NCBI RefSeq assembly: GCF_012931685.1
Contig: NZ_JABANC010000002.1
Coordinates: 248,001-312,000, forward strand
DNA length: 64,000 bases
Direction of reading: 5' to 3'
Source of the DNA: Hanstruepera ponticola
GTDB lineage: Bacteria > Bacteroidota > Bacteroidia > Flavobacteriales > Flavobacteriaceae
A program made the translations under genes and the position numbers. Below, piece after piece: positions 1 to 64,000 of the stretch. The notes beneath the pieces are model-generated. The model saw only the letters and a list, made by a program, of their open reading frames with translations, made no database searches and was not told where the DNA came from. The stretch's first letter is position 1. Each line of letters starts with the position of its first letter.

Positions 1-182
1 ATCATCTGCTTGCTAGTCCAATTTTTGATTCAAACAGATGCAGCATCAATTTTCATCCGTTGCATACTTATTATGCTATAGTTGCTTATTTTATTTTAAT
101 AATACCTAGACGTACTAGAATAATTGGCTTGGGATTGATTATTCACATACTAGCAGATTATGTGGATTGCTGGTTAATGTAA
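1..182 (+). CDS. DUF6122-like small membrane protein (C-terminal part)
   Basis: The reading frame is open from base 3 to a TAA at 180-182 and gives 59 residues. The 5' part lies outside the window. The visible part contains SPIFDSNRCSINFHPLHTYY, then a hydrophobic helix, an RRTR turn and a second hydrophobic segment ending HILADYVDCWLM. The FHPLH and HILAD histidine/aspartate pattern matches, from memory, the DUF6122 family of about 100-residue membrane proteins in Bacteroidota. Function is unknown. It overlaps the convergent gene on the other strand by 9 bp. Confidence 0.7.
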   Translation, partial: HLLASPIFDSNRCSINFHPLHTYYAIVAYFILIIPRRTRIIGLGLIIHILADYVDCWLM

Positions 183-1193
183 TTTAAAACGAGCCATTAT
201 TGGATAGTGGTCAGACAACTTATTGTCGTAGGTCTTAAAACTGGTGATTTCAATTTCTGGGTCAGAAAAAATGTAATCTATCCGTACAGGAAAAAACTTA
301 AACTCATAGGTTCTACCAAATCCATTTCCAGCTTCCTTAAAAGCATCGTTTAAATCACCTCGTACTTCTTTATACACGTAAGAGAAAGCCGTATTATTAA
401 AATCACCACAGATTATCATTTTGTAAGGACATTGGTTCTTGTGTTTCAAAAATAATTCTGTTTGTTCTTGTTGCATTTCAAATGTTTTCTCAACACGTTT
501 TAAAAGGCGTTCAGAATCCTCTTGCTTCAATTCGGCATTGGCATCAATCTTCATAGATTGTAAGTGGATATTATAAATTCGCAAAGTATCTGAAGCCTTT
601 ACAATGTCAACAAAAATAGCATTGTTGGAAGTGTTTGGGAATTCTATAGAACCTGAATTGACAATAGGATACTGTGAAAAAATAGCCTGTCCGTTCTTTA
701 CTTTATTACCTGAAAGTTTTTCAAATTTATACTTGAAAAATGATAAATCAATATTTTTGTGAGGATGGTATTCTTGGATACTTAAAACATCAGGTGCTTT
801 TAACTTAATGAAATCAACAATAGTATTTTCGACATGCTTTTCAGGTATCCAATCATATAGGTTAAATAACCTAACGTTAAAATTCATCACATCAAGTTTA
901 TCATCATGCGATACAAATTCATTAGAAGAAAACTTGTAAAGCGAACCAAAACTAAAGTAACCAATAGCTAAAACTGTCAGTGGTAAAATCAATTGTTTCT
1001 TCAGCTTAATTAACCAATATAACAGAAATAAAACATTAACAAGTATTAAAAACGGAACGCCTAAACTTAACACAGATAAGAGTGCAAATGATTTTGGTGG
1101 CACATAAGTAAGTGCGTATGAAAGCAACAGCATAAAAGCTAATAGACCATTAATTAGGTAGATTATTTTGTCTATTAACTTTAGGTTTTTCAT
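174..1193 (-). CDS. endonuclease/exonuclease/phosphatase family protein, membrane anchored
   Basis: This is a 339-residue protein. The first 85 residues hold three hydrophobic segments, so the catalytic domain is probably displayed on the inner membrane. The rest is an EEP-fold metal-dependent phosphodiesterase: MNFNVRLFN opens the domain, the metal-binding glutamate is in SIQEYH, followed by GDFNN, RIDYIF and the terminal SDHYP, the classic EEP signatures. The substrate (DNA, phospholipid or sugar phosphate) cannot be told. It is the last gene of a minus-strand run, 2 bp after a rhomboid gene, so co-transcription is likely. Confidence 0.85.
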   Translation of the reverse strand: MKNLKLIDKIIYLINGLLAFMLLLSYALTYVPPKSFALLSVLSLGVPFLILVNVLFLLYWLIKLKKQLILPLTVLAIGYFSFGSLYKFSSNEFVSHDDKLDVMNFNVRLFNLYDWIPEKHVENTIVDFIKLKAPDVLSIQEYHPHKNIDLSFFKYKFEKLSGNKVKNGQAIFSQYPIVNSGSIEFPNTSNNAIFVDIVKASDTLRIYNIHLQSMKIDANAELKQEDSERLLKRVEKTFEMQQEQTELFLKHKNQCPYKMIICGDFNNTAFSYVYKEVRGDLNDAFKEAGNGFGRTYEFKFFPVRIDYIFSDPEIEITSFKTYDNKLSDHYPIMARFKLH

Positions 1194-1195
1194 GA

Positions 1196-2080
1196 TTATT
1201 TTCCTGCCTTAAACAAAAACTCCTTTTCCTCTTTTGTCAGACTGTCGTAGCCACTCTTACTAATTTTATCAAGTATGAGGTCTATTTTTTTCTGTTTATT
1301 AAACTCATTAAATTCTGCTTTAGTATAACCAGCCACTTTACCTGACTTCTTTTTATGAACTGTTTTTAAGGGAGATTTGCCACTTGATTTAAATAGACTA
1401 GCAATACGATCCATCATTTTTTCAAACCCCTTACCAATATCGTTCCCTTTTACAAGTTGCTTGGCATAAACATATCCTAGAGCTGCACCTCCCAAATGGG
1501 CAAGGTTTCCACCAGCATTCCCATAAATAGGATCGCTGATACCAGCTACAACGCCCAAAACATCAAAAACCACAATCACAGCACCAATATACCATAGCTT
1601 AATGTTGAAGGTAAAAAAACGTACCTCCATTGTAGGCATATAGGCACAAAGAAAAATCAACAACGCTCTAATAGCTGCTGATGCTCCAACCAATCTTGGA
1701 CTGGTTTGAAAAATATTAGGAAATAAATTATAACCCAGTAAAAACAAGAGACCTCCAAAAATAGCCCCTAGAAAATAGACATTCAAGCCCATTTTAATAC
1801 TGAACATATTAGAAAACATCCCTCCAATAAAGTATAACCAAACCATATTGAATAGAAAGTGCCAAAAGTCATAGTGAATAAAAGCATAGGTAATAATACT
1901 CCATGGTTTTAAAATGAAATCATTGAAATCACTAGGTAGTTCAAACCATTCAAATCCAAAATGGAAAATATTTTTCAATAACAAACCAATGACAAATAGA
2001 GCAAAGTTGATTACTATAAGTTTTTCAAAAACATTAAGTCGTTGCAGTTTATCTTTGATATCGTAGTTCAAACTTGTCAT
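1196..2080 (-). CDS. rhomboid family intramembrane serine protease with C-terminal DUF6576-like tail
   Basis: This is a 294-residue polytopic membrane protein. Rhomboid hallmarks are FIHYDFWHFLFNM (the HxxxxHxxxN-type loop), the catalytic serine in VGASAA, and the catalytic histidine in AHLGGAALG. The family cleaves transmembrane segments within the bilayer; substrates here are unknown. A basic linker after the last membrane helix leads to a short C-terminal domain (SKSGYDSLTKEEKEFL) of the DUF6576 type often found on Bacteroidota rhomboids. Its start codon overlaps the stop of the preceding rhomboid gene, so the two are translationally coupled. Confidence 0.9.
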   Translation of the reverse strand: MTSLNYDIKDKLQRLNVFEKLIVINFALFVIGLLLKNIFHFGFEWFELPSDFNDFILKPWSIITYAFIHYDFWHFLFNMVWLYFIGGMFSNMFSIKMGLNVYFLGAIFGGLLFLLGYNLFPNIFQTSPRLVGASAAIRALLIFLCAYMPTMEVRFFTFNIKLWYIGAVIVVFDVLGVVAGISDPIYGNAGGNLAHLGGAALGYVYAKQLVKGNDIGKGFEKMMDRIASLFKSSGKSPLKTVHKKKSGKVAGYTKAEFNEFNKQKKIDLILDKISKSGYDSLTKEEKEFLFKAGK

Positions 2081-2859
2081 TACCTATCCCAACGGTTTTT
2101 ATTAAACTGTGTCTTTTTCCAATACAACATGATTAAGAATCCTGTTAAAGCACCTCCTAAATGTGCTACATAAGCTGTATTACTTGGACTAAAAAATGAC
2201 TGACCAGTTATGGCAGAAATTAAATCTAAAGCAATAATTCCTGGTATAAAATATTTGGCTTTAATGGGAACTGGTAAGAATATAAGCATCAGTTTAGATT
2301 CAGGATACATCATACCAAATGCAACTAGCACACCCATTATAGCTCCAGATGCACCAACCATTGTACCATTAAAGACAGTAATAAAAGTTTTTAATTTATC
2401 TTCAGTCAGAAATTCAGACCACCTTGTATCGTACATAGCATAGCCAGACTTTAGTGTTTCTAATGTCTGTGTTTGATCAAAACCTGCTGCATTTAAAATA
2501 TTTAATCCTGAATAAAATTGAAAAAAGTAGTATCCAATCATAAGCAAAGCTGCTCCCAATCCAGATGAAATATAGAAAAACAAAAACTTTTTACTTCCAA
2601 AACGTTGCTCTACAGCAGTCCCAAACATCCAAAGTGCAAACATATTAAAGAAAATATGCATAAAACCGCCATGCATGAACATATGTGTGATGATTTGCCA
2701 AGGCTTAAAAGCAGGGTTTTTAGGAAAATGTAATGCAAACCAATCATAGAAAACCGTATTTTCACCAAAAGCAGCGCCTCCTATTGCAAGCGTACCAATG
2801 AACATAATCACATTGATGATTATTAAGTGTTTGACGGTATCAGTAATATTATTCAACAT
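2080..2859 (-). CDS. rhomboid family intramembrane serine protease
   Basis: This is a 259-residue protein with about six membrane segments. MFMHGGFMHIFFNM gives the conserved HxxxxHxxxN loop, VGASGA holds the nucleophilic serine and AHLGGALTG the histidine. It lacks the cytosolic tail of its downstream neighbour, so the pair looks like an old duplication with divergence. It sits 10 bp downstream of mutL in the same direction. The link to DNA repair is probably only positional. Confidence 0.92.
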   Translation of the reverse strand: MLNNITDTVKHLIIINVIMFIGTLAIGGAAFGENTVFYDWFALHFPKNPAFKPWQIITHMFMHGGFMHIFFNMFALWMFGTAVEQRFGSKKFLFFYISSGLGAALLMIGYYFFQFYSGLNILNAAGFDQTQTLETLKSGYAMYDTRWSEFLTEDKLKTFITVFNGTMVGASGAIMGVLVAFGMMYPESKLMLIFLPVPIKAKYFIPGIIALDLISAITGQSFFSPSNTAYVAHLGGALTGFLIMLYWKKTQFNKNRWDR

Positions 2860-2868
2860 ATGTTTCGC

Positions 2869-4722
2869 TTATACAAATTTTCTATCTAACTCATCCATAC
2901 TCAAGGTTATGAACGTAGGCTTATTAGCCGGTGAAATATTTGGTTCTTTACATCCAAACAAACTATTCACCAAGTGGTCTTGTTCTTTTGCTGTTAATGA
3001 TTGCCCAATTTTAATAGCTAAACTTTTTGCCATGGATTTAGCCAATAAATCTGTAGCACTAAAATTACTTTCGGGAACTTCGTTTTGAATATCAGCAATT
3101 AATTGTTCAAAAATCAAAGACACTTCACTAGCTGGAACATTAATTGGCACACCCGTTATTTCAATTACGTCTTTGGTGAAATTAGAAAAAACAAACCCTG
3201 TATGCTCTAAATCGTCTCTAACGTCTTTTATTATTTCAACCTCTTCTGGAGAAAAATGTGCTTCAACAGGAAACAACAATTGTTGGCTAACACTTTCTTT
3301 GATTGTAATTTGCTTTAAAAAATCTTCATACAATACACGTTGGTGCGCACGATGTTGATTAATCATTAACATCCCAGATTTTATATTACTAATAATGTAC
3401 TTATTGTGCAGTTGATAGGTGTTTTGAATGGCTTCAGCATCCTTGTCATCACTAAACATATCGCCTGTTTGTTCTTCACTTTCAAACTGCAATTCACTAA
3501 AATCATTTGGGGACTTGGTACCTTTTGATTCCAAACCAACATATAAACTCTCCCAACTGGCAACAGGTTCTTTTCTGAATGCGGTTTTTACGGCAGACCT
3601 CATTGTTTTTTCTTCTTTAAATGGATTGAAAGTGCTATCAACTTCTACGGTTGGAAACGACGCATTTTTATCTTTATAATTATAAGGCGTATCTAGATTT
3701 GAATCTCTATCAAAATCTAAAACAGGTGCAATACTAAACTGCCCTAAACTGTGTTTTACTGATGCTCTTAAAATAGCATAAAGTGTTTGCTCATCATCAA
3801 ACTTGATCTCTGTCTTTGTTGGATGAATGTTGATATCTATAGTTTGTGGATTAACTTCTAAATTTAAAAAGTAACTGGCATGTGTACCATCTTTCAATAA
3901 ACCTTCAAAAGCAGCATTGATAGCATGGTTTAAATAAGCACTTTTTATAAATCGTTGATTTACAAAGAAAAATTGCTCACCTCTTGTTTTTTTAGCATAC
4001 TCTGGTTTACCCACAAATCCTGACACTTTGAGAATTTCGGTTTCTTCATTCACAGGAACCAATTTCTCATTGGTCTTGCTTCCAAAAATATTGACAATAC
4101 GTTGTCTGTAATTACTCTCTGGTAAGTTGAAAACCTCACTCCCATTATGATACATCACAAACTCAATATTGGGATGAGCTAAAGCTACACGATGAAACTC
4201 ATCAATAATATGTCTTAACTCAACAGGATTTGACTTTAAAAAATTACGTCTAGCTGGAATGTTGAAGAATAAATTTTTAACAGCAATTGATGTTCCTTTT
4301 GGTGTTACTATCACTTCTTGAGATGTCACTTCACTACCTTCAATGACTATTTGTGTGCCAACATCATCATGTTCTTGCTTTGATTTCAATTCTACATGTG
4401 CAATGGCTGCAATACTTGCCAATGCCTCACCACGAAATCCTTTGGTATGCAATTGGAACAGATCGTCAGCTGATCGTATTTTGGATGTAGCGTGTCTCTC
4501 AAAACTCAAGCGCGCATCTGTAACGCTCATACCCACACCATTATCTATAACCTGAACCAATGTTTTACCAGCGTCTTTAATTAATAATTTTATGATAGTA
4601 GCATTTGCGTCAATAGCATTTTCAAGTAATTCTTTTACTACTGAAGCTGGTCTTTGCACCACTTCTCCAGCTGCTATTTGATTGGCTACATGGTCAGGAA
4701 GTAACTGTATGATATCTGCCAT
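2869..4722 (-). CDS. mutL: DNA mismatch repair protein MutL
   Basis: This is a 617-residue GHKL ATPase that couples MutS mismatch recognition to strand removal. The N-terminal ATPase motifs are intact: ELLENAIDAN (about residues 31-40), DNGVGM (about 60-65), GFRGEAL, and GTSIAVKNLFFNIPAR. A linker of about 330-430 leads to the C-terminal dimerisation domain. In that domain the expected endonuclease motif DQHAxxExxxxE reads NQHRAHQRVLYE (about 455-466), and the C-terminal CxHGRP-type metal motif reads GCKEPNISPANKPT. This suggests that the nicking activity is lost or altered. The start codon abuts the stop of the preceding small gene. Confidence 0.97.
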   Translation of the reverse strand: MADIIQLLPDHVANQIAAGEVVQRPASVVKELLENAIDANATIIKLLIKDAGKTLVQVIDNGVGMSVTDARLSFERHATSKIRSADDLFQLHTKGFRGEALASIAAIAHVELKSKQEHDDVGTQIVIEGSEVTSQEVIVTPKGTSIAVKNLFFNIPARRNFLKSNPVELRHIIDEFHRVALAHPNIEFVMYHNGSEVFNLPESNYRQRIVNIFGSKTNEKLVPVNEETEILKVSGFVGKPEYAKKTRGEQFFFVNQRFIKSAYLNHAINAAFEGLLKDGTHASYFLNLEVNPQTIDINIHPTKTEIKFDDEQTLYAILRASVKHSLGQFSIAPVLDFDRDSNLDTPYNYKDKNASFPTVEVDSTFNPFKEEKTMRSAVKTAFRKEPVASWESLYVGLESKGTKSPNDFSELQFESEEQTGDMFSDDKDAEAIQNTYQLHNKYIISNIKSGMLMINQHRAHQRVLYEDFLKQITIKESVSQQLLFPVEAHFSPEEVEIIKDVRDDLEHTGFVFSNFTKDVIEITGVPINVPASEVSLIFEQLIADIQNEVPESNFSATDLLAKSMAKSLAIKIGQSLTAKEQDHLVNSLFGCKEPNISPANKPTFITLSMDELDRKFV

Positions 4723-5006
4723 TAGCTTTTAGAAAAGAAAATTGACAAATCAAAACCAATTATAAACAGGAAAATGAGAACTAATATGGAAACAATAATT
4801 AAAACACGTTTATCGGCATTTTTATCGGCATTATTTCGATAATCGTCCCATGCCGAAATAAATTTCGTTTTCAGACCTTTATTACTTCCAACCGTTGTTC
4901 TAAAATCATCAAACTTATGTTTTATTTCATACGGATTTCCTTCACCTTTGTAGTGTCTTGGCGTATAGCTGAATTTTTTATTTTTTCTTGTCTTAAAAAC
5001 ACCCAT
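4722..5006 (-). CDS. small membrane protein of the mutL-ribH locus (often misnamed riboflavin synthase beta)
   Basis: This is a 94-residue protein. It has a basic N-terminus (MGVFKTRKNKKFSYTPRHYK), a charged middle (FISAWDDYRNNADKNADKR) and one C-terminal membrane helix (VLIIVSILVLIFLFIIGFDL). I recall orthologues in Flavobacteriaceae labelled riboflavin synthase subunit beta, but there is no lumazine-synthase fold here. The label probably spread from the adjacent ribH. It shares the pattern NxxFxYxPR with its upstream neighbour, so the two look like tandem paralogues. Function is unknown. Confidence 0.75.
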   Translation of the reverse strand: MGVFKTRKNKKFSYTPRHYKGEGNPYEIKHKFDDFRTTVGSNKGLKTKFISAWDDYRNNADKNADKRVLIIVSILVLIFLFIIGFDLSIFFSKS

Positions 5007-5013
5007 AATTTAC

Positions 5014-5220
5014 TTATTCATATTGACTTAAAACATACATAATTATCAGTACTGTAATCAAAAACAAGACCAAAAAAAGCGGTGAGCTTAAAAAACTCTT
5101 TTTTCTTGACCTAGAGTGCTTTAAGTTTTGCCATTCTGTCTTAATATTGGCATTATTATCTTTAGCCGCATCATCTTGAAATCTCGGTTTGTAATTAAAA
5201 TTTCTATTTGATTTTGCCAA
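5014..5220 (-). CDS. small membrane protein, paralogue of its downstream neighbour
   Basis: This is a 68-residue protein starting MAKSNRNFNYKPRF. It has a short charged region and a single C-terminal membrane helix (SPLFLVLFLITVLIIMYVL). The N-terminal FNYKPRF echoes FSYTPRH in the next gene 7 bp downstream. The layout of basic N-terminus, linker and C-terminal anchor is the same. It lies between ribH and mutL in an operon-like run and has its own candidate promoter upstream. No catalytic motif is visible and the function is unknown. Confidence 0.7.
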   Translation of the reverse strand: MAKSNRNFNYKPRFQDDAAKDNNANIKTEWQNLKHSRSRKKSFLSSPLFLVLFLITVLIIMYVLSQYE

Positions 5221-5245
5221 AGCACCTACTGTTAAGAGATAAATT

Positions 5246-5276
5246 CAAAAATACAGAATTTACACAGAAATACTAA
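5246..5276 (-). promoter_or_regulatory. candidate promoter for the small-membrane-protein/mutL operon
   Basis: On the minus strand a perfect -7 element TATTTTTG (5246-5253) is preceded, 20 nt upstream, by TTA (5274-5276), one base from the TTG -33 consensus of Bacteroidota sigma factor. The leader would be about 20 nt. It lies in the only sizeable gap (5221-5342) of this operon. Confidence 0.45.
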
Positions 5277-5342
5277 AGTAATAGTCCCAAAAATTGTTAA
5301 CAAGTAGAAGTTAAAGCGCTATTGAACTTTAAGTTTTCAAGT

Positions 5343-5828
5343 TTAGCTTATCGTATTCAAATGAGCCATTTTAATAGCAGCAATGGCAGCCTCTGTACCT
5401 TTATTACCGTGTTTACCGCCTGAACGATCAATGGCTTGCTGCATAGTATTATCAGTAAGCACACAGAATATAACAGGTGTATTATGAAGTATATTTAAAT
5501 CTTTGATACCTTGTGAAACGGCATCACAAACAAAATCAAAATGCTTTGTTTCTCCTTGAATCACGCTACCTATAGCAATCACAGCATCAACCTGTTGTTC
5601 TTGCATTTTCTTACAACCAAAAATTAATTCGTAACTGCCAGGCACGTTCCAACGCAGGATATTTTCCTGACCTACTTGATTTTCAATTAATGTGTTGTAG
5701 ACGCCATTGTAAAGGCCTTCGGTAATGGTATCATTCCATTCTGAAACAACAATCCCAAACCGAAAATTTTTCGCGTTTGGGATTGTTGTTTTATCGTAAT
5801 CAGATAAATTTTTATTTTCTGTTGCCAT
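5343..5828 (-). CDS. ribH: 6,7-dimethyl-8-ribityllumazine synthase
   Basis: This is a 161-residue enzyme of normal family length. It condenses 5-amino-6-ribitylaminouracil with dihydroxybutanone phosphate in riboflavin synthesis. Signatures in order: FGIVVSEWND (substrate loop), WNVPGSYELIFG, AIGSVIQGETKHFDFVCDA (catalytic histidine in the ETxHFD motif), VIFCVLTDNTMQQA, and SGGKHGNKGTEAA. It follows the TPR gene by 24 bp on the same strand and is probably co-transcribed with it. The cytosolic protein normally assembles into pentamers or icosahedra. Confidence 0.97.
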   Translation of the reverse strand: MATENKNLSDYDKTTIPNAKNFRFGIVVSEWNDTITEGLYNGVYNTLIENQVGQENILRWNVPGSYELIFGCKKMQEQQVDAVIAIGSVIQGETKHFDFVCDAVSQGIKDLNILHNTPVIFCVLTDNTMQQAIDRSGGKHGNKGTEAAIAAIKMAHLNTIS

Positions 5829-5852
5829 AGTACTTTATGAGTATTTGGCCAA

Positions 5853-6626
5853 TTATTTATTGGCTAATGCTCTTGTTTTACCTATAAAAACATCAATATT
5901 GGCAGCCTCTGATGACTCTGGATAATTCTCCTTAATACTTTCAAAGTGCTTCAAAGCTTTATCAGTCTTACCTAATTCCATAGCAACGATACCTGCTTTA
6001 TACAAATATAATGGTGTTGTGAAATCATTGCTACGCATACTAGCAGCCTCTTCATAATAGCCTAATGCATCCTCTTCTTGATTCAGTTGAACGAAAGCAT
6101 CACCAATTCCGCCTTTTGCCATTGGTGCCAAAATTTCATCTTCTCCAGAAAACTCACTTAAATAGGTTACAGCATTTTTATAATCTTTCATATTTAAATA
6201 AGCCATTCCTGCATAGTAATTAGCCATATCAGCAGCCTTTGAGCCACTATATTCTGAAGCAATATCTAACATGCCATACTTTCCTTCACCACCATTTAAT
6301 GCTAAATTAAAAAGCGAATCTTTTGCAGTGGTTGAAGTAACTGCTTGGTCATAGTACTTTTGAGCTTGGAACATATCATTCATAGCCTCACTTTGTTTAG
6401 GCTTCGCTATAAATTCATTGTAACCAAGATATCCCAAAACTACGGCTGCGACAACTCCGATAATAACAAAAATATACTTTTGATTTGCTATTACCCAATC
6501 TTCGGTTTTTGATGCCGTTTCATCAAGTGTATTAAATACTTCAGCTGTTGTTGAGTTATCCTCAATATTGTGCTCCTTTTCTTCTTTCGTCTTTGGTTTA
6601 TATCCTCTCTTCTTGTACGTTGCCAT
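5853..6626 (-). CDS. YfgM-like membrane-anchored TPR protein
   Basis: This protein has 257 residues from the chosen start MATYKKRGYKPK. A longer in-frame ATG at 6650 is rejected because it overlaps a TATTTTTG promoter element at 6648-6655. A lysine-rich cytosolic tail is followed by one membrane helix (YIFVIIGVVAAVVLGYLGY) and then several tetratricopeptide repeats. This is the architecture of YfgM/TPR_21 proteins that assist periplasmic folding near the Sec translocon. It starts the ribH-mutL operon and is divergent from recF. Confidence 0.82.
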   Translation of the reverse strand: MATYKKRGYKPKTKEEKEHNIEDNSTTAEVFNTLDETASKTEDWVIANQKYIFVIIGVVAAVVLGYLGYNEFIAKPKQSEAMNDMFQAQKYYDQAVTSTTAKDSLFNLALNGGEGKYGMLDIASEYSGSKAADMANYYAGMAYLNMKDYKNAVTYLSEFSGEDEILAPMAKGGIGDAFVQLNQEEDALGYYEEAASMRSNDFTTPLYLYKAGIVAMELGKTDKALKHFESIKENYPESSEAANIDVFIGKTRALANK

Positions 6627-6758
6627 ATATTGTAAATTAATGCGCCGCAAAAATATAATTTTTCTTTAGATTTAAAAGGGTATTTATTTGTTATTTTTCA
6701 ATAATTTGCACATCCTTTAGCGAAAAAAACACAAAAATTATTAATACGTCGCTTTTTT

Positions 6759-7838
6759 ATGATTCTAAAGTCATTAGCCTTACTCAATTATAAAAATTTT
6801 GAAAATCGTTCGTTTGATTTTAATGAAAAAATCAACTGTTTTGTTGGAAATAATGGCGTGGGTAAAACAAATGTATTAGATGCCATTTATCACTTATCAT
6901 TTGGGAAAAGTTATTTTAATCCTATCGCTATTCAAAATATCAAGCATGATGAATCTTTTTTTGTTATCAATGGTGAATATGATAAAAATGATGCTACTGA
7001 AAAAATAGTTGTCAGCTTAAAAAAAGGACAGAAAAAAGTAATTAAACGCAATGCCAAAGCCTATGAGCGTTTTAGTGATCATATAGGTTTTTTGCCATTG
7101 GTCATTATTTCACCAGCCGACCGTGATTTGATTATTGAAGGTAGTGCAACACGCAGAAAGTTTATTGATAGTGTTATTTCGCAGAGTGACAAAGCTTATT
7201 TAGAAACACTCATTAAATACAACAAGGTATTGGCACAACGCAATTCATTACTAAAATATTTTGCGCTAAACAATACGTTCAACAATGATACATTGCTCAT
7301 TTATAATGAACAACTAAATCAATTTGGTCACGATATCCATAAGAAACGGACTCGTTTTTTAGAGATTTTCATACCCATATTTAAAAATCGTTATAAAGCC
7401 ATAAGCAATGGCAATGAATTAGTAAATTTACTTTATGAAAGTGATTTAACTGATAAAAATTTAGGACAACTACTAGCAGAAGTTATCAATAAGGATAAAG
7501 CACTGCAATACACAAGCGTTGGTATTCACAAAGATGATCTACTCTTTAACATTGATAATCATCCCATTAAAAAATTTGGTAGCCAAGGCCAGCAAAAGTC
7601 TTTCTTAATTGCTCTAAAACTGGCACAGTTTGATTTTATAAAAGCACAAAGTGGTGTAAACCCTATTTTATTATTGGATGATATTTTTGATAAATTAGAT
7701 GAACAGCGTGTTTCACAAATAATCAAATTAGTAGATGATGAAAACTTTGGTCAGTTATTTATTAGTGATACACATGCTGATAGAACGGAAGCTGCTATAA
7801 AACAAGTACATCAATCTTATGAAATATTCAAACTATAA
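6759..7838 (+). CDS. recF: DNA replication and repair protein RecF
   Basis: This is a 359-residue SMC-like ATPase that loads RecA at gaps and stalled forks. The Walker A motif is [17 protein letters not shown] (near residues 30-45). [17 protein letters not shown] and RRKFID are family signatures, [10 protein letters not shown] is the ABC-type signature and [13 protein letters not shown] is Walker B. The stop overlaps the start of the next gene by 20 bp. It is not next to dnaA or gyrB here, so this is not evidence of a replication origin. Confidence 0.97.
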
Positions 7839-8259
7839 ATTCGCCTTAACGCTATTAACTTTTTTGCTATTATTAGATTGCAAGCCTGATACAACTGATT
7901 ATCTAAATCATCTTGAGGGCTACTGGGAAATAGAATCCGTTATTTTAAATAATGGTGAGCAAATAGATTATAGGTTTAGCAATACCATTGATTTTATTTC
8001 AATCAACGATAGCCTTAATGGTATAAGAAAAAAATTAAAACCTAATTTTAGTGGTACATTTGAAACTTCAAAAAACTCTGAAAGTTTTACTATAAAATTT
8101 GAAAATGACAGTTTAAATATGTACTATGAAACACCATTTGATAATTGGAAGGAAACAGTTTTAAAAGCAACCGAAACACAACTAACAATTATCAATGCGA
8201 ATAATGTGATTTATAACTATAAACGTTACGAACCCATAAATTTAAACAACCTAAATTAA
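7819..8259 (+). CDS. lipocalin-like lipoprotein
   Basis: This is a 146-residue protein with a lipoprotein signal peptide ([14 protein letters not shown], lipobox cysteine near residue 21). The mature domain opens [20 protein letters not shown] and proceeds as short beta strands, the pattern of Bacteroidota lipocalin-like proteins. It overlaps recF by 20 bp in another frame, so it is translationally coupled to it. The ligand is unknown. Confidence 0.72.
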
Positions 8260-8263
8260 AGAA

Positions 8264-8279
8264 TCCTGCTTTCGCAGGA
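8264..8279. repeat. short REP-like palindrome
   Basis: TCCTGC TTTC GCAGGA forms a perfect 6-bp hairpin with a 4-nt loop. It fills the 21-bp gap between the lipoprotein gene and the DUF721 gene and lies immediately before its start codon. I recall similar palindromes being dispersed in intergenic DNA of Flavobacteriaceae, so it may be one copy of a genome-wide repeat. Its position could affect translation of the downstream gene. Confidence 0.5.
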
Positions 8280-8280
8280 A

Positions 8281-8583
8281 ATGTTCATGGCAAAACGACA
8301 CACAGAATACCGAAATATAGCTGATGCTTTAAAAGAGTTTGTTGAAACCAATAAACTGGATAAAGGTTTAGATGCAGTTAACGTACAAGATGCTTGGAAA
8401 AACATGATGGGTAATGGTGTTAATAATTACACAACTAATATTCAATTAAAAGGTGATGTGTTATATGTACAATTAAGCTCAAGCGTGTTACGCGAAGAAT
8501 TAAGCTATGGGAATCAAAAAATCATAAGTATGCTCAATGAAAGTCTAGGAAAAGAGCTTATTAAAAAACTAGTTTTAAGGTAG
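8281..8583 (+). CDS. DUF721 / DciA-like protein
   Basis: This is a 100-residue protein. The start may be ATG 8281 or ATG 8287 (MAKRHTEYRN), the latter being the more usual family start. The DUF721 core is visible as AWKNMMG near the N-terminus and LKGDVLYVQLSSSVLREELS in the middle, with a basic C-terminus. Some DUF721 members (DciA) load the replicative helicase DnaB in bacteria lacking DnaC/DnaI. The recF neighbourhood agrees with a DNA replication role. That role is inferred from the family. Confidence 0.82.
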   Translation: MFMAKRHTEYRNIADALKEFVETNKLDKGLDAVNVQDAWKNMMGNGVNNYTTNIQLKGDVLYVQLSSSVLREELSYGNQKIISMLNESLGKELIKKLVLR

Positions 8584-8680
8584 TTTATAACAATTTTTTG
8601 GTATGACTTTATCATGGATATCCTGAATTAAGTTTACGCTAAAAAAACACATACTCCACAGCGTTTATAACAATAAAAAA

Positions 8681-8708
8681 ACCACCAGTTTCCTGGTGGT
8701 TTTCTTTT
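8681..8708. terminator. bidirectional intrinsic terminator
   Basis: The stem ACCACCAG / CTGGTGGT has a TTTC loop. It is followed by TTTCTTTT on the plus strand and preceded by six A, giving a T-run on the minus strand. It serves both the recF-DUF721 operon and the convergent 1653-residue gene. Confidence 0.88.
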
Positions 8709-8728
8709 ATTTAATATTACTTAAACAA

Positions 8729-11700
8729 TTAGTTATTAATAATTAATCGTTTAGTAGATACGTTGTCTTGAGACTGTACGCGAACAAAATACATACCGTA
8801 AGGTACATTATTAAGCTCTATTTGTAATTTAGGATCTTGTAAATTTTGAACCGTTCTGTTTAAAACAACATTGCCTCTCAAGTCAATTACCTGAACGTTA
8901 ATATCATTATTAACAAAATCTTTTAAGTCTAAATTTACTTGACCTCTAGAAGGGTTTGGATATAAACTCCACTCCAAATCTGGGTTTGCTTGACGAGATC
9001 CATTACAAGTCACATCAAAATCCCAAGGGTCATAAGATGAACTAGACTGACATGAAACAGAACCATCTGAATCAAAATACATATACAAGTAACCACTGTT
9101 AGCTGTAAATGACTGACCAGTTAAATCAGCATTACCAACTATACCATCATTAGGTTCATGTAATAATATACCACCATTATCAAAACCATCATAAATATAT
9201 AAATCATCCCAAGCATTACCAGAAAAAGAAGACTCTTCTATCTCACCTGAATTGAAAAATAAAGTTAATGGAGAACCATCAGATGATTGGTAAGCCCACT
9301 CAGTAATTTCATTGCTACCATAGCAATAAGTTACATTTACAGGTACTCCACAAGTCACTACATCTCCTCCTGGAGGAAGAACAACAGGTTCAGAAAGACA
9401 GATATCAAATGTTCCATTTCCACTATCAAACCAAACTGCTAAAGTATATTCTGTTCCAGCAGTCAAACCATTAACAGTTTGAGTTCCTGATAAGTTATTA
9501 GAACAAAATAGTTGAGTCCCGCTACATGTATCATAGACTTGGAAACCTGGGTTTCCAGATTGAGTTCCATTAATGGTGCTCAATTCAACCACACCAGATG
9601 CTGGCGCAACAAACGTGTACCAAGTATCAATATTTCCAAATAAATCACAACCAGTAACTGTTGTTCCTCCACTATCAGTTGCAGTTCCATGATCTGCAGA
9701 ATATGTTATATCACATGTTCCATCAGTATTTACTGTTAAAGCAACAGCACCTGAACAATCATTATTTACTGGTGGTGGTGGTGGTGTTCCTACACAAATA
9801 TCAAACGTAGTATATTGTATAGTCGAAGACCATCCGTAAACACGAACGACATAAGTGTCACCTGGTGTTAAACCTGACAAATTCAACGTATTTGGATCAC
9901 TATCGTCAACGAATACTAGAGATTCACATCCACTATCGGCATTATAAACGCCCATACCCATATCCGTACTAGTAGAAGTTCCACCTCCAACATTTACAAC
10001 ATTGCTTAAAGATATTCTATGAAGACTTGACGTAGCCACAAAGCTAAACCAAACATCTGTATTAGGTGTACCTGTTACATCATCTGGCTGTGGTGAAGGC
10101 GTTGAATCTATATTATTGCCTGCAAATACAACACCACAATTAAGGTCTGCATTAACGGTCAATGCTATAGCACCATCACAATCATCATTTGGTAATGGAT
10201 CTTCAATAGTTGTAAAACTCGATGTGATATCACAATTACCTGAACCATTAACATTGAATGGTACTAAAGATATACTATACTCACTCTCATAATCTAATTC
10301 TGTAGTAACAGTATAGGATAAACCATAAACATCTTCATTAACAACTTCTGTTCCTCCAATACTAATTACTAGATTATAATAATCTACAACTCCTGTTGCA
10401 GAAGACCATGAAATTGTTGGCGTAAGTGACACTCCTGTTTCCCCATTAGCTGGAGCAGTAATACTAGCATCACAGAAAGGTAGTAACTCATCACATAATG
10501 GAGTACCACAAGCTCCTATAGAATCGCCATGAGCTAAATGAGATGCAACCGCATTTTCATTAACACAAATGGTTGTACCATTATGGCATATTTCAACTTT
10601 ATTACTATTACCACGATCACAATCAGCATCTATAGAATAAACAAACCATTCTTGAATTGAAGAACAACCATATTCATCAGTCATAGTAACTGAATATTGT
10701 TGTGTGCCATCTGCAGCATCCACGGTAATGGACTGACTTGTAGCGCCTGTATTCCAAGAATAAGTTACATCGCCATCTGTCCCAAGCAGATTACCACTTA
10801 AAACAGCTTGCGAGTAATCATCAGTGTATCCACCATATAATGTTAAACATTCAGCTGTGGTGCTTTCAGTATAACAAACACAATCAACACTTATTGTAAA
10901 GTCACCTTTTTGCTCACCAAAACCTGTCACATAGATGTAATATAGTTGACCATCAACAGCATTAAATTGAACTTCAGAAGTACCGCCTGAACAACCATCA
11001 CCATCATCATTACCATCTACACAAGTTAAGTCTTCACAACCTGAACCAGTAAGGATAATAATTTTTGTATCAAAATTAGCAGAGTCACAAGTAGAAACTA
11101 CTAAATCACCTCCTTGACCTATAACTGTATACCATACACCTGGTCCAGCCACACCTGTATCACATACAGAGTCTGGTGCATCTCTATCCGTAGATAGTTC
11201 AGTTGAACCTGGAACATCAGTCGAACCACAACTTAAAGCTGTTGGTGAATCACATGTATCATTAACAGCTGCATTTTGACAAGTAATATTCATTTGAAAA
11301 TCACCTGTTGCTCCACTAAAGCCACTTACCCATATATAATAAGTTTGGCTAGAATCTGCAAAGAAATCCACTTCTGCACCCCTTTCAGGAAAAGCACCAC
11401 ATGTTGGACCATCATCATTTCCTGTTAAACACTCTAAAGCTCCGCAAGAACCAGTATAAACATTCAATTTTGTATCAAAATTAGAACCACACATTGTAAT
11501 ATTTACAAACTGATCGTTTCCAATAAATTCATAAAACACACCTGGTGATGATGCCGATGTTCCGCAAGTTCCCACAGGACCAGCTGTAGAACCATTAGCT
11601 CCAGAATTGTTACCAATAACTAAAGTATCTGCACATGATATTTGCTCCGCTGTAGAGCATGGATCTGGTTGGCAAGAGATTTCTAAATTAAAATCACCTA

Positions 11701-13690
11701 CCGCTCCAAAGAAACCTGATACAAAAATTAAATAATCAGTACCAGATTCAGATAAGAATCTTACAGAAGAATCATCGCTAAAATCTCCATTTTCACCTAT
11801 AACACACGTTAATCCATCACAACCTCCAGTATAAACTGAAATGACTGCATCATAATTAACACCTTCTAAATCTAAATCTACAACTTCACCAGTACCCGTA
11901 AACGCATACCATACGCCTGGAGAGTTAGTTGGTGCATCTGAATCACAAAAAGGCACTCCTGTGTTAGTTGCTAAATAAGTATCACCAGAAACCGTGTCAC
12001 CACATACAATAGTTTCAGCATCTTCACAGTTATCATTGTCTGGTGGTGAAGGTGGATCTTGACATGTAAGTGTAATATCAAAAGTTGTATCAGGTGAAGA
12101 ACTAATCCAGCTACCAACTCTTACATAATAAATCATATTTTCATCTGAAACGAAATCAACAACTGATGGGTTAGAAAAACCATCATCACCTATCGTACAA
12201 CTTCCTAATGTAAAGTTATTACAATTGGCGTCAACAACTTCATAAACTTCAACTTGTAATTCTTCATCTCCAGTAGCATTAACCGTTAGATTAAGACCAT
12301 AACCTGTGCCTTCAACCAAATACCAAACATCATTACCAATAGTACCAAAACAAGAAGTAGAACTTCCTCCTGTAGCTAAAATAGTTGATTGATCAACTAA
12401 AGTTTCACCGCAATTTAATTCTGTAGCATCGGCGCATAAATCGTTTGCTGGAATGCTAGGTGGTGGTGGTGGTGCTATACCATCACAAAGAACATCCATT
12501 ACAAATACACCTTGAGAAGAACTTCCAAAACCACCTACATATATATAGTAATCTGTATTAGGTTGTGCATCGAAAGAAAATTCAGATCTCCAACCATTAA
12601 TACCGCAGGAATCATCGTCACTACCAACACAATCTAAAGCAACTCCTTCATAAACATGAACTTCAGTATCATAATCATCAGAAGCACATAAATCTAAAGT
12701 TACACCAGTACCATCCGAATAATCTCCCGTAACATTCAATACATACCAAACTCCATTTGGATTTGTAGCACCATTACATGAAGGTCCTTGTTGATGTCCT
12801 GGAATAGATGAAGTACCTGAAGTATCTTCAGAATATTGATCACCACATGACGCTGGATAAGCCGTTGCAGCTGATAAGCCATCACCAGTTGGTGCTTGAC
12901 AATTAGCAGAAGTCAACTCTATAGTATAAGCACCTGAAGCAGTAGCTCCTCCTGTTACATATAGATAATAGGTATCCCCTCCAGCAGCAAAGAACGATGC
13001 CGAACCAGTTCCTTGTCCAATAACACCACCTTGACATTGTATTGCACCGCATGAACCAGAATATACATGTACTCTAGGTGCAAAACCACCACTTCCCGTG
13101 ACAGAAATTACATTATTGGCATTATCTCCAGTCATCACATACCAAACGCCATTTCCTGCAGAAGCACCGCCTCCACAATTAATAAATCCAGCATTAGAAA
13201 ATCCTGCCGTACTACCGGCAATTGGACCATCATTACAGTCTATTTCAACAGCGTTTGAGCAATCATTACTACCTTGTCTAGCATAATATGCAGGAACACT
13301 TTCAGGATTCTTGATTGCATCTAATTCAGCCTGGATTTGAATATCAGATAGGCCTTTCTGACGTAACTTAATTTCTTCTTTTTGAAGTATTCTTTCTGCT
13401 TCAGTTGAAACTGATTGAGTACTTAATGATACTTGTTGAACAGCTTGTTTCTGGAACACCATAGGTTGATCAAGTTCTACTTTGTTACCATATTTGGCAT
13501 CCAAATAAGCTTGATTTCTAGCTTCTTTTTCTGTTAATTGCTGTTGCCTGTTACTTTGTGCAAAAATCAATGCAGGGAGTAACAATAACGCAAAAAACAA
13601 AGTTGCTTTAGAATAGAGTAAACCTCTAAAACTACAACAACTTTCTTGATTTTTAAGTCGATTACGCGACTCCAAGTTAGTTTTTCTCAT
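8729..13690 (-). CDS. giant secreted multi-repeat protein with T9SS type A sorting domain
   Basis: This protein has 1653 residues. The N-terminal signal peptide (FFALLLLPALIFAQ) follows a long basic leader. From about residue 140 there are six PPC-like beta-sandwich repeats of about 125-140 residues (to about 943), each with the pattern NDxCxxAxxLxCG, GVWYxxxG, vYxGxCGxLxC and YYIYVxGF. Next come a PKD/SprB-like segment (about 944-1025), a CHNGTTICVNENAVASHLAHG motif region, and an FN3-like domain (about 1078-1170). Two more PPC-like repeats, a CUB-like domain (about 1443-1563) and a C-terminal sorting domain (SLYPNPSRGQVNLDL to KRLIINN) complete it. It is exported by the gliding-linked type IX system. 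The function is probably adhesive or matrix-like, and no catalytic domain is seen. Confidence 0.9.
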   Translation of the reverse strand: MRKTNLESRNRLKNQESCCSFRGLLYSKATLFFALLLLPALIFAQSNRQQQLTEKEARNQAYLDAKYGNKVELDQPMVFQKQAVQQVSLSTQSVSTEAERILQKEEIKLRQKGLSDIQIQAELDAIKNPESVPAYYARQGSNDCSNAVEIDCNDGPIAGSTAGFSNAGFINCGGGASAGNGVWYVMTGDNANNVISVTGSGGFAPRVHVYSGSCGAIQCQGGVIGQGTGSASFFAAGGDTYYLYVTGGATASGAYTIELTSANCQAPTGDGLSAATAYPASCGDQYSEDTSGTSSIPGHQQGPSCNGATNPNGVWYVLNVTGDYSDGTGVTLDLCASDDYDTEVHVYEGVALDCVGSDDDSCGINGWRSEFSFDAQPNTDYYIYVGGFGSSSQGVFVMDVLCDGIAPPPPPSIPANDLCADATELNCGETLVDQSTILATGGSSTSCFGTIGNDVWYLVEGTGYGLNLTVNATGDEELQVEVYEVVDANCNNFTLGSCTIGDDGFSNPSVVDFVSDENMIYYVRVGSWISSSPDTTFDITLTCQDPPSPPDNDNCEDAETIVCGDTVSGDTYLATNTGVPFCDSDAPTNSPGVWYAFTGTGEVVDLDLEGVNYDAVISVYTGGCDGLTCVIGENGDFSDDSSVRFLSESGTDYLIFVSGFFGAVGDFNLEISCQPDPCSTAEQISCADTLVIGNNSGANGSTAGPVGTCGTSASSPGVFYEFIGNDQFVNITMCGSNFDTKLNVYTGSCGALECLTGNDDGPTCGAFPERGAEVDFFADSSQTYYIWVSGFSGATGDFQMNITCQNAAVNDTCDSPTALSCGSTDVPGSTELSTDRDAPDSVCDTGVAGPGVWYTVIGQGGDLVVSTCDSANFDTKIIILTGSGCEDLTCVDGNDDGDGCSGGTSEVQFNAVDGQLYYIYVTGFGEQKGDFTISVDCVCYTESTTAECLTLYGGYTDDYSQAVLSGNLLGTDGDVTYSWNTGATSQSITVDAADGTQQYSVTMTDEYGCSSIQEWFVYSIDADCDRGNSNKVEICHNGTTICVNENAVASHLAHGDSIGACGTPLCDELLPFCDASITAPANGETGVSLTPTISWSSATGVVDYYNLVISIGGTEVVNEDVYGLSYTVTTELDYESEYSISLVPFNVNGSGNCDITSSFTTIEDPLPNDDCDGAIALTVNADLNCGVVFAGNNIDSTPSPQPDDVTGTPNTDVWFSFVATSSLHRISLSNVVNVGGGTSTSTDMGMGVYNADSGCESLVFVDDSDPNTLNLSGLTPGDTYVVRVYGWSSTIQYTTFDICVGTPPPPPVNNDCSGAVALTVNTDGTCDITYSADHGTATDSGGTTVTGCDLFGNIDTWYTFVAPASGVVELSTINGTQSGNPGFQVYDTCSGTQLFCSNNLSGTQTVNGLTAGTEYTLAVWFDSGNGTFDICLSEPVVLPPGGDVVTCGVPVNVTYCYGSNEITEWAYQSSDGSPLTLFFNSGEIEESSFSGNAWDDLYIYDGFDNGGILLHEPNDGIVGNADLTGQSFTANSGYLYMYFDSDGSVSCQSSSSYDPWDFDVTCNGSRQANPDLEWSLYPNPSRGQVNLDLKDFVNNDINVQVIDLRGNVVLNRTVQNLQDPKLQIELNNVPYGMYFVRVQSQDNVSTKRLIINN

Positions 13691-14072
13691 AATTGTTAAA
13701 AATTGGTTAAAAATTAATTATGCAGGTTCATTATAAACCCATGATTATTACCACAAAAATCATTTGTAATATTTAGGCTTAAAATGTAGATCTGGAATAT
13801 ATTATTGATTTGAAGATTATTACAATCTCAAAACTGTATTTTAACTGTCAATAAATCAAATAAATAATATATGTGTTATGGTTCTAATAGCAAAAACCAT
13901 TTCTAAAAATAGAAAAATTGTTAAAAAAAGTGTTAAAGAAATATAGAAAATAGATGAGTGTCATGTTTTTATAGATTATCGTCACAAAAATGCAATTTTA
14001 TAGGATGAACGTAACCAAAAGAAACAGTTTATAATTTTAGTTTTGAGGATTAAAACACTGAAATTCAGACAC
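13691..14072. other. AT-rich intergenic region upstream of the giant T9SS gene
   Basis: This gap holds no credible open reading frame. It must contain the promoter and leader of the minus-strand giant gene. A GATTTTTG box, one mismatch from the TAnnTTTG consensus, lies roughly 70-75 nt upstream of that start, but no well-spaced TTG partner was found. I see nothing else there. Confidence 0.5.
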
Positions 14073-14098
14073 AAAAAAACCCGCACAAATTGTACAGG
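14073..14098 (-). terminator. intrinsic terminator of ndk
   Basis: Read on the minus strand, CCTGTACA and TGTGCGGG pair over 8 bp (two G-T pairs) around an ATT loop and are followed by seven T. It lies 27 bp past the ndk stop. Confidence 0.8.
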
Positions 14099-14124
14099 TT
14101 TTTATGCTAATATTTATGTTTGTT

Positions 14125-14544
14125 TTAGAACATATCACGCCCTGAAAAATGAAAAGCACCTTCAATGGCAGCGTTCTCATCACTATCACTTCCATGTACC
14201 GCATTTTCACCAATTGAGGCAGCATACAACTTACGGATAGTTCCCTCGGCAGCTTCTGCTGGATTAGTAGCACCTATTAAGGTTCTAAAATCTTCTACTG
14301 CATTTTCTTTCTCTAAAATTGCAGCAACAATTGGTCCACGTGTCATGTATTCCACCAATTCACCAAAAAATGGTCGCTCTTTATGAATTGCGTAAAATTC
14401 TTTAGCGTCAGCAGTTGTCATTTGCGTTAACTTCATTGCGACGATTCTGAATCCTGAAGCGTTAATTTTTTCTAGTATTGCGCCAATGTGTCCTTTTTCA
14501 ACAGCATCTGGCTTAAGCATTGTAAATGTTCTATTTGTTGCCAT
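14125..14544 (-). CDS. ndk: nucleoside diphosphate kinase
   Basis: This is a 139-residue enzyme of standard length that transfers the gamma phosphate from ATP to nucleoside diphosphates. [17 protein letters not shown] opens the fold, [15 protein letters not shown] contains the nucleotide-binding arginine loop, and [15 protein letters not shown] carries the phospho-accepting histidine. A perfect TACTTTTG -7 element at 14566-14573 gives a leader of about 15-20 nt. The gene is monocistronic, with its own terminator. Confidence 0.98.
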
Positions 14545-14565
14545 TTTCTTGTTTTAATTTGGCTG

Positions 14566-14573
14566 CAAAAGTA
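14566..14573 (-). promoter_or_regulatory. -7 promoter element of ndk
   Basis: The minus strand reads TACTTTTG followed by CAGC, matching TAnnTTTG. The nearest upstream TTG is 24 nt away, slightly beyond the usual spacing, so only the -7 element is well supported. Confidence 0.5.
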
Positions 14574-14632
14574 AGACTTTTAAATAAAAAACCCATACAA
14601 TTCATTATTAAAAAATTGTATATTCGTTGCCT

Positions 14633-15652
14633 ATGACAAATGACGATTTAAAAGCAATTAAGCAACTTTTACAATCACCAAAAAAAATAGTGATTGTGCC
14701 ACATAAAAATCCTGATGGTGACGCCTTGGGCTCTACTCTGGCCTTACAGCTTTATTTGGAATTGAAGATGCACCGTTGTACTATTATTGCTCCTAATGAT
14801 TATCCAGACTTTCTGAAATGGTTACCCAATGAATCGGAAATATTAAAGTATGATTCTGATTTTAAATCTTGTGATACCTTAATTAAAGAAGCTGACATCA
14901 TTTTTACGCTAGATTTTAATGCTCTAAATAGGGTTGGCGATATGGAAACTGCTCTGTCGAACAGTTCAGCGATAAAAATCATGATAGACCACCATCAACA
15001 ACCTGATGATTATGCCACTTATACCTATTCTGATAGTAAAATGAGTTCTACCTGTGAAATGGTTTATCATTTTATAGATATGTTGGGTGACAAAAATATT
15101 ATTGATACACATATAGCTACCTGTCTTTATACAGGTATTATGACAGACACCGGTTCTTTTAGATTTCCATCAACTACAAGTGATACGCTTCGAGTTGTGG
15201 CCTTTTTAATGGATTGTGGTGCTGATCATTCTGAAATACACAATCAAATTTTCGACACAAATAGTTATGAGCGTTTACAGCTATTAGGAAAAGCATTGTC
15301 AAATTTGAAGGTTATCCCAGAATCAAAAACAGCTTATATTTCCTTATCTCAAGAAGAATTAAATGCGTTCAATTTTAAAAAAGGAGATACCGAAGGTTTT
15401 GTAAATTATGCCCTTTCATTAAAGGATATTATTTTTGCCGCCATATTCATTGAGGATAAACAACAGGATATTGTAAAAATATCATTCCGTTCAAAAGGCG
15501 ACTTCTCCGTGAATGAATTTGCACGAGCACATTTTAATGGTGGTGGACATACCAATGCTGCTGGTGGTAAAAGCGATTTCAATTTACAAGATACTATTGA
15601 TAAATTTATTAGTATCTTACCGGCTTATAAAAATGCCCTAAATAATGAATAA
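14633..15652 (+). CDS. nrnA: DHH-family bifunctional oligoribonuclease/PAP phosphatase NrnA-like
   Basis: This protein has 339 residues from ATG 14633; a TTG six bases upstream is rejected. Motifs are PHKNPDGDALGSTLAL (DHH motif I), FTLDFNALNRVGD, IMIDHHQQPDDYA (the DHH itself), YTGIMTDTGSFRF, and the C-terminal DHHA1 signature FNGGGHTNAAGGK. The family degrades nanoRNAs and dephosphorylates pAp. Its end overlaps gldI by 8 bp, so the two are coupled. Confidence 0.95.
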   Translation: MTNDDLKAIKQLLQSPKKIVIVPHKNPDGDALGSTLALQLYLELKMHRCTIIAPNDYPDFLKWLPNESEILKYDSDFKSCDTLIKEADIIFTLDFNALNRVGDMETALSNSSAIKIMIDHHQQPDDYATYTYSDSKMSSTCEMVYHFIDMLGDKNIIDTHIATCLYTGIMTDTGSFRFPSTTSDTLRVVAFLMDCGADHSEIHNQIFDTNSYERLQLLGKALSNLKVIPESKTAYISLSQEELNAFNFKKGDTEGFVNYALSLKDIIFAAIFIEDKQQDIVKISFRSKGDFSVNEFARAHFNGGGHTNAAGGKSDFNLQDTIDKFISILPAYKNALNNE

Positions 15653-16184
15653 ATTTTTATACATATTAGTTTTTTCGTTGCTTCTTTCAGCCTGCAAGTC
15701 TCCAGAAGCAAGACGACCTATATCTGCTTCAACTGGCTCATTTATTGATCAATCAGTAGAACGTAATATTAAGCTGAATGAACGCGAAACAGCACGATTT
15801 GAAAAGCTTATGTCTAATAACCCAGAGATTGATTATATAGCGTCTGAAAGTGGTTTTTGGTATTATTTCAATGACAAAGCAGCAGATTCATTAAACACTC
15901 CAAAGTTTGGTGATTTAGTAAACTTTGACTACAATGTCAAAGCCATAGATGGTTCAGTAATTTACTCGAAAGAAACCTTACAAACACAAAATTATGTTAT
16001 GGACAAACAAGAACTATTTACTGGCTTGCGTGAAGGTTTAAAACTAATGCGCCCAGGTGAGACAGCTACTTTTTTATTCCCTTCCCAAAAAGCTTATGGC
16101 TATTATGGAGACGAGAATAAAATTGGAACCAGCATGCCTCTCATATGTGAGGTTACTGTCCATAATATTAAAGATATACAATAA
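15645..16184 (+). CDS. gldI: gliding motility-associated FKBP-type peptidyl-prolyl isomerase GldI
   Basis: This is a 179-residue lipoprotein with signal peptide [14 protein letters not shown] (lipobox cysteine at about 17). An FKBP-type domain covers about residues 85-175, with [39 protein letters not shown] and AYGYYGD. Its length and N-terminal extension match GldI, a periplasm-facing isomerase required with the T9SS/gliding machinery in Flavobacterium. It is embedded between nrnA and a second isomerase gene on the same strand. Confidence 0.92.
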
Positions 16185-16213
16185 GTACCAATCACAATAC
16201 AAACATAAATAAT

Positions 16214-17371
16214 ATGAACATTTTAAAACATACTATGAAAATTTTAGTACTTGCTCTTTTAATGAGCTTAAATTCTTGTGAGCAACAAAAATATCCAGAT
16301 TTAGAAGATGGATTGTATGCTGAATTTGTAACCAACAAAGGAACTATGGTTGCCAAGCTTTATTATGACAAAGCTCCTGTAACAGTTGCTAATTTTGTCG
16401 CATTAGCAGAAGGTATGCATCCTAATGTTTCAGAACAGTTTAAAGGAAAACCTTACTTTGACAGTATCGTTTTTCACCGCGTAATTGATAAATTCATGAT
16501 TCAAGGTGGTGATCCTACTGGTACTGGTACTGGTGGGCCAGGTTATAAATTCCTTGATGAATTTCATCCAGATTTAAAGCATGACAAGCCGGGTATTTTG
16601 TCAATGGCCAATTCCGGACCTGGCACAAATGGCAGTCAGTTTTTTATCACAGAAGTCCCTACACCACATCTTGACAACAAACATTCAGTTTTTGGAGAAC
16701 TCGTAATTGGTTTAGATGTATTAGATACAATTTCAAATGTAAAAGTGGCTCCTGGAAACAACAAACCTGTTGATCCCGTAGTAATTGAAAAACTAAATAT
16801 TTTAAGAAGAGGTCAAGATGCAGCGAGTTTTGCTGCAGTTAAAGTCTATACAGAAGAATTACCAAAAATAGAAGAAAAACAAAAAGCACTTAAAGAAGAG
16901 GCCCGCAAAAAACTTCAAGAATCTGCAAGTATCGCTGCTGAAAATTTCATTGAAAAGAACAGTGATTTGCCTGGACCAGTTGAAAAACTAGATACTGGAG
17001 TTGTCATGATTTTCCACAATAAGAATAAAGATGGTAAAAAACCAAGTAGTGCAGATCGTGTATTGATTAATTATGCTGGCTATTTTGAAGATGGTCGTTT
17101 GTTTGATACGAGTTGGGCAGATGTGGCCAAAGAAAATAATGTGTACAATGAACAACGTGACAAACAAGGCGGTTATAAGCCATTCGATGATGCCTACAAT
17201 GAAACTGCAAGAGTTGTTCCTGGCTTTAGAGATGCCATGCTCAATATGAATATTGGTGATAAAGCACGTGTATTTATACCATCATATTTAGGATGGGGTG
17301 AACAAGGTTCTGGACCAATTCCACCTAATGCGAATGTTATTTTTGACATAGAACTTGTTGGAATAAAATAA
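16214..17371 (+). CDS. cyclophilin-FKBP fusion peptidyl-prolyl isomerase lipoprotein
   Basis: This is a 385-residue protein. The signal peptide ends MSLNSC, suggesting a lipoprotein, and an internal ATG at 16235 is a possible alternative start. Residues about 30-200 are a cyclophilin domain ([39 protein letters not shown]). A lysine/glutamate-rich helical linker (about 215-255) leads to an FKBP domain ending [20 protein letters not shown], then [17 protein letters not shown]. It lies 29 bp after gldI, so envelope protein folding is the likely role. The insertion [18 protein letters not shown] lengthens the FKBP part. Confidence 0.92.
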
Positions 17372-17389
17372 TTTTGAGAATATATAAAT

Positions 17390-17419
17390 AAAAAAAGCAG
17401 CTCGATAGCTGCTTTTTTT
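17390..17419. terminator. bidirectional intrinsic terminator
   Basis: The stem AGCAGCT / AGCTGCT (17396-17402 and 17407-17413) has a CGAT loop, with an A-run before and a T-run after. It separates the convergent isomerase and pepD genes. Confidence 0.9.
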
Positions 17420-17433
17420 ATTTAACAATCATA

Positions 17434-18894
17434 TTACTTTTTAGGAATTTGCTTTAAAATTTCTAAAACAAACTTCCAATATTTTTGTGTTGAAGAAATT
17501 TGTGCACGTTCATCAGGTGAATGCGCTCCTTTAATGTTCGGGCCAAAACTTATCATGTCCATTTCCGGGTAGTTTTGACCTAAAATACCACATTCCAATC
17601 CAGCATGACAAGCTGCTACGTGAGGCTTCTCATTATTCATTTCAACGTAAATGCGTTCTAATACTTTCAAAATTTTTGAATCCATATTAGGTTTCCAACC
17701 TGGATAATCACCAGAAAATTCTACTTCACATCCTGTTAGTTCAAATGTTGCACGAAGCATATTTGCCAAGTCCCACTTTGAACTTTCAACAGAGGACCGT
17801 GTTAGACATTCAATTTTTATTTCGCCATTATTAATAGAAACTTTCGCAATGTTATTAGAAGTCTCAACCAAATCGGGAATATCTGCACTCATTCTATAAA
17901 CACCATTACAAGCAGCATATAAGGCACGAGTTACTCCTTCTTGAACACCTAAATCCATTATAGCTTTAGGAGTTTCACATTTAGAAATAACAATCTCTAA
18001 ATCAGGTTCCATTGTACGCAATTCTGTTTTAATAGTCTGGGCTAATTGTGCCATTTCCATAATAAAAGCATCTTCATGAATGGCATCTATAGCAACGGTT
18101 GCAACACTTTCTCTCGGAATGGCATTACGCAAACTACCGCCTTGTATTTCGGATATACGCAAACCAAAATTTTCAAAACCATCAAACACCATGCGGTTCA
18201 TAATTTTGTTAGCATTTCCTAATCCTTCATGAATTTGCATGCCTGAATGACCACCTTGCAATCCTTTTACAGTAATTTTATAACCGATTTTAAATTCTGG
18301 TGTTTCTTCAACTTTATAAGATCGTGTTGCCGTAACATCAACACCTCCTGCACAGCCAACACCAATTTCATCATCTTCTTCGGTATCTAAATTCAACAAA
18401 ATATCACCTTCAAGTAAACCACCTTTTAAACCCATCGCTCCAGTCATCCCTGTTTCTTCGTCTATAGTAAATAGGGCTTCTATAGCAGGGTGTTCAATAT
18501 CTTTACTTTCTAATATAGCCATTATTGTTGCTACGCCCAATCCATTATCTGCTCCTAAAGTAGTTCCTTTGGCGCGAACCCAATCGCCATCAACATACAT
18601 GTCTATTCCTTGCGAATCAAAATCAAATTCAGTGTCGTTATTTTTTTGATGCACCATGTCTAAGTGTGATTGCATGACGATTGTCATACGATCCTCCATC
18701 CCTGGAGTTGCTGGTTTTTTTATGATAACGTTTCCAACTTCATCCTCTGTAGTTTCCAATCCTAATTGCTCTCCAAAATCTTTCATAAATGCTATGACAC
18801 GTTCTTCTTTTTTTGAAGGTCTGGGCACAGCATTTAAATCGACAAATTTATTCCATAAGGCTTTGGGTTCTAATTCTCTTATTGCTTCATTCAT
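17434..18894 (-). CDS. pepD: aminoacyl-histidine dipeptidase (Xaa-His dipeptidase)
   Basis: This protein has 486 residues from ATG 18894 (MNEAIRELEPKALWNKF); eight extra upstream codons are not needed. It is an M20-family di-zinc peptidase: MQSHLDMVHQKN (metal ligands), GTTLGADNGLGVA, FTIDEETGMTGA (catalytic EE), GLQGGHSGMQIHEG (dimerisation-domain histidine) and SFGPNIKGAHSPDE (last ligand). Its length matches the long PepD subgroup rather than PepT. The cytosolic role is dipeptide recycling. Confidence 0.95.
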   Translation of the reverse strand: MNEAIRELEPKALWNKFVDLNAVPRPSKKEERVIAFMKDFGEQLGLETTEDEVGNVIIKKPATPGMEDRMTIVMQSHLDMVHQKNNDTEFDFDSQGIDMYVDGDWVRAKGTTLGADNGLGVATIMAILESKDIEHPAIEALFTIDEETGMTGAMGLKGGLLEGDILLNLDTEEDDEIGVGCAGGVDVTATRSYKVEETPEFKIGYKITVKGLQGGHSGMQIHEGLGNANKIMNRMVFDGFENFGLRISEIQGGSLRNAIPRESVATVAIDAIHEDAFIMEMAQLAQTIKTELRTMEPDLEIVISKCETPKAIMDLGVQEGVTRALYAACNGVYRMSADIPDLVETSNNIAKVSINNGEIKIECLTRSSVESSKWDLANMLRATFELTGCEVEFSGDYPGWKPNMDSKILKVLERIYVEMNNEKPHVAACHAGLECGILGQNYPEMDMISFGPNIKGAHSPDERAQISSTQKYWKFVLEILKQIPKK

Positions 18895-18954
18895 ATGTCT
18901 ATTTTTTAAGTCGAACAAAGGTAATTAATGTATAGCGTATTACAAACAATTCGC

Positions 18955-18962
18955 TATTTTTG
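18955..18962 (+). promoter_or_regulatory. -7 promoter element, leaderless arrangement
   Basis: TATTTTTG matches TAnnTTTG perfectly and lies only 4 nt before ATG 18967. A start site about 5-8 nt downstream would coincide with the initiation codon. No clear TTG at -33. Confidence 0.5.
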
Positions 18963-18966
18963 AATC

Positions 18967-20034
18967 ATGCGAAGAAACCCAAAACTTTATTTAGCGCTTG
19001 CTTTAATTCCGCAACTCATTATCATTAAAATTCTAACCTACTTCCCAGAATTTGTTGAAACATATTATAGTAATGGATTATATCAATGGATTTCAAAATT
19101 ATCACGTTATATTTTTGGCTGGCTTCCATTTTCATTTGGAGACATTTTTTACGCACTAGCTATTATTTATGTTGTAAGATGGCTCATAAAAAATAGGTGG
19201 CGTTTTGTTAAAGATTTAAAAGGCTGGATAATTGATGTCTTTTCTGCTGTATCTGTTATTTATTTTGCCTTTCATGTATTGTGGGCTTTAAATTATTACA
19301 GACAACCGCTTCATGAAAATTTGGGTTTACAAGCAAATTACAGCACCCAAGAATTGCTTATGGTTACTAAAAAACTTATTGATAAGTCCAATGAGTTACA
19401 TACATCCATTTCCAAAAATGATAGTCTCAAAATTGAATTACCCTATTCCAAAAACGATATTTTAGATTTATCTCCAAAAGGTTATCAAAATCTACAAAAT
19501 GATTATCCACATCTAGCTTACTCACCTCCTAGCCTAAAAAAATCCTTGTTTAGTTTACCTTTAACATATATGGGATTTAGCGGTTATTTGAATCCATTAA
19601 CCAACGAAGCCCATATTGACAAGCTGATTCCAACTTACAAGTTTCCAACAACAGTTTCACATGAAATTGCACATCAGTTAGGTTATGCTGCTGAAAACGA
19701 AGCTAATTTTATTGGTGCACTTGCAGCCATATCTCATGACGATATTTACTTTAAATATAGTGGCTATACGTTTGCGTTGAGGCATTGTTTATTTGAAGTT
19801 TACAAAAGAGACCAAGATTTATATTATGAATTAGTTGAAACTATTAACAAAGGCATTATAAAAAACTATCAAGAAGTTCAGCTATTCTGGGATTCCTACC
19901 AAAACCCATTAGAACCCTTATTCAAAAAAACCTATGACAGCTACCTTATTGCAAATAATCAAAAAGATGGTATGCAAAGCTATAGTTATGTCGTTGCTTT
20001 GCTTGTGAATTATTTGAATCAACCTGCTCCCTAA
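18967..20034 (+). CDS. DUF3810 family membrane protein with HExxH-like motif
   Basis: This is a 355-residue protein with three N-terminal membrane helices (within about residues 5-110). They are followed by a soluble domain containing TTVSHEIAHQLGYAAENEANF, that is HEIAH with a downstream ENEANF glutamate, which resembles a gluzincin zinc site. DUF3810 proteins are widespread in Bacteroidota and their substrate is unknown. The gene stands alone between pepD (divergent) and the amidohydrolases. Confidence 0.88.
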   Translation: MRRNPKLYLALALIPQLIIIKILTYFPEFVETYYSNGLYQWISKLSRYIFGWLPFSFGDIFYALAIIYVVRWLIKNRWRFVKDLKGWIIDVFSAVSVIYFAFHVLWALNYYRQPLHENLGLQANYSTQELLMVTKKLIDKSNELHTSISKNDSLKIELPYSKNDILDLSPKGYQNLQNDYPHLAYSPPSLKKSLFSLPLTYMGFSGYLNPLTNEAHIDKLIPTYKFPTTVSHEIAHQLGYAAENEANFIGALAAISHDDIYFKYSGYTFALRHCLFEVYKRDQDLYYELVETINKGIIKNYQEVQLFWDSYQNPLEPLFKKTYDSYLIANNQKDGMQSYSYVVALLVNYLNQPAP

Positions 20035-20114
20035 ATGTTAAAAATAGGGTCTTATAGTTTTTATAGACTCGTGATTGCCTATCTTTAGACTTCAAAATTT
20101 CTAACCAATATTTT

Positions 20115-23087
20115 ATGATTAAAAAAATTCTATTTCCTGTTCTGGTTTTGTGCTTTTATTTCGTTTCCGCACAAGACTATGTTCCTAAAAACGATGGCGT
20201 AAAAGCTGAAAATACTAATTATGTAGCATTTACTAATGCAACTATACATACCACACCTTCAGAGGTCATTAATAACGGAACACTTTTAATTAAAGATGGT
20301 AAAGTGGTTTCTTCTGGAACAAATATTAGCATTCCAAAAAATGCTGTCGTTCATGACTTATCAGGCAAGCATATTTACCCGTCATTTATTGATGTTTACT
20401 CTGATTTTGGGGTTAAAAAACCACAACGTTCTGAACGTTCCAATGCTCCTCAATACGATGCTTCTCGAGAAGGATACTATTGGAATGACCATATCAGGCC
20501 TGAACAAAACGCTATAGAGCATTATAATTTTGACTCAAAAGCCGCTAAAGATCTACGTGAAGCTGGTTTTGGAGTTGTTAACACCCATATTGCTGATGGT
20601 ATCATTAGAGGTTCGGGAAGTCTAATTGCTTTAGCACCAAATACTAATGATGCTGAACGTATTTTAGATGATAGATCTGGACAATATTATTCAACACGTA
20701 AAAGTGTGACCTCTAACCAAGCCTATCCTACATCATTAATGGGCACTATAGCTTTACTTAAACAAGTAAATTACGATGCCGATTGGTATGGAAAAGGATT
20801 GTCAAAAGTAACAGATCGTTCTTTAGAAGCTTTCAATAACAACAAGTCATTAGTGCAATTCATAGAAGCAGGCAATAAAATGAATGCTTTACGATTTGAT
20901 AAAGTTGGCGATGAATTCAACACACAGTATGTTATTATTGGAGGTGGTGATGAATATGAAATGATAAATAACATAAAAGCAACAAATGCCACATTTGTTA
21001 TTCCAATAAACTTCCCAGATGCTTACGACATGGAAGATCCGTTTTTAGCTCAAGCTGTTGGCTTATCTGAATTACGCGAATGGAATCAACGCCCAACAAA
21101 CCCAAAAGTCTTAAATGAAAACGGTGTAACATTTGCATTAACACTGCACGATTTAAAAGCTCCTAAAGAATTTAAAGAGAAACTTCAAAAAGCTATTGAA
21201 TATGGTTTTGACGAAATAGCTGCATTAGAATCACTAACGACTATTCCTGCTAAAACACTTGGTAAAGAAGCTAGTTTAGGGCAATTAAAAGCTGGCTATT
21301 ATGCCAATTTTCTAATTACATCAGGAGATATTTTTGATAAAGAAACTACCTTATACGAAAACTGGGTGATTGGTGATAGACATGAAATTACTCCAATGAA
21401 TGCAGTAGATTTGCGTGGTGATTACGATGTTAATGTAGCTGGACAGAAATACCAAGTTTCTATTTCTGGAGATGTCAATAAGCCAAAATCAAAAGTCAAA
21501 ACAGACAGTCAAGAATTAGGCTCTAGTATTTCGATGACTGATGATTGGATGACTCTAATTTTCTCAAGTATTGATACCACGAAACAAGATTTTGTGCGTT
21601 TAACATTTAAAATAAAATCAACAGAAAACTTTAATGGTGTAGCCATTTTACCAAACGGTAACGAGACCACTTTTTATGCTACCAAAAAAGTTAATGAAGA
21701 CACTTCTGAAGATAAAAAGTCTGATGCCAAGAAAGAGAAAGACCATCCAAAAGTATTCCCAGTAACCTATCCAAATGAAGCCTATGGCTTTAGTGAAAAA
21801 CCAAAACAAGAAACTATTCTATTTAAAAATGCAACGGTCTGGACCAATGAATCAGAAGGTATTTTAGAACAAACCGATATCTTAATTAAGGATGGAAAAA
21901 TTGCAAAAATAGGGCAAAACTTGAGCGCTGGTAATGCTAAAGTAATTGATGCTACTGGCAAACATGTAACTTCTGGAATTATTGACGAACATTCTCATAT
22001 AGCAACAGCAGCTGTAAACGAAGCAGGGCACAATTCTACTGCCGAAGTTAGTATTGAAGATGTTGTTGATTCTGAAGATATCAATATTTATAGAAATTTG
22101 GCTGGTGGTGTGACTTCCATCCAAATATTACATGGTTCTGCAAACCCAATTGGTGGACGTTCAGCAATCATTAAATTAAAATGGGGTGAATCACCAGATA
22201 ATTTAATTTATAACAATTCACCAAAATTTATAAAGTTTGCATTAGGCGAAAATGTAAAACAATCCAATTGGGGTGACAACGTACGTTCTCGTTTTCCTCA
22301 AACACGAATGGGTGTCGAGCAAATGTTCACAGATTATTTCACCAGAGCTAAAGCTTATGATGCTGCCAAAAAAAGTGGCAAACCATATCGTAAAGATTTA
22401 GAAATGGAAGTCATATCTGAAATTTTAAACAAAGAGCGTTTTGTCTCTTGTCATTCATACGTTCAAAGTGAAATTAATATGCTCATGAAAGTAGCTGAAA
22501 GATTTGACTTTAACATCAATACGTTTACACATATTTTAGAAGGCTATAAAGTAGCTGATAAAATGAAAGAACACGGTGTTGGCGGTTCTACATTTAGTGA
22601 CTGGTGGGCTTATAAATTTGAAGTGAACGATGCTATTCCACAAAATGCAGCAATTATGCACAATCAAGGAGTTATAACCGCAATAAATAGTGACGACAGA
22701 GAAATGTCTAGACGCTTGAATCAAGAAGCAGCAAAATCAATTAAATATTGTGGTATCAGTGAAGAAGAAGCTTGGAAATTTGTAACACTCAATCCTGCAA
22801 AACTATTACATATAGACAATCGCGTAGGTAGTTTAAAGGTAGGTAAAGATGCTGATATAGTTTTATGGAGTGATAATCCATTATCTATTTATGCCAAAGC
22901 TGAAAAAACACTTATTGATGGCACGGTTTATTTTGACATGGAGCGCGATGAACAAATGAGAGCATCCATGAAACGTGAAAAAAATGAACTCACAACCATG
23001 ATGCTTCAAGCCAAAAACAAAGGTTTAAAAACAAAGCCTATTGAAAAGAAAATAGATAAAGAATTTCATTGCGAAACTATAAATTAG
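20115..23087 (+). CDS. secreted tandem amidohydrolase-family protein
   Basis: This is a 990-residue protein with signal peptide ILFPVLVLCFYFVSAQ. It holds two amidohydrolase-like units. The first (about 30-450) has the TIM-barrel flanking strands but reads YPSFIDVYSDFGV where HxH ligands belong, so it is probably catalytically dead. The second (about 570-970) keeps GIIDEHSHIA (HxH), RFVSCHSYVQ, NTFTHILEGYK and AINSDDRE, a complete metal site. The C-terminus has VGSLKVGKDADIVLW, typical of imidazolonepropionase/dihydroorotase relatives. The substrate is unknown. The next gene follows after 4 bp, forming an operon. Confidence 0.88.
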   Translation: MIKKILFPVLVLCFYFVSAQDYVPKNDGVKAENTNYVAFTNATIHTTPSEVINNGTLLIKDGKVVSSGTNISIPKNAVVHDLSGKHIYPSFIDVYSDFGVKKPQRSERSNAPQYDASREGYYWNDHIRPEQNAIEHYNFDSKAAKDLREAGFGVVNTHIADGIIRGSGSLIALAPNTNDAERILDDRSGQYYSTRKSVTSNQAYPTSLMGTIALLKQVNYDADWYGKGLSKVTDRSLEAFNNNKSLVQFIEAGNKMNALRFDKVGDEFNTQYVIIGGGDEYEMINNIKATNATFVIPINFPDAYDMEDPFLAQAVGLSELREWNQRPTNPKVLNENGVTFALTLHDLKAPKEFKEKLQKAIEYGFDEIAALESLTTIPAKTLGKEASLGQLKAGYYANFLITSGDIFDKETTLYENWVIGDRHEITPMNAVDLRGDYDVNVAGQKYQVSISGDVNKPKSKVKTDSQELGSSISMTDDWMTLIFSSIDTTKQDFVRLTFKIKSTENFNGVAILPNGNETTFYATKKVNEDTSEDKKSDAKKEKDHPKVFPVTYPNEAYGFSEKPKQETILFKNATVWTNESEGILEQTDILIKDGKIAKIGQNLSAGNAKVIDATGKHVTSGIIDEHSHIATAAVNEAGHNSTAEVSIEDVVDSEDINIYRNLAGGVTSIQILHGSANPIGGRSAIIKLKWGESPDNLIYNNSPKFIKFALGENVKQSNWGDNVRSRFPQTRMGVEQMFTDYFTRAKAYDAAKKSGKPYRKDLEMEVISEILNKERFVSCHSYVQSEINMLMKVAERFDFNINTFTHILEGYKVADKMKEHGVGGSTFSDWWAYKFEVNDAIPQNAAIMHNQGVITAINSDDREMSRRLNQEAAKSIKYCGISEEEAWKFVTLNPAKLLHIDNRVGSLKVGKDADIVLWSDNPLSIYAKAEKTLIDGTVYFDMERDEQMRASMKREKNELTTMMLQAKNKGLKTKPIEKKIDKEFHCETIN

Positions 23088-23091
23088 AAAA

Positions 23092-24396
23092 ATGAACATG
23101 AGAAAACTATATATATTAATTGCTTGCTTTTTAATAACAAATATGAGTCAAGCACAACAGACACCAGCTCCCAAACAATCAAAAACAATAGCTATTGTTG
23201 GAGCAACAGCGCATATTGGAGATGGTAATGTTATTGAAAACAGTGTCATTATTTTTGAAAATGGTAAAATCCAAACGGTAGCAGATGGATCTACTATAAG
23301 AATAGATAGAACTAAAACTGATATCATCAATGCTCAAGGCAAACATGTATATCCAGGTTTTATTGTTCCAAATTCTACTTTGGGTTTGGTAGAGATTGAT
23401 GCCGTACGTGCCACGCAAGACAGTGATGAAGTTGGGCAAATGAATCCAAATATAAGAAGCTTAATTGCCTATAATGCCGAATCTAAAATTGTTGAATCCA
23501 TGAGACCAAGTGGTGTACTTATAGGTCAAATAAAGCCAGAAGGCGGTCGTATATCTGGTACCTCATCCATTGTACAATTTGATGCATGGAACTGGGAAGA
23601 TGCAGCACTAAAAGTTGATGATGGTGTTCACTTAAACTGGCCTAGCCCCTATTCTAGAGGTCGTTGGTGGTTAGGTGAGCCAAATGTGTTAAAACCTAAT
23701 GAAAATTATAACAATCAAATTACAGAACTCACTGACTTTTTTGCTGCTTCAAAAGCGTATTTAGAAGGTGATAGAAAAACTAAAAATCTCCAATATGAAG
23801 GATTAAAGGGTGTTTTAGATGGTAGTCAAAAACTGTTTATAAATGTTAATGATGAAAAAGGTATAACTGATGCTGTTGAATTTGCTAAAGAAAACAAATT
23901 GAATATTGTAATTGTTGGAGGTTATCATGCTTACAAGGTTGCTAATTTGTTAAAACAAAACAATATTCCTGTGATATTAAATGGTGTTCACAGCTTACCT
24001 AAAAGTGATGATGATGATTATGATCTTCCCTTTAAAGCTGCTAAGCTATTAGTTGACCAAGGTGTATTGGTTGGTTTACAATCTGAAAGTAGAAATGAAC
24101 GTATTAATTCACGTAATATACCATTTTATGCTGGCACGTGTGTGGCATACGGATTAGATAAAGAAGAAGCTCTAAAATTATTAACCTCAAACACAGCTAA
24201 AATTTTAGGTATAGATGATTTTTGTGGCACTCTTGCAGAAGGCAAAGATGCCACACTTTTCATTAGTGAAGGCGATGCACTTGATATGCGAACCAATATT
24301 TTAACCCACGCTTTTATACAAGGTCGAAATATTAGTTTAGAGACCCATCAAACAGAATTAGCGAAACGGTATTCGGATAAATATAAAAACGAATAA
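23092..24396 (+). CDS. secreted amidohydrolase-like protein lacking metal ligands
   Basis: This is a 434-residue protein with a signal peptide ending MSQAQ; ATG 23092 or 23098 are both possible. It keeps the amidohydrolase frame: GKHVYPGFIVPNSTLGLVEI at the position of the HxH strand, NIVIVGGYHAYKVANLL, NGVHSLP, and the C-terminal GTLAEGKDATLFI. The HxH and late aspartate ligands are absent. It probably acts as a partner or structural subunit of the 990-residue upstream protein, which contains one intact site. Confidence 0.82.
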   Translation: MNMRKLYILIACFLITNMSQAQQTPAPKQSKTIAIVGATAHIGDGNVIENSVIIFENGKIQTVADGSTIRIDRTKTDIINAQGKHVYPGFIVPNSTLGLVEIDAVRATQDSDEVGQMNPNIRSLIAYNAESKIVESMRPSGVLIGQIKPEGGRISGTSSIVQFDAWNWEDAALKVDDGVHLNWPSPYSRGRWWLGEPNVLKPNENYNNQITELTDFFAASKAYLEGDRKTKNLQYEGLKGVLDGSQKLFINVNDEKGITDAVEFAKENKLNIVIVGGYHAYKVANLLKQNNIPVILNGVHSLPKSDDDDYDLPFKAAKLLVDQGVLVGLQSESRNERINSRNIPFYAGTCVAYGLDKEEALKLLTSNTAKILGIDDFCGTLAEGKDATLFISEGDALDMRTNILTHAFIQGRNISLETHQTELAKRYSDKYKNE

Positions 24397-24424
24397 AAAA
24401 AAGCTGTCTAAAAAATTATTGTTT

Positions 24425-24450
24425 TGTCAATCTGAACGCGTTTCAGATTC
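24425..24450 (+). repeat. REP-like palindrome, copy 1
   Basis: It starts TGTCA and has arms AATCTGAA / TTCAGATT around CGCGT. It shares the layout TGTCA plus hairpin with copy 2 and with the palindrome inside pyrD. Confidence 0.6.
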
Positions 24451-24480
24451 TAAAACAAACTGAAAATCAAAAAGAAATAA

Positions 24481-24506
24481 GATTCTGAAATAAATTCAGA
24501 ATGACA
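24481..24506 (-). repeat. REP-like palindrome, copy 2 (inverted)
   Basis: On the minus strand it starts TGTCA and has arms ATTCTGAA / TTCAGAAT around a TTTAT loop. It is the same length (26 bp) as copy 1 and in opposite orientation, giving a BIME-like pair. Confidence 0.6.
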
Positions 24507-24540
24507 GATTTTCGATTTTTTAGACAGCTTCTTTTTTGTA

Positions 24541-27500
24541 TTAATTTATAATAAGCTTTTTTATCTCTTGGAATTCTTCGTTATATAACTTAATAACATA
24601 CAAACCAGTAGATAAGTTAGAAACGTCTATTTGGAAATTTGTTGTGTCAGTTTTATACAATTGATCCGAAATCAATTTTCCTTGAATATCATAAATCGCC
24701 ACAGATAACTGACTTCCTATCTGATTGCTCATGTTCACATTCAGGAAATCATTTGTCGGGTTAGGATAGATTGAAAATTGTGAACTATCAAATTCTGTTA
24801 CTGATAGATTATTAACGAATTCTGTTTCAAAAGTGTTCGTCGTAATTGCGGGATTAAAATCAAAATAGATATCTGCAAAGTTTGGAATAACATCGCCTAA
24901 AGCATAACCAGGCGTAGGTTTGATTTTAAAATAGACATAGCCATGACTGTTGGGTTCGTCCATACTTTCACTTGGCAAATCAATGTCGTCAAATTGCCAT
25001 GTCAAATTATTATCTATGCGCGTTAATACATAATCATGACTGGCATGTAACATTTTAAATGTCGAGGCACTCAATTGGGAATCCAATAAATCCTCAATAC
25101 GGATATCTATAGCTTCGGCAGTTCCCAAGTTTTGAAATCGAATAGTGTAGTACAGATAATCATTGCTGGTAAAATCATTCAAAATAATTTCAGGCCCATG
25201 GGATTCCATTTTGTCATTAGGGTCGTAAGAATTAACCACAGTTTGTGTTAATGTAGATTCATTATTGACAATATTAAGATCACTTATATTATAGACAACA
25301 GAATTTGTAAGTAAATCTCCAGCCATAATGCTTGCAGGAACATCCAATCTAACTGTTACAGTTTCTGACTCACCAGGTTGTAAATCATTAAAATTTAAAA
25401 TAAAACCTGTAGTCGTATTTGTAACAGAATTTCCAGAATTAACATTGTAAACACCTTCTAATGTTAGCATTGGATCATAAGTGAATTCAATAGAACCAGA
25501 ATTAGGTAAAAGCCCTAAATTTGATATGGTTAATGTATTATTATATAAAACACCAGGTCTCGGTGAAGCATTTGCCGTTAGATAGACCGCTATATCACCA
25601 CAATTGCTAATTGCCTCTAGAGGGAATTCAACTTGAACAGTTTCATTATTAGTAGCTGTAACATCTTCAACCATACTCAAAGTCTGACTCAAACAAGTAT
25701 TATACTCATCGTACATAGTAAAACCAATATCATACATATCGCCATCTTCTGTTACATAAATTAAAAAACTATCGGAATTTGAATTTAAGTAATGAATTAT
25801 ACCGTCATTATTAATTTCATATGTAAAAACACCTTGATTGAAGTCCATTTCTGAAGTATCATAAATTGCGTTAGAATTTTCATCTATAAAGGCTTTAACT
25901 TCAATGACACCAACACAACCTGCCGTAAAGTTTTCAATAGTTGAATTTGAGCATGTTCCATTTGCGATATATTCTACATAATAGGTCTCACCAGGAATAC
26001 AACCCGTTACTGTTCCAGTTACAGGATCAATAACCGCGCCATCTGCTGGATCAGGATTAAAATTAAAAATACCTCCATCATCACCTGTAATAGTCGCTAT
26101 AGCTCCATCACAGGTTGGTGTCATATAAAAACTAGCATCATCCTGCAATAACACCGTAACACTTTGTATCGAAGAGTCAGGACAAGCTCCAGGGGACGTA
26201 TATCTAATAATATATGTCATTCCAAATGTACCTCCTGTAATGGTTCCTGTTTCGGTATTAAGTATTGCATCATCTATCGGTTCTTCTTCAAAAGAAAAAA
26301 CACCTCCTTGAGTACCTGTAATATTCACTGTTCCACCATCACAAGTTGGTGTCATAAAAAAACTAGCATCAGTAGCTGATAAAACTTCAAAACAGCTTAT
26401 GCTTGATACAACTTCAGAGTTTGTAACTGTATATTCAACACAATAGTTAGTATCAGGAATTCCATTGGTCACTTCACCAGTATCTGGGTCAATAACAACG
26501 TCATTATTTCCAATAGAATCTGGAACTAAAGAGAAAACACCTCCAGATTCTCCAATTATAGTTGCAGTTGCGCCATCACAAGTAGGTGACAATTCAAAAG
26601 CTGCCGCTTCAGATCCATCCATATTAATAGTTACACAACGTGTCACAACTACTGTTGTTTCTTGACAGAATGAATTCAGAACAGTATAGGTTAACTCTGC
26701 AGTATAATTTGATGCTCTTGTAGGACATACATTGATAGAATTTCCAGTTCCAATGACTGTGTTAGTATCATCATACCACCTAATTTCATTAACTGAATCA
26801 CCAGTAGGATAAAATTGCCAAGCTTCAAAGTTTGTTACTTCCCATTGTTCTGTATTTCGCTCTGGTGGAGCCAATCCTTGAGTGCCTGCCATATTTTGAA
26901 TACCCAAAGCTGCTCTTCCTCCTGCCCAACTATTACAAGCTGGTTTGCTATAAATATATACCTCAACAACATTGGTTGTTTCATATAAAAATATTTGCTG
27001 CGAGGTTCTTAAATTAGTACAACTATATTGTGGTACATTATAAAAATTATAAGTAAACACCCTAAATGGTGCTTCACCTTTTACACCATAAGTTATGAAA
27101 TATGAATCAGGATCTACTCCTGGTGCAAGAGGAAATAAATCATGAATAGCTCCGAAAATATTACCATCTCTTAATGCAGCATCTGTATTGTTTGGAATTG
27201 TAGCGCCTGCTGCTGGTGTCCAAAAATGAAACTCATTTGTTAATAATGTTGGATCAAAACTCACAACACCATTAGTAGATAATCTAGATTCGGTGTAACA
27301 CTGCTGATAAAATGTAAAATTAAAACCTAATGGAATTAATTGACTCCATTGATCATCAGAATAGAGACCTGTATCAGTACCTACATCACCAAAACTATAC
27401 GAAGGGTTATAAGGTATTGAACGAACGGCGTATGTATTAGTTTGTCCTATTTCGTTAAAACTTGCTGTTAAATCAACACATTCTCCTTCCGAAATAATAA

Positions 27501-27654
27501 AATCTTCATCACTAGATACAATTGTTAAGTTATGACTGCCTTGACCACTAGACAAAACGCTTGGCGGACACACTTGAGCTGAAATATAAATTATTGGATA
27601 AATTAATAGCAATATGCAAATTGTAATTTTATTTATTTTAAAAGAATTTTTCAT
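24541..27654 (-). CDS. large secreted protein with DUF7619-like and T9SS type A sorting domains
   Basis: This protein has 1037 residues. The signal peptide (ICILLLIYPIIYISAQ) is followed by an N-terminal domain of about 300 residues with lectin/nidogen-like strands (AALGIQNMAG). Three or four repeats of about 75 residues then share PTCDGAxATIxGxxGGxF and the T/V-rich strand after them. A DUF11-like segment (NTLTISNLGLLPNSGSIEF) leads to a DUF7619-type domain beginning YDPNDKMESHGPEI, and the sorting domain FSIYPNPTNDFLNV to KKLIIN ends the protein. It is an exported surface protein with no enzymatic motif. It is monocistronic. Confidence 0.88.
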   Translation of the reverse strand: MKNSFKINKITICILLLIYPIIYISAQVCPPSVLSSGQGSHNLTIVSSDEDFIISEGECVDLTASFNEIGQTNTYAVRSIPYNPSYSFGDVGTDTGLYSDDQWSQLIPLGFNFTFYQQCYTESRLSTNGVVSFDPTLLTNEFHFWTPAAGATIPNNTDAALRDGNIFGAIHDLFPLAPGVDPDSYFITYGVKGEAPFRVFTYNFYNVPQYSCTNLRTSQQIFLYETTNVVEVYIYSKPACNSWAGGRAALGIQNMAGTQGLAPPERNTEQWEVTNFEAWQFYPTGDSVNEIRWYDDTNTVIGTGNSINVCPTRASNYTAELTYTVLNSFCQETTVVVTRCVTINMDGSEAAAFELSPTCDGATATIIGESGGVFSLVPDSIGNNDVVIDPDTGEVTNGIPDTNYCVEYTVTNSEVVSSISCFEVLSATDASFFMTPTCDGGTVNITGTQGGVFSFEEEPIDDAILNTETGTITGGTFGMTYIIRYTSPGACPDSSIQSVTVLLQDDASFYMTPTCDGAIATITGDDGGIFNFNPDPADGAVIDPVTGTVTGCIPGETYYVEYIANGTCSNSTIENFTAGCVGVIEVKAFIDENSNAIYDTSEMDFNQGVFTYEINNDGIIHYLNSNSDSFLIYVTEDGDMYDIGFTMYDEYNTCLSQTLSMVEDVTATNNETVQVEFPLEAISNCGDIAVYLTANASPRPGVLYNNTLTISNLGLLPNSGSIEFTYDPMLTLEGVYNVNSGNSVTNTTTGFILNFNDLQPGESETVTVRLDVPASIMAGDLLTNSVVYNISDLNIVNNESTLTQTVVNSYDPNDKMESHGPEIILNDFTSNDYLYYTIRFQNLGTAEAIDIRIEDLLDSQLSASTFKMLHASHDYVLTRIDNNLTWQFDDIDLPSESMDEPNSHGYVYFKIKPTPGYALGDVIPNFADIYFDFNPAITTNTFETEFVNNLSVTEFDSSQFSIYPNPTNDFLNVNMSNQIGSQLSVAIYDIQGKLISDQLYKTDTTNFQIDVSNLSTGLYVIKLYNEEFQEIKKLIIN

Positions 27655-27811
27655 AAAGATTGGTTAATTAGTATTAGCGTACATGCATTAGATGCAAAAA
27701 ATTCCAAAAGGTTGCGTTAATTTAATGATTAATTTTAATAATCGTTGAAAAGAAACATTAATTTACAAATAAGAATTAATTTTGAGTTGACTTTTAAAAT
27801 ACGTCTTTTGA

Positions 27812-28609
27812 ATGCACAAACAAATAACTAGTTACCAAAACCCATTTATCAAAGAACTCTTTCAGCTCAAGGAAAAATCGCGAATCAGAAAACAATCTGG
27901 TCAATTTTTAATTGAAGGCGTCCGCGAAATAACACTTGCTATAAAAGGTGGCTATAATTTATCAAATATCCTATTTCTACCAGAATTAATATCGGAACAA
28001 GCTGTAACCAAACTAACTAGGACGCCTACAGAACTCATTGAAATTTCAAAAGATGTGTATCAAAAATTAGCACATCGTGATACAACCGAAGGTGTTTTAG
28101 CAGTAGCAAAATTTAAAGAGCATGAAATTGATAATCTGAAATTTAACTCAAACAACCCATTAATATTGGTTGCAGAAGCTCCTGAAAAACCGGGCAATAT
28201 AGGTGCTTTATTGCGTACAGCTGATGCTGCCAATTTGGATGCTGTAATTATTGCTAACCCGAAAACCGATTTATACAACCCAAACATTATTCGTTCTAGT
28301 GTTGGCTGCGTGTTTACCAATCAAATTGCGATGGGAACAACATCTGAAATTATTCGGTTTTTGAAAAAAAACAATATCCATATTTTTTGCGCTGCCCTGC
28401 AGGCATCAAAAGATTATCATACCCAAGATTACACAATACCCACAGCTATTGTAGTTGGCACAGAAGCGACTGGATTAAGCGATGAATGGCGCGAGGAATC
28501 TACCCAGAATATTATCATTCCCATGCATGGCGAAATAGACTCTATGAATGTATCTGTTGCGGCAGGAATTCTTATTTTTGAAGCCAAAAGACAACGCGAT
28601 TTTAAATAA
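27812..28609 (+). CDS. TrmH/SpoU-family RNA 2'-O-methyltransferase
   Basis: This is a 265-residue protein. An N-terminal substrate-binding domain (QSGQFLIEGVREI) precedes the knotted SPOUT domain: NIGALLRTADAANLDAVI (motif 1), VVGTEATGLSDEW (motif 2) and IPMHGEIDSMNVSVAAGILI (motif 3). The methyl donor is S-adenosylmethionine. Overall it is closer to rRNA (RlmB-like) enzymes than to tRNA TrmH, but the target is not decidable. A TTG-18 nt-gtcTTTTG promoter-like pair ends 1 nt before the ATG. It is followed 5 bp later by the M48 gene. Confidence 0.93.
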   Translation: MHKQITSYQNPFIKELFQLKEKSRIRKQSGQFLIEGVREITLAIKGGYNLSNILFLPELISEQAVTKLTRTPTELIEISKDVYQKLAHRDTTEGVLAVAKFKEHEIDNLKFNSNNPLILVAEAPEKPGNIGALLRTADAANLDAVIIANPKTDLYNPNIIRSSVGCVFTNQIAMGTTSEIIRFLKKNNIHIFCAALQASKDYHTQDYTIPTAIVVGTEATGLSDEWREESTQNIIIPMHGEIDSMNVSVAAGILIFEAKRQRDFK

Positions 28610-28614
28610 TTATC

Positions 28615-29847
28615 ATGACAGTAAACACTCTATTCTGGATCATAATTGCAATAATCCTCATTAATTTTATCATTGATAAAATACTTGATGCCCTGAATGC
28701 CAAACACTTTAATGACGACTTGCCTGAAGCTATCAATGATGTTTATGATGAAGACGAATACAATAAATCACAAGCATATAAACAAACAAATTACAAATTC
28801 GGGATTTTAACCTCAACATTTTCGTTGGTTTTAACTTTAGTGTTTTTATTCCTTGATGGTTTTGAATATGTAGATAACCTCGCCAGAAGTTATTCAGACA
28901 ATCCTATAATCATTGCTTTGATTTTCTTTGGTATTATCATGATTGGTAGTGATATAATAACGACTCCTTTTTCCTATTACAAAACTTTTGTAATTGAAGA
29001 ACAATTTGGATTTAATAAAACCACAAAAAAGACGTTTGTCCTAGACAAGATAAAAGGTTGGCTGATGTTAGCTGTTTTAGGAGGTAGTATTTTAGCGCTT
29101 ATTATTTGGTTCTATCAAGCTACTGGAGACAACTTTTGGTTATATGCTTGGGCCGTTGTTACTGTATTTACTGTAATTATGAATATGTTTTACGCTAAAC
29201 TTATTGTACCGCTATTTAATAAACAAACGCCATTAGAAGCTGGGGTTTTAAGGGATAAAATTTCATCTTACGCAAAAACAGTTGGTTTTAAATTAGATAA
29301 GATTTTTGTGATTGATGGCTCAAAACGAAGCACCAAAGCAAATGCTTATTTTTCTGGGTTTGGTAGTGAAAAAAGGGTAACACTATATGATACCCTAATC
29401 AATGATTTGGAAGATGAGGAAATAGTTGCTGTTCTAGCGCATGAAGTTGGGCATTATAAGAAGAAGCATATCATTTTTAACCTTATAACTTCAATACTTC
29501 TGACTGGTTTGACCTTATATATCCTATCAATCTTTATTTCTAATCCGCTTTTATCTAACGCATTGGGTGTTGAAATTCCAAGTTTCCATATAGGACTTAT
29601 TGCTTTTGGACTACTGTATTCGCCCATTTCAGAAATTACAGGACTCATCATGAATTGGGTTTCAAGAAAGTTTGAGTATCAAGCCGATAATTATGCCAAA
29701 GAAACTTACAAAGCTGAACCGCTAATAACGTCACTTAAAAAGCTATCTAAAAATAGTTTGAGCAACTTAACACCTCATCCAGTTTATGTGTTTATGCATT
29801 ATTCGCATCCAACACTTTTGAATAGAATTAGAAATTTAAAATCTTAA
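28615..29847 (+). CDS. M48 family metallopeptidase, Ste24/CAAX protease-1 type
   Basis: This is a 410-residue polytopic membrane zinc protease. Features are an N-terminal helix and several membrane segments, the Ste24-type EEQFGFNKTT, then ANAYFSGFGSEKRVTLYDTL, the zinc motif VLAHEVGHYKKKH (HExxH) and the third ligand in FEYQADNYA. Bacterial members perform membrane-protein quality control, since no prenylated CAAX substrates exist. It is probably co-transcribed with the methyltransferase gene. Confidence 0.95.
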   Translation: MTVNTLFWIIIAIILINFIIDKILDALNAKHFNDDLPEAINDVYDEDEYNKSQAYKQTNYKFGILTSTFSLVLTLVFLFLDGFEYVDNLARSYSDNPIIIALIFFGIIMIGSDIITTPFSYYKTFVIEEQFGFNKTTKKTFVLDKIKGWLMLAVLGGSILALIIWFYQATGDNFWLYAWAVVTVFTVIMNMFYAKLIVPLFNKQTPLEAGVLRDKISSYAKTVGFKLDKIFVIDGSKRSTKANAYFSGFGSEKRVTLYDTLINDLEDEEIVAVLAHEVGHYKKKHIIFNLITSILLTGLTLYILSIFISNPLLSNALGVEIPSFHIGLIAFGLLYSPISEITGLIMNWVSRKFEYQADNYAKETYKAEPLITSLKKLSKNSLSNLTPHPVYVFMHYSHPTLLNRIRNLKS

Positions 29848-29859
29848 AAACAATAACGG

Positions 29860-30504
29860 TTACTTTTTACGCTTGGCCTTTGGCGGCATTGTACCAAATA
29901 CTTTGTCCCAAAAGGTATTAGAAACACCAAACGCTTTATCTGGATATTGATAATGATGTAAACTATGATGATGCCATAAATGCTTAAATCGTTTAGGTGG
30001 CTTCATTATGTGGGTTGCTCTATGCACAAATGAATACATGAGATAACCTACAAAGAACCCTGGGAAAAAGCCATAGACTAATTGTGTGTAACCTGTTATC
30101 CAAAAAATGATAAAGAAAAAAACAAATAAGATTGACGCTAGTATTAATCCAGGTACTGGAGGCATTAATAAACGCTCCTCATCTTTAGGGAAATGGTGAT
30201 GAGACCCATGCATAATAAAATGAAAACGTTGTGACCACTTGGCTTCAGTGACCCAATGAAATACATAGCGATGTAAAACATATTCCGCAAAAGTCCAAAA
30301 AAATAAGCCTATAACAAATAGTCCAGCAAACTGCAATACACTTAAGCCCATAACTTCAATCGCAATGTAGCCTAAAACTAAATTAGTTATACCATATACT
30401 ATGATATTGGATACAGGGTCTGTTTTTGTCAAACGCTCTAAAAAAGGATTTTTAAAAATCTGCGCTTGACCTGTTTGAAATTCTGTTGTGACTCGTGGCT
30501 TCAT
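29860..30504 (-). CDS. sterol desaturase/fatty acid 2-hydroxylase-like membrane di-iron enzyme
   Basis: This protein has 214 residues from ATG 30504 (MKPRVTTEFQTG). The longer in-frame reading is rejected because a strong promoter lies inside it. It has four membrane helices and the histidine clusters HRYVFH, HFIMHGSHHHFPKDEERL and HLWHHHSLHHY, the di-iron site of the fatty acid hydroxylase superfamily. The sequence HGSHHHFPKDEERLLMPPVP strongly resembles eukaryotic FA2H. Since Bacteroidota make sphingolipids and hydroxylated fatty acids, N-acyl chain hydroxylation is a plausible role, but this is inferred. Confidence 0.88.
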   Translation of the reverse strand: MKPRVTTEFQTGQAQIFKNPFLERLTKTDPVSNIIVYGITNLVLGYIAIEVMGLSVLQFAGLFVIGLFFWTFAEYVLHRYVFHWVTEAKWSQRFHFIMHGSHHHFPKDEERLLMPPVPGLILASILFVFFFIIFWITGYTQLVYGFFPGFFVGYLMYSFVHRATHIMKPPKRFKHLWHHHSLHHYQYPDKAFGVSNTFWDKVFGTMPPKAKRKK

Positions 30505-30509
30505 AATTA

Positions 30510-30539
30510 CAAAATTAACTTGTGTAAATAATAACACAA
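30510..30539 (-). promoter_or_regulatory. promoter of the fatty acid hydroxylase gene
   Basis: Minus strand: TTG (30537-30539), 19 nt, TAATTTTG (30510-30517), an exact Bacteroidota -33/-7 pair. The ATG begins 5 nt past the -7 box, so the transcript is predicted to be leaderless or nearly so. Confidence 0.75.
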
Positions 30540-30617
30540 AATTACCTAATTTTGAATAAAAAATTGAATTCCTTTTAAAATTCCTCAAATTTAGACTTAA
30601 CAAAATCGAATTATTGC

Positions 30618-30854
30618 ATGAGACAATTAAAATTAATTTGGGATTTCAGAGGACCAGATGCCCTAAAAACAGCTGAACACCATGAAATTCATTTAAAAGA
30701 TTACATTAAAACTGAACAGTTACAGACAGATATAACTGGATTTCAATCTATATCCAATATACATGCAATTGCTTTTATGGTTGTACCAGAAAATATTATG
30801 AAACCCATTCGTGATACCTTAAAACCACATCGTGGCCAACTATATCAAGAATAA
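30618..30854 (+). CDS. conserved small protein of unknown function
   Basis: This is a 78-residue soluble protein (MRQLKLIWDFRGPDALKTAE). It is rich in histidine (HHEIHLKDYI) and has an alternating strand/helix pattern ending DTLKPHRGQLYQE. No family was recognised with certainty, though similar short proteins occur in Flavobacteriaceae. It is followed 2 bp later by the DUF3784 gene, suggesting an operon. Confidence 0.65.
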   Translation: MRQLKLIWDFRGPDALKTAEHHEIHLKDYIKTEQLQTDITGFQSISNIHAIAFMVVPENIMKPIRDTLKPHRGQLYQE

Positions 30855-30856
30855 AT

Positions 30857-31171
30857 ATGATACTAACAGCCTTAATTTTTATAGTTCTAGGAGTTTTAAT
30901 AAAGCATGGCAAATTTTATAATCTCATTGCTGGTTACAATACCATGTCCAAAGAAGAAAAAGCCAAATATAATATTGTAAAAATAGCTATACTATTTAGA
31001 AATGTCATGTTTTACATGGCCATTATTACGATACTTGGTTATCTGCTGTCTAAATATTATGAAAATGACAAAATTGGCCTGTACGCTATTATTCTAGCAA
31101 CAATAACTGGTTTACCATACCTTTTAATCAAATCGAATTCAAATGCCTACAAAAAGAAAGACACCGATTAA
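30857..31171 (+). CDS. DUF3784 family membrane protein
   Basis: This is a 104-residue protein with three hydrophobic helices. The signature stretch [20 protein letters not shown] after the first helix is diagnostic of DUF3784. Function is unknown. The last 4 bp overlap the convergent guaB stop region. Confidence 0.85.
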
Positions 31172-32640
31172 CGTGAATAATTAGGTGATTCTTTAGTAAT
31201 TGTCACATCATGTGGATGACTTTCATTAATACCAGAAGCCGTAATTTTAACAAATTGTCCAGTCTCTTTTAATGTCTCTATGTCTTTGGCACCACAGTAA
31301 CCCATTCCAGCTCTTAAACCGCCTACAAACTGATGAATACTTTCGTTTAATTCACCTTTATATGGTACGCGTCCAACAATACCTTCTGGAACTAATTTTT
31401 TAATATCATCCTCGACATCTTGAAAATAGCGGTCTTTACTACCTTGCTTCATGGCTTCAACTGAACCCATACCGCGATAGGACTTAAATTTACGTCCTTC
31501 ATAAATTATTGTTTCGCCTGGTGATTCTTTGGTACCAGCTAACAAAGAACCTAACATTACACAGTCTGCTCCTGCTGCAATGGCTTTAGGAATATCGCCT
31601 GTATAGCGAATACCACCATCTGCAATTACTGGAACACCTGAACCTTTAATGGCTGCAGCTACTTCCAAAACTGCCGAAAACTGCGGAAATCCAACACCTG
31701 CAACAACACGTGTTGTACAAATAGAACCAGGACCAATACCAACTTTTACGGCATCTGCTCCCGCTTCAACTAAATATTTTGCAGCAGCAGCTGTTGCTAT
31801 ATTACCAACAATGACATCTAAATTTGGAAATTTAGACTTGACATCTTTCAACACGTTTACTACACCTTTAGTATGACCATGAGCTGTATCAATTATAATA
31901 GCATCAACACCTGCATTTACCAAAGCTTCAGCACGATCAACGGCATCGCCTGTAACACCAATAGCAGCAGCAACACGCAATCTACCATAAGAATCCTTAT
32001 TGGCATTTGGCTTTTGTGTTAACTTCGTAATATCTCTAAATGTTATTAAACCAATAAGTTTAAAGTTTTCGTCAACTACAGGTAATTTTTCAATTTTATT
32101 TTCTTGAAGAATATCTTCGGCATCCATTAATGACGTTCCTTTACCTGCTGTCACCAAATTTTCAGAAGTCATAACCTCCACTATTGGACGATTGTTGTTT
32201 TTCTCAAAACGCAAATCACGATTGGTCACAATACCTTTTAAAACACCATTATCATCAACAATGGGAATACCACCAATACTATGCTCTGCCATGTTTTCTT
32301 TAGCATCACGAACAATAGCCGTTAAAGGAAGTGTCACTGGATCGATAATCATACCGCTTTCTGCACGTTTAACCTTTCTAACTTTTGATGCCTGCTCCTC
32401 AATAGTCATATTCTTATGCAACACACCTATACCGCCTTCTTGTGCCATGGCAATAGCCATTTTACTTTCGGTAACGGTATCCATAGCTGCTGAAACTATA
32501 GGTACATTAATGGTAATGTTTTTAGTGAATTTTGTTTGAATACTGACTTCGCGTGGTAAAACTTCAGAAAAAGCTGGGACAAGAAGAACGTCGTCATAAG
32601 TTAAACCTTCTCCGACAATTTTGTTTTGATGTGCAATCAT
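31168..32640 (-). CDS. guaB: inosine-5'-monophosphate dehydrogenase
   Basis: This is a 490-residue enzyme making XMP from IMP with NAD, the committed step of GMP synthesis. The TIM barrel starts [16 protein letters not shown]. Two CBS domains are inserted at about 95-205 ([23 protein letters not shown]). The catalytic cysteine is in [13 protein letters not shown], followed by [11 protein letters not shown] and the flap [11 protein letters not shown] 9-bp inverted repeat sits in the leader directly before the ATG. Confidence 0.98.
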
Positions 32641-32641
32641 G

Positions 32642-32674
32642 ATGCAATTACGATTATAATTGCATGCAAATATA
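32642..32674 (-). promoter_or_regulatory. guaB -7 element and leader inverted repeat
   Basis: The minus strand carries a perfect -7 box TATATTTG at 32667-32674. Between it and the ATG lies ATGCAATTA / TAATTGCAT, a perfect 9-bp inverted repeat (32642-32650 and 32657-32665) with a 6-nt spacer. It would cover the transcription start and ribosome landing site, so it could be an operator or an mRNA hairpin. Confidence 0.5.
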
Positions 32675-32713
32675 CAACTTAAAATAGGAATAACGTTTTT
32701 AGCAAGCGTTAAT

Positions 32714-33436
32714 TTATTGGTAATGCTTTTTACAATAAGTTCTCAACTTGTTTAGTGCGTATTCGTAGCGCATTTCAGCGCTCTTAATATCACCTTCAAA
32801 GCGAATAGCTTTTGGCACCAAAAGTGCATAAAACCCCTTCCCTTTTGCCATTTTTGTTATCGTTTTTAAGGTTTCATTATCCACATCAGAATAAATTTCT
32901 GACAACCACACATATTGTTCTTTTTGTAAAAACATTTTATCCCATTCTAAAGCATTCTGCCCTTTTAAATTGTTGTTTGAATTTACCAATCGAGTAATAA
33001 GTTCAAAGGCATTATTAAAAACAGTCTCACTGCCTTGATAAGCATAATCCTGTACGCTCTTTTTTGTAAAAATATTAAACGGAAACGCTTTGGTTAATCG
33101 CAACTTTTTTGAGATATAATGTGCCATTTTTGGCCAAACAACCTCACTGTTTTTTTCTTCTAAACAATGATATAGCCATTCGTAGAAATCACGCCTTTGA
33201 ACTATTGTAGTATATTCAAAGGGCTGTTGGTTATTCAAATTATAAATATTGGCCTCATGCCAAACTTGAGTATGACGCTTCCTGTCCGATTTCAACCAAT
33301 CGGAGGCTGTTAATTCTTTTAAACCAGTTTGTTTTTGAAAATCATTTAAAGATTTATATTCTTTAGCAAATGAATATTCTAAGCCCGAACAAATAGTCAT
33401 TACTGCTATTAAATAATAAATTACCTCTTTATTCAT
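32714..33436 (-). CDS. uncharacterised secreted or periplasmic protein
   Basis: This is a 240-residue protein. The N-terminus [18 protein letters not shown] is a probable signal peptide, followed by a mainly helical, charged and aromatic-rich chain ([49 protein letters not shown]). No domain was recognised. The gene lies between guaB (same strand, 73 bp downstream) and a TonB receptor gene read the other way. Confidence 0.65.
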
Positions 33437-33550
33437 ATCCTAAATTAACTATAAATATAAAAGCCAAACAATAATATAAATTTTATTTCGAATTTAAATT
33501 CTGATATTCAAAGCATTAAGAAATATTATTTTTATTTATTCTAAATAAAC

Positions 33551-33581
33551 TTGCAAGAAGTAACTTTTGATATTATTTTTG
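33551..33581 (+). promoter_or_regulatory. promoter of the TonB-dependent receptor gene
   Basis: TTG (33551-33553), 20 nt, TATTTTTG (33574-33581) match the Bacteroidota consensus exactly. It leaves a 5' leader of about 35-40 nt before ATG 33624. Confidence 0.75.
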
Positions 33582-33623
33582 CAGCCGGAAAATCAAATCT
33601 ATTTATAATAAGTCTAAATAAAA

Positions 33624-35843
33624 ATGAAATACTACTTATCAATATTTACAGTACTTTTAAGCTTATCGTTAGCTGCTCAAAATGAAAAACCTCTTGATTC
33701 TGTTCAAGATTTAAACGAAGTTATAATTTCCACAAACGTTATTTTTGGAAATAAATATGTAGCCAAAAACAGAACAGGTTCCGCGTATTACATTTCACCA
33801 GAAGAATTAGCAAAATTTAATTATACTGACATTAATCGTGTTTTACGTACAGTTCCTGGTGTCAACATATATGAAGAAGACGGTTATGGTCTTCGACCAA
33901 ACATTAGTCTGCGTGGTACATCACCAGAACGTAGCGCAAAAATTTCAATTATGGAAGACGGTGTTTTAATTGCTCCTGCTCCATACAGTGCTCCTGCAGC
34001 CTATTACTTTCCATCAATTGCAAGAATGGAAGCCATTGAAATATTAAAAGGTAGTAGCCAAGTACAATATGGACCATTTACAACAGGTGGTGCCATAAAT
34101 ATGGTATCAACTCAAATACCAGATTCTTTCTATGGAAAAGTTTTTGGTAGTTATGGTTCCTTCAATACTGGGCAATTTCAAGCCAAAATTGGAGATAGCA
34201 AAGAAAACTTTGGTTACATGGTTGAGTATTTAAACTACAATTCAGATGGTTTTAAAAATCTTTTAGACAACCAAAACACAGGTTTTGACAAAAACGATGT
34301 GGTTGCCAAGTTTCGAGTGAACTCTAGTCCAGGAGCAAAAATTAATCAAGCCCTAGAATTTAAATTTCAATATTCAGATGAACTTTCAAACGAAACCTAT
34401 TTAGGGTTAACAGATGAAGATTTTGAAACTAGTCCTTTTGATAGATACGCCTCGTCTCAATTTGATAGAATGGATACTGAACATATTCAATTTATGGCAA
34501 CGCATAGATTAGACTTTACACCAGATTTTCGAGTTACTACAACAGGATATTATAACAGATTTCAACGTAACTGGTATAAATTAAATGATGTGACCCTAAA
34601 TGATGACCGTGTTGGAATAGCCAATATTGTCAGCGACCCAGAAACCTATGCGAATTATATGCAGGTTGTAAAAGGTGAAGTCGACTCACCTGATGATGCC
34701 TTACGAGTAAAAGCCAATAACAGATTATATCATTCAAAGGGTATTCAAACCAAACTAGATTATCATTATAAAGGCGATAATACCTTCCACGATATAGAAG
34801 TTGGATTGCGTTATCATTATGATGAAGAAGATCGTTTTCAATGGGTAGATAATTACAGGATAAATAATCAAGGATTAATGACTTTAACTTCTGCTGGCAC
34901 TCCTGGAACGGATGCAAACAGAGTTAGTGCAGCTACAGCATTTGCTGCCTACGCCATGTATAAATTTCGATATAATAAATTAACCGTAACTCCTGGGTTG
35001 CGCTATGAAAACATTGTTCTTACTCGTGATGATTATGGTAAAAATGATGTAAACCGTACAGGTGTAAATTTGGCCTCTCGTGAAAACAAAGTAGATGTCT
35101 TTATTCCTGGTATTGGATTTAGTTATAAGTTTAACAATATGACATCAATTTTCGGCGGTGTTCATAAAGGATTCTCTCCACCAAGTAATCAAGCCGGACA
35201 AAAGCCTGAGGAAAGTATAAATTATGAATTAGGAAGTAGATTTGCTATTTCAAAATTAAAAGGTGAAATCGCTGTTTTTTACAATGATTACAGTAACCTG
35301 TTAGGTAGTGATTTAGCTGCAACTGGTGGAACAGGTTCATTAGAACAGTTTAACGCTGGTGAAGTAAACGTAGCTGGTCTTGAAGCTTTAATTAATTATG
35401 ACCTGCTAGCCAATAACGCTAAACTTTCTTTACCAATCTCATTCGGTTATACTTATACTCATGCGGAATTCCAAAATAGCTTTGGTAGCGATGATGGTTT
35501 ATGGGGAGACGTGCAAGAAGGCGATCAATTACCATACATTCCAGAACATCAATTTAACCTTATGATTTCATTGGAACATGAAAAATACGAACTAAATGCC
35601 AGTGGTCGCTATTTAGGTGAATTTAGAACAATGGCTGGATCTGGTGCGATACCAGAAAACGAAAAAGTTGATTCGAATTTTGTATTAGATTTTTCAGCTA
35701 AATACCATTTTAATAATCACTTCAGTTTAACTGGAAATATAATTAATGCTTTAGATACGACGTATGCCGTTTCAAGAGTACCTGCTGGCTTGAGGCCAGG
35801 TATGCCTTTTGCAGCTAATGCAGGATTAGAGTTCAGGTTTTAA
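33624..35843 (+). CDS. FecA-like TonB-dependent outer-membrane receptor
   Basis: This is a 739-residue protein with signal peptide YYLSIFTVLLSLSLAAQ. The plug domain (about 40-165) contains LRTVPGVNIYEEDG, SLRGTSPERSAKISIMEDG, LIAPAPYSAPAAYY and EILKGSSQVQYGPFTTGGA, which closely follows ferric-citrate receptor FecA. The rest is a 22-strand barrel ending in aromatic FRF. The ligand is probably a ferric chelate. There is no FecR/FecI regulator alongside and no SusD partner. Confidence 0.92.
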   Translation: MKYYLSIFTVLLSLSLAAQNEKPLDSVQDLNEVIISTNVIFGNKYVAKNRTGSAYYISPEELAKFNYTDINRVLRTVPGVNIYEEDGYGLRPNISLRGTSPERSAKISIMEDGVLIAPAPYSAPAAYYFPSIARMEAIEILKGSSQVQYGPFTTGGAINMVSTQIPDSFYGKVFGSYGSFNTGQFQAKIGDSKENFGYMVEYLNYNSDGFKNLLDNQNTGFDKNDVVAKFRVNSSPGAKINQALEFKFQYSDELSNETYLGLTDEDFETSPFDRYASSQFDRMDTEHIQFMATHRLDFTPDFRVTTTGYYNRFQRNWYKLNDVTLNDDRVGIANIVSDPETYANYMQVVKGEVDSPDDALRVKANNRLYHSKGIQTKLDYHYKGDNTFHDIEVGLRYHYDEEDRFQWVDNYRINNQGLMTLTSAGTPGTDANRVSAATAFAAYAMYKFRYNKLTVTPGLRYENIVLTRDDYGKNDVNRTGVNLASRENKVDVFIPGIGFSYKFNNMTSIFGGVHKGFSPPSNQAGQKPEESINYELGSRFAISKLKGEIAVFYNDYSNLLGSDLAATGGTGSLEQFNAGEVNVAGLEALINYDLLANNAKLSLPISFGYTYTHAEFQNSFGSDDGLWGDVQEGDQLPYIPEHQFNLMISLEHEKYELNASGRYLGEFRTMAGSGAIPENEKVDSNFVLDFSAKYHFNNHFSLTGNIINALDTTYAVSRVPAGLRPGMPFAANAGLEFRF

Positions 35844-35867
35844 AACTATGAATTAGTCTAAATTTAT

Positions 35868-35897
35868 AAAGCTACTTGATTCAAGTAGCTTTTTTTA
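35868..35897 (+). terminator. intrinsic terminator
   Basis: AAAGCTACTTGA and TCAAGTAGCTTT form a 12-bp perfect stem with a minimal loop, followed by a T-run. It ends the TonB receptor transcript just before the convergent lyase gene. Confidence 0.9.
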
Positions 35898-35900
35898 TGA

Positions 35901-36761
35901 TTAGTGAAATGCTGAAAATATTTTAGTTGCTTCGTTATAAGCACTCTCAAAACTCATAGCATTTAAATCAGATTTCTTTTTTGTTGTGAAATACGACAGT
36001 AATTTTTCAGTGGGCATATTTCCAGTAAGCTCATCCTTAGCCATTGGGCAACCACCAAAACCTTGGATCGCGCCATCAAAACGATTACAGCCGGCTTTAT
36101 AAGCCGCATCAACTTTTTCAAACCAGGTTGATGGCGTAGTATGCAAATGGGCACCAAATTCAATTTCAGGATACTTTGGAATTAAATTAGAAAACAGATA
36201 ATCTATATTTTCTGGATCTGAACTCCCAATGGTATCACTCAAGGATAATATCTTGACACCCATATTACTTAAGCGTTCAGTCCACTCCCCTACAATATCA
36301 ACATTCCAAGGATCACCATAAGGATTACCAAATCCCATAGAAATATAAACCACCACTTCTTTATTTGATTTATCGGCTATCTCTAAAATTTCTTTCAAAG
36401 TTACAACCGATTGTGCAATAGTTTTGTGCGTGTTACGCATCTGGAAATTTTCTGAAATGGAGAACGGATACCCTAAATAATCGATTTCTGTATGTTGTGA
36501 AGCATCTTGCGCGCCTCTTGTGTTTGCAATAATAGCCAATAGCTTACTGGTTGTTTTCGATAAATCAAGTTGTGCTAAAACTTCGGCTGTATCCACCATT
36601 TGTGGAATGGCTTTAGGTGACACAAAACTTCCAAAATCAATAGTATCAAATCCCACACGCAATAACGATTGAATGTATTGAACCTTCTTTTCAGTGGGTA
36701 TAAACGCTTTGATACCTTGCATGGCATCACGTGGACACTCTATGATTTTGATTTCTGTCAT
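35901..36761 (-). CDS. hydroxymethylglutaryl-CoA lyase-like enzyme
   Basis: This protein has 286 residues from ATG 36761 (MTEIKIIECPRDAMQ). A longer start nine codons upstream would run through a TATTTTTG promoter box. The TIM-barrel DRE-TIM metallolyase motifs are ECPRDAMQGI (in place of EVGPRDGLQ), DFGSFVSPKAIPQMVDT, GAHLHTTP (metal histidines) and QGFGGCPMA with the catalytic cysteine. The family splits HMG-CoA to acetoacetate and acetyl-CoA in leucine breakdown. A related lyase specificity is possible. Confidence 0.88.
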   Translation of the reverse strand: MTEIKIIECPRDAMQGIKAFIPTEKKVQYIQSLLRVGFDTIDFGSFVSPKAIPQMVDTAEVLAQLDLSKTTSKLLAIIANTRGAQDASQHTEIDYLGYPFSISENFQMRNTHKTIAQSVVTLKEILEIADKSNKEVVVYISMGFGNPYGDPWNVDIVGEWTERLSNMGVKILSLSDTIGSSDPENIDYLFSNLIPKYPEIEFGAHLHTTPSTWFEKVDAAYKAGCNRFDGAIQGFGGCPMAKDELTGNMPTEKLLSYFTTKKKSDLNAMSFESAYNEATKIFSAFH

Positions 36762-36766
36762 ATTCT

Positions 36767-36774
36767 CAAAAATA
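36767..36774 (-). promoter_or_regulatory. -7 promoter element, leaderless arrangement
   Basis: The minus strand reads TATTTTTG followed by 5 nt and ATG 36761. This is a perfect -7 element. No correctly spaced TTG was found. Confidence 0.5.
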
Positions 36775-36870
36775 GAATATTTAAACATTAGTAAAAAACA
36801 ATTTAGGCATGATTCTATTTTTAATAGATTTATAATACCTTAACTGATTAAAAACAAATAAATTTTTGCT

Positions 36871-37365
36871 TTGATAAAACAAGTAATTTCAATAGCCGAC
36901 ATAAAATTAACTACTCAATTAGCCCATAAAATTTGGAACCAACATTATGAGCCCATAATTGGGCAAGACCAAGTGAATTATATGGTTGATAAATTTCAAA
37001 GTGAATCCGCCATAACCAAACAGCTAGAGGATGGCTACCTATATTTTCTCATTGAACATCAGTCAAAACCATGTGGCTATCTCGCTTTAGTTCCTAATAA
37101 ATCAGAAAATAAATTAATGATTAGTAAAATTTATGTTGACATAGATTACAGAGGCTTAAGTTTGGGTACTAAACTTTTAGAATTCACCATTAAAAAAGCT
37201 AAAACAGAAAGCTTTAAAACTATTTGGTTAACAGTAAACAAATACAATACAAACTCTATAAAGTGGTACGAAAAAAAGGGGTTCAGAATAATAAAAGAAA
37301 TAGTAATGGATATAGGGAACGGCTATGTAATGGACGATTATCTATTAGAACTACTAATAAATTAA
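36871..37365 (+). CDS. GNAT family N-acetyltransferase with TTG start
   Basis: This is a 164-residue protein. The acetyl-CoA site is recognisable as ISKIYVDIDYRGLSLGTKLL (motif A, RxxGxG-like) with WLTVNKYNTNSIKWYEKKGF (motif B). The only start that keeps the N-terminal strand is TTG 36871; the next ATG is about 37 codons in. An AATTTTTG box ends 2 nt before the TTG, suggesting a leaderless message. The substrate is unknown. Confidence 0.85.
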   Translation: MIKQVISIADIKLTTQLAHKIWNQHYEPIIGQDQVNYMVDKFQSESAITKQLEDGYLYFLIEHQSKPCGYLALVPNKSENKLMISKIYVDIDYRGLSLGTKLLEFTIKKAKTESFKTIWLTVNKYNTNSIKWYEKKGFRIIKEIVMDIGNGYVMDDYLLELLIN

Positions 37366-37421
37366 CTCTTAGTTTGTAAGCAATCTATAGTATGGCACGA
37401 CTTAACTCAAAACATCTTGCC

Positions 37422-38327
37422 ATGAAAAAAACTTACTTTTTTGTCTTTTTACTTCTTAATGCTTCTTTTATATTTAGTCAATCTGTTGCAACTTATGACA
37501 TAACATTTCAAAGTACTTGGAACGCTTCCGAGCATACTTCAATTCCTAATAATGCCCATTGGTCTAATTTAGTCGGAGCCACGCACAATACAGCAAATGA
37601 ATTTGTACAACTTGGTCAAAATGCTACTCCTGGAATACAAGATGTTGCTGAATTAGGGAATAATGCAGCTTTTGAAGATGAAATAAATATGGCAATCAAT
37701 CAAAATAAAGCAGATAAGTGGTTGCAAATGGGTTTTTCGCCCAACATAGCCCAAGCTGTTACTACTTTGGCAGATATTGAAATTAGCGAAGATTTTCCGT
37801 TACTCACATTAGTTTCAATGGTTGCACCAAGTCCAGATTGGTTTATTGCAGTAAATAGTTTGAATTTAAGAAATGATGCGGATAATGACTGGAAAGACAC
37901 CTTCACAATTGATGTTTTTGCATATGATGCTGGAACAGATAATGGTTCCAATTATGATTCAGCAAATAACGCAAATACACCAGTTCCTGTAAGTATGATT
38001 AACGGTTTTCCTATTAACGGAAATAAAATGGGTACACTAACACTAACTCTTAAATCTGTTTTAAGTATTGAAACTCCTGATTTTTCAGACAATGTTAAGA
38101 TTTATCCTAACCCAAGTAATGGTGTTGTTACAATAAAGAATAATACTGCAGCCAAATTGAGTACAATTAGTATTTATGATATTCTTGGTAATCAAGTACA
38201 AGATATGCCATTAAAAACCAATGCTAATAATACTATTTATTTAACTAATCTTACAAAAGGAATTTATTTAGCGCGATTGGAAAGTGTTGATGGTCAAGTT
38301 AAAACGCAAAAACTAATTATTAAGTAA
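37422..38327 (+). CDS. spondin-domain protein with T9SS type A sorting domain
   Basis: This protein has 301 residues from ATG 37422 ([20 protein letters not shown], a clean signal peptide); an upstream ATG at 37392 adds ten codons and is disfavoured. Residues about 22-205 match the Spondin_N domain: [37 protein letters not shown]-like [14 protein letters not shown], and [14 protein letters not shown]. The C-terminal 75 residues are a sorting domain ([16 protein letters not shown] to KTQKLIIK). It is a secreted protein, possibly adhesive. Its end overlaps pyrD convergently by 15 bp. Confidence 0.9.
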
Positions 38328-39347
38328 GGCTTTATTTATATCCTTAATAAGTTTAGGACCTTCGTATATAAACCCAGTATAAAGTTGAATGAGGTCTGCG
38401 CCTGCCTCAAATTTCTCTAAAGCATCAGCAACAGAATGAATTCCTCCTACTCCAATTATCGGAAATGCTTTATTGCTTTTTTCTGATAAAAACCGGATTA
38501 CTTCGGTAGAACGATTGGTCAATGGTTTTCCACTTAGGCCACCCATTTCAGTTTTATTAGCACTTGTCAATCCATCTCGTGATATAGTTGTATTGGTGGC
38601 AATTACACCATCAATTTGCGTTACGCTAACAATATCAATAATATCTAATAATTGTGAATCGGTTAAATCAGGTGCTATTTTTAATAGAATAGGCTTGGGA
38701 CTTCTCGACTCCGCTCGAAGTGACATGGTGTTGTTTTCTTCTTTTAAAGTGTTTAATAACTTGGTAAGTGGTTCCTTGTCTTGCAGTTCGCGTAAATTAG
38801 GTGTGTTTGGCGAACTCACATTGACTACAAAATAATCGACATAATCAAACAAGGCTTCAAAACATATTTTATAATCCTCAACAGCTTCCTCGTTAGGTGT
38901 TACCTTATTTTTCCCAATATTACCACCAATTAAAACGCCTTTATTTTTCTTTAGTCTTTCAACAGCAGCTTCTACACCACCATTATTAAAACCCATTCTA
39001 TTTATTATAGCTGAATCTGATTGTAATCGAAATAAACGCTTTTTCGGATTGCCATCTTGCGGCTTTGGTGTTAGTGTTCCTATTTCTATAAAACCAAATC
39101 CAAAATTCGATAATTCATTAAACAGTTTTGCATCCTTATCAAAACCTGCAGCTAAACCAACTGGATTCTTGAATTTCAACCCAAATAAGTCACGTTCTAA
39201 TTGTTTATTATCAACTTTATAAAGGCTTTTAATAATGCCTGAAACAAACGGTAATTTGTTAAAAAAACGAATAGTTGAAAAGGTAAAGTGATGAATTTTC
39301 TCTGGATCAAAAAGAAAAAATAATGGTCGGATTAGTAATTTATACAT
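38313..39347 (-). CDS. pyrD: dihydroorotate dehydrogenase (quinone), class 2
   Basis: This protein has 344 residues from ATG 39347 ([20 protein letters not shown], the membrane-associating N-terminal helix of class 2). The FMN enzyme oxidises dihydroorotate in pyrimidine synthesis: [49 protein letters not shown] (catalytic serine), [16 protein letters not shown] and PIIGVGGI. Between LKEEN and PKPILLK there is an insertion of about ten residues reading [11 protein letters not shown], encoded by a REP-like palindrome. The fold should tolerate it, because this is a surface segment before the KIAPDL strand. Confidence 0.97.
38698..38725 (-). repeat. REP-like palindrome inserted in frame in pyrD
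   Basis: On the minus strand TGTCA is followed by CTTCGA GCGGAG TCGAGAAG, an imperfect hairpin with TCGA/TCGA arms. It encodes SLRAESRS without breaking the frame. GC content is well above the surrounding gene. The layout matches the two palindromes at 24.4 kb. Confidence 0.7.
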
Positions 39348-39403
39348 ATTGCCTCTTTTGTGCTGCAAAAATACAATTCTAATTATTGAAAAACTGTGAA
39401 ATT

Positions 39404-40072
39404 TTACTCTTTTTGAGAATGCTTGATATACTTTTCGATAACGACAGCAGTAACAATCACCAAATAAAATTGACCAATCATAGCTAAAAATATGGACGCT
39501 TTTTGAGCCACATCAGTTATAGGTGTAATATCGCCATAACCAATAGTCATAAGTGTTATGTAACTGTAATACATTAAGTCGTCAATATTAGTAGTGGTCA
39601 TTCCTGATTCAATTAACCCATTAAAGGAACCAGGTTGTATCATTTCGATACAATTAAATATAAAAAAACCAATAAGCCCAAGAGAAATATAGCCACTCAT
39701 TAAACCATAAATAACTGTTTTATTGACGCGTTTGGAGTTCCACACTTGAGAAATAATTTCCACAGAGACCAAAGCATAAAATCCGAAATAAACAAAAAAC
39801 CTTATATAGTCAAGTATGCGTTCATCTGTTTTTGAAATCAATCGATAAAGAAAAACTAATGACACGAGGATTAACATAATTACCACAACCCACGTTTGTT
39901 TTTTCCTTTTTTTAAATATCACCAAACCAGAAGCAATATTTAAAACAAATAACAGTGGCATAATAACCGTATTTAAAACATGCTTTGGAAATATTAATGA
40001 ACCAAATAAAATAACAATTAAGCTGTAAAAGAATAACTCAAAGCGATATGTATAAAGCTTTTTTAATAGCAT
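39404..40072 (-). CDS. two-pore-segment potassium channel-like membrane protein
   Basis: This is a 222-residue protein with about five hydrophobic helices. A pore loop before the last helix reads [17 protein letters not shown], the TxGYGD selectivity filter of potassium channels, followed by [20 protein letters not shown]. No cytosolic RCK/TrkA domain is present and the tail is only about 10 residues. The gene starts 1 bp after the RND pump stop on the same strand, so it is very likely part of that operon. Confidence 0.88.
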
Positions 40073-40073
40073 G

Positions 40074-43000
40074 TTAATCTTCCATTAATTCTTCATTGAA
40101 CGTGTAATCCTTATAATTTACCTTATACAACACACTGTAAAATGATGGAATAAACAACAATGTTATAAAGGTTCCAAACAATAAACCAACCATTATACTT
40201 ACAGCCATACCTTCCCACATTTCACCTCCACTTAAGTATAGTGGAATTAAACCTAACACGGTTGTAAATGTAGCTAATAAAATAGGTCTAAAACGTTGTA
40301 AGCAAGCTGCTATAATAGCATCTTGAATAGGTCTTTTCATTTCGTTTTCTTCAATCTGCATTCTATCAATTAATACAATGGCATTATTGATTACGATACC
40401 AGCTAATGAAATCACGCCTAGAAAGGGCATGAATCCAAAAGGCTCTTGAAATATTAATAAACCTATAACAACACCAATAATTCCAAGAGGAATAGTTGAT
40501 GCTACCATTATTGTTTTTCTAACAGAATTGAATTGAATAATTAATAGTAAGATTATGATGAATCCAGATAACGGCAAATAGCCTAATACAGCTCCCATGT
40601 TTTCAGCAGTATTTTCAGCATCACCACCAAATTTGTAGGTATAACCTTCTGGCCAGTTTTTTGATTCTTCTTCAATCCATGGCGTAACTTCTTTCATTAT
40701 TGCTGATGCATTACCATCATCATTTAATTCGCTTGAGACTACAATAGTTCTATCAATATCTAGTCGCTTAATTTTAGCATATTGCCATTCAGGAACTATG
40801 GTTGCCACTTGACTTAAAGGAACGCTTTTTCCTGTATTTTGAGCATAAATATTTAAGGTTTCAATAGATGCTAATGATTGTTGCTGACTGCCATCACTTC
40901 GCATAAGAATTGGAATGGACTTATCGTCTTCACGATATTCTCCAGTTTGAAAACCATCTAAAACAGTTTGTAAAGAGGTAGCTATATCCTGATTTGAAAC
41001 ACCTGCTAAACGTGCTTTATTTTGATCAATATCTACTACAAACTTTTTACTTTTTGGACCCCAATCATCTTTTACATTTTTAGTTCCAGTAATTTTAGAA
41101 AGTTTTTGTTTTGTTTGTTCTGATAGTGTAGCTAATATATCTGGATCTTCACCAGAAATTTTAATTTCAATGGGTGTGCCTCCACCTCCAGATCCTAAAA
41201 GACTTACTTTTACATCAGCATCTGGAAAATTGTCATAACAAAAAGCATCCAATCTATTTACTAATTCATTGTTATAAATGGCATCAGAGACGTTTACAAG
41301 CATGTGACCATAACTTGCATCAGGCTCATCTGGCGTATAACCTAAATCATAAGACTCTGGTCCTTTTCCAACATAAGTTGACCAATCTGTTATGCCATTA
41401 ACTCTTGTTTCATTAACTAAAAGCGAATCGCGCATGTAAACTTCCAACTCTGCAAATAATTCTTCTGTTCGTTCAATTCGTGTACCTTGAGTTAAATTAA
41501 CATCTATGGTAATCATATTACGATCACTATCAGGAAAGAAAATAAAAGGTATTTTAGTGAAGCCGTAAAGTGAGAGTATAAACAAACCAACAATAGTTAA
41601 AAGGACTATTGCTTTAATAGATAAAGCTTTCAATATTAAATCTTTATAATATTCTTTTAATTTATAAATGACTTTGTCAATAGCACTTGGTTCACGTTCA
41701 GCCTTTGGTTTTATTTTCAAAAACAATACGCAAAACAATGTAATGACTGTTAATGCCAACAACCAAGAAGATAAGAGTGCCATTGAAATTACCACGAAAA
41801 TTGGTCCAACGATATCTCCCATAGTAGATTCCGCCAAGTAAAAAGCTAAAAAGGCAGCCGATGTTGTTAAAGTGGAAATCAATAAAGGCGTAAATAATTC
41901 TGCACAGGCATCAATAGCAGCCGTTTTTGCTTTTGCGCCATTCTCCATTTTAACCATAATGGTTTCAGCAACTACAATAGCATTATCAACCATCATACCT
42001 AAAGCCATAATTAATGCGGCTAGCGTTACCTGATTCAAGCCCATACTGATTACACCCATAAGCATGAGTGTCATAATAGTAACTAAAGGAATTAAACTAG
42101 CAATTATAGCTCCTGTTCTAACACCTAAGAATATTAGCATAACAAGCAATACAATAATGATTGACTGCATAAGATTGACAATAAAATCACTAATCTTAAC
42201 GTCAATATAGGTGTCTAATGATGCTAGTCTAACGAGCTCTAAACCAACGGGTAGCCTGGTTTCCCAATAGTCCATGACTTTATTAACGTCTTCACCTAAT
42301 TGAATAACATTAGCACCTTCTTTTAAGCTGATATGCATGGAAATGGCTTCTTTACCATTAACTTTTACAATTTGGGTAGGTGGATCGATATAGCCTTTTA
42401 AAATGGTCGTTATATCGCCTAAATAAACCATTTGCGTTCCGTCTCCAACTGGAATTAGGGTGTTCTTTATATCTTCAACTGAATTAAAGTTTCCTGTAGG
42501 TTCTAAAATTATTCGTTCGCTGTCTAGATTGACTTGACCTCCTGAACTCAATATGTTGGTGGCACTAATTGCGGATTGTAATTTAGATGCCGATAAACCG
42601 TATTCCTTTAATCGAGAATTATCAAATTCCACAAAAACACGCTCATCTTGAACACCACCAAGCTCAACTTTTGCCGCAAATTCAAGCTTTATGAGGTCAT
42701 CTTTTATATCATCAACATATTCCTTGGCTTCAGCATACGAGTAACCATCAGAAATAATTCCTACTGCAATTCCAAAAACTTCACCAATACCATCGTCATC
42801 TAAAAATGGTACCACATTAGCAGGTAAACCTTCTATGGCATCTAATTTTCGCCTTAATCTATCCCAAACTGCTTGTAATTTTTCAGGCTTAACCTCATCT
42901 TTTAATTCTACGGTTACAACTGAAAGTCCAGCACGAGACGTGCTTGTTACTTCTTTTAATTCCGGTAATTCTTGAGAGACTTTTTCAACCTTATCGGTTA

Positions 43001-43187
43001 CTAAAAGTTCAACACGTTCTGGACTCGCTCCAGGAAAACTGGTTACAATATTCGCAACTCTAACAGTATAAGGAGGCATACTATCGCGAGATAAGCCTTG
43101 ATACAAGACGATACCCATTAAAACAATAGTTGCTAAAATTGTGAAGGTTATTCTATTGCGCTCAATTGAAAATTTAGCTAAATTCAT
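40074..43187 (-). CDS. RND efflux transporter permease
   Basis: This is a 1037-residue inner-membrane pump with the usual twelve helices and two large periplasmic loops. Residues near the first helix read FSIERNRITFTILATIVLMG. The helix 4 proton-relay motif reads GMMVDNAIVVAE, that is Asp-Asn where AcrB has Asp-Asp. Near the end, GIVINNAIVLIDR is the matching helix 10 region. It works with the adaptor encoded upstream and the TolC-type protein to export small molecules. Spacing to its neighbours is 9 bp and 1 bp. Confidence 0.95.
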   Translation of the reverse strand: MNLAKFSIERNRITFTILATIVLMGIVLYQGLSRDSMPPYTVRVANIVTSFPGASPERVELLVTDKVEKVSQELPELKEVTSTSRAGLSVVTVELKDEVKPEKLQAVWDRLRRKLDAIEGLPANVVPFLDDDGIGEVFGIAVGIISDGYSYAEAKEYVDDIKDDLIKLEFAAKVELGGVQDERVFVEFDNSRLKEYGLSASKLQSAISATNILSSGGQVNLDSERIILEPTGNFNSVEDIKNTLIPVGDGTQMVYLGDITTILKGYIDPPTQIVKVNGKEAISMHISLKEGANVIQLGEDVNKVMDYWETRLPVGLELVRLASLDTYIDVKISDFIVNLMQSIIIVLLVMLIFLGVRTGAIIASLIPLVTIMTLMLMGVISMGLNQVTLAALIMALGMMVDNAIVVAETIMVKMENGAKAKTAAIDACAELFTPLLISTLTTSAAFLAFYLAESTMGDIVGPIFVVISMALLSSWLLALTVITLFCVLFLKIKPKAEREPSAIDKVIYKLKEYYKDLILKALSIKAIVLLTIVGLFILSLYGFTKIPFIFFPDSDRNMITIDVNLTQGTRIERTEELFAELEVYMRDSLLVNETRVNGITDWSTYVGKGPESYDLGYTPDEPDASYGHMLVNVSDAIYNNELVNRLDAFCYDNFPDADVKVSLLGSGGGGTPIEIKISGEDPDILATLSEQTKQKLSKITGTKNVKDDWGPKSKKFVVDIDQNKARLAGVSNQDIATSLQTVLDGFQTGEYREDDKSIPILMRSDGSQQQSLASIETLNIYAQNTGKSVPLSQVATIVPEWQYAKIKRLDIDRTIVVSSELNDDGNASAIMKEVTPWIEEESKNWPEGYTYKFGGDAENTAENMGAVLGYLPLSGFIIILLLIIQFNSVRKTIMVASTIPLGIIGVVIGLLIFQEPFGFMPFLGVISLAGIVINNAIVLIDRMQIEENEMKRPIQDAIIAACLQRFRPILLATFTTVLGLIPLYLSGGEMWEGMAVSIMVGLLFGTFITLLFIPSFYSVLYKVNYKDYTFNEELMED

Positions 43188-43196
43188 ATATCGCGC

Positions 43197-44285
43197 TTAA
43201 TTTAATTTAACTTTTTGACCATCTAAGAGGGTTTGTAAACCTGCCGTCGCAATCTTTTGTCCTTCCTGAAGTCCTGATTCTATTTCAAATCCTTCAGCAG
43301 TTAACTCACCAATAGTTACTGGCTGACGTTTTATAACATGTTTGCCTTCAGATTCTTCAATTAAAAATACAAAACGGTCATTGCCATTTTCGCCAACACT
43401 AACTGGTGGTATAACTAATTTGCGTTGCTCACTCTGACTTGTTGCGAACTCGAATGTTACGCTTGCAGCCATACCACTTTTAATTCTTTCGTCTTCTTCA
43501 GTAATTGTTACACGAATTGGATACGTTGATGTGTTACTATCCAAAGCTGGTGCAACTTCGGTTACTTGAGCATCATACTGCTTATTATCAATAGCAGAAA
43601 AAGCTACCTTTACATTCATGCCTTTATGAACATTATTAATAACGCTTTCTGGTAATCCAATTTCTATTTCAATGGCTGTACCAGCATTTAAAACTCCAAT
43701 GGTTTGACCAGGTGATACGTTTTCATCTACTTCGGCAATTACTGATGCAATAGCACCATCTTCTGGCGCATATAAATAACCAAATTTAATTTGTTCAGCC
43801 TGTATGGAAACACTTCGTTTAGCCGACTCAAAACTGGCAACTGCAGTTCTATAAGAGTTTTTCGCTGCTTCATAATCACTCAAAGAAGAACTTCCTTTTT
43901 CGTAAAGTGTTCTAACTCGGTTTAAATTAAGTTTAGCTGTGTTCATTTGCGATTCTGTACTATTTCGAGATTCAATTGAGCTTTCATAATTCAATCGTGC
44001 TTGTACATTATCTAACTGCGCTAATAAATCACCTTTTTTTACTTTTTGACCAAGCTTCATGTTAAGCATGACGATTATTCCTGTATTTCTAAAACTTAAA
44101 TTTATTATTTTTTCAGTTTTAGCTGTACCACTAAAATGCCTAATTTTATCAGCACCAGAATACTTAACCTCCGTATACTTTACTGGCCGTAACACCTCTT
44201 TTTTAGGAGCTTCTTTTTTACCACAGCTCATTAAAATACCAAGTGTAAGAATTACTAATACTTTATAGTGTTTGTTTAGTTTCAT
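43197..44285 (-). CDS. RND efflux periplasmic adaptor lipoprotein
   Basis: This is a 362-residue membrane-fusion protein. Signal peptide VLVILTLGILMSC gives a lipid-anchored mature protein. The half-lipoyl motifs LGQKVKKGDLLAQLDNVQAR and GYLYAPEDGAIASV flank a coiled-coil hairpin (about 100-165). A beta-barrel and a membrane-proximal domain follow (VIPPVSVGENGNDRFVFLI). It bridges the pump and the outer-membrane factor encoded on either side. Confidence 0.95.
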   Translation of the reverse strand: MKLNKHYKVLVILTLGILMSCGKKEAPKKEVLRPVKYTEVKYSGADKIRHFSGTAKTEKIINLSFRNTGIIVMLNMKLGQKVKKGDLLAQLDNVQARLNYESSIESRNSTESQMNTAKLNLNRVRTLYEKGSSSLSDYEAAKNSYRTAVASFESAKRSVSIQAEQIKFGYLYAPEDGAIASVIAEVDENVSPGQTIGVLNAGTAIEIEIGLPESVINNVHKGMNVKVAFSAIDNKQYDAQVTEVAPALDSNTSTYPIRVTITEEDERIKSGMAASVTFEFATSQSEQRKLVIPPVSVGENGNDRFVFLIEESEGKHVIKRQPVTIGELTAEGFEIESGLQEGQKIATAGLQTLLDGQKVKLN

Positions 44286-44295
44286 AATATTTATT

Positions 44296-46638
44296 TTAAT
44301 CTTCTATGTTAGCTTTGAATTCTAAAAAACGAGCCAAGAAGGCATTGCGTTCATCAGTTGATTCAAGCAAGAAAAAGTTTCCAATGTAGCGTTCTAAAGT
44401 TAGCATAGCTATCAAGTAATTATACGTTGCATTGCTACTTGCCAATTGAGCTTGCAAGTAATTATTTTGAGCATCTAGTAACTGAATAATATTAACCGCT
44501 CCATTTTCATAAGACGTTTGGGTTAATTCTAAAACCTCTTTAGCAGTTTCTTCAAATACTATAGATAGTTCGATGTTGGTTACTTGATTAATGATTTCTA
44601 ATACGGCATCGTTGATATTCTTTTCAATTTGAAGTTTGACATTATCTGTTGAAAATTGTATTTGTTCCTTTTGAATAGTAGCTATTTGCTTATTAATGTT
44701 TTGTTTATTCTGATTAAAAATAGGCATAGATAAACTAACACCTACATTATAATAGCCATCGGGTGGTGTAGGTATAAATACTGGAAATGTACTTCCAGCA
44801 CCACTTCTAGAAAACACATGATTGTACTGACCTTGCAAAGCAACTGTTGGCAGAAACCTGCCTGGTCCAAATAATTTTTCACTACGTTCTGTAGCTATTA
44901 AATTATAATCTAAAAATTTTAATTCTGGTGAATTATTTAAAGCCTCTTCAATTAAAAAATCTGTAAAGGGTTTTCGTTCAACTGGATCATTTAATAACCC
45001 GTTAAATTCATGATAATCATATTCTTCAAAAATTCCAGAGTCTAGTTGGGCATCGTTTACATCAATAATCAAATCAATAGGATTATTAAGCAACTGATTT
45101 AAAACATAATAACCTTGTTTTAGTTGATTAAACGATTCAATATTATCTTGCATATTTTGAACCAATTCACTCCTAAAACGCAATACATCAGATTTCCCAG
45201 ACTGACCTGCTTCAAAATTTTGTGATGCAATTTCTAAATTTCGTTTAGTCAAATTAAGATTTTTACTTTGAATTTTATAATTAGCTTTCAGAATAAGCGT
45301 ATTAAAATACGCCGTAGCTGATTCAAAAATTACGTTTAACTCCTCTCTGTTATAGTCTTCCATTTGTGCTTTTTGTAAAGCCGTTTGAATGCCTATATTG
45401 GCATTAGCAGATTCAGAAAATATTGTCTGGGACAACGTTATATTTCCGGCTGTTAAGACTTCTGGATTTTGACCGTTTGTTGCTTCGGCAAACTCTGGAT
45501 CGTTGTAATTTGCCGATGCTGCTGCCGACACGTCTGGTAAATAATTACTTTTAGCTAATTCGGCATCTTTTTCAGCAATATATACATTTTGTTTTGCCTC
45601 TTTTAAAGTCAAGTTTTCAGCAATTACTTCTGTCATCACTGAAACCAAATCATATTCTTTATCAGCAACAATATCGGAAGCATCGCCAACAAAATTGGTC
45701 GTAGCAATAAGACTATACTTGAGTGGTATGCCAATTTTTTGAGCCGTATTAAAATTTATGGTAAGGCTTTTATTAACAGTTAACAATGAGGATGACTCGT
45801 GGAACACATCATCAACCACAATAGATTCCACACTTAAAGCGATACGCCTAAAAAATTGATCAATCTGCGTTTGGTCATTATTGGTGGCAAGCAATCCGTT
45901 TTCAACATCGCTAATAGGTGATGTAGTAAATGATGGGATTTTTCGCTGAATCAAAGCATCAGCTACTGTTTTCATTTCAGAATCAGTAAGATACAATCCA
46001 CCTATAAAATAAACCGCTTTTTGATCATCAAGTGCATTAATAATATCACTTGTATTATCAAAAGGCACCAATGATAAATCTAGCTCTAACTCTGCTGCTA
46101 AACTTGTTATCATTTCAGAAATAGGGTCGTAAGCAATTGCGCCACGTTCAATTAAAATACCAACTTGCTTACACCCAACAAGGTTTTTTAGAAATTCTAA
46201 ATCTTCTCTATAGGACAATGGCGTAACAATTGACGTAAAATTATCCACTTCATGATTAATATGTTTTCCGTCTTCTATAAAATCTTCATTAACGGTTCCA
46301 AATAAAATAGTTGGTTTGGGATAGGTATCTCTTTTTGCTAACACTTCATTGGTAACAACACCATAAGCGATAATAATATCAACCTCATTAACCAAAGTCT
46401 CATATTGATTTTTAGCCAATAAGGGATCAAAATTATTGGTGTACCTATTATTATCTGGAAAAACAACGGTAGCATCTTCGCCTACAACTGCTGTAATTTC
46501 TTCCTCTAATTTATCTACCAGTGAAGCTATTTTAGAATTGGTTTTATCTAATAAGAATCCTATTTTATAAGATTTATCTTGAGAAAAAGCAGTAGAACAA
46601 ATTACGAAGCAGAAAGATACAGTTAAGAAATAGCGCAT
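44296..46638 (-). CDS. TolC-family outer-membrane factor fused to an ABC_sub_bind-like periplasmic domain
   Basis: This is a 780-residue protein with signal peptide FLTVSFCFVICSTAFSQ. Residues about 23-330 resemble a two-lobed type 1 periplasmic binding domain of the ABC_sub_bind class (YKIGFLLDKTN, VDIIIAYGVVTNEVL, PTILFGTVNEDF, VGCKQVGILIERG, AVYFIGGLYLTDSEM). From about 340 a complete TolC-type outer-membrane factor follows, with two repeats (NLTLKEAKQNVYIAEKDAEL and YENGAVNIIQLLDAQNNYLQ). Ordinary TolC proteins are about 420-480 residues, so the fusion adds about 320. It is the first gene of the efflux operon. Confidence 0.88.
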   Translation of the reverse strand: MRYFLTVSFCFVICSTAFSQDKSYKIGFLLDKTNSKIASLVDKLEEEITAVVGEDATVVFPDNNRYTNNFDPLLAKNQYETLVNEVDIIIAYGVVTNEVLAKRDTYPKPTILFGTVNEDFIEDGKHINHEVDNFTSIVTPLSYREDLEFLKNLVGCKQVGILIERGAIAYDPISEMITSLAAELELDLSLVPFDNTSDIINALDDQKAVYFIGGLYLTDSEMKTVADALIQRKIPSFTTSPISDVENGLLATNNDQTQIDQFFRRIALSVESIVVDDVFHESSSLLTVNKSLTINFNTAQKIGIPLKYSLIATTNFVGDASDIVADKEYDLVSVMTEVIAENLTLKEAKQNVYIAEKDAELAKSNYLPDVSAAASANYNDPEFAEATNGQNPEVLTAGNITLSQTIFSESANANIGIQTALQKAQMEDYNREELNVIFESATAYFNTLILKANYKIQSKNLNLTKRNLEIASQNFEAGQSGKSDVLRFRSELVQNMQDNIESFNQLKQGYYVLNQLLNNPIDLIIDVNDAQLDSGIFEEYDYHEFNGLLNDPVERKPFTDFLIEEALNNSPELKFLDYNLIATERSEKLFGPGRFLPTVALQGQYNHVFSRSGAGSTFPVFIPTPPDGYYNVGVSLSMPIFNQNKQNINKQIATIQKEQIQFSTDNVKLQIEKNINDAVLEIINQVTNIELSIVFEETAKEVLELTQTSYENGAVNIIQLLDAQNNYLQAQLASSNATYNYLIAMLTLERYIGNFFLLESTDERNAFLARFLEFKANIED

Positions 46639-46662
46639 TTAAAAAAGTAAATTGTTGAATAG

Positions 46663-46692
46663 CTAAAATACTTGTAATTTCAATCTAATCAA
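46663..46692 (-). promoter_or_regulatory. promoter of the TolC/RND/channel operon
   Basis: Minus strand TTG (46690-46692), 19 nt, TATTTTAG (46663-46670), one base from the TAnnTTTG consensus. It leaves a leader of about 20 nt before ATG 46638. Confidence 0.6.
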
Positions 46693-46750
46693 AGACTAAT
46701 AATAAATTAAATAATACTTCAAGATAGTTTATAATAACAAATGATATTTT

Positions 46751-46758
46751 TATTTTTG
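46751..46758 (+). promoter_or_regulatory. -7 promoter element of pepT
   Basis: TATTTTTG, a perfect -7 box, lies 16 nt before ATG 46775. There is no matching TTG at -33. It is divergent from the efflux operon promoter. Confidence 0.5.
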
Positions 46759-46774
46759 AACAAACAAACTAACC

Positions 46775-48019
46775 ATGATAGATAAAAAGCACATCATAGA
46801 CCGATTTATAAGTTACGTAACGGTTGATACAGAATCTGATCCAAAATCCGAAACCACACCGAGTACAGCCAAGCAATGGGATTTAGCCAATGCGCTGGCT
46901 GCAGAGCTAAAGGCCATTGGTATGAGTGATGTTTCTATAGACGATAATGCCTATATCATGGCCACTTTACCTAGTAATGTAGACCACGAGGTACCAACTA
47001 TTGGTTTTATTTCACATTTTGACACGAGTCCAGATTTTACTGGTGCCAATGTAAAACCACAAATTGTTGAAAATTACGATGGTAAAGACATTGTTTTAAA
47101 TAAAGAGCAGGACATTGTGCTCTCACCAGATTATTTTGAAGATTTATTATTGTACAAAGGGCAAACGCTTATTACGACTGATGGGACTACACTTTTAGGT
47201 GCCGATGACAAGGCTGGTATTTGTGAGATTGTTTCTGCAATGGAATATTTAATTCAGCATCCCGAAATCAAGCATGGAACTATACGCGTAGGTTTTACAC
47301 CTGATGAAGAAATTGGTCGTGGTGCACATAAATTTGATGTTGAAAAATTTGGATCTGATTGGGCTTACACCATGGATGGTAGTCAAGTAGGCGAATTGGA
47401 ATATGAGAATTTTAATGCAGCAGGTGCTGTGGTAACTGTAAAAGGAAAAATAGTACATCCAGGTTATGCTAAAGGAAAAATGGTTAACTCCATGTATATC
47501 GCAACCGAGTTCATCAATTCGCTACCACGATTAGAAACTCCGGAACATACGGAAGGTTATGAAGGCTTTTTTCACTTACACAATATGAATGGTGCTGTAG
47601 AAGAAACTGTTTTAGAATATATTATCCGTGATCACGATAAAGGGCATTTTGAAGCCCGAAAAGAAATGATGCAAAAATTAACCGATGAGCTCAATGAGCA
47701 ATATGGTAGAGAGGTTATTACTGTTGAAATCAAAGACCAGTACTTTAATATGAAGGAAAAGGTTGAGCCTGTGATGCATATAGTAGATATTGCCGAAGAA
47801 GCCATGAAGCAATTAAACATTAAACCACTTATAAAACCGATTCGTGGTGGTACAGATGGCTCACAATTAAGTTATATGGGCTTGCCTTGCCCTAATATTT
47901 TTGCAGGTGGTCATAACTTTCATGGACGTTACGAATATGTTCCTGTTGAGAGTATTATAAAAGCTACTGAAGTGATTTGTAAGATTGCGGAGTTAACAGC
48001 TTTAAAGGCCAAAAATTAG
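46775..48019 (+). CDS. pepT: peptidase T (tripeptide aminopeptidase)
   Basis: This is a 414-residue M20 di-zinc peptidase of usual length releasing N-terminal residues from tripeptides. Motifs: [27 protein letters not shown] (ligand), [15 protein letters not shown] (bridging Asp), [16 protein letters not shown] (catalytic Glu), [32 protein letters not shown] and [15 protein letters not shown] (last ligand). It is cytosolic. Glycine codons are mostly GGT, which contrasts with the next gene. Confidence 0.97.
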
Positions 48020-48068
48020 ATTGCTACCATAATAAGCCGACTTGAATTTGTCAGAAAAAAAGGCGAAC

Positions 48069-48078
48069 TTCGTTTAAC
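48069..48078 (+). repeat. left 10-bp inverted repeat of the SpoU-gene unit
   Basis: TTCGTTTAAC is the exact reverse complement of GTTAAACGAA at 48894-48903. On the minus strand it forms the end of a 51-bp segment (48072-48122) running GCCCAAT, TGATAT, ATATCA, GTTAAAC, which resembles a small attC site. Confidence 0.5.
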
Positions 48079-48146
48079 TGCTGATATAAACAATTAAAAC
48101 AGTTCATATCAAAACATTGGGCTTAATTAAAAAAACTGAACTTTGA

Positions 48147-48764
48147 ATGAAAAACACCGAAACAAAAGAAAAGAGTTCGCTTCGAAAAAAAGCTGATTCG
48201 ATAAAGGAATTTCGTTGTAAGAATTTAATTGCAGTTTTAGAAGAGCCACAGGATTATAAAAATATCGGACGGACGATAAGAAATATAAATGCTCTCGGAG
48301 TTGAAAAATTATATATAGTTGATAGCCGAAATAAAGTACCTAATGACTGGCAAGAAATGCGAACTGATGTTACTTTGACAAAAACATCAGGTTCTGCCAT
48401 AAAATGGTCCTTTGTCAAAAAGTTTAGCAGTACGAAAGAGTGCATTGACCATTTGGAAAAAAACGGATTTAAGTCAATGGTCACTTCACCACATTTGAAA
48501 GGACGAAAAAACATTGTATTACACGAGGGAAAATACACGAAAATGAAACTTGCTGTTTGGTTTGGAAATGAATCAAAAGGTGTTAGTAATGAAGCAATTG
48601 AAAACAGTAAAGCGTGTATTAATATTCCAATGTACGGAATCATTGAAAGTCTGAATTTAGGAACTTCGACTGGAATTGTAATGTATGAAATCACTAAACA
48701 AAGACGTGCATTCAAATTGCGAAAAGTCGCAAAACGGAAAGAAAAACTGAAGAATAAAAAATAA
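48147..48764 (+). CDS. SpoU/TrmH-type RNA methyltransferase, likely acquired
   Basis: This is a 205-residue SPOUT enzyme: NIGRTIRNINALGVEKLYIV (motif 1), VWFGNESKGVSNEAI (motif 2) and IPMYGIIESLNLGTSTGIVM (motif 3). The basic C-terminus (KLRKVAKRKEKLKNKK) fits tRNA Gm18-type TrmH. Nine of eleven glycine codons are GGA, and CGA/CGG arginine codons are frequent, unlike neighbouring pepT. The gene is enclosed by 10-bp inverted repeats and followed by an attC-like element, so horizontal acquisition is inferred. It is a different subgroup from the methyltransferase at 27.8 kb. Confidence 0.9.
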   Translation: MKNTETKEKSSLRKKADSIKEFRCKNLIAVLEEPQDYKNIGRTIRNINALGVEKLYIVDSRNKVPNDWQEMRTDVTLTKTSGSAIKWSFVKKFSSTKECIDHLEKNGFKSMVTSPHLKGRKNIVLHEGKYTKMKLAVWFGNESKGVSNEAIENSKACINIPMYGIIESLNLGTSTGIVMYEITKQRRAFKLRKVAKRKEKLKNKK

Positions 48765-48768
48765 CTAT

Positions 48769-48900
48769 GCCCAACAACGGCTCTAGTTCATTACGTCTAA
48801 AATTCCTACTTGTGATTTCGAGCCTTTTTGCTAAATTTATGGTTACGGCGAAAAATCACAGCTGATAATCAGCAACCAAGCCTTACACAAAACGTTAAAC
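48769..48900 (+). repeat. attC-like structured intergenic element
   Basis: This 132-bp segment begins GCCCAAC, fitting the integron core RYYYAAC, and ends GTTAAAC, fitting GTTRRRY. It contains nested inverted repeats: GGCT / AGCC, TGTGATT / AATCACA (48811 and 48854 areas), and GCTGA TAA TCAGC (48861-48873). It starts 4 bp after the methyltransferase stop, and the next gene's ATG is 5 bp after its end. The size is within the reported attC range. No integrase is in the window. Confidence 0.5.
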
Positions 48901-48903
48901 GAA
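48894..48903 (+). repeat. right 10-bp inverted repeat of the SpoU-gene unit
   Basis: GTTAAACGAA mirrors 48069-48078 exactly. It coincides with the 3' core of the attC-like element and ends 2 bp before the next start codon. Confidence 0.5.
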
Positions 48904-48905
48904 AC

Positions 48906-49505
48906 ATGAAAAAAGTATATTCAGTAGAAGAGTACATTGAAGTTAATAATCATTTTGCAAATGAGTTGTCCGTTTTACGCGACATTATCATTTCAACTGA
49001 ATTAGAAGAAACTGTAAAATGGAGCGCACCTGTATATGCCTTAAATGGTAAAAATGTGGTGGGTTTAGGAGCTTTTAAAAATCATTTTGGTATTTGGTTT
49101 TTTAATGGTGTGTTTCTTAAAGACGAGAAAAACCTATTAGTCAATGCACAAGAAGGCAAAACCAAAGCCCTACGTCAAATGCGTTTTGAAAGCATGAATG
49201 ATATTGACCAAGCGGCAGTATTAGCCTATGTAAAAGAAGCTATTGAAAATCAAAAATTAGGCAAAGAAGTTAAAGCAGAACGTAAAGGCAAAAGTGTAAC
49301 AATCCCTAGTGAACTCAAAACACTGTTTAAAAATCAACCTAATGTTCACGATAGCTTTAAGGCGTTAACGCCAGGCAAACAACGGGAATACTGCGAACAT
49401 ATAGAATCAGCCAAACGAGAGGCCACCAAGCAATCGCGTTTAGAGAAAATCACACCTATGATTTTACAAGGTGTCGGACTTCATGATAAGTATAAAAACT
49501 GCTAG
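48906..49505 (+). CDS. YdeI/DUF1801 family protein
   Basis: This protein has 199 residues from ATG 48906 (MKKVYSVEEYIEVNNHF). The 26 upstream in-frame codons lie in the attC-like element and are rejected. The N-terminal DUF1801 domain reads ELEETVKWSAPVYALNGKNV and FGIWFFNGVFLKD. The C-terminal YdeI helical part reads SFKALTPGKQREYCEHIESA and TKQSRLEKITPMI. The family fold is frataxin-like, and its role is poorly known (envelope stress and iron have been proposed). The ATG lies 2 bp after an inverted repeat, so its native promoter may have been displaced. Confidence 0.88.
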   Translation: MKKVYSVEEYIEVNNHFANELSVLRDIIISTELEETVKWSAPVYALNGKNVVGLGAFKNHFGIWFFNGVFLKDEKNLLVNAQEGKTKALRQMRFESMNDIDQAAVLAYVKEAIENQKLGKEVKAERKGKSVTIPSELKTLFKNQPNVHDSFKALTPGKQREYCEHIESAKREATKQSRLEKITPMILQGVGLHDKYKNC

Positions 49506-49533
49506 TTAGTGGTTAGTGGTTAGTGGTTAGTGG
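49506..49533. repeat. four tandem copies of a 7-bp repeat
   Basis: TTAGTGG is repeated exactly four times, starting directly after the stop codon of the DUF1801 gene. It is a simple microsatellite prone to slippage and non-coding here. Confidence 0.95.
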
Positions 49534-49544
49534 TAAATGAGCAT

Positions 49545-49577
49545 AAAAAAACTCCGAAGGAAACTTCGGAGTTTTTA
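49545..49577. terminator. bidirectional intrinsic terminator
   Basis: ACTCCGAAG / CTTCGGAGT (49551-49559 and 49564-49572) closes a GAAA tetraloop, with A-run before and T-run after. It separates the convergent DUF1801 and yajC genes. Confidence 0.92.
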
Positions 49578-49597
49578 ATTATTTAAGATTCTTGAAA

Positions 49598-49885
49598 TTA
49601 TTTAGCAGGTGTATTTAACTTCTTACTCATTTCCATTGAAATAGCTGATTTGTCAAATTTAATTTTACCGGCTAACGTTTCAATTACACAGCTACTGTCT
49701 TTATCATTAAGCTCAACAACTTTACCATGCATACCGCTTTTGGTAATAACTTTGTCGCCTTTTTTTAACTCGGCTGCGAATTTTTTTTCTTGTTTTTGAC
49801 GTTTCATTTGTGGTGCAATCATAAAGAAATACACAACTACAAACATTAAAATAAACGGTAAAAACGTACTAATTCCTTCTCCCAT
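49598..49885 (-). CDS. yajC: preprotein translocase subunit YajC
   Basis: This is a 95-residue protein. A single N-terminal helix (FLPFILMFVVVYFFMIAPQMKRQ) is followed by the cytosolic KKGDKVITKSGMHGKVVELN domain typical of YajC, the SecDF accessory protein. It follows the DUF1573 gene by 3 bp, in the nusB-DUF1573-yajC order I recall from other Bacteroidota. Confidence 0.96.
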   Translation of the reverse strand: MGEGISTFLPFILMFVVVYFFMIAPQMKRQKQEKKFAAELKKGDKVITKSGMHGKVVELNDKDSSCVIETLAGKIKFDKSAISMEMSKKLNTPAK

Positions 49886-49888
49886 AAA

Positions 49889-50380
49889 TTATTTTACTTG
49901 AGGTACAGCTGGTTTTGCTGGCTCTACAGCATTAGGATCTGGCTTTACAAAAGCTGTAATTTTTACAGTTTCTTTTCCTGTTTCCGTATTAGCAGTTATA
50001 GTTACTGTTTTAGAAACCTTGTTTTTACCTGAACCATTAAATTTTACTGTAAACTTATCGCTCTCACCTGGTGCTAAAGGTTCTTTACTCCAATCTTCAG
50101 GTACTGTACAACCACAAGAACTCTTGATGTCAGTAATAACTAAAGGAGCATCACCTGTGTTGGTATAATTAAATACAGTTTCTACATTCGTTTTAGCTTC
50201 AATTTCACCAAAATCATGCTCCGTTTTATCAAAGCTTATAACAGGGAAATTTGATGCAGCTGCATCTCTTTCAGCAGCTTCTGCTACGTTATTATCATCA
50301 ATCTTTTTTGTAGCATCCTCTTTACAAGATGTAAATGCAATTAAGCACATGGCACTTAAGCCTAATATCACTTTTTTCAT
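49889..50380 (-). CDS. DUF1573 domain lipoprotein
   Basis: This is a 163-residue lipoprotein (VILGLSAMCLIAFTSC). The DUF1573 Ig-like domain reads FDKTEHDFGEIEAKTNVETV, GDAPLVITDIKSSCGCTVPE and FTVKFNGSGKNKVSKTVTI. The SSCGCT pair of cysteines is the family hallmark and may bind metal or form a disulfide. The C-terminus is proline-rich. Its function is unknown; it sits between nusB and yajC. Confidence 0.92.
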   Translation of the reverse strand: MKKVILGLSAMCLIAFTSCKEDATKKIDDNNVAEAAERDAAASNFPVISFDKTEHDFGEIEAKTNVETVFNYTNTGDAPLVITDIKSSCGCTVPEDWSKEPLAPGESDKFTVKFNGSGKNKVSKTVTITANTETGKETVKITAFVKPDPNAVEPAKPAVPQVK

Positions 50381-50404
50381 AATAAATTATTTTTGTTCGG
50401 GCAG

Positions 50405-50435
50405 TAAAAGTAATAATATTTTCTTATTACATCAA
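50405..50435 (-). promoter_or_regulatory. candidate internal promoter for DUF1573-yajC
   Basis: Minus strand TTG (50433-50435, inside the last codons of nusB), 20 nt, TACTTTTA (50405-50412), one mismatch to TAnnTTTG. It would allow expression separate from nusB. Confidence 0.45.
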
Positions 50436-51371
50436 CCCTCTACCCGTTTTATTTAATTTGTCGGCTTCTTCGTACTCCTTAACCAATTTATCTAAAATAC
50501 CATTTATAAAGATACTACTCTTTGGTGTAGAGTACTCTTTGGCTATTTCCAAATATTCATTAATAGTGACCTTTACAGGAATCGAGGGGAAATTGGTAAG
50601 CTCACAAATAGCCATTTGCAACAGTACATTATCAATATCAGCAATACGATCAGCATCCCAGTTTTTTGTTTTTTCAGAAATGGCCTGATTAAGCTTATTT
50701 TGATTTAAAATTGTTTTTTTGAATAAATCTAGTGCAAAAGCCCTATCATCGTCATCTTTATAAAGTTCTGGTAAAAGATGTTTTTCTGGTGAGCTTGGCT
50801 TGAGTTTTCTGATAATTTTAAGAATAGCTGTATTAACCACTGGTAAATCATCAGTCCAGGTTAAATTTTGGTCTTGTAAATAATCATAGAGCTTATCATT
50901 AGGAGCTATTATTTCCTTAAACACATCTACAATAAAATTTTTATCTTCTTTAAAATCTGAAGTGCGTGTTTGCATGTATTCTTTATACAAATCACTTGAT
51001 AAAAGTGCTTTGAAAATAACATCGACATATTCATTGTCTAGTTCCCAATTAGTTATCTTTTCATCTTGAAGCGTTTCTTGAAGTAACACATTGTTCTTCA
51101 ATTGTAAAAGCACTTCATTGTTTATAAACTTACTATTAGGGTTTTTATCCTCGGAAGTAGCTAAATGTTTCTTTTGTGTTTTTGCCAGATGATCTGCTGA
51201 TCGCTTTTGAAGCTCAATAAGTAAGGAGAGTAAAAGCAAATAAAGGTTGAACATATTGTCCAAACTTCTTAATAAAAAGGTTTGTTCTGCTTTAAAATTG
51301 TCACCTTCACCACCTTTGAAGGCGTATATGGTTTGCATAACCTTGATACGAATATGTCTTCTATTTAGCAT
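50427..51371 (-). CDS. nusB: transcription antitermination factor NusB (long form)
   Basis: This is a 314-residue protein. Its N-terminus MLNRRHIRIKVMQTIYAF is the NusB RNA-binding helix. The C-terminal core (NWDADRIADIDNVLLQMAIC, IPVKVTINEYLEIAKEYSTP, FINGILDKLV) is canonical. The middle is expanded by roughly 150 residues relative to the 140-residue E. coli protein, as I recall for Bacteroidota. It acts with NusE in rRNA transcription complexes. Confidence 0.95.
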   Translation of the reverse strand: MLNRRHIRIKVMQTIYAFKGGEGDNFKAEQTFLLRSLDNMFNLYLLLLSLLIELQKRSADHLAKTQKKHLATSEDKNPNSKFINNEVLLQLKNNVLLQETLQDEKITNWELDNEYVDVIFKALLSSDLYKEYMQTRTSDFKEDKNFIVDVFKEIIAPNDKLYDYLQDQNLTWTDDLPVVNTAILKIIRKLKPSSPEKHLLPELYKDDDDRAFALDLFKKTILNQNKLNQAISEKTKNWDADRIADIDNVLLQMAICELTNFPSIPVKVTINEYLEIAKEYSTPKSSIFINGILDKLVKEYEEADKLNKTGRGLM

Positions 51372-51389
51372 ACTTACAAAGAACTTTTA

Positions 51390-51424
51390 ATTTAAAGAGG
51401 CGAAAGTTATGCAACTTTCGCCTC
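51390..51424 (-). terminator. intrinsic terminator of the leucine dehydrogenase gene
   Basis: GAGGCGAAAGTT / AACTTTCGCCTC (51397-51408 and 51413-51424) is a perfect 12-bp stem with a 4-nt loop. On the minus strand it is followed by TTTAAATT. It lies between leucine dehydrogenase and nusB. Confidence 0.8.
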
Positions 51425-51449
51425 GCAAAAATAATACTATTTTAAGAAC

Positions 51450-52553
51450 TTACTTTGAATTCTCTTTTTTTCTTGTTTCAATTCTGTTTTGAGCAATATT
51501 CAATGCTGCATGATTGGTTGTTATATTGTGCGTTTGCGCATTGGATAATATCTCTAAGGTAGTGTTGTAGATATTTTCAGTTTTTCTCATTATTTCCTTG
51601 CGGTCATAACCCTCCAATTCAGCATATACATTAATAATACCTCCTGCATTTATCAAAAAGTCTGGCGCATACACAATACCTCTTTCCTGAAGAATCTTTC
51701 CGTGCTTTTCTTCTACAGCCAATTGATTATTTGCTGCTCCTGCAATAACTGCTGCTTTTAATTTATAAATGGTATCATCATTAATAGTAGCTCCTAATGC
51801 ACATGGCGCATAAATATCCATAGATTCCGTGTAGATATCATTTCCTCCATAAATGGTAACACCATATTTAGTGCGTACTTCTTCTAAACGGTCTTGACTA
51901 ATATCTGAAATAGTCACATTGGCACCTTCATCAACCAAATGTTCCACAAGTGCTTCACCCACATTACCTATACCTTGAACAAATACCGATTTACCTTCAA
52001 GAACATCGCTACCAAACTTAAATTTCGCAGCAGCTTTCATTCCCATAAACACACCATAAGCCGTAATTGGCGACGGGTTTCCGGCACCACCAATAGATTC
52101 TGAAATTCCAGTTACATAAGGTGTTACCTCACGAACTGTATCCATATCTTCAGTGGTCATACCGACATCTTCTGCCGTAATATATTTACCATTAAGAGAA
52201 TGTACAAATTCACCAAACTTTTTCATAAGTTCTGGTGTTTTTTGTGTTTTAGCGTCTCCTATAATAACGGCCTTACCACCACCAAGATTTAATCCAGTGA
52301 TAGCAGACTTAAAAGTCATACCTCGTGATAACCTCAACACATCATTCAACGCTTCCCATTCGTTTTGGTAAGCCCACATTCTGGTACCACCTAAAGCTGG
52401 TCCTAAGACTGTGTTATGAATTCCAATAATTGCTTTTAAACCTGTATCTTTGTCGTTGCAAAAAACAACTTGTTCGTGATTATCAAAAGATTGCTGTCCA
52501 AAAACAGGATCAACTTTATGTAAATCTTTTGTATTTATGACGTCTGTAACCAT
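51450..52553 (-). CDS. Glu/Leu/Phe/Val dehydrogenase, probably leucine dehydrogenase
   Basis: This is a 367-residue enzyme. GPALGGTRMWAY and GLNLGGGKAVIIGD (catalytic lysine) belong to the short Leu/Val/Phe dehydrogenase subgroup. The NAD-binding fold follows (FVQGIGNVGEALVEHL), then ALGATINDDTI and AGAANNQLA. It deaminates branched-chain amino acids to 2-oxo acids, matching HMG-CoA lyase-type catabolism elsewhere in the window. It has its own strong promoter and terminator. Confidence 0.93.
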   Translation of the reverse strand: MVTDVINTKDLHKVDPVFGQQSFDNHEQVVFCNDKDTGLKAIIGIHNTVLGPALGGTRMWAYQNEWEALNDVLRLSRGMTFKSAITGLNLGGGKAVIIGDAKTQKTPELMKKFGEFVHSLNGKYITAEDVGMTTEDMDTVREVTPYVTGISESIGGAGNPSPITAYGVFMGMKAAAKFKFGSDVLEGKSVFVQGIGNVGEALVEHLVDEGANVTISDISQDRLEEVRTKYGVTIYGGNDIYTESMDIYAPCALGATINDDTIYKLKAAVIAGAANNQLAVEEKHGKILQERGIVYAPDFLINAGGIINVYAELEGYDRKEIMRKTENIYNTTLEILSNAQTHNITTNHAALNIAQNRIETRKKENSK

Positions 52554-52608
52554 TGCGTTATTATTAATTGTTAGGTTCGCTTTTTATATATTTATTAAAA
52601 ACGACGTG

Positions 52609-52639
52609 CAAAATTAAGGGAATATTAATGTTTTTACAA
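52609..52639 (-). promoter_or_regulatory. promoter of the leucine dehydrogenase gene
   Basis: Minus strand TTG (52637-52639), 20 nt, TAATTTTG (52609-52616), an exact consensus match, with a leader of about 50 nt. Confidence 0.75.
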
Positions 52640-52697
52640 CATAATTAATCTTAAAATACGAATTTGTTAAAAACTTTATTTTCAACCCAATCTATTA

Positions 52698-54455
52698 ATG
52701 AAGGAGCTAAAACATCTAAACAAGTACTTTTTAAAATATAAATACAAGTTAATTGTTGGTGTTATTATCACCATTGTAGCTAGAATATTTCTACTCTTTA
52801 CACCACGCTATGTAAGAAAGATATTTGATGCTATTGAAAAAGGACTCAATGGCTCTATTACAAAAGAAGCTTTTAAATCGGAACTCACATTAGCGATTCT
52901 ATATATAATTGGTGCAGCCATAATTGCTGGGATTTTCACCTTTTTAATGCGACAGACCATAATAAATGTCTCTAGATACATTGAGTTTGATTTAAAAAAT
53001 GAAATCTATCAACAATACCAACGGTTATCATTAAACTTTTACAAGAAAAATAGAACTGGAGATTTAATGAACCGTATTAGCGAAGATGTTGGACGTGTAC
53101 GTATGTATGCAGGTCCTGCCATAATGTATAGTATAAATACAGTCACTCTTTTTGTTATAGCGCTCATTTTTATGTACAATCAAGCGCCTACACTCACACT
53201 TTATACTATTATTCCATTACCTATTTTGTCTGTTGCAATTTATAAATTAAGTCGTGAAATACACAAGCGTAGTACAATCGTACAGGAATACCTATCCAAG
53301 CTATCAACATTCACACAAGAATCTTTTAGTGGTATTGCGATAATAAAATCTTATGGAATAGAAACACAGACTGCTGATAATTTCTACAATTTATCTCATG
53401 AGAATAAAGAAAAACAATTAAGCCTTGTAAAGGTTAGTGCTCTATTTTTTCCCATGATGATACTCCTTATTGGCGTCAGTAATTTATTGGTTATTTACAT
53501 TGGTGGATTACAATATATGAATGGTGAAATTGATAGTCTTGGTACCATTGCCGAATTTATTATTTATGTAAACATGTTAACTTGGCCAGTAGCTACTGTT
53601 GGCTGGGTGACCTCAATTGTACAACAGGCTGAAGCATCTCAAAAACGTATCAATGAGTTTTTGAAAATAGAATCTGAAATCAAAAACCCAACCACTGAAA
53701 ACACAAATATTATAGGCGACATTGTTTTTAAGAATGTTTCTTTTACTTATGATGACACCAATATTCAAGCTTTAAAAGATGTTTCTTTTTCGGTAAATCA
53801 TGGTGAAACTTTGGCCATTATTGGACAAACAGGCTCTGGAAAATCTACCATATTAGATTTAATTGGCAGATTATATGATATTGACAGTGGCCATTTGCTT
53901 ATTGATAACAAACCAATTGATACAATTAACCTAAATGACTTGAGAGATCATATAGGATATGTGCCACAAGATGCTTTTTTATTTTCAGATTCTATAGAGA
54001 ATAACATCAAATTTGGTAAAGAAGATGCGACAGACCAAGACGTTATTCAAGCAGCAAAATATGCCCAAGTTCATAAAAATATTATGGGTTTTAAAAATGG
54101 CTACAACACGGTTTTGGGCGAAAGAGGCATTACACTTTCTGGTGGGCAAAAACAACGCGTATCTATTGCAAGAGCAATAATAAAGGATCCTAAAATATTG
54201 TTGTTCGATGATTGTCTTTCTGCAGTAGATACTGAAACTGAAGAAAAAATACTAAATAATCTTAAAAAACTGACCTCTGGGAAAACAACCATTATTGTTA
54301 GTCACCGTATTTCTGCTGCTAAAAACGCTGATAAAATAATCATTTTAAATGATGGTAAAATTGTTCAATCAGGAAATCATGAAACACTCATTAATACGGA
54401 AGGCTATTACAAAGACCTTTATTTAAAACAGTTGAGCGAATCAGCCTCTTCCTAA
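52698..54455 (+). CDS. ABC exporter, fused permease and ATPase
   Basis: This is a 585-residue half-transporter. Six membrane helices lie in residues about 15-305 (family exporter core with NRISEDVGRVRMYAGPAIMY). The ATPase follows, with Walker A IGQTGSGKST, the Q-loop in YVPQDAFLFSD, signature LSGGQKQRVSIA, Walker B ILLFDDCLSAVD and the H-loop VSHRIS. The aspartate-cysteine after Walker B replaces the usual catalytic glutamate (DDC rather than DEA). The homodimer or partner and the substrate are unknown; lipid or drug export is typical. Confidence 0.94.
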   Translation: MKELKHLNKYFLKYKYKLIVGVIITIVARIFLLFTPRYVRKIFDAIEKGLNGSITKEAFKSELTLAILYIIGAAIIAGIFTFLMRQTIINVSRYIEFDLKNEIYQQYQRLSLNFYKKNRTGDLMNRISEDVGRVRMYAGPAIMYSINTVTLFVIALIFMYNQAPTLTLYTIIPLPILSVAIYKLSREIHKRSTIVQEYLSKLSTFTQESFSGIAIIKSYGIETQTADNFYNLSHENKEKQLSLVKVSALFFPMMILLIGVSNLLVIYIGGLQYMNGEIDSLGTIAEFIIYVNMLTWPVATVGWVTSIVQQAEASQKRINEFLKIESEIKNPTTENTNIIGDIVFKNVSFTYDDTNIQALKDVSFSVNHGETLAIIGQTGSGKSTILDLIGRLYDIDSGHLLIDNKPIDTINLNDLRDHIGYVPQDAFLFSDSIENNIKFGKEDATDQDVIQAAKYAQVHKNIMGFKNGYNTVLGERGITLSGGQKQRVSIARAIIKDPKILLFDDCLSAVDTETEEKILNNLKKLTSGKTTIIVSHRISAAKNADKIIILNDGKIVQSGNHETLINTEGYYKDLYLKQLSESASS

Positions 54456-54605
54456 TCAACTATCTAAATATAGCTTGCTGTTTAACAGTGAATTAAATCA
54501 AAAATAAATACCAAACCAAAAGAAAATTAATTATTTGTTGGTTGGTAAGGGTTTTTTTTAGATTTTTGGTGAAATAACAACATATTTTTTAATTGAATTT
54601 TGATT

Positions 54606-55001
54606 ATGAATAATAATGATATGATGGAGAAAGAAGAAATTTTTTCAAAAGTGTTAAGAGCTGGTAGACGAACTTATTTCTTTGATGTACGTTCAACAAA
54701 AGCTGGTGATTATTATCTAACCGTTACCGAAAGTAAAAAGTTTACTAATGACGATGGATCCTACCACTACAAAAAGCACAAAATTTATTTGTACAAAGAG
54801 GATTTTTCTGAATTCAATAGTATCCTACAAGAAATGACTGATTATATTATTGCTGAAAAAGGCGATGAAGTCATAAGTGAACGTCACCAAAAGGATTTCA
54901 AAAAAGAGTATGACAGTAATGGAAGCTCTGAAAACAATTCAACTGAAGATAACAAACAAACTCCAGAAAGTTTTACAGATATTGATTTTGATGATATATA
55001 A
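54606..55001 (+). CDS. DUF3276 / PUR-alpha-like nucleic-acid-binding protein
   Basis: This protein has 131 residues from ATG 54606 (MNNNDMMEKEEIF). The single PUR repeat reads FSKVLRAGRRTYFFDVRSTK, DYYLTVTESKKF and KHKIYLYKEDFSEFNSILQE, followed by an acidic, low-complexity tail. Family members in Bacteroidota and spirochaetes (BpuR) bind single-stranded nucleic acid and regulate expression. A GAATTTTG box lies 3 nt before the ATG. Confidence 0.9.
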   Translation: MNNNDMMEKEEIFSKVLRAGRRTYFFDVRSTKAGDYYLTVTESKKFTNDDGSYHYKKHKIYLYKEDFSEFNSILQEMTDYIIAEKGDEVISERHQKDFKKEYDSNGSSENNSTEDNKQTPESFTDIDFDDI

Positions 55002-55020
55002 ACCAAACAATTATATACTG

Positions 55021-55052
55021 AAAAAGCCGCTATTAATTTAGTGGCTTTTTTT
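55021..55052. terminator. bidirectional intrinsic terminator
   Basis: AAAAAGCCGCTA / TAGTGGCTTTTT (55021-55032 and 55039-55050, one G-T pair) with a TTAATT loop. It separates the convergent PUR-domain and acyltransferase genes. Confidence 0.9.
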
Positions 55053-55055
55053 ATG

Positions 55056-56087
55056 TTATAATTTTACAGCAAGTAAGCTAGTTGCCAGCGTAAATAACAC
55101 AAAATAAAAAGCAGCTATTCCTCCAAAACAAACACCCAGAATAAGCGCTACTACAAAAATCCACCCAGGAACTAAAGTTATAGCAATTGCAAATCTAAAA
55201 GTAGAAACAAATTCAATTTCATTAATTCTAGGTTTAACGGCATATCTCCAAACTAAATAAGGCACAAACAAAGCCAGCAACATCAAAAATTTAAAGATTT
55301 GTTTTACTGTTTCTGGTCTTCTATTCACCTTAAATGAGCAATCTTCATAGTTAGAATTTATACATTTATTAACTGCCGTTGGATTTAAAAAATCAACTTT
55401 AAGTTGCTGTAATTTTTCCATATGACTAGCATATGCCTCAACAGGTATATGCGTCGTTAATGTTTTTATGGTTTCAGACACTTTTTCTTTCAAATTCAAG
55501 ATATTCTGATTCCTATTATCGGTTACAAAGGCATTAGCTTGTAATGAATCTCCAATAACCATAGAAACACTATCAGCAAAAGCATCGGCTTCTTCATAAT
55601 TTAAACCAATAGGAATTATTTTAAGATTGGTATCAGGATAGTTGTCTAAAGTTTCGAAAATAATTCGCGTAAAACCTTTACTTAACGGTCTTACTGTACG
55701 TTTTATATTATGATTCCCTTCTGGAAAAAGCGCAACAACTTTTCCTTTATGAAGCAATTCTCTGCAATATTCAAATATGGCATTATTCTCTTGAATACTG
55801 GACCATCCATCACGTACGCGATACACAGGTAACATGTTCAAACTCTTTAAAAAGGTCTTAACTTTTGGATTTTTAAAAACACTGGCACGTGTTAAAAAAT
55901 ATGAAAAACGCCCAGCACGAGTTGCTATCAACAAAGCATCCATCAAGGCATTATTGTGATTGGATAATATAACTAACGGACCCGTTTTTGGAACTGCTTT
56001 TTTGTTTATCACATAAAATCTACGGTAATAAAAAAACAACCCTATTCGTAAATAACCTCTAACCAAATGTAACCAAAGTGATTTCAA
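55056..56087 (-). CDS. PlsC-like glycerophospholipid acyltransferase
   Basis: This is a 343-residue membrane protein. The catalytic block reads VILSNHNNALMDALLIA, in which the usual NHxxxxD has one extra residue (HNNALMD), a variant I recall from Bacteroidota. Motif III is VVALFPEGNHN (FPEG-box). Two or three C-terminal membrane helices follow (FLMLLALFVPYLVW, ITLVPGWIFVVALILG). The role is phospholipid or lipid remodelling. The start overlaps the upstream transporter by 4 bp. Confidence 0.88.
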   Translation of the reverse strand: MKSLWLHLVRGYLRIGLFFYYRRFYVINKKAVPKTGPLVILSNHNNALMDALLIATRAGRFSYFLTRASVFKNPKVKTFLKSLNMLPVYRVRDGWSSIQENNAIFEYCRELLHKGKVVALFPEGNHNIKRTVRPLSKGFTRIIFETLDNYPDTNLKIIPIGLNYEEADAFADSVSMVIGDSLQANAFVTDNRNQNILNLKEKVSETIKTLTTHIPVEAYASHMEKLQQLKVDFLNPTAVNKCINSNYEDCSFKVNRRPETVKQIFKFLMLLALFVPYLVWRYAVKPRINEIEFVSTFRFAIAITLVPGWIFVVALILGVCFGGIAAFYFVLFTLATSLLAVKL

Positions 56088-56998
56088 ACTAAAGCTTGTT
56101 GATTTTTTGTTTTAACAGACCAAAAGTAGGCTAGAACTAATCCTGAAATAATATGCCAAATACCCCAAAATGCCGCCATAATAGCCATGCCTCCCAAACC
56201 ATTAAAGAACGTAAAAATAAGTAGTAAACCTAATCCTGAATTCTGAATACCAGTCTCTATAGCAATGGTTTTTTGATTTTTAAATGATAATTTAAAAGCT
56301 TTAGCAACAAACAGTCCTAATAAAATAGCAACAACATTATGGCTGATTCCTAAAGTTAAAACATGATGAATGTAATTATTAAATACATCCAGATTTTTCA
56401 TAAATGCCATAATTACAATAGCCACAAAAATAAGGATTGAAAAGGGCTTTAATAATTTTGATGTTTTTATAGCAAATTCTGTAAATCGATAACGTACTAG
56501 CATACCTATCAACAAAGGAACACCAAGAATTAAAACCACCAGTTTAATTAAGTCTATTGGACTTAAAGACACAAACTCCAACAATTCTGCTGTTGGAGCA
56601 TATCTGTTCGCATAAAACTGAAAGTTAAATGGTGTCATGACCACAGCAATAAACGTTGAAAACGCTGTTAGACTAACTGATAGCGCTGTATTGCCATTAG
56701 CCAAATGCGTCATGAAGTTGGATATATTCCCACCTGGACAAGCTGCAACCATCATCATACCCAATGCTATACTAGCCTGTGGTTTAACAATTATAATAAA
56801 CAGAAAGGTTACAAGTGGTAATAATATAAATTGTGACAACACACCAACTAATACCAATTTAGGCTGTTTTAATAAACCTTTAAAGTCATCTACAGTAATA
56901 CCTAGTGCAACACCAAACATAACAACTGCAAGTGCTATGTTCAGTACCCATAAATTATTAGAATCGAAGTTTATTTGAACCTGATCGAGTTCTAGCAT
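56084..56998 (-). CDS. bile acid:sodium symporter (BASS) family transporter
   Basis: This is a 304-residue protein with nine to ten hydrophobic helices. GITVDDFKGLLKQPKLVLVG and AACPGGNISNFMTHLANGNT are the BASS signatures (the GGNxSN sodium-site crossover), with GIQNSGLGLLL the second crossover. It probably imports an organic acid with sodium. It is coupled to the acyltransferase gene by ATGA overlap. Confidence 0.92.
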   Translation of the reverse strand: MLELDQVQINFDSNNLWVLNIALAVVMFGVALGITVDDFKGLLKQPKLVLVGVLSQFILLPLVTFLFIIIVKPQASIALGMMMVAACPGGNISNFMTHLANGNTALSVSLTAFSTFIAVVMTPFNFQFYANRYAPTAELLEFVSLSPIDLIKLVVLILGVPLLIGMLVRYRFTEFAIKTSKLLKPFSILIFVAIVIMAFMKNLDVFNNYIHHVLTLGISHNVVAILLGLFVAKAFKLSFKNQKTIAIETGIQNSGLGLLLIFTFFNGLGGMAIMAAFWGIWHIISGLVLAYFWSVKTKNQQALV

Positions 56999-57073
56999 AT
57001 ATGATTAGTTAGTAAGCCGTAAGATGGTTGTAAATTTTATAAAAAACAAGTGTGTTTTTAAAAGAAGTCCCAG

Positions 57074-57409
57074 TTATGATACTACCGAACCGTTTTTTAC
57101 CTTGTTTTCAGGGTTAAGTAAAACAACATCAGTACCCATAACAGCGCCAAGCACAAGACACTCGCTCATAAACTTTGCTATTTGTTTTTTTGGAAAATTT
57201 ACCACAGCAACTATTTGTCTACTTAATAATTCTTTTTTACTGTAAAGCGTTGTAATTTGAGCCGACGATTTTTTTATACCCAATGCGCCAAAATCAATAG
57301 TTAATTGATAAGCAGGATTTCTAGCTTCAGGAAAATCTTGTACATCTATGATAGTACCTACGCGTAAATCTACTTTTGTAAAATCCTCAAATTTTATTAC
57401 ATTATTCAT
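57074..57409 (-). CDS. csaA: CsaA-like tRNA-binding protein
   Basis: This is a 111-residue OB-fold protein: FTKVDLRVGTIIDVQDFPEA at the start, IVAVVNFPKKQIAKFMSECL, and the C-terminal GAVMGTDVVLLNPENKVKNG. The length matches free-standing CsaA rather than the C-terminal domain of methionyl-tRNA synthetase. It binds tRNA, and chaperone-like export roles have been reported. It is monocistronic. Confidence 0.95.
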   Translation of the reverse strand: MNNVIKFEDFTKVDLRVGTIIDVQDFPEARNPAYQLTIDFGALGIKKSSAQITTLYSKKELLSRQIVAVVNFPKKQIAKFMSECLVLGAVMGTDVVLLNPENKVKNGSVVS

Positions 57410-57456
57410 CGGCTAAAAATACAATTTTTAACGAACTTTGATAAAAAATAGAAAAT

Positions 57457-58011
57457 ATGTCTTTAACACCATCAAATATGCTTCCGTTGGGAACGCAAGC
57501 TCCAAACTTTAATTTACCAGATACCGTATCTGGAGAGAATTATAGTTTAAATGAATTAAAAGGGTTAAATGCTACGGTTATCCTATTTATTTGTAATCAT
57601 TGTCCGTTTGTAAAGCATGTAAATTCAGAAATAGCCCAATTAGCCATGGACTATAAAAGTAAAGGGGTTAATCTGATAGCTATTTCTAGTAATGATGCAG
57701 AAAGCTACCCTGAAGACGCGCCAGATTTGATGAAGCAAAATGCTATTGACAATAATTTTAAATTTCCGTATTTATACGACCAAACTCAAGAAGTAGCCAA
57801 AGCCTATGATGCGGCTTGTACTCCAGATACTTATGTATTTGATTCTCAATTAAAACTAGTTTACCGTGGACAACTTGACGATTCACGGCCAGGAAACAAC
57901 ATACCTCTAACAGGTGAAGATGTTAGACACGCTTTAGACTGTGTTCTTGAGCAAAAAGAAAACACAAAGCCACAAAAACCCAGTATTGGTTGTAATATTA
58001 AATGGAAATAA
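57457..58011 (+). CDS. thioredoxin-fold redoxin family protein
   Basis: This is a 184-residue cytosolic protein. An AhpC/TSA-like fold is shown by LGTQAPNFNLPDTVSGENYS, ILFICNHCPFVKHVN (CxxC-type Cys-Asn-His-Cys), LIAISSNDAESYPEDAPDLM and AACTPDTYVFD. The family is a thioredoxin-like peroxiredoxin of unknown partner. A DUF1801 gene follows 15 bp later. Confidence 0.92.
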   Translation: MSLTPSNMLPLGTQAPNFNLPDTVSGENYSLNELKGLNATVILFICNHCPFVKHVNSEIAQLAMDYKSKGVNLIAISSNDAESYPEDAPDLMKQNAIDNNFKFPYLYDQTQEVAKAYDAACTPDTYVFDSQLKLVYRGQLDDSRPGNNIPLTGEDVRHALDCVLEQKENTKPQKPSIGCNIKWK

Positions 58012-58026
58012 TTTATTCTTTTTCAA

Positions 58027-58392
58027 TTGAGCCAAAACGAAGCTTTCTATTTTAATGAAGAAGAACCAAACAAAAGCTGCTTGTTGACTCTTCGGGATAT
58101 TATTCTAAATCAGGATGAGAATATAACTGAAACCAAAAAATATGGGATGCCCTGTTTTTGTTATAAAAACAAGATGTTTGCATACTTATGGGTTGACAAG
58201 AAAACTCAAGAACCTTATATACTGTTTGTTGAAGGTCAACAATTAGATCATCCAGAATTGGAAACCGGAAATCGGTCACGCATGAAAATTTTCAGAATTA
58301 ATCCTAAAGCGGATTTACCAATAACCGTCATTAAATCTTTACTTCATGATGCATTAGATTTATATAGAAATGGTATAATTAAAATAAAGTAA
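58027..58392 (+). CDS. DUF1801-like protein with TTG start
   Basis: This is a 121-residue protein. The start is TTG 58027; the only in-frame ATGs are deep in the domain. It reads TKKYGMPCFCYKNKMFAYLW, YILFVEGQQLDHPELETGN and RMKIFRINPKADLP, in the style of the DUF1801 iron-chaperone-like family. It ends 1 bp before the convergent bstA stop. The function is unknown. Confidence 0.8.
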   Translation: MSQNEAFYFNEEEPNKSCLLTLRDIILNQDENITETKKYGMPCFCYKNKMFAYLWVDKKTQEPYILFVEGQQLDHPELETGNRSRMKIFRINPKADLPITVIKSLLHDALDLYRNGIIKIK

Positions 58393-58393
58393 C

Positions 58394-58945
58394 TTAAATC
58401 CAGCCCTCACGTTTCATTAAGTTTTCTATATGCGCATAATGGTGGTCACAATGCCAAGCATATATACCAATATTCTTTTTTAAAACCACTTCTTTATTAT
58501 GTTCTGGATGAATAAAACTTTTATTTAAATCGGCTTCTGAAAGTTGCTTTAACAAATACACCAACTTCGCATGAACAGCTTCTAAATGCTTCAATGACAT
58601 ATCAATTGGCCCATATTTAGAATCATCTAGTTCAGCCCAAAGCGTTTCATAATAATATTTTATTACCGGTTTATCTTCTGTTAATGCCCATTTAAATCTG
58701 ATATAACTATGATGATGACTATCGGCAACATGATGTACAACTTGTCGTATGGTCCATCCTTCTGGTCTATAAGCTGTGTCTAATTGCTGGTTAGTCAACA
58801 CAGATACTAATTGTGTTAATCGTTCTGGAAACCTTTCTAAAACCAAGATCCAATTTTCAATTTGTGCTTTAGAAATCACATCAGGACATTGAAAATGACC
58901 AATAGGATACATTAATCGTTCGAGTTCTTTGCTATTCCATGCCAT
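58394..58945 (-). CDS. bstA: YfiT/BstA-type bacillithiol transferase
   Basis: This is a 183-residue DinB-fold protein. Metal ligands are in VHHVADSHHHSYIRFKWAL and YAWHCDHHYAHIENLMKREG. PIGHFQCPD near the start is typical of the family, which conjugates bacillithiol to electrophiles. Its presence suggests that this organism makes bacillithiol. It stands alone. Confidence 0.93.
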   Translation of the reverse strand: MAWNSKELERLMYPIGHFQCPDVISKAQIENWILVLERFPERLTQLVSVLTNQQLDTAYRPEGWTIRQVVHHVADSHHHSYIRFKWALTEDKPVIKYYYETLWAELDDSKYGPIDMSLKHLEAVHAKLVYLLKQLSEADLNKSFIHPEHNKEVVLKKNIGIYAWHCDHHYAHIENLMKREGWI

Positions 58946-59196
58946 AGTCCTTATTTAGGTTTAAACTGTCAAATAATCTTTAAAATCATAAAAGTAATCT
59001 ATCTGAATAAATAGTGTACTTATATAAACACCTCTTTAATTAAAAGCTTGAAAGGAATAGATTAAAAAATATAATAAAGAATTTTCAATGTTTAAATCAA
59101 ATTTATAAGAATAAATCCGGAATCAACTGAAATAAGAATTTCATTATTAAATCAGCTTTTGGTTACACTAATTATAAACCCATCCCAATACGTATC

Positions 59197-61515
59197 CTAT
59201 TTCCAAATATTAAATATCAATCCTACACTTAAAAAGAGTTGTAGTTTTTCAACATCATTTACATAAGAGACATCAAAATTTACAGGGCCTAATAGAGAGT
59301 CATAAGACAAAGTCATTCCGCTAGAAAGTAAATAACTTGTTTCTTGGGTTTCAGTCCAATTATTCTGCTGTTTGAAAAAATCGTTAAAATAGTCTGAAGT
59401 ATTAGTAAATCCAACAGAAGCAAAATTGGTATGTGGTGTTAAATATATACTCCCAAATAAATTTACTTGAACGGCTAAATTGAATTGTGCAAATTGGGTA
59501 ACTATCAATTCCGAATCACTTAAACCCTTCAATGGTATAGAGTACCTGCGATTTTGATTAAGGTTTCCACCTATAAAGTATTTTGCACCTTGACCATGTT
59601 CAATGAATGATAATTGATTTGATTTTTGACTATCTATAAATGTCAATCCAGCACTTGCACCAAGCACAAAAGCATGTTTGTGAATAAATGGAAAACGCTT
59701 TTCATACTGAAAATTAACCTTTGTAAAACCGTTTGTCTCACCAGATACGTTAAATTCTGAAAACTCATAATACTCAACATTACCACTATTACACAATGAT
59801 CGTGATACACGAAAGAGCAATTGCGTACCATCTGTTGGGAAAAACACTTTATTCATGGTATTCAGATAATAGTAGGCACTAACTTCTAACGTATTGGACG
59901 AATAACGCCTTAAGTCATAAATGTTGTTATTGACTGATGGGTTTACTTTGGGTTTTGCTTTAAAATATTCGTAGTTAACATCTAATCCTACATAACTAAA
60001 TAGCGGGTGAATATTTTTATTCAACTGCAAATTAGCCTTCAAATAACTATTCTTTAGTAATTCGCCTTCATCTCCATAACTATAGTAACTCTGCTTCATT
60101 TTTTGTCCAAAAATTTGGGTTCTCCACCACCATGTCTTTAAATCACCAATATTTTGCTGATACTCCACTCGAAATTTAGGCTGTTCGGCTATATCTACTC
60201 CTAAAAGTAAACGCGAAGAATGACCAAAAATATTTCTTCCGGTATAATTTACTATCAAACCAACGCCTTGATTGGTATCATAATGAATGGACCCTCCTAT
60301 TTGACTGCTAGCTTTTTCAAAAAATTCGAGTTCTAAAATTGTCTTATCATTAATCTTCACAACATCAAAAGTAATCTGATGAAACAATTCAGTACCCATG
60401 GCTCTTTCAATAGCCATTTTAATTTCAGTCGTACTGTAAGGCACTTGCTCTTTTAAATTCATTCTTGCATTAACCAATGATTTGTTCTCATTACTTAATT
60501 TTTGATAATCTATTGATGAAAATGTAATTTTGCTCGCAATTTGTGGGAGTTCATGACTTCGCTGTGGAAATTTTTCCAATATTTTTGCCAGTTTAATTAA
60601 CTCATCAGTTTTTTGGTTCGTTGCAATACTGCCTTGTTTTAGAATCTCTTGGTTTTTTTCAAAATCTTGAGTGGAGTAGGTTAAATTAGCCGTATGATCA
60701 ATCAGAATATCACATAGTTCCCGTTGACTATCATTCCTTAAATTGCTTGTTAGCATAGACGTTTGAAACAATATATTACCAACGTTATTTAATCGTTCTT
60801 TTTTTTGTAAACCACCACCTACATCGCTTCCAATTATAATATCTGCACCCAATTCTTTTGCAATATTTACTGGAAAATTATTCAATATCCCACCATCAAC
60901 CAATAGCGTCCCATTATAAGAAACAGGTTCAAAAACCCCCGGAATGGACATACTAGCTCTAATGGCTGCTGTTAACGAGCCTTCAGATATTACAACCTCC
61001 TTACCGTTTACTAAATCGGTAGTGACTGACCTAAAGGGAATTGCAAACTCATTAAAGTCATTTATATCATAAACAGGATAAATTAGAGATGCCAGATATT
61101 CCCTTAAGTTTTGATCCTCTAGAAACGCAGGCTTTAGTTTCGGTTTTCCCTTAATAACATCCAAATTCATTAAATACCTTTCAAACTCACTTTTTTCTTC
61201 AATACTAACATCACGCATAGAAGTAGTGCCAAGCATTATTTGACTCCAATCCAAGGTTTTAATATGGTACTCAATACTATCTGCAGAATATCCAATGCTA
61301 TAAAGCCCACCAACAACACTGCCCATACTTGTACCTACAACCAAATCAGGTACAATTCCTAAACTGTCCAATTTTTTTAGTACCGTAACATGTGCAATTC
61401 CTTTAGCACCACCACCACTTAAAACTAAAGCTATTTTTGGTTTCTTTTCTTGTGAATATGTACCACTGATAACTATCAAGCAGATTATAACAACTAGTGA
61501 CTTTAGATTCTTCAT
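59197..61515 (-). CDS. patatin-like phospholipase with POTRA and BamA-type barrel (type Vd-like)
   Basis: This is a 772-residue protein with signal peptide SLVVIICLIVISGTYSQ. The patatin domain has the oxyanion loop VLSGGGAKGIAHV, the nucleophile VGTSMGSVVGGLYS and the catalytic LLVDGGILNNFPV. Residues about 310-400 look like a POTRA, and the last 380 form a beta-barrel ending NIWK. The order patatin-POTRA-barrel matches PlpD-type autotransporters (type Vd), which secrete a lipase through their own barrel. It has a signal peptide and no T9SS domain. It is monocistronic. Confidence 0.9.
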   Translation of the reverse strand: MKNLKSLVVIICLIVISGTYSQEKKPKIALVLSGGGAKGIAHVTVLKKLDSLGIVPDLVVGTSMGSVVGGLYSIGYSADSIEYHIKTLDWSQIMLGTTSMRDVSIEEKSEFERYLMNLDVIKGKPKLKPAFLEDQNLREYLASLIYPVYDINDFNEFAIPFRSVTTDLVNGKEVVISEGSLTAAIRASMSIPGVFEPVSYNGTLLVDGGILNNFPVNIAKELGADIIIGSDVGGGLQKKERLNNVGNILFQTSMLTSNLRNDSQRELCDILIDHTANLTYSTQDFEKNQEILKQGSIATNQKTDELIKLAKILEKFPQRSHELPQIASKITFSSIDYQKLSNENKSLVNARMNLKEQVPYSTTEIKMAIERAMGTELFHQITFDVVKINDKTILELEFFEKASSQIGGSIHYDTNQGVGLIVNYTGRNIFGHSSRLLLGVDIAEQPKFRVEYQQNIGDLKTWWWRTQIFGQKMKQSYYSYGDEGELLKNSYLKANLQLNKNIHPLFSYVGLDVNYEYFKAKPKVNPSVNNNIYDLRRYSSNTLEVSAYYYLNTMNKVFFPTDGTQLLFRVSRSLCNSGNVEYYEFSEFNVSGETNGFTKVNFQYEKRFPFIHKHAFVLGASAGLTFIDSQKSNQLSFIEHGQGAKYFIGGNLNQNRRYSIPLKGLSDSELIVTQFAQFNLAVQVNLFGSIYLTPHTNFASVGFTNTSDYFNDFFKQQNNWTETQETSYLLSSGMTLSYDSLLGPVNFDVSYVNDVEKLQLFLSVGLIFNIWK

Positions 61516-62123
61516 TGTTCAATTTTACAGTTTGTAATTGAGCTAATGCAAATATTATTAAAATATTTTATTTGGGTAGTGAATGACTATAATAATTCAA
61601 TCATGAGAAAACATAGGTTAAGTCTAAAATCCTTAATTTGGTAATCTTAATCTCTACTGTCCAAAAAACTAAATAGCAATAGTAGCTTTATGCAAATTTT
61701 GAACAAAACCTCAATCTATTATTTGAGAATAGTTTTTATAACTTTATAATTGCTTTATTTCCCTGGAGAACTGTTGTCCCAAAACCATTCAAAAGCCAAA
61801 CAGGCTATCAATCCATTCAGAAATATATGGCAGACAATGGACTTACCATCAATTTATTTGGGAAGAAACTATTGTTAATAATCAAGGCCAATAAAGAATA
61901 TTTATAGTATTGATTTTTCTTTTGGTAATATAAATTGTAAATACCAAAACAAGAAATTCAACAATTAGATAAACAATCAGGTCATTGAATAAAATCATTT
62001 TTTTTTGGTTTGCACTTTAATTAGTCCTAACCGTAAAGTTTTTAGTAAATTGAACCAATCTTAATAACCTGTTATGGTACTATATTTAATCTTAATGGTA
62101 TTCTAACGTAAAATTGACTGAAT
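61516..62123. other. long intergenic region
   Basis: A 608-bp AT-rich gap between the patatin gene and the porin-like gene, with promoters for both presumably inside. The only notable content is an open frame at 61686-61907 (separate entry). No RNA gene or repeat was recognised. Confidence 0.6.
61686..61907 (+). pseudogene. possible C-terminal gene remnant
   Basis: An open frame of 73 codons ending TAG, without a credible start and directly preceded by a stop codon. It has protein-like composition, containing IIALFPWRTVVPKPFK and YMADNGLTINLFGKKLLLII. That looks like a coding tail rather than chance sequence. The parent family was not recognised. It could be the residue of a deleted gene. 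Confidence 0.35.
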
Positions 62124-62792
62124 ATGAAATCTCTAATTACTATAACTAAAATAAGGCTGTTGAGCCTTGTGTTTTGTGCTTTGGCATGTAATGTATTGCA
62201 TTCGCAAGAGGATGTTGATACAAATGGAGCGGTTGCATCCGATACTACAGCATCAAAAAAACAATATAAACGTGTTAGTGACTTTAAAGTTTATGGAGGA
62301 TTAACCTTCAGTGATATTGTTGAATCCAGTGATGCTTACGAATTTGGATTTTCCACTGGGTTTAATGCTGGTATTGCTTTTCGAAAAGGCCGATTTGCTT
62401 ATTGGGAAATAGGGGCACATTACAATGGCTCCATTATCCTTTTGGAGGAAACTTCTCCCTCTAGTAATCAAACATTAGGAAGTCTTGGAATACAACAAAT
62501 AGAAATGCCTGTAGTAGTAGGTCTCAACCTGCTCTCCCCTGTAAGACGTCTGTTTGGTTTACGGGTCTTTGCTGGCTTATCACCAGGTTATATTTTTAAT
62601 GTTTCAGACAATGATTTAAATCTTACCAAAGATGACCTTAATGCGTTCCAAATATTAGGACAGGCTGGTATTGGTGTAGACATTGTCTTCCTATTTATAG
62701 ATGCTGGTTACAAACGCGGATTAAACGATCTCTTAAAAGACCAAAATTCGCAGCTATCGCAGTTTTTCTTAAATTTAGGATTTAGGTTTTAA
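62124..62792 (+). CDS. PorT-like outer-membrane beta-barrel protein
   Basis: This is a 222-residue protein with signal peptide LLSLVFCALACNVLHSQ. After a short threonine/serine-rich linker, about eight amphipathic strands follow: DFKVYGGLTFSDIV, FGFSTGFNAGIAFRKGRFAY, IQQIEMPVVVGLNLL, LRVFAGLSPGYIF and VDIVFLFIDAGYKRGL. It ends in the aromatic LNLGFRF typical of outer-membrane barrels. This is the outer-membrane protein fold group containing T9SS PorT, but PorT identity is not claimed. Confidence 0.82.
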   Translation: MKSLITITKIRLLSLVFCALACNVLHSQEDVDTNGAVASDTTASKKQYKRVSDFKVYGGLTFSDIVESSDAYEFGFSTGFNAGIAFRKGRFAYWEIGAHYNGSIILLEETSPSSNQTLGSLGIQQIEMPVVVGLNLLSPVRRLFGLRVFAGLSPGYIFNVSDNDLNLTKDDLNAFQILGQAGIGVDIVFLFIDAGYKRGLNDLLKDQNSQLSQFFLNLGFRF

Positions 62793-63044
62793 CACATGAA
62801 ACCAAAAAAAACTTAAAAACAAAATATGAAACTATTTAGTATTATTTAATGATTCAGGATTATGCAAGCTATTTAATTAATTCGAAAATCCGTATGTTAA
62901 ATGATGATTATTAAATTTATAAAAAAATGATTCTTTTGTTAAACCTGACAATTATCATTTTTAAACAACACTAATTAATTAACTTTGCAATGTTACTTCG
63001 GTAATATAAACGAAAAATAAACTACTTCATTAAATCTTACAACC

Positions 63045-64000
63045 ATGCCAAAAAAAACAAACACGATTCTTATTTTATTGATTACTTTATTCGTATTCAA
63101 TTGTAATCAAAAAGCTGAACAAACGGAAGAAAAAAAGCAACCAACCGAATCTGTAAACCTTGATGACTTTACCTCCAAACAAATGACAGGTATCGAACAA
63201 ATAACTGTTGATGTTGATTTAGATGGTGCTGTACAACGTCTATCAAAAGCGGTTACGTTTAAAACCATTTCTAATCAAGATAGAGATGATTTTGACACCA
63301 AAGCTTTTACAGATTATCACAAATTTTTAGAGCAATCGTACCCATTGGTGCATAAAACGCTAAAAAAAGAAATACATGGCGACCCAAGACCTTATAGTTT
63401 ACTTTACACTTGGGAAGGAAAAGATCCTAATTTAGAACCCGCCTTATTTTATGCGCATATGGATGTTGTTCCCGTTCCAGAAGAATCTAGAGATCAATGG
63501 AAACAAGATCCTTTTGCTGGAACCGTAGCAGATGGTTACATCTGGGGACGTGGTGTTTTGGATGATAAAAATCAAATCCATGCTATTTTGGAAGCTGCTG
63601 AAATGAAACTAAAAGAAGGTTGGCAGCCAGCTCGTACCCTTTATTTTGTATTTGGACAAGATGAAGAAGTAGGTGGTGCTGAAGGTGCTAAAAAAATTGC
63701 TGATGTTTTAGAAGAACGCGGTATAGAACGCTTTGCTTACGTTATGGATGAGTCTGCTCCATTAACTCCTGGTATATTCCCAGGTATTAAAGACAACACA
63801 GCCTTAATTGGTATTGCTCAAAAAGGGTTTATTAGTTTAGAATTAGCAATACATGGTGTTGGTGGACATTCGTCTATGCCTCCTGAAGAGTCTAACATAG
63901 GTATTTTAGCGGAAGCCATTACCAAATTAGAAGCTGCTCAATTTCCTTATAAAATACACCCAGCTGTTAGGTCACAATACCGTTATATGGGACCAGAATT
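63045..64000 (+). CDS. M20 family metallopeptidase, lipoprotein (5' part)
   Basis: The gene starts at ATG 63045 and runs off the window, giving 318 residues so far. The signal peptide ends LFVFNC, a lipobox. The M20/PM20D1-like domain has FYAHMDVVPVP (ligand), GYIWGRGVLDDKNQIHA (bridging Asp), VFGQDEEVGGAEGA (catalytic Glu) and HGVGGHSSMPPEES (dimerisation-domain His). PM20D1-like enzymes act on N-acyl amino acids or peptides. A perfect TAACTTTG -7 element sits at 62980-62987, with a leader of about 57 nt. Confidence 0.9.
   Translation, partial: MPKKTNTILILLITLFVFNCNQKAEQTEEKKQPTESVNLDDFTSKQMTGIEQITVDVDLDGAVQRLSKAVTFKTISNQDRDDFDTKAFTDYHKFLEQSYPLVHKTLKKEIHGDPRPYSLLYTWEGKDPNLEPALFYAHMDVVPVPEESRDQWKQDPFAGTVADGYIWGRGVLDDKNQIHAILEAAEMKLKEGWQPARTLYFVFGQDEEVGGAEGAKKIADVLEERGIERFAYVMDESAPLTPGIFPGIKDNTALIGIAQKGFISLELAIHGVGGHSSMPPEESNIGILAEAITKLEAAQFPYKIHPAVRSQYRYMGPE

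Follow-up and report, generated by a model that had tools for sequence, protein, structure and literature searches.

An attC-type site in Hanstruepera ponticola and a family of integron-like cassette arrays in Flavobacteriaceae

Integrons are considered rare in Bacteroidota: the one complete integron that IntegronFinder 2.0 recorded in Bacteroidetes, besides those in Chlorobi and Ignavibacteriae, is that of Salinibacter (PMC9024848). The integrase of integrons, IntI, bears a patch that has been described as necessary for integron recombination (PMC9668308).

The DNA considered here, called the window throughout, is a stretch of 64,000 nucleotides from Hanstruepera ponticola, a member of Flavobacteriaceae (contig NZ_JABANC010000002.1, positions 248,001 to 312,000). 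A preliminary description noted in it an intergenic element that begins with GCCCAAC and ends with GTTAAAC (Table 1), and a shorter version on the minus strand of 48072-48122 (GCCCAAT...TGATAT/ATATCA...GTTAAAC). Both readings are confirmed, and so is the length of the first element, 132 bp. The element was thought to belong either to a lone, CALIN-like cassette or to a related folded-site system, and there is truth in each idea. It is very probably the attC-type site of a single cassette in a genome without an integrase, and it is one of a family that forms arrays and has a covarying stem. A search of the open-access literature brought up nothing that describes arrays of this kind in Flavobacteriaceae; a subscription paper or a preprint could exist.

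The explanation that I consider very probable, taken as a whole, is that the element is an attC-type recombination site ending a one-gene cassette, that site-specific recombination would have inserted this cassette into an attI-like site of the chromosome, its attC having since decayed, and that it stems from an integron-like system that is common in Flavobacteriaceae, occurs in other Bacteroidota as well and does not use the usual integrase.

The window element and the site it occupies

Table 1. Coordinates of the element and its surroundings in the window
Feature	Position	Strand	Remarks
attC-type site, read as decayed	48769-48900	+	R'' GCCCAAC 48769-48775; R' GTTAAAC 48894-48900; 132 bp
Putative mobile cassette	48117-48894	+	Start TTGGGCTTAAT; end ..GCCCAAC + attC body + CG
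Cassette gene, 205-aa SpoU/TrmH-type RNA methylase	48147-48764	+	Pfam PF00588, E 7e-28
Chromosomal left neighbour, M20 family peptidase (pepT-like), 414 aa	46775-48019	+	Same-locus orthologue in four congeners
Chromosomal right neighbour, DUF1801/OmdA protein, 199 aa	48906-49505	+	Neighbour conserved in G002 and G004
Left part of attI-like site (A)	48037-48116	+	Dispersed family; ends ..CA before crossover
Right half of attI-like site, TTAAACGAA	48895-48903	+	Perfect inverted repeat of TTCGTTTAA at 48069-48077

Four bases lie between the stop codon of the methylase gene and the element. The boundaries of the cassette, which I infer from duplicated cassettes elsewhere whose copies part exactly at GTT, give it a start, TTGGGCTTA, and an end, TATGCCCAAC (TTGGGC/GCCCAA), that are complementary at five of the six variable positions. 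Homologues of the TrmH-like protein are encoded between attC-type sites in one genome (G210) and beside one in another (G057), and both the element and the region 48020-48905 have matches in many genomes of the same family. These relatives and a covariance model show the element to be more than a chance pattern. With the model, which was built here, the window element scores 63 bits (E 2.8e-13), a value owed partly to construction, because the element was among the 65 training sequences.

The nested inverted repeats reported earlier do not by themselves exceed chance: the 132 bp fold no better than shuffled sequence (z -0.4 for the top strand, +0.2 for the bottom). There are two weak interior hairpins. 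The long stem of the family is broken in this copy and has lost several pairs, because its 5' half is of the GGCTAT type and its 3' half of the ..TTACAC type; I read the copy as decayed or chimeric. A check of the bottom-strand fold had been proposed at the outset, and it finds the stem in the family and not in the window copy. Just past the stop codon of the DUF1801 gene, at 49503-49538 of the window, TTAGTGG recurs as a short tandem repeat.

To the left of the cassette lies the left part of the attI-like site, A. It contains a promoter-like pair, TTG (48042) and GAACTTCG (48065-48072), with TTCGTTTAAC at 48069-48078, and an inverted repeat made of TGATAT (48082-48087) and ATATCA (48106-48111). 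The TTG and AACTTCG elements resemble those of Bacteroidota promoters and may act as one. The 11 aligned copies of A agree exactly as far as C(A/G)TT and vary beyond it, where the start of a cassette follows. On the far side of an occupied A, chromosomal sequence takes up again with TTAAACGAA, and the same right flank stands behind lone cassettes in L035, L043, L028 and G002. One A site (L034) is apparently empty and reads ..CTATTTAAACGAATC.

The preliminary description took the segment at 48072-48122 for a second attC site, inverted with respect to the first. This candidate is rejected: the segment is conserved only up to CATT and then varies, and the TTAAACGAA flank follows the cassette. It is part of the attI-like site, and the inversion is only apparent, because the right end of that site is also the start of the cassette. 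In congeners, the pepT-DUF1801 locus holds A with a different cassette in G003 and a partial A with an unrelated gene in G001; in G002 A is shortened, and the cassette there is yet another, with an attC-type site of its own; in G004 no A was found at the locus. Since A occurs at this locus with different cassettes in congeners, the supposed second site is the point of insertion and not an attC. A RhuM-like gene stands behind a truncated A at the same pepT locus in G001:C2 (L094/L116), which suggests that the locus draws different kinds of insertion. None of the A sites was found beside an integrase, and the A site would have been filled in trans.

Arrays, cassette ends and a covarying stem

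Sites related to the window element occur in long runs on the same strand, spaced about 0.5-1.2 kb, with about one ORF between neighbours. One genome (G259, locus L042) has about 25 sites in 20 kb, further series are found in G168, G013, G286, G002 and G003, and inspection of the ORFs of one array (L055) gave about one gene per site. Nearly all sites end in YAAC and GTTR; the bases outside these cores differ from site to site. How the variable bases are related was judged by setting the six that follow GTTR against the six that precede YAAC of the next site, in 114 neighbouring pairs less than 1.3 kb apart. The start and the end of the cassette so defined are complementary at a mean of 5.39 of 6 positions, 103 of the 114 pairs reaching 5 or 6, as against 2.09 for permuted pairs (maximum 2.5 in 2000 runs) and 2.27 for a site compared with itself. 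Such matching is to be expected where every unit moves as a circle and brings its own two core halves along. Duplicated units have the same boundaries: a pair of copies in L042 shares an identical stretch of 890 nt that runs from one ACCGTT to the next and diverges immediately after, and near-identical units in L099, L110/L111 and L052/L115 likewise end at the core. G259 also has a cassette of about 757 bp three times in tandem right behind the integrase (L107:11003-13278) and again in another array (L042:16640-17405).

When aligned, 65 sites (the window copy included) give with RNAalifold a 12-pair stem that has compensatory changes at 9 of its 12 pairs. In a fuller structure of 20 pairs, 89.9% of the cells are paired, compared with 72.7% after shuffling and 27-40% after sliding, and covariation is 0.395, compared with 0.116 shuffled and less than 0.1 slid. 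Recurring features are a spacer that stays unpaired, a bulged position and an A.C mismatch that is invariant or nearly so. DNA folding of 60 sites shows the bottom strand to be the more stable of the two in 55 of them (mean z -4.3). A search of Rfam gave no match except a tRNA.

Of 250 Flavobacteriaceae genomes, 221 have sites according to the covariance model, as do 69 of 247 genomes across the phylum, and an integrase profile matches 161 of the 250. Integrases occur in 158 of the 221 genomes with sites and in 3 of the 29 without (p=2e-10), a comparison confounded by the mostly small size of the site-less genomes. Viral contigs contain one exact match of one attC pattern and none of the other.

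The host genome itself has 33 sites at E<1e-3, so the similar elements that the preliminary description would have looked for elsewhere in it do exist. The integrase profile found no intact integrase there. Two clusters begin behind an attI, and all that precedes each attI of an integrase gene is its final ~12 codons (KQKVMISGK and KQTQQKVLISRK, each running into the stop); no integrase relics were found beyond those codons. Because its attI sites keep so little of the gene, the genome is an integrase-less remnant. Its clusters of sites without integrase (C7:23.5-28 kb, 417-423 kb and 575-582 kb; C8:125-131 kb) are CALIN in the sense of two or more attC with no neighbouring integrase; the window, with one site, is below the default threshold of two in IntegronFinder 2. 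Another type of attI, ..AGTGTTATACATAC followed by GTT, stands ahead of other integrase-less clusters (L151, L156; host C7:408 kb and C6:8 kb). With a window copy that fails to fold, and with searches that turned up no intact integrase, the system is possibly inactive in this genome today.

The array-linked recombinase

The genes linked to the arrays encode Xer-like tyrosine recombinases of about 376-413 aa. Behind the stop codon of the integrase, most often at 23-42 nt, lies attI, a site that ends in GTTR and joins the first cassette. Sequence within 200 nt behind the stop matches the end of the first cassette exactly in 20 of 31 testable loci; as controls, the final 200 nt of the integrase gene match in 0 of 31 and swapped downstream regions in 0.8%. 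The named genomes (Algibacter, Seonamhaeicola, Winogradskyella, Zunongwangia, Algoriphagus, Cyclobacterium, Rufibacter, Flavobacterium aciduliphilum and others) have 44 of their 46 sites on the strand of the integrase and downstream of it. Among 36 other loci (347 kb) that served as negatives, several of them with IntI, there was one match below 0.01.

A tyrosine recombinase with the IntI patch, put forward earlier as something to look for, was not found: the integrase profile has no match in the host genome, and the array-linked Bacteroidota enzymes are patch-less. That they lack the patch follows from the short spacing between the catalytic K region and HxLR, which is 63-66 residues compared with 105-108 in IntI1 and other IntI. 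The integron integrase model gives them 189-219 bits against a cut-off of 265, above their scores with the XerC/XerD models, and two of the recombinases just pass the XerA/integron model NF040815 at 220. Neither the host genome nor 20 relatives have a match above the cut-off of TIGR02249, a model that cannot by itself separate the enzyme, because the XerC/D of all controls match it below the cut-off. In a tree, the IntI that bear the patch form one clade (100/100) and all array-linked Bacteroidota integrases fall outside it.

What these enzymes have, at least all those tested (three of them weakly), is an N-terminal domain of about 80 aa that is absent from IntI and Xer. Modelled alone (pLDDT 89), it finds its best PDB matches in two structure-reading domains: the damage-recognition domain (DRD) of XPB from archaea, with a probability of 0.91-0.99, and HARP from SMARCAL1, at about 0.7. 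Both matches are weak (E 0.05-0.13); sequence profile searches of the domain against HARP and XPB-DRD gave no match. As a hypothesis from the modelled fold, the domain may recognise folded attC instead of the patch.

A recombinase of the same kind, annotated as 'site-specific tyrosine recombinase/integron integrase', is encoded with four downstream attC-type sites on a plasmid of Chryseobacterium sp. SNU WT5 (L243, NZ_CP041688.1). Its presence on a plasmid means that the system can be mobile. Patch-less recombinases with a weakly matched N-terminal domain also turned up in one MAG each of Undinarchaeales, Spirochaetota and Firmicutes, and an attC-type match (E 8e-4) in a Peregrinibacteria contig (L187, L191, L194, L211). 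The system may reach beyond Bacteroidota.

Mechanism, rival explanations and known systems

Read from sequence, the arrays, the cassette boundaries, the covarying stem, the attI beside the recombinase and the missing patch are established. I propose that the array-linked recombinase, encoded directly upstream of attI and in the same direction, is the enzyme, and that it would add cassettes at attI as circles. The attC would act as a folded single strand, probably the bottom strand, cut between G and TT of GTTR, and the HARP/DRD-like N-terminal domain may recognise the folded site in place of the IntI patch. By every sequence test made here the system behaves like an integron, failing on the enzyme that defines one. 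An origin independent of integrons is possible. The stronger claim, that Bacteroidota have a second, independently evolved integron in which a Xer-like recombinase reads folded single-stranded attC through a HARP/DRD-type domain and places cassettes in trans into dispersed, promoter-bearing attI-like sites, I put forward tentatively, as an idea that falls a little short of an even bet.

Could this be a classical IntI-type integron, or a CALIN that descends from one, which annotation in Bacteroidota has simply overlooked? The letters of the cores (RYYYAAC/GTTRRRY), the G^TT boundary, an attI by the recombinase and tandem cassettes are all shared, and the recombinase scores higher on the integron integrase model than on those of XerC/XerD. 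The unmet TIGR02249 cut-off in the host genome and its 20 relatives, the K to HxLR spacing that leaves no room for the patch, and a clade of patch-bearing IntI that excludes every array-linked Bacteroidota integrase together make the classical reading improbable.

Still less credit is due to the two readings that do away with cassettes. A dispersed palindromic repeat, whether REP, MITE or a passenger element like those of IS200/IS605, might fall between genes by chance, would be multi-copy and palindromic and often found at contig ends, as these sites are, and would be at home in a genome without an intact integrase. It is too much to ask of such a repeat that the gene should belong to the unit, the two ends of which covary across about 1 kb, or that the copies should keep one orientation per array in arrays that start at attI beside a recombinase; the matching of cassette ends excludes a repeat that moves alone, and I give this explanation next to no weight. 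A transcription terminator or other RNA structure between genes would fit the intergenic position a few bases past a stop codon. A terminator need not have core sequences that covary at the two ends of a gene, Rfam has no match to the sites, and the units duplicate and diverge exactly at GTT, so that this account too is most unlikely.

Should the cassette reading be right, integron-like arrays with as many as tens of cassettes would be present in most Flavobacteriaceae, and on the Chryseobacterium plasmid as well, and a large unread pool of mobile genes would be opened. The necessity of the patch for recombining folded sites would become testable, as would multiple origins of integrons. Standard tools would miss the enzyme because they demand the IntI patch, and the usual searches for integrons appear to have overlooked the system.

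Integrons, including sedentary chromosomal ones and CALIN (IntI/attI/attC; PMC2727003, PMC9024848), are the closest systems known. Like them, the Bacteroidota system has about one gene and one attC per cassette, RYYYAAC..GTTRRRY cores and the G^TT boundary, an R'' complementary to the cassette's own start, and an imperfect stem with an unpaired spacer and unpaired bases. It also has its attI next to a tyrosine recombinase and forms both arrays and clusters that lack the integrase. It differs in a recombinase that is outside the IntI clade, has no patch, has an extra N-terminal domain and is mostly co-directional with the array, in lone cassettes at dispersed attI-like sites, and in a complementarity of cassette start and end that reaches about 10 bases. 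In the chromosomal integrons of Treponema, too, the integrase is transcribed toward attI in the direction of the cassettes (PMC3607928); those are reported as carrying intI, whereas the Bacteroidota enzymes lack the patch. The complete integron of Salinibacter ruber M1 comes from the same phylum and is set apart by its description, having been found with an IntI-specific profile (PMC9024848) that the present enzymes are not expected to pass. Among XerA, XerC, XerD and XerH, which are also alike, XerA (5hxy) is the closest solved relative by sequence, with a catalytic domain that has no patch; what the Bacteroidota system has in addition are multi-copy cassette arrays, attI and attC sites, and the N-terminal domain. 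The best fold matches of that domain, SMARCAL1 HARP and archaeal XPB DRD, share no sequence similarity with it, and here the domain is fused to a tyrosine recombinase.
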